Part shown: one piece after another, positions 1 through 22,892 of the stretch | Layout: the number at the start of each line of letters is the position of its first letter | How positions within the stretch are numbered: position 1 is the first letter of the stretch | Virus record (IMG/VR): IMGVR_UViG_3300044990_000512 | Location: 1 to 22,892 of that record | DNA from: a virus | Direction: 5' to 3' (one strand) | Length of the DNA stretch: 22,892 bases | Program-made: the position numbers and the translations under genes | The notes under the pieces: model-generated | The model's input: the letters and a program-made list of their open reading frames with translations, nothing else | Told to the model about the DNA's origin: nothing | Databases searched by the model: none

Positions 1-1137
1 GTTACCATTAGTACCAAATATCCAATCTCTTCGCAGACCACTAGTAGTGGCATTGGCACTTAATTTTACATAGCTCTCTAATGATGTCAGCGACAACGCA
101 CTTGCAAAGTCAATACCATCTGCAACAATCTCACTACCTTGAATATAAACATTTGAACCGCTAACTGCCGGAAAAGTCACATATGGAGATGTGCCAGTTA
201 CATTTAATACCACCTGGTGACTACCGTTGATTAGCTTGGTAGGATTTAAAAGATTGTCACCAGTCATGCTGTTGCGGATAGTGCCGCTAGGTGGCAGTGA
301 GAGATCACCCTCTGCGGTAAAGTACCAATTGTTTCCACCTTTAAAAATAGTAACGGCAGCACCGGCACCCGCTGGCGCATATTCCTCAAAGTTTGTATAG
401 GTATTTGGTGTAGAGCCAGTGTAGATGAATATCAATGTGTTACTGGCCGCAAAGGTAGTAAATCTGTTGCCCATGTTCAAGGCTGTTATGGTCCATACAC
501 CAGTAGACACTTGAACACAACTGGTAATTGGATAACTGTCGCCTTGGTTGAACCAAACCCTTACTCCAATACCTGCTAATATGTATTCTCTTATCTCTTC
601 TGCCTCAACATCTGATAGCACTAGTTTTATGGTGTTTGTTCCAAAGTTTGCAGAGTTGGCATTGTTGGGAGTTTGAAAAGTTCTACTAATAAGTATACCA
701 AGAACACCGGCACCTCCAGCGTAATCAAATATTTCGCCGCTATTTGGTAATGTTAATGCACCATCTGTTCCAAATGCCCATTGATGAGAATTAGCTTGTA
801 ATGTTAATGCACAGTTAGCATCTGCAGATAATTGTATGCTACCGTCAATATTAAGATCTAAATTTCCACTCCAGCCCGTAAGTTGATTTCCGTCTGTAGC
901 AATATTACCAGGAAATGTCACAACGCCTGATGAATTTAAACTAACTGTGTGCAACCCGTTAATTAACGAACTTGGGTTTCCAGTATAAAATGATAATGCA
1001 GACCATTGTGCAGTACCGTTACCTATTTTAATTTTATTTAATGTAGTATCTAACCCAAGTTCACCTTGACTTAATATAGGATTTGATGCTGTCCAGTTTG
1101 CAGTAGTATCCCTTCTTATTTGTATTTTATTTGCCAT
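1..1137 (-). CDS. Tail fibre-like structural protein, N-terminal part (runs off the window)
   Basis: This open frame of 379 codons runs to the window edge without a stop, so the C-terminus is missing. The start MANKIQIRRDTTANW, followed by SQGELGLDTTLNKIKIGNGT, is the N-terminal module (residues about 1-50) common on T4-like tail fibre and virion proteins, where it probably anchors the protein to the particle. After it come beta-rich repeats: two copies of an INGLH/INGSH..V.LN..G..TFP segment (near residues 60 and 300) and two segments resembling W.FGTDG (about residues 110 and 370). This suggests a repeating fibre shaft. The start codon shares one base with the stop of the upstream gene (TAATG), so translation is probably coupled. 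The exact fibre and its receptor cannot be told. Confidence 0.8.
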   Translation of the reverse strand, partial: MANKIQIRRDTTANWTASNPILSQGELGLDTTLNKIKIGNGTAQWSALSFYTGNPSSLINGLHTVSLNSSGVVTFPGNIATDGNQLTGWSGNLDLNIDGSIQLSADANCALTLQANSHQWAFGTDGALTLPNSGEIFDYAGGAGVLGILISRTFQTPNNANSANFGTNTIKLVLSDVEAEEIREYILAGIGVRVWFNQGDSYPITSCVQVSTGVWTITALNMGNRFTTFAASNTLIFIYTGSTPNTYTNFEEYAPAGAGAAVTIFKGGNNWYFTAEGDLSLPPSGTIRNSMTGDNLLNPTKLINGSHQVVLNVTGTSPYVTFPAVSGSNVYIQGSEIVADGIDFASALSLTSLESYVKLSANATTSGLRRDWIFGTNGN

Positions 1138-1496
1138 TATGCGGCTCCTCCGTTGATTAGCATATCTGTGAATGTATCTGTTGTAGCGTTTCCACCATCA
1201 AAATTTATATCTGTAAACACCGTAGATGCAAATCCACTGTCAATAGTTGAAAATGTGTTATATAAATCGAGTGCGTTATTCGGGTCGTCGTAAGCAGCAG
1301 TTAAACCAAAGAGAGTCCCGTTGGCTATCATTTCTGCTATTGCGTCTTGTATAAGTTCTTTTAGATTGGCAGTTGTTCCGCCAGTGAGTGCGTACAATTC
1401 CTCAAAGTTAGCATTAACTTTGTTAAAAGCGGCGAATAAACTATCGCCGGTTTTATCGTTTGGAAGTGTACCTGTTTTAATAATTAATCGTGACAT
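1137..1496 (-). CDS. Small virion structural protein with fibre-type N-terminal motif
   Basis: The protein has 119 residues. Its N-terminal IKTGTLPNDKTGDSLFAAF and then NKVNANFEELY form a short motif found at the start of many structural proteins in T4-like marine and freshwater phages (family knowledge, from memory). The rest is acidic and Thr/Asn/Asp-rich with no recognisable enzyme motif. A Shine-Dalgarno GAGG lies 7 nt before the ATG, inside the 3' arm of a 10-bp hairpin that also encloses a late promoter (see 1501-1536). Its stop overlaps the start of the next fibre gene by one base. A small fibre-associated or adaptor protein is plausible, but the role is unproven. Confidence 0.75.
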   Translation of the reverse strand: MSRLIIKTGTLPNDKTGDSLFAAFNKVNANFEELYALTGGTTANLKELIQDAIAEMIANGTLFGLTAAYDDPNNALDLYNTFSTIDSGFASTVFTDINFDGGNATTDTFTDMLINGGAA

Positions 1497-1500
1497 AAAT

Positions 1501-1536
1501 GATCCTCATTCTAATATTTATCGTAAAATGAGGATC
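1501..1536 (-). promoter_or_regulatory. Late promoter inside an RBS-sequestering hairpin
   Basis: GATCCTCATT (1501-1510) and AATGAGGATC (1527-1536) form a perfect 10-bp inverted repeat. The 16-nt loop holds the late promoter motif GATAAATA (minus strand, 1522-1515). The 3' arm of the minus-strand RNA contains the GAGG Shine-Dalgarno for the gene starting at 1496. Read-through RNA would fold and hide the ribosome site. RNA starting at the late promoter would begin near the 3' arm and leave it free. There is no U-run, so this is not a typical intrinsic terminator. Confidence 0.75.
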
Positions 1537-1550
1537 AATACGAATTGAAA

Positions 1551-4500
1551 CTATGCTTGTGCTTCTGTCCAGTTAATACGTGCAATAACACCTACTGTAG
1601 CAGATGCTGAAAGATTGGTTACGCAAGCTGTAATAATGTCCGGACCATCTGGGTATTTGTTGTTAGCAGACATTGGAACAGTTAACGTATTTCCACCGCC
1701 TTGAATGCTATTACCGATATCTCTTACTTGTGATAAATCCTGTACAGTTACACCACCAGTAGTACCATTTGGATAAAAACCAAATACAGTTTCACCTGCA
1801 AACACTTGATTACCTTGTGCATGATAACATACTTGCGCTAAACTAGAACCACCTGCAGGACCAAATGCAGGTAATGTAGTACCGGTACCTTGCATTATAT
1901 ATCCGTTCAATCTCAAGGTAATTAACAATGAACTGGTAGCACTAGACAATACAGCCATACTACGCATAATTAACTGCATTTTGTTAACAATTTCTCGTTG
2001 TCCTAACAACCCAGTAATACCGTTGTCAACACTTGGTGAGATACGAATACTAATTAACGGTTGTGTACCACCAGGTGGTATTGATATGATAGGAGTTTGC
2101 ATACCAGCTACGAACACTAATGATTTATCATCATCGTATCTTCCATCCATAATTACTGCAGAACCCCAGTGACTAATTGTATTGGCAGACTGTGGTGAGT
2201 ACAATGTAACAGCAATTGGTGCAGTTGCTGACACTGTATATGCAACCGCAGATCCACCACCGCCTGCAGTTAATCCGCCCGGACCAACTACTGGATTTGA
2301 TACTGGTGTACAACCTCTTGTTAATCCAGAGAACACATTACCTGTTAATGTAGTATATTTGATGTATTCAACTGTAGCTCCAACATTACCTGGTTTAGTT
2401 AACACTAAACAACCATTTGCAGCTGGATAGCCAGCAGCATTTACAACAGTTAACGAGGTATCGCTTGCAGTAATTGACGCTGCTAATGTAGTGTACGGAT
2501 AGTTTGTATTAACTTCGTATCTTGCAGGTAAGTTACCACTTCTCATGTATGCTTCAGTTTGCGCATTCCCGTGTGCTAACCGATGAACATACATAACTTC
2601 ACCACGTTGATTTTTAAAGCCCCAACGAATTGCACCTGCACCGTACCATGCGTAATCAATCATCCACATTTGCATTTTAGAAACATCTAAGTTAAATCCG
2701 CTTGCACCTGTACCGTCGCATTTGTCAATATTCCAAGCACTTTGTGGAATTTTTAAATCGACTGTTTTACTGATAATACACTGTGCTGGTGGAATAATTG
2801 CTAATCCTTTGTAATCAGGAAAAATGGTCATTTGCGTATCGGATTCAATACTAATGATTGTATGAGATTGACCTCTAATTACAATATAATCGTTTGTAAT
2901 TAACTGAGACGACCATCTTGTTCCAATACCTGTAACAGTTTGTCCACCTTGTCCTAATTGGCTAATATACCCTGCTAATTGCAGTGTACTTGATCTACGA
3001 ATTGCAGATACTTCTTGTCCATCGTACTGGAAAAAGAATCCATTCTGCGAATCAAACATTCCTAATCTTACACTTGCACCGTACCATCTAATTGGTTGAA
3101 CAGTAATATTACCAGCAGCACTAGCAACAGTACCTAAGTTTGATCCAATAGTAAAAGAAAACGTAGTTTCTGTAGGAGCAGGTGATGCAATAATTACATG
3201 TGTTGCTCCGCCTGATACACCAGTACCATTTAATGCTGCTAAATCTGCACCAGATACTTTAATTGCAGCACCAATATACACGTTATGACCAAATTTAGTA
3301 GTTACGGTAACAGTAGTACCACTAATTGAAACATTGTCAACAATAAATGGTGAACAGAGATTTGACCCTGTTGCAAACTGTATACCTTTACCAGATTGGT
3401 ATCTAAAATAACGACGTGTTTGACGAACTAATTGATTACCGTGATATGGAAGTCCTGCAGTAAATGAAACACCCCCGTCAAATGGTCTATGAATTGACGA
3501 ACCCCAAGTATGTGCATATAATGACGAACAGTTGAACCCAAGTAATGTTCCAGTTGCTGATACTACAGAATAACTAGTCCCAGGCTGATAGATACCAAGT
3601 TGTAGAACCTGACCGACAGTTGCTGCACCAAACGGTGTTACTGCTAATATTTTTAAAATACAGTTAGCACTGCCTGCAGCATTTAATGTTACCATATCAC
3701 CGACTACATAGTTAGATCCAAGTGCTGATACAGATACACTTGTAACTGTTCCGTTATTAACTGATAACACGTTCACAGTTAAACCAGCACCTGCAGTAGC
3801 AGCAGTACCAGTAAGAGTAAGCTGAGTTGGAGTAATTGTACCAGTTGGTGTATTTACTGCATCAAATGTAAATTGATTTGATGTAATTACAGATTTTACA
3901 AACCATGATCCAATTGGCGGGTTAGTTGATGCAGTTATATTAGTAACAAATATACCAGACCCTACTGCAAACCCGTGTGCATTTGTAGTAGTAACTGTAA
4001 TAAGGCTGCCAGAATATGTAAATTCAGTTCCGGCTGTGTTAACTGCCATGTACCCTGCACCGGAATAATAAGACCCAACGTACACATATGTTTTCATAGA
4101 ATCAAAAATATTACCAGTAGCAACATTAGTACGTGCCCAGTATGAGAAACCAGTTACAACTGAAGTTGAAACAGTTAACACATGTGGAATAACCCAACCA
4201 TTTGCTGCAGCTGCAGTAGTATCTTGTATATTAAGTGGACTTGAATATGTTACTGGATAGCCAATATAGAATGTTACTGCAGAAGCAGAAGTTGCTGGTG
4301 CAGACAACACAAACGAGTTAGCAACCGCACCAATACCTACGACTGTAGTACCAGCCGGTATACCGTTAACAGTTGTCATCACAGTCATACCGACAAATAT
4401 AGGTGCCCCTGCAGTGACACCAGTAATTATTGGCGATCCAGTAGCAGTAGTAGCAGTACTTGCATAAAATGGCAATGTCACCGTAATTAATCTAGTACCA

Positions 4501-4973
4501 TTTGCAACTATAGTTAATGGTACTATTGGTGTAGTATTGTCATAAAATGCCGATGGGCGATTATTCATTAATGCAAGTGATTCCCACTTAGTAGGTTGAG
4601 TACCATATTCAAAGTCAGTATCGATAAGTGATTGAGGAGTACTCATTCTAAATTTACCAACTGGATCCATTTGTGCTTCAGCTGGTTGGAATGATTCGTT
4701 TGATTCTTCAACTAAAATTGATAATTTATCAGATGCTGACATTCCTGTTGTGCTTACATCTAACGTAATAGTAGTTGTTTCAACATTGTCAACGATTGTT
4801 GCAGACCAATTTGCTGCTTTATAGTTAGCATCTGCAAAATTAAATAATACAGTGCTTTTAGTAACATTAGTGATTAAAATCACTTGCTCCATACGTAAGT
4901 ATTTCCCGTTTACAGTAACAACTTTTGTTGATGGATTAAACGTATAAGCTTCTAAAATAATTCTTTTTGCCAT
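1551..4973 (-). CDS. Large tail/baseplate-associated structural protein (1140 aa)
   Basis: The protein starts MAKRIILEAYTFNPSTKVV and has, at about residues 107-145, the segment FRMSTPQSLIDTDFEYGTQP followed by TKWESLALMNNRPSAFYD. From memory this segment marks a family of large structural proteins in T4-like cyanophages and pelagiphages. Downstream are beta-sandwich-like modules: GMTVMTTVNGIPAGTTVVGI, two HG-type modules (NAHGFAVGSGIFV near 340, KFGHNVYIGAAIKV near 585), and a GIGTRWSSQL module near 725 that recurs in the 995-aa protein. The C-terminus has ECM-like polar sheets ending NWTEAQA. The RBS GGAGAA precedes the ATG, and the upstream 81-aa gene ends 12 nt away, so the two are probably co-transcribed. 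The exact baseplate or fibre role is not assignable. Confidence 0.8.
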   Translation of the reverse strand: MAKRIILEAYTFNPSTKVVTVNGKYLRMEQVILITNVTKSTVLFNFADANYKAANWSATIVDNVETTTITLDVSTTGMSASDKLSILVEESNESFQPAEAQMDPVGKFRMSTPQSLIDTDFEYGTQPTKWESLALMNNRPSAFYDNTTPIVPLTIVANGTRLITVTLPFYASTATTATGSPIITGVTAGAPIFVGMTVMTTVNGIPAGTTVVGIGAVANSFVLSAPATSASAVTFYIGYPVTYSSPLNIQDTTAAAANGWVIPHVLTVSTSVVTGFSYWARTNVATGNIFDSMKTYVYVGSYYSGAGYMAVNTAGTEFTYSGSLITVTTTNAHGFAVGSGIFVTNITASTNPPIGSWFVKSVITSNQFTFDAVNTPTGTITPTQLTLTGTAATAGAGLTVNVLSVNNGTVTSVSVSALGSNYVVGDMVTLNAAGSANCILKILAVTPFGAATVGQVLQLGIYQPGTSYSVVSATGTLLGFNCSSLYAHTWGSSIHRPFDGGVSFTAGLPYHGNQLVRQTRRYFRYQSGKGIQFATGSNLCSPFIVDNVSISGTTVTVTTKFGHNVYIGAAIKVSGADLAALNGTGVSGGATHVIIASPAPTETTFSFTIGSNLGTVASAAGNITVQPIRWYGASVRLGMFDSQNGFFFQYDGQEVSAIRRSSTLQLAGYISQLGQGGQTVTGIGTRWSSQLITNDYIVIRGQSHTIISIESDTQMTIFPDYKGLAIIPPAQCIISKTVDLKIPQSAWNIDKCDGTGASGFNLDVSKMQMWMIDYAWYGAGAIRWGFKNQRGEVMYVHRLAHGNAQTEAYMRSGNLPARYEVNTNYPYTTLAASITASDTSLTVVNAAGYPAANGCLVLTKPGNVGATVEYIKYTTLTGNVFSGLTRGCTPVSNPVVGPGGLTAGGGGSAVAYTVSATAPIAVTLYSPQSANTISHWGSAVIMDGRYDDDKSLVFVAGMQTPIISIPPGGTQPLISIRISPSVDNGITGLLGQREIVNKMQLIMRSMAVLSSATSSLLITLRLNGYIMQGTGTTLPAFGPAGGSSLAQVCYHAQGNQVFAGETVFGFYPNGTTGGVTVQDLSQVRDIGNSIQGGGNTLTVPMSANNKYPDGPDIITACVTNLSASATVGVIARINWTEAQA

Positions 4974-4985
4974 GTAATTCTCCGA

Positions 4986-5231
4986 TTATTCGACAGGTTC
5001 AGAAGGCAATACAGGAGCTTCTGGTTCTTTATATACATCAAGTAACCAATTAATGTCGGTAGTGTTAATAGATTGTTGTGATGCAAATATAATTTTTCCG
5101 TTATAATTAATAACGTGCGGATCACCTGCAGTTAGTCTTGCGCAGCTCATCATCGCGTCAGTTAGCGTGAGACCTACTACTTCATAAAAGTAGTTGTGAT
5201 CAGGAAATGCTGCATTTAATTCGTTAAACAT
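4986..5231 (-). CDS. Hypothetical protein, 81 aa, in the tail gene block
   Basis: I start this at the ATG at 5231 (MFNELNAAFPDHNYFYEVVG) because GAGGAAA lies at the right distance upstream and a late promoter (5262-5269) lies about 30 nt upstream. An in-frame TTG at 5279 would add 16 residues but lies upstream of that promoter. The protein is acidic at the C-terminus (PEAPVLPSEPVE). It contains NTTDINWLLDVYKE, which resembles the DEADIDWLLSV segment of the 136-aa protein at 15046-15456, so the two may share a short domain. It may be a chaperone or adaptor for the large tail protein that follows, but nothing shows this directly. Confidence 0.7.
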   Translation of the reverse strand: MFNELNAAFPDHNYFYEVVGLTLTDAMMSCARLTAGDPHVINYNGKIIFASQQSINTTDINWLLDVYKEPEAPVLPSEPVE

Positions 5232-5261
5232 AAATCTTTTCCTCAATATTTGTTTTGTACT

Positions 5262-5269
5262 GTATTTAG
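5262..5269 (-). promoter_or_regulatory. Late promoter motif CTAAATAC
   Basis: CTAAATACAGTA on the minus strand lies directly after the stop of the 1697-aa gene and about 30 nt before the ATG at 5231. The same CTAAATAC motif stands before the genes at 13412 and 16360. It is a variant of the T4 late promoter TATAAATA. Confidence 0.6.
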
Positions 5270-8200
5270 TTAATTCCAAAATTGAATAGGTGAAATTTTA
5301 GTACTAGTTACTGTTAACACGGTTTCTCTTCCAATTTCAGAAATACGATTTACTAAGAATTTATCTACTATACCGGTTCTTTGGACATTCTTTTCTCCAA
5401 CTACTGTAGGTAGATACTTCAATGATAGCATCGATAAATCCACAGTGACTGGTTTTAATACAGTTATATTAGATAACGCACTAGCAGAGTTCTTATCTGT
5501 AATTACGTTTATATTATTAACCTGTAACTTGTTTACAGTACCTTGCTGATTGTTTAGTCTAGAATCACCTTTGAGTGATGTGATCTGTTTATCTAGTACT
5601 GACACTGTAGTAACTGCACTAGGCTGTTGGAAATATGCATTTAACGAAGTTGATGACCGTAATCTCATGTAATACAAGTTTTCTCTTGGCAAAACTGGTG
5701 CAACTGTAGTTGATACAAAATCTTGAGGATATACCGATGACACTATTCGTTGAATTCGTGTATTCTCAAGTATTATATTTCCATAATGCTCAACTACTAC
5801 AGATGAAGATGTGCCATTAACTACAGTTGTAAAGAAAGTTTGATTATTTGAAATAATTTTAACTGTGGTGTTAGTTGGAAATGGCACAAATGATAAATCG
5901 TTAAATCTTAAAGTTATATAATCTGTAGTTATAGTATCGTACGATAATATTAGCTCATCAAAATTATACCAATCGCTAGTCTGAGTGTTAGTAGTATACG
6001 AAGTTAACGTCGACGATGTAATTGCAAGATCGAAATCACCTGGTATTTTTGTATCATTAAATAATTCTAATTTTCCACTAATATCGTTATCGATTGCAAA
6101 ATTGCTAAAGCGTTCTATACCACCGAATATAATTTGAGAACCACGGAAATTAGGTTTAAGTAAACTTGCTGCTAAATTTTGTTGAGCAGTAGTTAAATCA
6201 GTCGGCCTTATTAAATTTGCGTATTGAGCATTAACAACAGATTGTTCTGAAATAGGTGAGTATAATCTACTAATAGTCATACCAGTATAATTAGTTGGGA
6301 ATCCTACAATTGAATCAAACGTAATACTGTACATATTAGCAGACGTAACAAGCACGTCTTGGACAAAGTTTACATCTCCTTGTTTAATTCTTACATTATA
6401 TCCGGCAGTAAATAATGGTATTGGAGTAGTGTTACTAAATGTTAATGTAGTTGTGCTATTTGTTACAGGTGATGCTATTAATCTATTGTCAACGTCTTTA
6501 AGATACCATTCAACAACATTATAGATTAATGGCTGTCCAATTACGTATACAGTTACTCCGTCTGGAGTAGTATCATAAGGAGTTAATGAATACGGAACTG
6601 CAACTGAACTTGATGACACAGTTGGCACATTTGGACTAATTGCATAAGTTCCTCTATTATTATAAATTAATTTACTAATTGGGAATAACGATATAAATCC
6701 AGTATTTTTCGAAGCAGCTAAATTTTCTCTAGGTAATGTTAAATTAGTTGGATTTATTAATGGCGTAATTTCATTATCTACTAGAGCCTGGTGATATACT
6801 GAAGAATATAACTGATTAATAGTCATTCCTGTATAATTAGTTGGAAATCCTAGTACACTGTTAAACGTAATGCTTGATTGAGTATTTGATACTACTAATA
6901 CATCTTGTGTAAAACCTGCAGAGGGTTGAGTAATTCTTACATATTGATTTTCTAAGAATGGGCACAACACATCTGTATTTGTAAACATCAAAGTAGTCGT
7001 TGGCTCGATCGGATCTGCAATACCAGTTAATCTGTTATCAAGATCCTTAATATACCAATTGGGTACATTATAATTAATAGGTTGTCCTGATACGTATAGT
7101 GAAAGCCCGGATTGAACGGTATCAAACGAATTAAGTATCGATGATGTAGTAGGTAATCCAACCGATGTCATATCAGTAGTAATGGTAACAAAACTAGTTG
7201 TTCCTCTAGAATTATAAACTAATTTACCAATTGGGAACATTGACGTAAATGGTATATTTGATGCAGCAGCTAAGTTTTCTCTTGGTAAGAGTAGTGTTTC
7301 AGGATTAATAGGTACGTCAACTAACGACTGTGCATATATTGGCGAATATAAATGATTTATAGTCATACCAGTATAGTTAGTAGGGAACCCAACAACTGTG
7401 TCGAATGTAATACTAAAAAGTGTAGCAGAAGTAACTAATATGTCTTGACTAAAATTTGATGCAGGTTGCTTAATTCTTACATATTGATTTTCTAAGAATA
7501 ATTTCCAGATATTATCATGATAGAACATTAGTGTAGTTGTTTCGCTAGGTGTATTTAAAACTCCGATAAATCTGTTATCAAGATCTTTAATATACCAATC
7601 GGGTACATTGTAATTAATAGGTTGTCCTGATACATATACAGATACTCCATCAACCAATAAATCGTAATGAGTTAATGATCGAGACTGATCAACAGACGTG
7701 TCAATTAAATCACTAATAACTTTAAATGTATCAACTATTGCAGATGATATATTAGAAGTATCAGTTGTTAAGTTAAATAGCTGTTTGCTAATAGCTGCAG
7801 ATGATAAGTCTGTATTAACTGTTGATAACACTAATAGTTGTTTTGCTAAATTACCAGATTCTACTATACTATCAGATACAGACGAACTAACTGTACCAAT
7901 TGGAAAATTAAACATGCTTGGCAACATTACTGAATAAAATAATTTTTTACGAGAATCGCTTGCAGTGCTAATTGTAGTATAAGTATGATCTTGATTATAC
8001 ACCGTTTCAACAATGTTATCAATGTACAAGTCAAACGGCATGTCTAGTTTCATTAAAATTGTAATTGAATCAGTAGTACCATTTAAGACTGTAAATGTTT
8101 CTGAGAACCATCGTTTATTTGAAATGCGTACAGTGCTGTTAGTTGGAAATGGAATAAACTGTTGATAATACGGCGTGCTAAAATACATTGTAATATATGA

Positions 8201-10363
8201 CAGTTGTCTAACAGAAGTAGTAATAATGTCATTATCAAACAAATACGAATCAACAATTGATGTGTTATATGTTTCATAATCTACGTTGCGAGAAATTACC
8301 GGAAATATATATTCTCCAGTTACTGGCGCAATGTGTTTTTCTAAATTATCAGAAATTACAGTTGTTTTAATTTCAGCAGTAGCAAATTTTACTTTATTAA
8401 CAGGGTCGGCTTTAACAGGCGAGTAAACTTCTTTCATTACTGAAATTGGTTTTTCTAAATTATCAGATGTTAACTTACTGACAACAGTTTTAATATATTC
8501 TTTTGTTGGTATTTGGATACTTGGCGCAGCTACAGGAGCAACTATCGATGCTAACATATTTTTTCTAGAAACACTAGCACTAGGGTACTCACTAACAATT
8601 CTTGATTGATAAAACACTGATTCAATAATATTATCAATTATTGCATTATCTGAATCAAAGTCTGCATAATCAATAGTAACTGAATTACTAGTGCCATTAA
8701 TTACAGTAAATGTATTAGTAAATCCGTATACATGATTTGAAATTCGAATAGTAGTACCTGTTTTAAATGGTATAACATGATTGTAAGCTGGATTATTAAA
8801 ATACACAGTTGTTGTTAATAACATACTAGTGGTATATGATAAAATATCACTGCCGTTAATATACCAATCTACAACTGATGTATTTACAGTTACAAATTTA
8901 GGAGTTTGGGATATAATATTAAATTTAAATTCACCGTAACTACTACTTTCGTATGTTTCTAATCTAGTTGATTGTACAGTTGGCGTAACTGATCGAATAT
9001 CAGTTCTTAAGTTAGTAATTTTATCAATAGTATGATTAGTAGTTACTCCTTTAAATATAGAAACTGAAGATTGCTTACCTATTACTGTTAATAATTGACT
9101 AGAGTTGTCAGCCGATGCAAATTTCTCAACAATTGGTAGTTTAATACTAGGTGAAATTGCAGGAGTTAACGAGAATACTAGATTTTTTCTCGGATTACTA
9201 GCAGTGCTAAGTTCTGCTAGCGTTCTTGATTGATAAAATACAGTTTCGTACATATTATCGATTATTGCACCATCTGATTCAATTTCTGTGTATTCAATAG
9301 TAACATAATATCCGGCACCTTTTAATACAACAAATGTATTTGAGTATTGTGAAAATTTATTTCTTATACGAACTGTACTTCCAGTTGGAAACGGTACGAA
9401 TTGATAGTATACTGGATTGTTAAAATATAACGTTAATGTTGAGTTTAATCTAGTTGTGTATGATATTTTATCAGTATCATATATGTACCAACTAACTGTT
9501 GATGTATCAACAGTTACATATTGCGGAGTTTGCGAACTAATATCAAATGAATATTGTCCAGATATATCGCTAATATAAGTTGAAAGGGTAACTGGCACAG
9601 CTGGAGGAATAACTTCTCGAATGTCTGTCTTTAATTTAGTTACTCTGTCAACTGTGTGATTAGTAGTTATACCTTTATACACAGCCATAGCAGTTTGTTT
9701 ACCAACAGTTAATCGGTTTACGCTATCAGCTGATTTAATATTTTCACTAATTGGTATTTGAATACTTGGAAATTGTGAAGGAGCCATAAACGATCGATTT
9801 AAATTTTCTCGATGAATGCTTCCTAAATTTGATTCAATTGAAAATCTGTTTTGATAATACACTGTTTCAAAAATATTATCAATTATTAATCTATGTGGCG
9901 GAATAACATCAAAGTTGATAGTAATTGAATAAGAGTTACTAGATAATACTGTGAAAATCTTTGTATATCCAGACTGTGGACTGGAAACTCGAACATTGCT
10001 ACCTGCCTTAAATAGAATAACATGTTGCAATTGATTAACAAAGTATAATGTAATAGTAGTTGCTTGATTAGTAGTGTAAGTTACTACGTTTTTTTCAAAC
10101 GCATACCATTCGGCAATATTTGTGTTTACTGTAGAATATTGTTGAGTTTGATTAACAACGGTAGTTGTAATACTGCCGTAAATATTACTTTGATATAATT
10201 CTAAGTTGTTTATATCGGTGTTATCAGTAACTTCTGCAAATACATCAGTTCGTTGTTTAACTAATAATGGATGTTGCAGTGCTTGTTTATCGTAGATGTA
10301 CCAATTAACGATATATGAATTATTTGAAGTAATTGTTCCTGGAGCTGGAAATATAGTAGTCAT
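5270..10363 (-). CDS. Giant modular tail/fibre structural protein (about 1697 aa)
   Basis: The start is taken as ATG at 10363 (MTTIFPAPGTITSNN); an upstream in-frame TTG at 10378 lies in the promoter and terminator region. The protein is built from eight related modules. Each has a WY signature (for example DTSTVSWYIYDTD), a strand segment of type LTLYFNNP, a segment of type FPTGSTVRI and an FVVLKGAG-type strand. It then has a motif such as IIDNMYETVFYQS or GFPTNYTGMTI, and an RKNL/RENL helix cap. WY signatures lie near 10101, 9483, 8861, 8241, 7591, 7051, 6502 and 5963, giving periods of about 620 nt then 540 nt. No enzyme motif is visible. It is probably a long fibre or tail decoration. No clear Shine-Dalgarno precedes the ATG. 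Confidence 0.8.
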   Translation of the reverse strand: MTTIFPAPGTITSNNSYIVNWYIYDKQALQHPLLVKQRTDVFAEVTDNTDINNLELYQSNIYGSITTTVVNQTQQYSTVNTNIAEWYAFEKNVVTYTTNQATTITLYFVNQLQHVILFKAGSNVRVSSPQSGYTKIFTVLSSNSYSITINFDVIPPHRLIIDNIFETVYYQNRFSIESNLGSIHRENLNRSFMAPSQFPSIQIPISENIKSADSVNRLTVGKQTAMAVYKGITTNHTVDRVTKLKTDIREVIPPAVPVTLSTYISDISGQYSFDISSQTPQYVTVDTSTVSWYIYDTDKISYTTRLNSTLTLYFNNPVYYQFVPFPTGSTVRIRNKFSQYSNTFVVLKGAGYYVTIEYTEIESDGAIIDNMYETVFYQSRTLAELSTASNPRKNLVFSLTPAISPSIKLPIVEKFASADNSSQLLTVIGKQSSVSIFKGVTTNHTIDKITNLRTDIRSVTPTVQSTRLETYESSSYGEFKFNIISQTPKFVTVNTSVVDWYINGSDILSYTTSMLLTTTVYFNNPAYNHVIPFKTGTTIRISNHVYGFTNTFTVINGTSNSVTIDYADFDSDNAIIDNIIESVFYQSRIVSEYPSASVSRKNMLASIVAPVAAPSIQIPTKEYIKTVVSKLTSDNLEKPISVMKEVYSPVKADPVNKVKFATAEIKTTVISDNLEKHIAPVTGEYIFPVISRNVDYETYNTSIVDSYLFDNDIITTSVRQLSYITMYFSTPYYQQFIPFPTNSTVRISNKRWFSETFTVLNGTTDSITILMKLDMPFDLYIDNIVETVYNQDHTYTTISTASDSRKKLFYSVMLPSMFNFPIGTVSSSVSDSIVESGNLAKQLLVLSTVNTDLSSAAISKQLFNLTTDTSNISSAIVDTFKVISDLIDTSVDQSRSLTHYDLLVDGVSVYVSGQPINYNVPDWYIKDLDNRFIGVLNTPSETTTLMFYHDNIWKLFLENQYVRIKQPASNFSQDILVTSATLFSITFDTVVGFPTNYTGMTINHLYSPIYAQSLVDVPINPETLLLPRENLAAASNIPFTSMFPIGKLVYNSRGTTSFVTITTDMTSVGLPTTSSILNSFDTVQSGLSLYVSGQPINYNVPNWYIKDLDNRLTGIADPIEPTTTLMFTNTDVLCPFLENQYVRITQPSAGFTQDVLVVSNTQSSITFNSVLGFPTNYTGMTINQLYSSVYHQALVDNEITPLINPTNLTLPRENLAASKNTGFISLFPISKLIYNNRGTYAISPNVPTVSSSSVAVPYSLTPYDTTPDGVTVYVIGQPLIYNVVEWYLKDVDNRLIASPVTNSTTTLTFSNTTPIPLFTAGYNVRIKQGDVNFVQDVLVTSANMYSITFDSIVGFPTNYTGMTISRLYSPISEQSVVNAQYANLIRPTDLTTAQQNLAASLLKPNFRGSQIIFGGIERFSNFAIDNDISGKLELFNDTKIPGDFDLAITSSTLTSYTTNTQTSDWYNFDELILSYDTITTDYITLRFNDLSFVPFPTNTTVKIISNNQTFFTTVVNGTSSSVVVEHYGNIILENTRIQRIVSSVYPQDFVSTTVAPVLPRENLYYMRLRSSTSLNAYFQQPSAVTTVSVLDKQITSLKGDSRLNNQQGTVNKLQVNNINVITDKNSASALSNITVLKPVTVDLSMLSLKYLPTVVGEKNVQRTGIVDKFLVNRISEIGRETVLTVTSTKISPIQFWN
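5900..10150 (-). repeat. Eight intragenic tandem modules in the giant structural gene
   Basis: Modules 1-4 (about 10150-7700) repeat at 618-622 nt and include long linkers. Modules 5-7 (about 7680-6050) repeat at 540-549 nt and are the most alike. The string ATAGTCATaCCaGTATAaTT recurs with few changes at 6273, 6819 and 7359. Module 8 is shorter and more divergent. The pattern indicates tandem duplication followed by divergence. Confidence 0.75.
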
Positions 10364-10368
10364 AAAAA

Positions 10369-10376
10369 TATTTATC
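10369..10376 (-). promoter_or_regulatory. Late promoter motif GATAAATA abutting the start codon
   Basis: GATAAATA on the minus strand ends 5 nt before the ATG at 10363 and begins right after the T-run of a terminator. Expected initiation 6-7 nt downstream falls on the start codon, so the mRNA may be leaderless. No Shine-Dalgarno is visible. Confidence 0.6.
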
Positions 10377-10408
10377 AAAAAAAAAGCTACGTAAAAACGT
10401 AGCTTTTT
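10377..10408 (-). terminator. Intrinsic terminator after the 995-aa gene
   Basis: GCTACGT (10386-10392) and ACGTAGC (10397-10403) form a 7-bp stem extended by A/T pairs, with a 4-nt loop. On the minus strand it is followed by nine T residues. It lies 17 nt after the stop of the 10425-13412 gene. The plus strand also has a T-run of five, so weak bidirectional action is possible. Confidence 0.85.
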
Positions 10409-10424
10409 AATGAGTTACAATAGT

Positions 10425-13412
10425 TTATGCTGGAATAGCAAATCTAAAGTTATTTGGATATAATACAGCATTCCATGATGATGCAGTAGTAGTTCCTGTG
10501 TTATCTTCTAAACTTCTATAACCGCTTGTTGCGTTTGTAGTTACTGTAAATACACTCCAATGATATGTATTAACACCTGGAGATGTAATTACCCAGTGAT
10601 CAGTAGCAGTACCTGATGCGCTATAAAAATCATCAGCTGCTTCAATAGTAACACTAACTGTATCCATTAATGTACCTAACCCACTTGGAATAACTTTTAA
10701 TCCGTAAATTCTACCGCGGATATCAGGATCCCATGCAGTACCTAACACTACTACAGGACTAAACATAAATCTTTTACTATTATAAATGTTAGTGTTAACT
10801 GGTACTAAGTTACCTAAGTGTGGTTGAGGAATAGTACCTATTGATGTAGTAAGCTGGTTACCAGTTACTGTTCCGGGACTGTTATACGCACCACCTGCAC
10901 CCATTTCGTATAAATGTCCCCAACGACCAGTTGTAATTGTAGCAGCACTGTATACGTGAGCATTTAGCCCAACTAAGTCAGCAACACTTGATCTAATTCT
11001 TGGAACAGCAAATACACAACCATGTACACCATTACTATTTGGAATAGGTAGTGTTGGAGCTTGTGTAGCACCTACTGGGAATCTGTTAGAATTAAAATAC
11101 GCAAAGCAAGGCCATGGACTAACTTGAGGAGTAATTGTATATCCGTCAGCTGTCATTGCACCGTAATATGTGTATCCTGCTCCTACTGCACCACCTGTTG
11201 GTGTAGCTGTACCTGCTCCTGCTCCTGTATCTTCAGGTTGAACACGTTCAAATTCAACACATCCTAACCATTGAGTTTGTGCATTTGAGAATGATTTACC
11301 TTGGATTAAGAAATAGCGTGATTTAGCAAACAAGTATAAGAACCCACCGGTTTGTTGTGTCATTACAGTTTGATCTGTAACACCGTTTAATGCAGTTACT
11401 CGATCGCTGCAATCAGCTTTGTTTAAACCAACACCACCGCTTTGTGCCCAACTAGCTGCCCATCTTTCATACACTACTAAGTTGTAAGCAGCATTTGAAC
11501 CTGAAACTGTTACAGTAGTACCTGCAATCGGGTAATATCTAAATCCGAAATATTTACGATCTAAACTTGTGTTAACTAATGCAAGTGTTGTTTCTGCGGT
11601 TTTATTTAAACTTGAATAAACAAACTCAATGTAATCACCGGCAATGTAAGCAGGAGACATAATACCAGGGCCAAACGTACTGTTTGCATATATTGTATTT
11701 TCTAATGGGTGATACAATGTGATTGTAGTACTTACTACTGAAGTAATATATGTGTACAATGGCGTTGTTCTATAAATTGATGCTGCAGTTGCATTAGTAA
11801 TAGTGCCAGACCATGGCGTAACAGTCATTGATGTATCACTTGAAATAGTCGCTACATAACAATAAACACCGCCAAAGTAAATCTCAGCACCTACATGCAA
11901 TTGTGTAGTAAATGCAGTACCGGTTCCTGTAATTGTATTTGCCGAAGCTGTAACCGTACCTGATAATAAGATCGGAGAGCCACCGCCGTTTTGTATTTTT
12001 ATAAAGTTTCCAGCAACATGACTTACACCTGCTGCGTTAATTGTAATTGTGTTTGAACCGGCTACACTAGTTGCATTAACATAGCCAAGCCCTGCTGCAG
12101 AATATTTAGATTGAGTTGCAGTTCCTGAAGTCCCTTCTCTAGTTCCTTCTAATACATAACCGTGCATTTTTTTCTTTTTATAAACTGTTGCAGCTGATGC
12201 TAACGGTAAATCGTGATTAACTTTAAACGTTGTTTCGTTAATGATCCGAGTAACAGTCGTTTCAAGTCCATTAATGATAAGGTCGTCACCGACTCGTAAT
12301 TCGTTTGATAAAATAGATGCACCAGGAGTATATGTTAAGATTGCATCTTCAACTTTAAATTTTAAACCGGTTAGTGTTACCGGATATTTTCCTTGTGTAC
12401 TAGTTCCAGTAAAACCTGTTGGATCTGCTAAAGTACCTGCAATTGGTGTAGTAAACGAAAACGAACGTAATTCATCGCCAACCCAAACTTGACTTGTGCC
12501 ACTTGGTAAGTCCCAATAAAAGTTTGTATTAACACCTGTAATTGCAGAAAGATTGCTAGTTGTACTAATAGTACCACGAGGTGTCATTTTGTACTGTAAA
12601 TTACTATCTGTAAAATCAAATGGTGTAGTAGCAGTTACAGTTAATTCGGTATTACTTATAATTGCAGAAATAACTCTTAACCGTCCGTTAATTGCGATAG
12701 ATCTACCTGCAACGCCGTTAGTTGCTTTTTTAATTGTAGCACCTGCAGAAATTGCAGATCCCGGAGCAACTCTTACAGTTGCAGTAAGATCGTCACTAAC
12801 TGTTGCTACTGTAAAATATGCAGTATCGTTAATTGTTAAGCTATCACCAGGTTGCAACGTAGTTAAGAATGAAGTTCCAGTTCCTGTAATTGTGCCGTTA
12901 GTACCAATTGCAACAGTACCGGTTATAGAAACTGCATCAACTGCATTTGTACATTCGCTTAAGAAATAAGTTCCAACTCCTGTTACTGTAGCCGAACCTG
13001 TAACTACTGAAACTTTACCAGTAGTAATATTAGGATATCCTGCGATTGTGTTGCTAACCGTTCCAAGTAGTTGTGTTCCTAAATTACTTGGATTTAAAAT
13101 TTTAATAGACGATGCTAGTGTAATTGATGGACTAAAAGCAACTGTTACTGTAAAACTTGAATCTGAAATAATTGATGCTACTGTGCGTTTTTGGCCTGCA
13201 AGCATGATAATATCGTTTACACGAAGTTGTGTAATAAACAATGATCCTACGCCTGTTACAGTTACATCTGATGCAGTTGCGGTTCCTTGTAGTGTGTCGT
13301 TACGTAACCATTTATCAACTGTTGCAAAGGTAGGCCATAAATCCGCACCGGTTGTTACCGCTCCGTATGTAATTGCGGCACTGTTTCTACCGAGTTCGTT
13401 AAGTACTGCCAT
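10425..13412 (-). CDS. Tail/virion structural protein with repeated GTGT-F modules (995 aa)
   Basis: The protein starts MAVLNELGRNSAAITYGAV. The N-terminal two thirds contain at least four copies of a beta module with pattern V-GxGT-F---L--GD-I-(15-20 residues)-SD---TV. Examples are TGVGSLFITQLRVNDII near residue 53, GTGTSFLTTLQPGDSLTI near 180 and GTGTAFTTQLHVGAEIYF near 495. The last third (from about 640) is a different globular region ending LYPNNFRFAIPA. The module also occurs once in the 1140-aa protein. Expression signals are a CTAAATAC late promoter (13458-13465), a 5' hairpin and an AGGAG site 8 nt before the ATG. A terminator follows the stop. It is a virion structural protein of the tail or fibre region; the exact part is unknown. 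Confidence 0.78.
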   Translation of the reverse strand: MAVLNELGRNSAAITYGAVTTGADLWPTFATVDKWLRNDTLQGTATASDVTVTGVGSLFITQLRVNDIIMLAGQKRTVASIISDSSFTVTVAFSPSITLASSIKILNPSNLGTQLLGTVSNTIAGYPNITTGKVSVVTGSATVTGVGTYFLSECTNAVDAVSITGTVAIGTNGTITGTGTSFLTTLQPGDSLTINDTAYFTVATVSDDLTATVRVAPGSAISAGATIKKATNGVAGRSIAINGRLRVISAIISNTELTVTATTPFDFTDSNLQYKMTPRGTISTTSNLSAITGVNTNFYWDLPSGTSQVWVGDELRSFSFTTPIAGTLADPTGFTGTSTQGKYPVTLTGLKFKVEDAILTYTPGASILSNELRVGDDLIINGLETTVTRIINETTFKVNHDLPLASAATVYKKKKMHGYVLEGTREGTSGTATQSKYSAAGLGYVNATSVAGSNTITINAAGVSHVAGNFIKIQNGGGSPILLSGTVTASANTITGTGTAFTTQLHVGAEIYFGGVYCYVATISSDTSMTVTPWSGTITNATAASIYRTTPLYTYITSVVSTTITLYHPLENTIYANSTFGPGIMSPAYIAGDYIEFVYSSLNKTAETTLALVNTSLDRKYFGFRYYPIAGTTVTVSGSNAAYNLVVYERWAASWAQSGGVGLNKADCSDRVTALNGVTDQTVMTQQTGGFLYLFAKSRYFLIQGKSFSNAQTQWLGCVEFERVQPEDTGAGAGTATPTGGAVGAGYTYYGAMTADGYTITPQVSPWPCFAYFNSNRFPVGATQAPTLPIPNSNGVHGCVFAVPRIRSSVADLVGLNAHVYSAATITTGRWGHLYEMGAGGAYNSPGTVTGNQLTTSIGTIPQPHLGNLVPVNTNIYNSKRFMFSPVVVLGTAWDPDIRGRIYGLKVIPSGLGTLMDTVSVTIEAADDFYSASGTATDHWVITSPGVNTYHWSVFTVTTNATSGYRSLEDNTGTTTASSWNAVLYPNNFRFAIPA

Positions 13413-13433
13413 TTGTTATTCTCCTAAATAATA

Positions 13434-13465
13434 GAATGATATGTCATTCCGATATGTGTATTTAG
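13434..13465 (-). promoter_or_regulatory. Late promoter CTAAATAC plus 5'-end hairpin
   Basis: CTAAATAC lies at 13465-13458 on the minus strand. Transcription starting 6-7 nt downstream would begin near the stem GAATGA/TCATTC (13434-13449, loop of 4). The hairpin would thus sit at the 5' end of the mRNA, where such stems often stabilise transcripts. The RBS AGGAG follows. Confidence 0.6.
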
Positions 13466-13468
13466 TTG

Positions 13469-14770
<1,302 letters not shown>

Positions 14771-14773
14771 ACT

Positions 14774-14782
14774 GTATTTATT
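14774..14782 (-). promoter_or_regulatory. Late promoter AATAAATAC touching the collagen-like gene start
   Basis: AATAAATAC is followed by AGT and then the ATG at 14770. The 13-nt string ATAAATACAGTATG (with its ATG) is identical at 18154-18167. No Shine-Dalgarno lies between, which suggests a leaderless or nearly leaderless late mRNA. Confidence 0.6.
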
Positions 14783-14819
14783 GTATGCTAAACAAAAGAT
14801 TAATCAGAAGTTTGTTTGA

Positions 14820-15065
14820 TTAGTACATACGTTTGCGATTTACAGCTACTGGGTTTGCTTCTTTTTGCAGTTTTTTACGATACCGTGCCTTTGCTGCACC
14901 TGCTTCTCGTTTACGTTTCGTAGTTGGTTTTTCGTAAAACTCTTTTTTACGTAACGTTTCTAATTTTCCAGAGTCTTCAACTTTGCGCTTAAATCGTCTT
15001 AACGATTGTGTAATGTTTTCATTTTCGCGCATTGTTACTTTAACTCTATTCTGCATTGTTATCAT
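14820..15065 (-). CDS. rpsU: Ribosomal protein bS21 homologue
   Basis: The core VKVTMRENENITQSLRRFKR and then KLETLRKKEFYEKPTTKRKR matches bacterial bS21 closely: E. coli has KVRENE..ALRRFKR..REFYEKPT.ERKR. The protein has about 81 residues and is very basic. bS21 sits on the 30S subunit near the anti-Shine-Dalgarno end of 16S rRNA and helps initiation, and it is the ribosomal protein most often found in phages. Four in-frame ATGs lie close together (15077, 15068, 15065, 15056). I chose 15065 because GAGG is 6 nt upstream. The gene overlaps the end of the 136-aa gene by about 20 nt, so translation is probably coupled. It could replace host bS21 and bias initiation toward phage mRNAs (inference). 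Confidence 0.92.
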   Translation of the reverse strand: MITMQNRVKVTMRENENITQSLRRFKRKVEDSGKLETLRKKEFYEKPTTKRKREAGAAKARYRKKLQKEANPVAVNRKRMY

Positions 15066-15456
15066 CATCTTCCTCATTGTTAATTTGTTCTACAATCCAA
15101 TCTAAATCATATATTCTATTTTTAGAGATTAGATGGTAAGGTGTTAGTTCGTCGTTAGTTATATAGTATGCATTAGGATGGGTAAGCATAAATGTGACAA
15201 AAGATTTAGTAATCGGATCACAATTATCAACATCAATAATTACTACTGCTACTTGGTGTGTAACACTTAGTAACCAATCAATGTCTGCTTCATCGGTATC
15301 ATATATGAAAATATTAATATCTTCATCACTTTCACCAATAATTGCATGAAATTGTTCTAATACGTGCGTTGATGGTTTTACTAACAAATAACCAACATCT
15401 AAATTAAAAAATTTATCCGGAGGTGTAATAACCGTAATTTTTCCTAATGGATTCAT
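15046..15456 (-). CDS. Hypothetical protein, 136 aa, upstream of bS21
   Basis: The protein starts MNPLGKITVITPPDKFFNLD and is acidic, with an alternating strand/helix pattern (LLVKP, INIFIYD, VAVVIIDVDN, AYYITNDEL) suggesting an alpha/beta fold. It ends in a strongly acidic tail (EQINNEEDDDNNAE). The DEADIDWLLSV segment resembles TTDINWLLDV of the 81-aa protein at 4986. An AGAAGG site lies 4 nt before the ATG, in the 3' arm of a hairpin whose loop holds a late promoter. Its 3' end overlaps the bS21 gene. I recognise no function. Confidence 0.72.
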   Translation of the reverse strand: MNPLGKITVITPPDKFFNLDVGYLLVKPSTHVLEQFHAIIGESDEDINIFIYDTDEADIDWLLSVTHQVAVVIIDVDNCDPITKSFVTFMLTHPNAYYITNDELTPYHLISKNRIYDLDWIVEQINNEEDDDNNAE

Positions 15457-15460
15457 GTGA

Positions 15461-15505
15461 CCTTCTATGTGGTAATTAGTTTTGCCTTGTATTTATCAGA
15501 GAAGG
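15461..15505 (-). promoter_or_regulatory. Late promoter within an RBS-pairing hairpin (end of the rlpA-like gene)
   Basis: The late promoter GATAAATAC lies at 15497-15489 within the 3' end of the rlpA-like gene. On the minus-strand RNA, CCTTCTCTG (15505-15497) can pair with CATAGAAGG (15469-15461): six pairs, one mismatch, two pairs. AGAAGG is the Shine-Dalgarno of the gene starting at 15456. Read-through RNA could hide the site, whereas RNA from the late promoter lacks the 5' arm. Confidence 0.5.
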
Positions 15506-15971
15506 ACTTGATAGCTAAAGATACTTTTTGAACTCCAGATATTCCAATTGCTTTTGCAGCAGCCTTTGATAAATCAATAATTCTACCTTTAGAAAAGGGA
15601 CCTCTATCATTTATTCTAACTAATACTGTTTGGTTATTAGCTAAATTAGTTACTTCAACTATAGTTCCAAATGGTAAAAACTTATGTGCTGCAGTTAGTT
15701 CTTTTGGACTAAAATATTCTCCGTTTGCAGTTTTAGGTCTGCGACGATATCTCGGGCCGGACTCGTAACCATACCAACTAGCTATACCTTGCATTTCGTT
15801 AGATGTATGTGCTGATCTAAGTCTATGCTTATAATGCAGGTGTTTAGTTTTTTTATGTATACTGTGTTGTATTGAATGATTGTCAGTTGAATGTTTAGTA
15901 GCTGCATTTACTGGAGCTACGGTGGTAATTATTGAAAGGGCAAGAAGCCCTGTTATTAGTGAATTTTTCAT
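15465..15971 (-). CDS. rlpA: Secreted RlpA-like (double-psi beta-barrel) cell-wall protein
   Basis: I start at ATG 15971 because AAAGGAG stands just upstream; this gives 168 residues. Residues 1-23 are a signal peptide (Lys, hydrophobic [15 protein letters not shown], then VNA|A). There is no lipobox cysteine. Residues 25-60 are a His/Lys-rich linker. Residues about 61-155 are the RlpA fold: [41 protein letters not shown] with the conserved Asp122, and [14 protein letters not shown]. RlpA proteins cleave denuded peptidoglycan glycan strands as lytic transglycosylases, usually with a C-terminal SPOR domain. SPOR is absent here. In a phage it could help lysis or remodel the wall of the infected cell. 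The preceding leader is long and structured. Confidence 0.85.
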
Positions 15972-16280
15972 TTTTTCTCCTTTCACTTGGTGTGCATTAA
16001 AATAACTGCACATTACATTAAGGGAGTAAACTGCACGAGGTTCTTTGAACCCATTTTGTTCGTGACGTCTTCTCCATCAGCCACAACATAAACTGCATGT
16101 TGCACCTTTGGCAAGCCTGGCTTCCCGAATTTCGCGGGTTTCTAATTTGGCCAAGACTCGCAGGATTGATTACATCTCTCAATCCAACTATCTCAGTTTC
16201 TCTCGAAACATATAATATATAGTACAGAACTACAAAATCCCATTTAAAATATGGATTTTTGCATAGATAACGTATACTAT
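15972..16280 (-). promoter_or_regulatory. Long structured 5' leader of the rlpA-like gene; candidate cis-regulatory RNA
   Basis: About 300 nt without a gene between a sigma70-type promoter and the rlpA-like ATG. The minus-strand RNA can form, 5' to 3': GTTTC-GAGA-GAAAC (16209-16196, GNRA-type loop); GGATTGA/TCAATCC (16185-16163); CCCG/CGGG (16138-16124), enclosed by a possible CTTGGC/GCCAAaG stem; GCAACAT/ATGTTGT (16103-16083); CACGA/TCGTG enclosing GGTTC-AAA-GAACC (16064-16034); and TGTGCA/TGCACA (16012-15991), ending 7 nt before the Shine-Dalgarno. GTGCA occurs three times and the last 3' arm could pair with any copy, giving alternative folds. I could not match it to any riboswitch class I know. 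Confidence 0.6.
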
Positions 16281-16286
16281 TAACAC

Positions 16287-16314
16287 ATTATACAGTAATA
16301 TTGTTAAAAGTCAA
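16287..16314 (-). promoter_or_regulatory. Strong sigma70-type promoter for the rlpA-like leader
   Basis: On the minus strand TTGACT (16314-16309) and TATAAT (16292-16287) are separated by 16 nt, close to the bacterial housekeeping consensus. The predicted start is near 16280, about 310 nt before the rlpA-like ATG. It is the only near-consensus host-type promoter I saw, so this gene may be expressed early or by unmodified host polymerase. Confidence 0.75.
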
Positions 16315-16324
16315 CTAAAAACTG

Positions 16325-16332
16325 CTAAATAC
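16325..16332 (+). promoter_or_regulatory. Late promoter motif CTAAATAC for the plus-strand gene
   Basis: CTAAATACACTATATT lies 28 nt before the ATG at 16360, and AAAAGGA provides the ribosome site. It uses the same motif as the minus-strand late promoters at 5262 and 13458. Confidence 0.65.
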
Positions 16333-16359
16333 ACTATATTATTACAAAAAGGATTATCC

Positions 16360-17232
16360 ATGAGAATACAAGAATTAATGGAAGCTAGAAGTGCTTCAGA
16401 TCTTACAGACGAATTGATTAGAAAAGCAAGAAGCTTATCTACGTTATATAGCATTACGTTACCTGACATTTTATCTGAATATGATTTAAATGTTGAAGAT
16501 CCATCAAATGAAATGGAAGTAGCACTTGTAGAAAAACATATTGCAGCTGCTACTCTTAGACTAGCATCAGTTAGATCAAAATGGTTTACTGAAAACTATA
16601 TGTCAGTTGGAACGCGTAGCTTAGGCCGAGGATCAGAAAAGGCAGTAGTTGGTTTAAAGTCACCACTTATTGCATTATCGCAAGTACCTCAATTTAAACG
16701 TATTGACGGCTTGCACGAGTTAGCAAATTTACCAGTAAACATGGACGCTGCAGTACGTCAAAAAGAAAAGCAAACATACGGTAAACTAATGGATGCAATT
16801 GATGAAAAATTACCAAGTGTTATGATTCAACTTGGTAAACTTATTGAAGATATGGATTTGCAAAATGCAGGATCTTCATTAGCACGTTACATTAGACAAT
16901 GGGCAACTAAAAAATCCAACGCAACTAATTATAGTAAAGATATGTCAACCGGCATTAAATTAAAAAAACAAGGTGATGCATATATTTCTACACAGAAAAA
17001 AGACTATCATAGAAATAGTGATTTAGTTAAAAAACCTGAACCTAAACCGGAAGATAACAGAGGTCAACAAAACTTGCAGGTACAAGGTATTATACAACAT
17101 GTACTTTCTCAACTTGATCCAAAAATTGCACATGAAGTTAGAACTGCTATTGCTAGAGCCGGTGATAACCAATTACAAGCATTAGGTGCTGAGTTAAGTA
17201 AACGTGGCATTCAAATGGAATCAATGTACTAA
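16360..17232 (+). CDS. Probable internal head protein with capsid-targeting-like N-terminus (290 aa)
   Basis: This is the only plus-strand gene. The N-terminus MRIQELMEARSAS has a short amphipathic segment followed by L-M-E|A, which fits the T4 prohead protease (gp21) rule of (L/I)-X-E|. T4 internal head proteins have comparable N-terminal capsid-targeting sequences. The rest is helical and charged: a helical domain (about 15-185), a Lys-rich polar linker (about 190-235, KKSNATNYSKD...KKPEPKPEDN) and a C-terminal helical domain ending RGIQMESMY. No enzyme motif is visible. It has its own late promoter and terminator. A DNA-associated core or ejected internal protein fits, but this is inference; an alternative is an unrelated structural protein. 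Confidence 0.72.
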   Translation: MRIQELMEARSASDLTDELIRKARSLSTLYSITLPDILSEYDLNVEDPSNEMEVALVEKHIAAATLRLASVRSKWFTENYMSVGTRSLGRGSEKAVVGLKSPLIALSQVPQFKRIDGLHELANLPVNMDAAVRQKEKQTYGKLMDAIDEKLPSVMIQLGKLIEDMDLQNAGSSLARYIRQWATKKSNATNYSKDMSTGIKLKKQGDAYISTQKKDYHRNSDLVKKPEPKPEDNRGQQNLQVQGIIQHVLSQLDPKIAHEVRTAIARAGDNQLQALGAELSKRGIQMESMY

Positions 17233-17245
17233 TACGTACTCATAA

Positions 17246-17271
17246 GAAAAGGGCTAAAAAGCCCTTTTTTT
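17246..17271 (+). terminator. Intrinsic, probably bidirectional terminator
   Basis: GGGCT-AAAA-AGCCC (17251-17264) is followed by seven T residues on the plus strand, 18 nt after the plus-strand gene's stop. On the minus strand it lies directly after the pqqA stop and is followed by four T residues. It therefore separates two convergent units. Confidence 0.9.
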
Positions 17272-17344
17272 AACGATTGTAAATATACATAGTGACTTCA
17301 AAGCCAAAACGTAAATCAACATACGTTGGTGTTTCCCATTTCAT
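17270..17344 (-). CDS. pqqA: PqqA, peptide precursor of pyrroloquinoline quinone (24 aa)
   Basis: The 24-codon frame ATG...TAA reads MKWETPTYVDLRFGF, then EVTMYIYNR. PqqA peptides share the pattern W-(K/x)-P-x-(F/Y)-x-DLR-(x)-G-(F/L)-EVT-(M/L)-Y and end in N/A-R. The two residues joined by the radical SAM enzyme PqqE, Glu and Tyr in E-V-T-M-Y, are at positions 16 and 20 as in canonical PqqA. The Shine-Dalgarno AAGGAGGTGAT is almost perfect, 8 nt before the ATG, and starts just after the PAAR stop. A terminator follows at once. PqqA is consumed as substrate by PqqE/PqqD, then PqqB and PqqC, none of which are in this window. Extra peptide could raise PQQ output in the infected host, or act as a decoy for PqqD/PqqE. 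Confidence 0.93.
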   Translation of the reverse strand: MKWETPTYVDLRFGFEVTMYIYNR

Positions 17345-17359
17345 AATTATCACCTCCTT

Positions 17360-17650
17360 TTATCCACCTGCAAATACGTTTCCGCTGCCTTGTGCAATTT
17401 TAGATCCGCATGCTACTGGATCTCCTATCCTACTACACTGTTTATTATTTACAAATACAGTTCCGCTACCTGCAGCTAATGTTGAATCATGACATGACGG
17501 AGATGGATCACAGTGTATTATCCAATGATCACCTTGCCGATGCACTTTGATATTATTTGCAAATACATCAGGACTGGCTTCGTCGTTTGGTCTTGCAGGC
17601 CAGCCAGCGTGTCCTGTACATTTATCACCTAATCTTGATACTGGTGGCAT
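17360..17650 (-). CDS. PAAR-domain spike tip protein (gp5.4-like)
   Basis: The 96-residue protein is close to the length of T4 gp5.4 (97). It begins MPPVSRLGDKCTGH and contains the Gly-rich PAAR pattern: IHCDPSPSCHDSTLAAGSGTV, then GDPVACGSKIAQGSGNVFAG. His and Cys residues (C11, H14, H46 region, C53 region) can supply the bound metal. PAAR proteins cap the tip of the central baseplate spike and help pierce the outer membrane, which implies a Gram-negative host. Its ATG shares one base with the stop of the upstream gene (TAATG). It is followed 15 nt later by pqqA. Confidence 0.92.
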   Translation of the reverse strand: MPPVSRLGDKCTGHAGWPARPNDEASPDVFANNIKVHRQGDHWIIHCDPSPSCHDSTLAAGSGTVFVNNKQCSRIGDPVACGSKIAQGSGNVFAGG

Positions 17651-18156
17651 TATAATGTTCCTCTTGATACAACATCTGTTAATTGGTTTTTAAATACATC
17701 CCAATGATTACATACTTTATGATCAATTACGTGTGTATGGTACTCGTATTCATCATATGAGTATCCAGGACTTTCTTCTGTACCAGGAACATCAATTGTT
17801 ATAGTTTTCTTTGTACTAACTGTATATGTAATTGGTATTTCAATTCTAGGATCATGTGTTCCACTAATTAATGCTGAGATAGTTGACGGTACTTCCGTTA
17901 TAGTTCCAATGTTATTTGTAGTTACTGAAGTAGTACTAGTACTTCCAACAGGTATGTATGACCATGTAGATTCTGCAAATACTTTATAAAACGTTCCTGA
18001 TACAGTAAACGTGCGACCTGACCATGATAAACTAACACCAATATTTGGTAATGAAGTCTCTGCAGAAAGTACAACTTCGTTCTCTCCACACGTAGCAAAC
18101 ACTGAAAAATCAAACCCGTCGTATACAAACTCAAAATTATTAGGAGATATGCTCAT
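17650..18156 (-). CDS. Hypothetical structural protein upstream of the PAAR gene (168 aa)
   Basis: I use ATG 18156 (MSISPNNFEFVYDGFDFSVF) rather than an in-frame TTG at 18174, which overlaps the promoter. The sequence is rich in Thr, Ser and beta-branched residues (WSGRTFTVSGTFYKV, STTSVTTNNIGTITEV) and has an acidic aromatic stretch (SPGYSYDEYEYHTHV). It ends NQLTDVVSRGTL and is translationally coupled to the PAAR gene. The position suggests a baseplate or spike-associated protein. No family is recognised. There is no Shine-Dalgarno; TATAAATACAGT immediately precedes the ATG. Confidence 0.7.
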   Translation of the reverse strand: MSISPNNFEFVYDGFDFSVFATCGENEVVLSAETSLPNIGVSLSWSGRTFTVSGTFYKVFAESTWSYIPVGSTSTTSVTTNNIGTITEVPSTISALISGTHDPRIEIPITYTVSTKKTITIDVPGTEESPGYSYDEYEYHTHVIDHKVCNHWDVFKNQLTDVVSRGTL

Positions 18157-18160
18157 ACTG

Positions 18161-18168
18161 TATTTATA
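18161..18168 (-). promoter_or_regulatory. Consensus T4-type late promoter TATAAATA touching a start codon
   Basis: An exact TATAAATA on the minus strand, followed by CAGT and the ATG at 18156. It would drive the unit structural protein - PAAR - pqqA down to the terminator at 17251-17264. The string ATAAATACAGTATG is the same as before the collagen-like gene. Confidence 0.7.
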
Positions 18169-18454
18169 ATACAATAAGACTAGAAGTCGCTTCTGTATAT
18201 GATTTAGCTGATTCTCTCTCGGTTGCTTCTAATACTACTACAGTTGATGCTGCAATTTTAATTGTTTTATCTGGGTCAACTGTAAACAAGTAAGGAGCCA
18301 TTCCAATACCGCCTTGTGCTGCTGTTAATACACGTGGTTTTGAAACTTTAATGTATTTTTCTGTTTCTTCAACTAGCGATGCAATAAGTTCTTCACCTGA
18401 AGTTAATTTAAGAGTTACTACTTCGCCTGGTGATACGCCTTTATCTATAATCAT
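18164..18454 (-). CDS. Sm/Lsm-like small protein (96 aa)
   Basis: MIIDKGVSPGEVVTLKLTSG, then EELIASLVEE, shows an Sm-like strand pattern (V-L-L--GE-L-A-L-EE), and -VSKPRVLT...APYLFTVDPD..I-I....V..L- completes a small barrel. Proteins of this type are frequent in T4-like cyanophages (from memory). Their role is unknown, but the Sm fold suggests an RNA-binding ring. The gene starts 14 nt inside the glutaredoxin gene, with AAAGG before the ATG. Its stop lies within the late promoter of the next unit. Confidence 0.7.
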   Translation of the reverse strand: MIIDKGVSPGEVVTLKLTSGEELIASLVEETEKYIKVSKPRVLTAAQGGIGMAPYLFTVDPDKTIKIAASTVVVLEATERESAKSYTEATSSLIVL

Positions 18455-18683
18455 AATTTGCCTTTAAGTATTGTTGTAATTCTGAAAAACCACCAATGTA
18501 ATTGCCATCAATTTGAATCTGTGGTAGTGTTCTTGCTGTTGGTACTTCTTCTAATAGTTGTTCTTTAGTCCATCCACCATTTGAAATGTTTCGTTCTTCA
18601 AAGTTGATGTTTTTCATTTGTAACAAGCTCTTAGCTTGCACACAGTAACTGCACTGGTCCTTTGACCATATAATTGCTGTCAT
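18441..18683 (-). CDS. Glutaredoxin (NrdC-like)
   Basis: The 80-residue protein has MTAIIWSKDQCSYC, with the redox pair C11 and C14, the cis-Pro loop TLPQIQIDG (Pro54) and the glutathione-site motif GGFSEL (64-69). It fits the glutaredoxin/T4 NrdC family (NrdC has 87 residues). It would reduce the active-site disulfide of the phage ribonucleotide reductase using glutathione or a reductase. It starts with ATGA overlap on the 53-aa gene and lies a short way downstream of nrdB, as expected for a shared dNTP-supply unit. Confidence 0.92.
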   Translation of the reverse strand: MTAIIWSKDQCSYCVQAKSLLQMKNINFEERNISNGGWTKEQLLEEVPTARTLPQIQIDGNYIGGFSELQQYLKANYDYR

Positions 18684-18841
18684 TTAATAAAATCCTTGTA
18701 CGGGTTTGACCAATCAATTTTTGCTATATTGGCCATCATAGCTTTTACTCTCGCTGGTGAATTTAGTGCTATTGCTTGATTTGCATTTCCTGCAGCGCCG
18801 TTACCCTTGCGAGATTTTTTTAAATATCTGTCCGACCGCAT
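18680..18841 (-). CDS. Small basic protein, 53 aa, overlapping in another frame
   Basis: This frame starts at ATG 18841 (MRSDRYLKKSRKGNGAAGNA), continues QAIALNSPARVKAMMANIAK and ends DWSNPYKDFIK. It overlaps the 61-aa gene by 41 nt in a different frame and the glutaredoxin start by 4 nt (ATGA). GAGG lies 9-10 nt before the ATG. The overlap chain and the well-formed sequence argue for a real gene that fills an otherwise empty stretch of about 115 nt. The N-terminal half is basic and Gly/Asn-rich, perhaps nucleic-acid binding. No family is recognised. Confidence 0.72.
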   Translation of the reverse strand: MRSDRYLKKSRKGNGAAGNANQAIALNSPARVKAMMANIAKIDWSNPYKDFIK

Positions 18842-18986
18842 TGTTCATAGCCTCTACGTCTGTCTTAGTCCATAATTCATATGATGGTTGTTTTCCTTCT
18901 CTAAGCATTTCGCATGGACATACAGGATCATCGCCCTGCGGTCCCATGCATGCACAAATGTCGTTACAATGTTGGTAATTCGTCAT
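18801..18986 (-). CDS. Cys-rich small protein, 61 aa, after nrdB
   Basis: MTNYQHCNDICACMGPQGDD, then PVCPCEMLREG, gives the pattern C-x3-C-x-C-x9-C-x-C (C7, C11, C13, C23, C25), a likely small metal or Fe-S site. The C-terminal half is plain and helical (KTDVEAMNNAVGQIFKKIS). It starts 23 nt inside nrdB in another frame and is followed by the overlapping 53-aa gene. The position in the nrdB-glutaredoxin unit suggests a part in ribonucleotide reductase assembly or redox balance, but this is only context. Confidence 0.72.
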   Translation of the reverse strand: MTNYQHCNDICACMGPQGDDPVCPCEMLREGKQPSYELWTKTDVEAMNNAVGQIFKKISQG

Positions 18987-20058
18987 AATCTAATTCGTCA
19001 CTCATAACGCCAATAACGTAGTTAACACTTTCAGATTCTTGTAAAGCAGTTTGCTTTTTACTCGGGTCGGAATGTTTGTTAAACCACGGTATAGGTGTTG
19101 ATTTAGGAGCTGTTTCGCGATACTTAATACCAACTTCTTTTAAAGCGTGTACTGCAGTATAGTCAACAAATTCTTTTAAGATGTTAGCATTAAGTCCAAT
19201 TACTGGACCTTTTAAGAATAAGTAATCTGCCCATTCTTTTTCTTCTCTAATCACATCTAAGTACATATTATACACTATTTCTTCGCACTCTGCTTTAATT
19301 TCGGTAAAACGCGGATCATCTTTTATTACCAAATTGATCATATAAGCAGTCCACTCTTTGTGTAACAGCTCGTCTTGTAAAATTAATGCAATAATATTAC
19401 CGTTACCAATAAACAGCCTGTTTTCGACCATTGCTAAACTAGTAGCAAATGATACCATAAATCGGAATGCTTCTAATGCATAACTTGCGTGTAGTGCAAG
19501 CCAAATAGCTTTAATGTGGTCTCTTTCAAGAACTTCAATACCAAGTTCTTTTTGACAGTTAAGTTTATGCAATCTATTGTAGTATTTGCCAACACTACTT
19601 GCCATGTCAACAATTTCTTTAGTATCATGTATAGTGTTAAATATCTCTTTTGGAATGTTATAGATATTACGAATAATATGGCTATAACTGCGACTATGAA
19701 TATTTGACTCATAGAAGCCCCAGTTAAGCATTAGCAGTTCTGCTTCAGGTACACTTACTACAGGTGTAAACACTTGTGTAGGTCCGCGGCCTTGCAAACT
19801 ATCTAATGCAGTTTGTCTTAGTAAGTTACTAGTGAATATATGCTTAACTGCATCACTCGCATCTTTAAAATCGTTAGCATCTTTACTTAATGATATTTCT
19901 TCTGGTGTCCAAAAGAAACCTCTAGCAGTAGCTTCATATTTTTGAATACGCGGATACCGTACTTCTTCAAATCGTTGAATTGTAACGGTACCGTCTAGAA
20001 ATAACTTTCTAGACAAGTAGTTAGTGTGTTCACCTAAATTATATTGTTCTTCACTCAT
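18964..20058 (-). CDS. nrdB: Class I ribonucleotide reductase, small (radical) subunit NrdB
   Basis: The 364-residue protein (E. coli NrdB has 376) carries the di-metal and radical motifs: D63, E117, H121 in NIHSRSYSHIIRNI, radical Tyr125, E212 in MVENRLFIGNG, E230 and H233 in QDELLH. The C-terminal tail DELDYDELPTL would dock on NrdA. The spacing between E117 and H121 is one residue longer than in E. coli (E-S-N-I-H against E-T-I-H). It supplies dNTPs for phage replication together with NrdA and the nearby glutaredoxin. Its ATG follows the stop of the 86-aa gene by 2 nt. Confidence 0.95.
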   Translation of the reverse strand: MSEEQYNLGEHTNYLSRKLFLDGTVTIQRFEEVRYPRIQKYEATARGFFWTPEEISLSKDANDFKDASDAVKHIFTSNLLRQTALDSLQGRGPTQVFTPVVSVPEAELLMLNWGFYESNIHSRSYSHIIRNIYNIPKEIFNTIHDTKEIVDMASSVGKYYNRLHKLNCQKELGIEVLERDHIKAIWLALHASYALEAFRFMVSFATSLAMVENRLFIGNGNIIALILQDELLHKEWTAYMINLVIKDDPRFTEIKAECEEIVYNMYLDVIREEKEWADYLFLKGPVIGLNANILKEFVDYTAVHALKEVGIKYRETAPKSTPIPWFNKHSDPSKKQTALQESESVNYVIGVMSDELDYDELPTL

Positions 20059-20060
20059 AG

Positions 20061-20321
20061 CTACACCGATACGTTAGGTATAAAATCATGATGTCCGTCG
20101 AATCCGTCAAATCCGTCACCTGAGTAGTTTATGCATAACCCATTTTCTTTATCAATGTAAACACTTAATACATCATCCTCAGATAATGCAGCAAGTATAG
20201 GACCTTTAGCTTCGTCTTCAATTATAAAATTGTCAGGTACACCCCAAAATTTTAATTTTTCTTTAAGTCTTTCATCTAACAATTCGTCATTTGTTACTTC
20301 TCTTGTTACAAGTTCATTCAT
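20061..20321 (-). CDS. Hypothetical acidic protein, 86 aa
   Basis: MNELVTREVTNDELLDERLK, then FWGVPDNFIIEDEAKGPI, ends in a Gly/Asp/His-rich tail (SGDGFDGFDGHHDFIPNV). It is strongly acidic and has no membrane segment. The start overlaps the end of the upstream 63-aa gene by 8 nt, and nrdB follows after 2 nt. I recognise no family. A modulator of ribonucleotide reductase is only a positional guess. Confidence 0.65.
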   Translation of the reverse strand: MNELVTREVTNDELLDERLKEKLKFWGVPDNFIIEDEAKGPILAALSEDDVLSVYIDKENGLCINYSGDGFDGFDGHHDFIPNVSV

Positions 20322-20505
20322 TGTTTACAATCCTTATTGTGCTTTTTTCGTCTAGTGCATACCACGCACTTTCAAGATACTTAGTTATGTCAGTTAATGT
20401 TTCTTCTGGAAGACGCATTACCCATTCGTTAGTGTTAACATCGTGTTTAAGTGGTAATTCAACTTTTAAATTATGCCTCATTGATATTACTAATTTTTTG
20501 TCCAT
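20314..20505 (-). CDS. Hypothetical protein, 63 aa
   Basis: MDKKLVISMRHNLKVELPLK, then NTNEWVMRLPEETLTDITKY, is a small mixed strand/helix protein. AGGAT lies about 7 nt before the ATG, and the stop overlaps the start of the 86-aa gene. The close packing supports a real gene. Function unknown. Confidence 0.62.
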   Translation of the reverse strand: MDKKLVISMRHNLKVELPLKHDVNTNEWVMRLPEETLTDITKYLESAWYALDEKSTIRIVNNE

Positions 20506-20513
20506 TATATATC

Positions 20514-20852
20514 CTAATCAATATATTTGTTAATAAGTTTAACACCCAACACTGTGCCAAGTAAAATTGTTAGTAACTTTGCAACAGTTTCCCAAGGAAT
20601 ATCCTCGTTAAATGCTACCTCGGCTATCATAAATGGTAATTTAATTTCAACTCTATTATTATCGCTAGGCGGAGTAGCCCCGTCTTCTAACACATTTGCA
20701 GGCTCTCGAGTACCACTAACTTTTGCTTCATCTACTAAACTACTGTTATTAATTGATTGTATTTGTGTAATAGGAGTATAATAATCGTACATTACATACG
20801 TTGCTAATAATACCATCGATAGTACAAAACTAATTATAATTGTTTTTTTCAT
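20514..20852 (-). CDS. Membrane protein, 112 aa, two predicted membrane segments
   Basis: The N-terminus MKKTIIISFVLSMVLLATYV is a membrane anchor or signal anchor. Residues 30-80 form a polar segment with a Pro/Ser/Asp-rich part. A second hydrophobic segment near the C-terminus (VAKLLTILLGTVLGVKLI) ends in NKYID. The start overlaps the stop of the 56-aa membrane gene by 4 nt (ATGA), so the two are coupled and may work together at the envelope, for example in lysis timing or superinfection exclusion. No motif settles the role. Confidence 0.65.
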   Translation of the reverse strand: MKKTIIISFVLSMVLLATYVMYDYYTPITQIQSINNSSLVDEAKVSGTREPANVLEDGATPPSDNNRVEIKLPFMIAEVAFNEDIPWETVAKLLTILLGTVLGVKLINKYID

Positions 20853-21019
20853 TTTTTAAGTATCCCTAATGATACCAACAGTAAGCATACTGCAATTAGA
20901 ATCATTTCAGATTGCGTTTGAATGTGCTTAACTGCGTGTCTTGTTAAATAAGCAGCCTTCCACTTATAATACGGAAGGCCTCCGTTTTCTATTGCGTGTA
21001 AATTAACTAACTGTTTCAT
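20849..21019 (-). CDS. Small membrane protein, 56 aa
   Basis: The frame starts at ATG 21019 (MKQLVNLHAIENGGLPYYKW), continues KAAYLTRHAVKHIQTQSEM and ends in one hydrophobic helix (ILIAVCLLLVSLGIL) followed by KK. It overlaps the SOD gene end by 17 nt and the next gene by 4 nt (ATGA). It fills a gap of 150 nt that otherwise would be empty, which supports it. The single C-terminal helix with a basic end suggests a tail-anchored inner-membrane protein. No family recognised. Confidence 0.68.
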   Translation of the reverse strand: MKQLVNLHAIENGGLPYYKWKAAYLTRHAVKHIQTQSEMILIAVCLLLVSLGILKK

Positions 21020-21554
21020 TTATGTAGTTCCAGTTTATTATTTTCCATTGGTTTTCTAAATACTTTTTCTTATCTGATTGATAGTCTAACGCCCATGCAT
21101 GTTCCCACCAGTCAACTAACAGTACAATGTCTTTTTTAATAGCATGATTAGTTATTGTTTTAATCTTACCATTTTTAGCAAGATAAACCCAACCACTGCC
21201 TTGTATGCCCATTGCTACTTTTAAAAACTCTTCTTTAAACTTATCAAAAGTTTTATAATGTGTTTCAATTAACTCTAACACGTTGCCAACTGGCTTGTTT
21301 AGGTTGCCAGTTGACTCTTGATACTGTTGGAATAAGATGTTGTGTAAAAATACGCCTGCTTCGTTAAACACAGGATCACCTTCTCCTGCATTATAACGCT
21401 TTGCGTATGTTTTAGCAAGATGTTCGTAATGATATTCTAATGTTGCTTTTGAGATAGCAGGGCTTAAATCGTCCATACTGTACGGTAACGCATCTATTTT
21501 TAAAGATGCTGGCTTACCTTCAGTAATAAATTGTTTAATGAAACTATAGCTCAT
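21003..21554 (-). CDS. sod: Fe/Mn-type superoxide dismutase with a capsid-targeting-like N-terminus
   Basis: The 183-residue protein matches the Fe/Mn SOD family: IDALPYSMDDLSPAISKATL, then EYHYEHLAKTY with ligand H42 and Tyr50, VFLHN with ligand H71, GSGWVYLAKNG, and VDWWEHAWALDY with ligands D148 and H152. The second-sphere Gln seems replaced by His137 (TNHA), and the His next to the first ligand site is Leu46. The first 12 residues, MSYSFIKQFITE, are extra to the family and end in I-T-E|G, which fits a T4 gp21 protease site. The enzyme converts superoxide to peroxide and oxygen. The gene starts with an ATGA overlap on the HNH gene. Metal choice (Fe or Mn) cannot be told. Confidence 0.92.
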   Translation of the reverse strand: MSYSFIKQFITEGKPASLKIDALPYSMDDLSPAISKATLEYHYEHLAKTYAKRYNAGEGDPVFNEAGVFLHNILFQQYQESTGNLNKPVGNVLELIETHYKTFDKFKEEFLKVAMGIQGSGWVYLAKNGKIKTITNHAIKKDIVLLVDWWEHAWALDYQSDKKKYLENQWKIINWNYINETVS

Positions 21555-22249
21555 AATTTATTCCATTCTATATCTTGAGTAGGTATCCAACCATTCCTAA
21601 AATATTTTACCATATTCATAAATGGACCTATTTCCTTACCGTGATTCTTATTTTGCCAATCATACTTCTTGTCCATGACTAATCCAAATAGTTTACAGTA
21701 AGATGGCATATTATGTGCTACCCATGTATCATAAATTGCATCAGCTCTTTTCCATAGTGCTAGTGTAACATCGGTTGTTCTTGGATGTTTCCACGGTTTA
21801 ATTCCGGCACACGGATTATGTTCTCCTATCATTTTATCTGATAACACTTTTTTACCTTCTTTTGTAAAATGGTTAGGAGAAAGAGGTTTTCCAAATGCAT
21901 AATGCTGTTCTCCTTTAATAGGGTTTAGTTTTTGTGGATTGTTAGGGCCGCGCATATAATCGGAAAATTGTCGTTTTAACCACCCGTATGCTTTATTATT
22001 GCGTTGATGATTGCTGTTTGACGATGCCATAAATATAGCAGCCTTAACTAATCTAATATTTTTAGGATATATTTTAACTAACAACAGATGGCACAAATAA
22101 TGCTCTTCTGGAGTTAGGAATACTAAGTTATTTGTATCATCAGTTCCTCCCATACATCTTGGAATAATATGATGTTTTTCTTTGTATCCCTCTAACAATC
22201 TAGTTTGTCCCCTAATTATTATATCATTGTATATTTTTTGATAATTCAT
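21551..22249 (-). CDS. HNH homing endonuclease with NUMOD3-like repeats
   Basis: The 232-residue protein has the HNH core EKHHIIPRCMGGTDDTNNLV (H26, H27, N41) and a third His in LTPEEHYLCH (H50). Downstream GPNNP, GEQHYAFGKPL and GEHNPCAGIKPW look like NUMOD3-type DNA-binding repeats, usual in phage GIY-YIG and HNH homing enzymes. It is free-standing between nrdA and the SOD gene, a common landing zone near nrd genes. It would cut the matching locus of related phages lacking it. AGGAG precedes the ATG, and an AATAAATA late motif lies in the hairpin loop upstream. Its stop overlaps the SOD start (ATGA). Confidence 0.9.
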   Translation of the reverse strand: MNYQKIYNDIIIRGQTRLLEGYKEKHHIIPRCMGGTDDTNNLVFLTPEEHYLCHLLLVKIYPKNIRLVKAAIFMASSNSNHQRNNKAYGWLKRQFSDYMRGPNNPQKLNPIKGEQHYAFGKPLSPNHFTKEGKKVLSDKMIGEHNPCAGIKPWKHPRTTDVTLALWKRADAIYDTWVAHNMPSYCKLFGLVMDKKYDWQNKNHGKEIGPFMNMVKYFRNGWIPTQDIEWNKL

Positions 22250-22256
22250 ATAATCT

Positions 22257-22304
22257 CCTGTACACTTATTTATTATAGTTTACAGAAAACTTATAATTTA
22301 CAGG
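22257..22304 (-). promoter_or_regulatory. Late promoter in a hairpin loop before the HNH gene
   Basis: AATAAATA lies at 22274-22267 on the minus strand. CTGTAAAC (22285-22278) and GTGTACAG (22265-22258) pair at 7 of 8 positions around it. A second possible stem pairs CCTGTA (22304-22299) with TACAGG (22262-22257). Both 3' arms reach into the AGGAG ribosome site of the HNH gene, so read-through RNA from nrdA could be silent for HNH. Confidence 0.5.
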
Positions 22305-22892
22305 CTACAACTTACAAGATTCACAACCTTCTTCATCGTCCTCAATAATTGCACTAGGTAAATCAACTTCGGCTTCTTCTTTACTACCTTGTTTATTCAC
22401 TAGGCTGTAATAAAAGGTTTTGATCCCCCATTTAAGTCCTAACATTAAGTTTTTAGCAATTAGTGTAGTTGGTACTTTTCTACCTTCAAAGTGTGCAGGG
22501 TTGTAAAAAGTATCAGTACTAATAGATTGATCAATGTATGCAGCTAATACTGCAGCAGTTTTTAAATAACCTACGCAATCAGTTTGATCCCACATAAGCT
22601 GATATTTGTTTTTCAACTTATGATATTCCGGAACTACTTGTGTAAGTGAACCTGATTTTGATTCTTTAGTTTGTATTAAATGCATTGGCATTGCAATGCC
22701 GTTAGTTGAGTTAATCACTACACTAGAACTTTCAACTGGAGCAATAGCACCTACTGTAGCATTACGTACACCGTACTCTTTCATATCAGAACGCAATGGT
22801 TCCCAATCAAGTTCCGGAGTAAAGTCAGTTAATTCATTAACTCCGTCTGCACGTAATTCCCATGGAAAGATACCTTGTCCGTACCGTGTTTT
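22305..22892 (-). CDS. nrdA: Class I ribonucleotide reductase, large subunit NrdA, C-terminal part
   Basis: The reading frame enters from the right edge (KTRYGQGIFPWELRADGVNE...) and gives 195 residues of the C-terminus. Recognisable parts are RNATVGAIAPVESSSVVINS, matching the E. coli active-site region RNSTLSALMPSETSSQ; DQSIS; the tyrosine pair in IKTFYYSL, matching the radical-transfer Tyr730/731; and the terminal GCESCKL with the CxxC that shuttles reducing power to the active site. The subunit reduces ribonucleoside diphosphates with NrdB and is recharged by glutaredoxin or thioredoxin. The start is outside the window. Confidence 0.95.
   Translation of the reverse strand, partial: KTRYGQGIFPWELRADGVNELTDFTPELDWEPLRSDMKEYGVRNATVGAIAPVESSSVVINSTNGIAMPMHLIQTKESKSGSLTQVVPEYHKLKNKYQLMWDQTDCVGYLKTAAVLAAYIDQSISTDTFYNPAHFEGRKVPTTLIAKNLMLGLKWGIKTFYYSLVNKQGSKEEAEVDLPSAIIEDDEEGCESCKL

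Follow-up and report, generated by a model that had tools for sequence, protein, structure and literature searches.

A standalone pqqA gene in a T4-type jumbo phage lineage, predicted to feed PQQ synthesis in a probably methane-oxidising host

Introduction

The cofactor PQQ derives from two residues, a Glu and a Tyr, of the precursor peptide PqqA, so that each PQQ uses up one peptide; PqqB, C, D and E are reusable. Why, then, would a virus carry pqqA and no other pqq gene? The question is raised by a viral record of 22,892 bases, analysed here over its whole length (the window), in which a 24-codon PqqA gene had been predicted from the sequence. Here, we ask whether this gene is genuinely pqqA, how it is likely to be expressed, which viruses carry it, and whether it could serve as a substrate for the enzymes of the host.

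Results

Identity of the gene

The ORF was found exactly where it had been predicted, at positions 17270-17344 on the minus strand, with an ATG at 17344, a TAA at 17270-17272 and 24 codons. Its product, the 24-residue peptide MKWETPTYVDLRFGFEVTMYIYNR, was scored against PqqA profiles, the check that the original prediction had proposed, and matched both Pfam PF08042 (42.8 bits, E = 4.6e-11, 19 of 19 profile positions; cut-off 21.1) and the NCBIfam equivalog TIGR02107 (44.8 bits, E = 7.4e-12, 21 of 21 profile positions; cut-off 20). Scanned end to end in all six frames, the record contained this single PqqA match, and 14 control genomes contained none; a PDB search with the 24-mer gave chance matches only. 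Counted from Met1, the Glu and the Tyr that become PQQ are E16 and Y20, the pair that had been singled out beforehand, with three residues between them. By every test run, the ORF is confirmed at the sequence level as a member of the PqqA family. It resembles bacterial PqqA (PF08042/TIGR02107) in length, in its full-profile match, in the Glu16/Tyr20 pair and in the RFGFEVTMY motif. Unlike its bacterial counterparts, however, the gene is not located beside pqqB-E, is part of a phage late unit and has an unusually strong Shine-Dalgarno sequence. As had been claimed, pqqA stands without another pqq gene at its side, and none was found in the window.

Gene setting and predicted expression

The gene is the last of a three-gene unit with the order late promoter site, first gene, PAAR gene, pqqA and terminator. 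The first gene (17650-18156, minus strand), for which no function is assigned, likely starts at the ATG at 18156 and not at the TTG at 18174. A candidate T4-type late promoter, TATAAATA (18161-18168, minus strand), is found 12 nt before this ATG. The octamer, the core of the T4 late promoter, occurs once in the window against 5.0 copies expected by chance; it is thus depleted, and the placement of its sole copy where a gene begins would fit avoidance at other sites. In two relatives (L289 and L316), CATAAATA is present with the same spacing, and in two others (L306 and L313), TATAAATA precedes the PAAR gene itself. That the only copy is well placed and is kept in relatives supports a late setting for pqqA. 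Late expression of the gene is therefore well supported as a prediction, its timing being read from a consensus promoter site.

Directly upstream of pqqA, a gene for a PAAR-domain spike-tip protein (17360-17650, minus strand; PF05488, 43.5 bits; phrog_281) ends 15 nt before the pqqA start codon. The Shine-Dalgarno sequence of pqqA, AAGGAGGTGAT (17349-17359, minus strand), lies immediately 3' of the PAAR stop codon. It had been described as almost perfect, and its 11 nt are complementary to the 16S tail with a duplex energy of -18.9 kcal/mol, the strongest among the 21 genes of the window (the runner-up is at -7.4 kcal/mol). Downstream, a terminator hairpin, AAAAGGGCT-TTTT-AGCCCTTTT (17247-17268, minus strand; z -3.9), separates pqqA from a convergent plus-strand gene (16360-17232), a homologue of which occupies the same place in relatives. 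The stem of the hairpin is also kept in relatives, with an altered loop (GGGCTAATTAGCCC). The position of pqqA between the PAAR gene and a terminator is thus as initially described.

The original prediction further placed pqqA in a late tail operon. The TATAAATA site supports the first part of this description, but a purely tail operon is not what we found, as nrdA, HNH, sod, nrdB and glutaredoxin genes lie upstream on the same strand. The minus-strand run begins with the end of nrdA (22305-22796, coding for the C-terminal part of NrdA; phrog_84) and continues with the HNH gene and the genes for an Fe/Mn superoxide dismutase (21003-21554), for NrdB, the small subunit of ribonucleotide reductase (18964-20058), for a glutaredoxin (18441-18683; PF00462) and for a phrog_527 protein (18164-18454; phrog match) common to T4-type cyanophages and Methylophilales phages; the late unit (its first gene, the PAAR gene and pqqA) and the terminator complete it. 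Only the C-terminal piece of NrdA is encoded, with an HNH homing endonuclease gene adjoining it (21551-22249), and a group I intron or a split nrdA past the edge of the window is possible. Rfam and tRNA scans of the window returned nothing. A gene for a ribosomal protein S21-like product (phrog_21469) is found at 14820-15077.

The jumbo phage lineage and its probable host

A pattern for the window-type peptide in which the Glu/Tyr half was left free matched 46 viral stretches, and about a dozen of these loci have many other window genes in common. Occurrence of pqqA next to a PAAR gene in related phages, also proposed as a check, was found in 12 loci (L289, L303, L305, L306, L311, L313, L314, L316, L318, L320, L324 and L327), two of which are on contigs of 372,016 and 372,173 bases. 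Identity between the PAAR proteins of these relatives falls to 36-42%; PqqA is identical at 23-24 of the 24 positions in most of them and at 20 of 24 in L305 and L318. Both contigs of about 372 kb (relatives G380 and G381) carry a gene for the T4 Gp23 capsid protein, which is absent from the window fragment. Therefore, judged from the shared genes, the size of these relatives and the Gp23 gene that they carry, the window is a 22.9-kb piece of a genome from a T4-type lineage of jumbo phages. The portal, terminase and tail genes of other window-type contigs show that these belong to several phage lineages.

The jumbo contigs are of metagenomic origin, and known hosts are those of methylophage isolates only. 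We compared the window peptide with the PqqAs of 369 genomes of the class to which a Methylophilaceae genome belongs. The nearest were those of G356 and G260 (92% identity), followed by G039 and others (88%); pmoA is present in G356, G260 and G039, and some of the other genomes at 88% are without it. In addition, pmoC was detected in the jumbo relatives G381 and G382 (404 bits); phage PmoC and G260 PmoC share 86% identity. The latter is nearly identical to chain C of PDB 6cxh, presumably from Methylotuvimicrobium alcaliphilum. No pmoC was found on the 372-kb contig of G380, which has pqqA, and no PQQ dehydrogenase was found in the jumbo relatives. As both the phage PqqA and the phage PmoC resemble those of the pmoA-bearing G260, two independent host-like genes suggest that the host of the window phage is probably a gammaproteobacterial methanotroph. 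Methylophilaceae are not our first-choice host, since the PqqAs of the Methylophilaceae genome G001 are only 52-57% identical to that of the window, as compared to up to 92% for methanotrophs. A PQQ-making host such as a methylotroph had been anticipated; the pmoA-bearing genomes and the pmoC-carrying sister phages agree with a C1-oxidising PQQ maker, but they favour a methanotroph over a plain methylotroph. Phages of methylotrophs carry pqqA too. A C1-oxidising, PQQ-making host is a matter of record for the isolates, and is suggested by PqqA and PmoC similarity for the window phage.

Standalone pqqA in other viruses

Among 50,697 phage records searched with tblastn, pqqA was found only in phages of Methylophilales/Methylophilaceae, in one environmental podovirus and in one contaminated assembly; two different PqqA queries returned the same set of records. 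The contaminated assembly, "Acinetobacter phage MD-2021a" (CAKLQF020000010.1; two contigs matched), is plainly a bacterial chromosome in which pqqA is accompanied by pqqB-E. This record illustrates how host DNA mis-sorted as viral could produce an apparent phage pqqA. The window, however, carries phage structural genes, NrdAB and PAAR, its relatives of about 372 kb have the Gp23 gene, and cultured phages also have pqqA. We accept contamination for the Acinetobacter record and rule it out for the window and the isolates; as a general explanation of viral pqqA it is extremely improbable.

Nine records of OM43/LD28 methylophage isolates have pqqA (four Melnitz records, P19250A, MEP401, MEP402, Venkman and MEP301). 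In all of them the gene is unannotated or lies under a hypothetical gene on the opposite strand, in line with the expectation that genes this short escape annotation. With three patterns combined, two of which gave at least 120 matches each, at least about 190-200 distinct IMG/VR contigs have a viral pqqA. No pqqB-E genes were found beside pqqA at any viral locus examined, and in 18 viral genomes no pqqE scored above the cut-off, which is what supply of those enzymes by the host would predict.

The neighbours of pqqA vary among these viruses. This bears on the possibility that the peptide has a moonlighting role unrelated to PQQ synthesis, such as one involving the PAAR spike or the handling of lanthanides. 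The adjacency to PAAR in the jumbo lineage would fit such a role, as would a speculation, in PMC11317620, that PqqA could belong to an alternative lanthanide uptake system. However, pqqA is beside tRNA-Leu in Melnitz and beside other genes in the smaller phages, so that PAAR is not a constant partner, and the conservation of Glu and Tyr (see below) fits the known chemistry. We regard a role of this kind as unlikely.

On a viral contig of 72 kb (IMGVR_UViG_3300025120_009955), a full PQQ alcohol/methanol dehydrogenase gene (34049-35731) and pqqA (41887-41943) are about 6 kb apart. Contigs with pmoC have pqqA in 6 of 38 cases, and in 4 of 11 when at least 100 kb long. Thus, the proposition that all pmoC-phages carry pqqA is unsupported. 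In several viral contigs (L387, L391, L418 and L419), pmoC is split or flanked by group I introns (Rfam RF00028, 69-94 bits); in the open-licence literature we found no report that brings together pmoC, phages and a group I intron.

We think it fairly likely that standalone pqqA is a recurrent and repeatedly acquired hallmark of viruses of methanol and methane oxidisers, across T4-type, jumbo and smaller tailed lineages, and that it represents a psbA-like supply of a consumed peptide, with a single 24-codon gene, missed by annotation, tuning C1 oxidation.

Residue conservation and selection

Loss of E16 or Y20 in related phages would speak against a substrate role, a test that had been suggested for the original prediction. 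Both residues are kept in all 124 viral copies of the Methylophilales type listed (124/124), even though both codons were free in the search pattern. With the codons fixed by the patterns excluded, pN/pS is 0.090 for the Methylophilales type and 0.134 for the window type; viral pqqA is under purifying selection, with a pN/pS of about 0.1. The Shine-Dalgarno sequences of viral pqqA are stronger than those of other phage ORFs (median energies -8.1 and -5.8), but the p-values are not to be taken at face value, because the start codons of the other ORFs were called only roughly and closely related contigs are included. Moreover, one peptide, MWTTPAATEMRFGFEVTMYVMNK, is found letter for letter in 20 viral and 57 host copies.

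These observations bear on two alternatives. In the first, raised by the original prediction itself, the phage peptide is a decoy that occupies PqqD/PqqE without yielding PQQ, so that methanol dehydrogenase lacks its cofactor and the metabolism of the host is diverted or stopped. PqqD and PqqE bind PqqA, so a mimic could compete, and the strong Shine-Dalgarno sequence of pqqA would suit it. Yet a decoy has no need of the cross-linked residues, both of which are strictly conserved, and viral peptides are often identical to those of the host; furthermore, some phages have pmoC or a PQQ dehydrogenase on the contig that carries pqqA, which suggests that C1 oxidation is supported and not blocked. 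The strict conservation of Glu and Tyr, together with the signature of selection, fits a functional substrate and makes a decoy quite unlikely.

In the second, pqqA is a passenger, frequently picked up from the many orphan copies of hosts and retained without benefit. Capture would be easy from hosts with one to nine dispersed copies: we counted 1-7 across five Methylophilaceae genomes, and the bacterial genome G171 has nine, a number that may reflect dosage. Against this, pN/pS is low, the Shine-Dalgarno sequence is retained, as is the place beside a diverging PAAR gene, and the nine sequenced OM43/LD28 phage records belong to several unrelated lineages. Neutral carriage thus seems very unlikely.

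Discussion

We conclude, with a probability of roughly three in four, that the window encodes a genuine phage PqqA which is made late and feeds the consumed precursor into the pathway, so that PQQ synthesis by the host, for its methanol dehydrogenase, may continue during infection. The sequence features behind this reading are the identity of the gene, the cross-link residues, the signature of selection, the strong Shine-Dalgarno sequence, the late-promoter-like site, the methanotroph-type genes and the recurrence in other viruses; processing by the PqqE and PqqD of the host, a rise in PQQ and a benefit to the phage are what we infer from them. The phage would contribute only PqqA, which PQQ synthesis consumes one for one, and the reusable PqqB, C, D and E of the host would process the phage peptide. 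Shutdown of the host by the phage would cost the supply of peptide first, and pqqA alone could restore it. The level of PQQ, and with it the periplasmic PQQ methanol dehydrogenase of the host, would then be sustained after host gene expression declines, and energy from methane or methanol may be kept flowing until lysis, to the benefit of the phage.

Several reports bear on whether one additional gene could matter. The availability of PqqA is described as rate-determining in Methylovorus MP688 (Ge 2015, as cited in PMC11317620), and a methylotrophic PQQ producer with five pqqA copies requires PQQ in large amounts (PMC9851590). Conversely, pqqA has been reported as non-essential in M. extorquens AM1 (Toyama and Lidstrom 1998, as cited in PMC11317620), in work that, according to the citing paper, did not examine orphan copies. 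Since hosts already have one to nine copies, the effect of another could be small, except where the phage stops expression of the host genes. In addition, the 4 of 11 long pmoC contigs with pqqA indicate that the gene is not universal in the pmoC group.

Cyanophage psbA offers a parallel, in that the phage replaces a short-lived part of the energy machinery of the host. The likeness lies in the supply of a consumed or short-lived component; PqqA, however, is a peptide substrate, whereas the psbA product is a protein subunit. Phage pqqA has been reported before, in the Lake Baikal Methylophilaceae phage population VP_266 (Coutinho 2020, PMC7678222), and a reservoir paper of 2026 (PMC13188868) lists it as well. 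The Lake Baikal report, like ours, assigns phage pqqA an auxiliary part in methanol oxidation, and the 72-kb contig described above resembles it in combining a PQQ alcohol dehydrogenase with pqqA; VP_266, however, is a methylotroph phage with methanol dehydrogenase, whereas the window belongs to a methanotroph-type jumbo lineage and the gene recurs in many lineages. Similarly, the pmoC-phages (Chen 2020, PMC7674155) are large phages of aquatic methanotrophs, and two of the jumbo relatives have pmoC, but pmoC is absent from the 22.9-kb fragment and from one 372-kb relative. The main text of the pmoC-phage paper does not mention pqq, the Melnitz paper mentions PQQ only as a vitamin of the medium, and passages of the MEP401/402 paper list other auxiliary genes. 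Within the open-licence literature, the occurrence of the gene in methanotroph jumbo phages, in a late unit and in nine isolate records, the breadth of its distribution and the tests of Glu/Tyr conservation and selection appear new.

Phage genes with only about 24 codons readily escape notice, and the auxiliary metabolic genes of phages can include those for the precursor peptides of modified-peptide pathways. Aerobic methanotrophs and methylotrophs govern the release of methane and methanol from waters and soils, and PQQ is required for their methanol-oxidising step. Routine feeding of the PQQ pathway by phages, if it occurs, may allow infected cells to go on oxidising C1 compounds until lysis.
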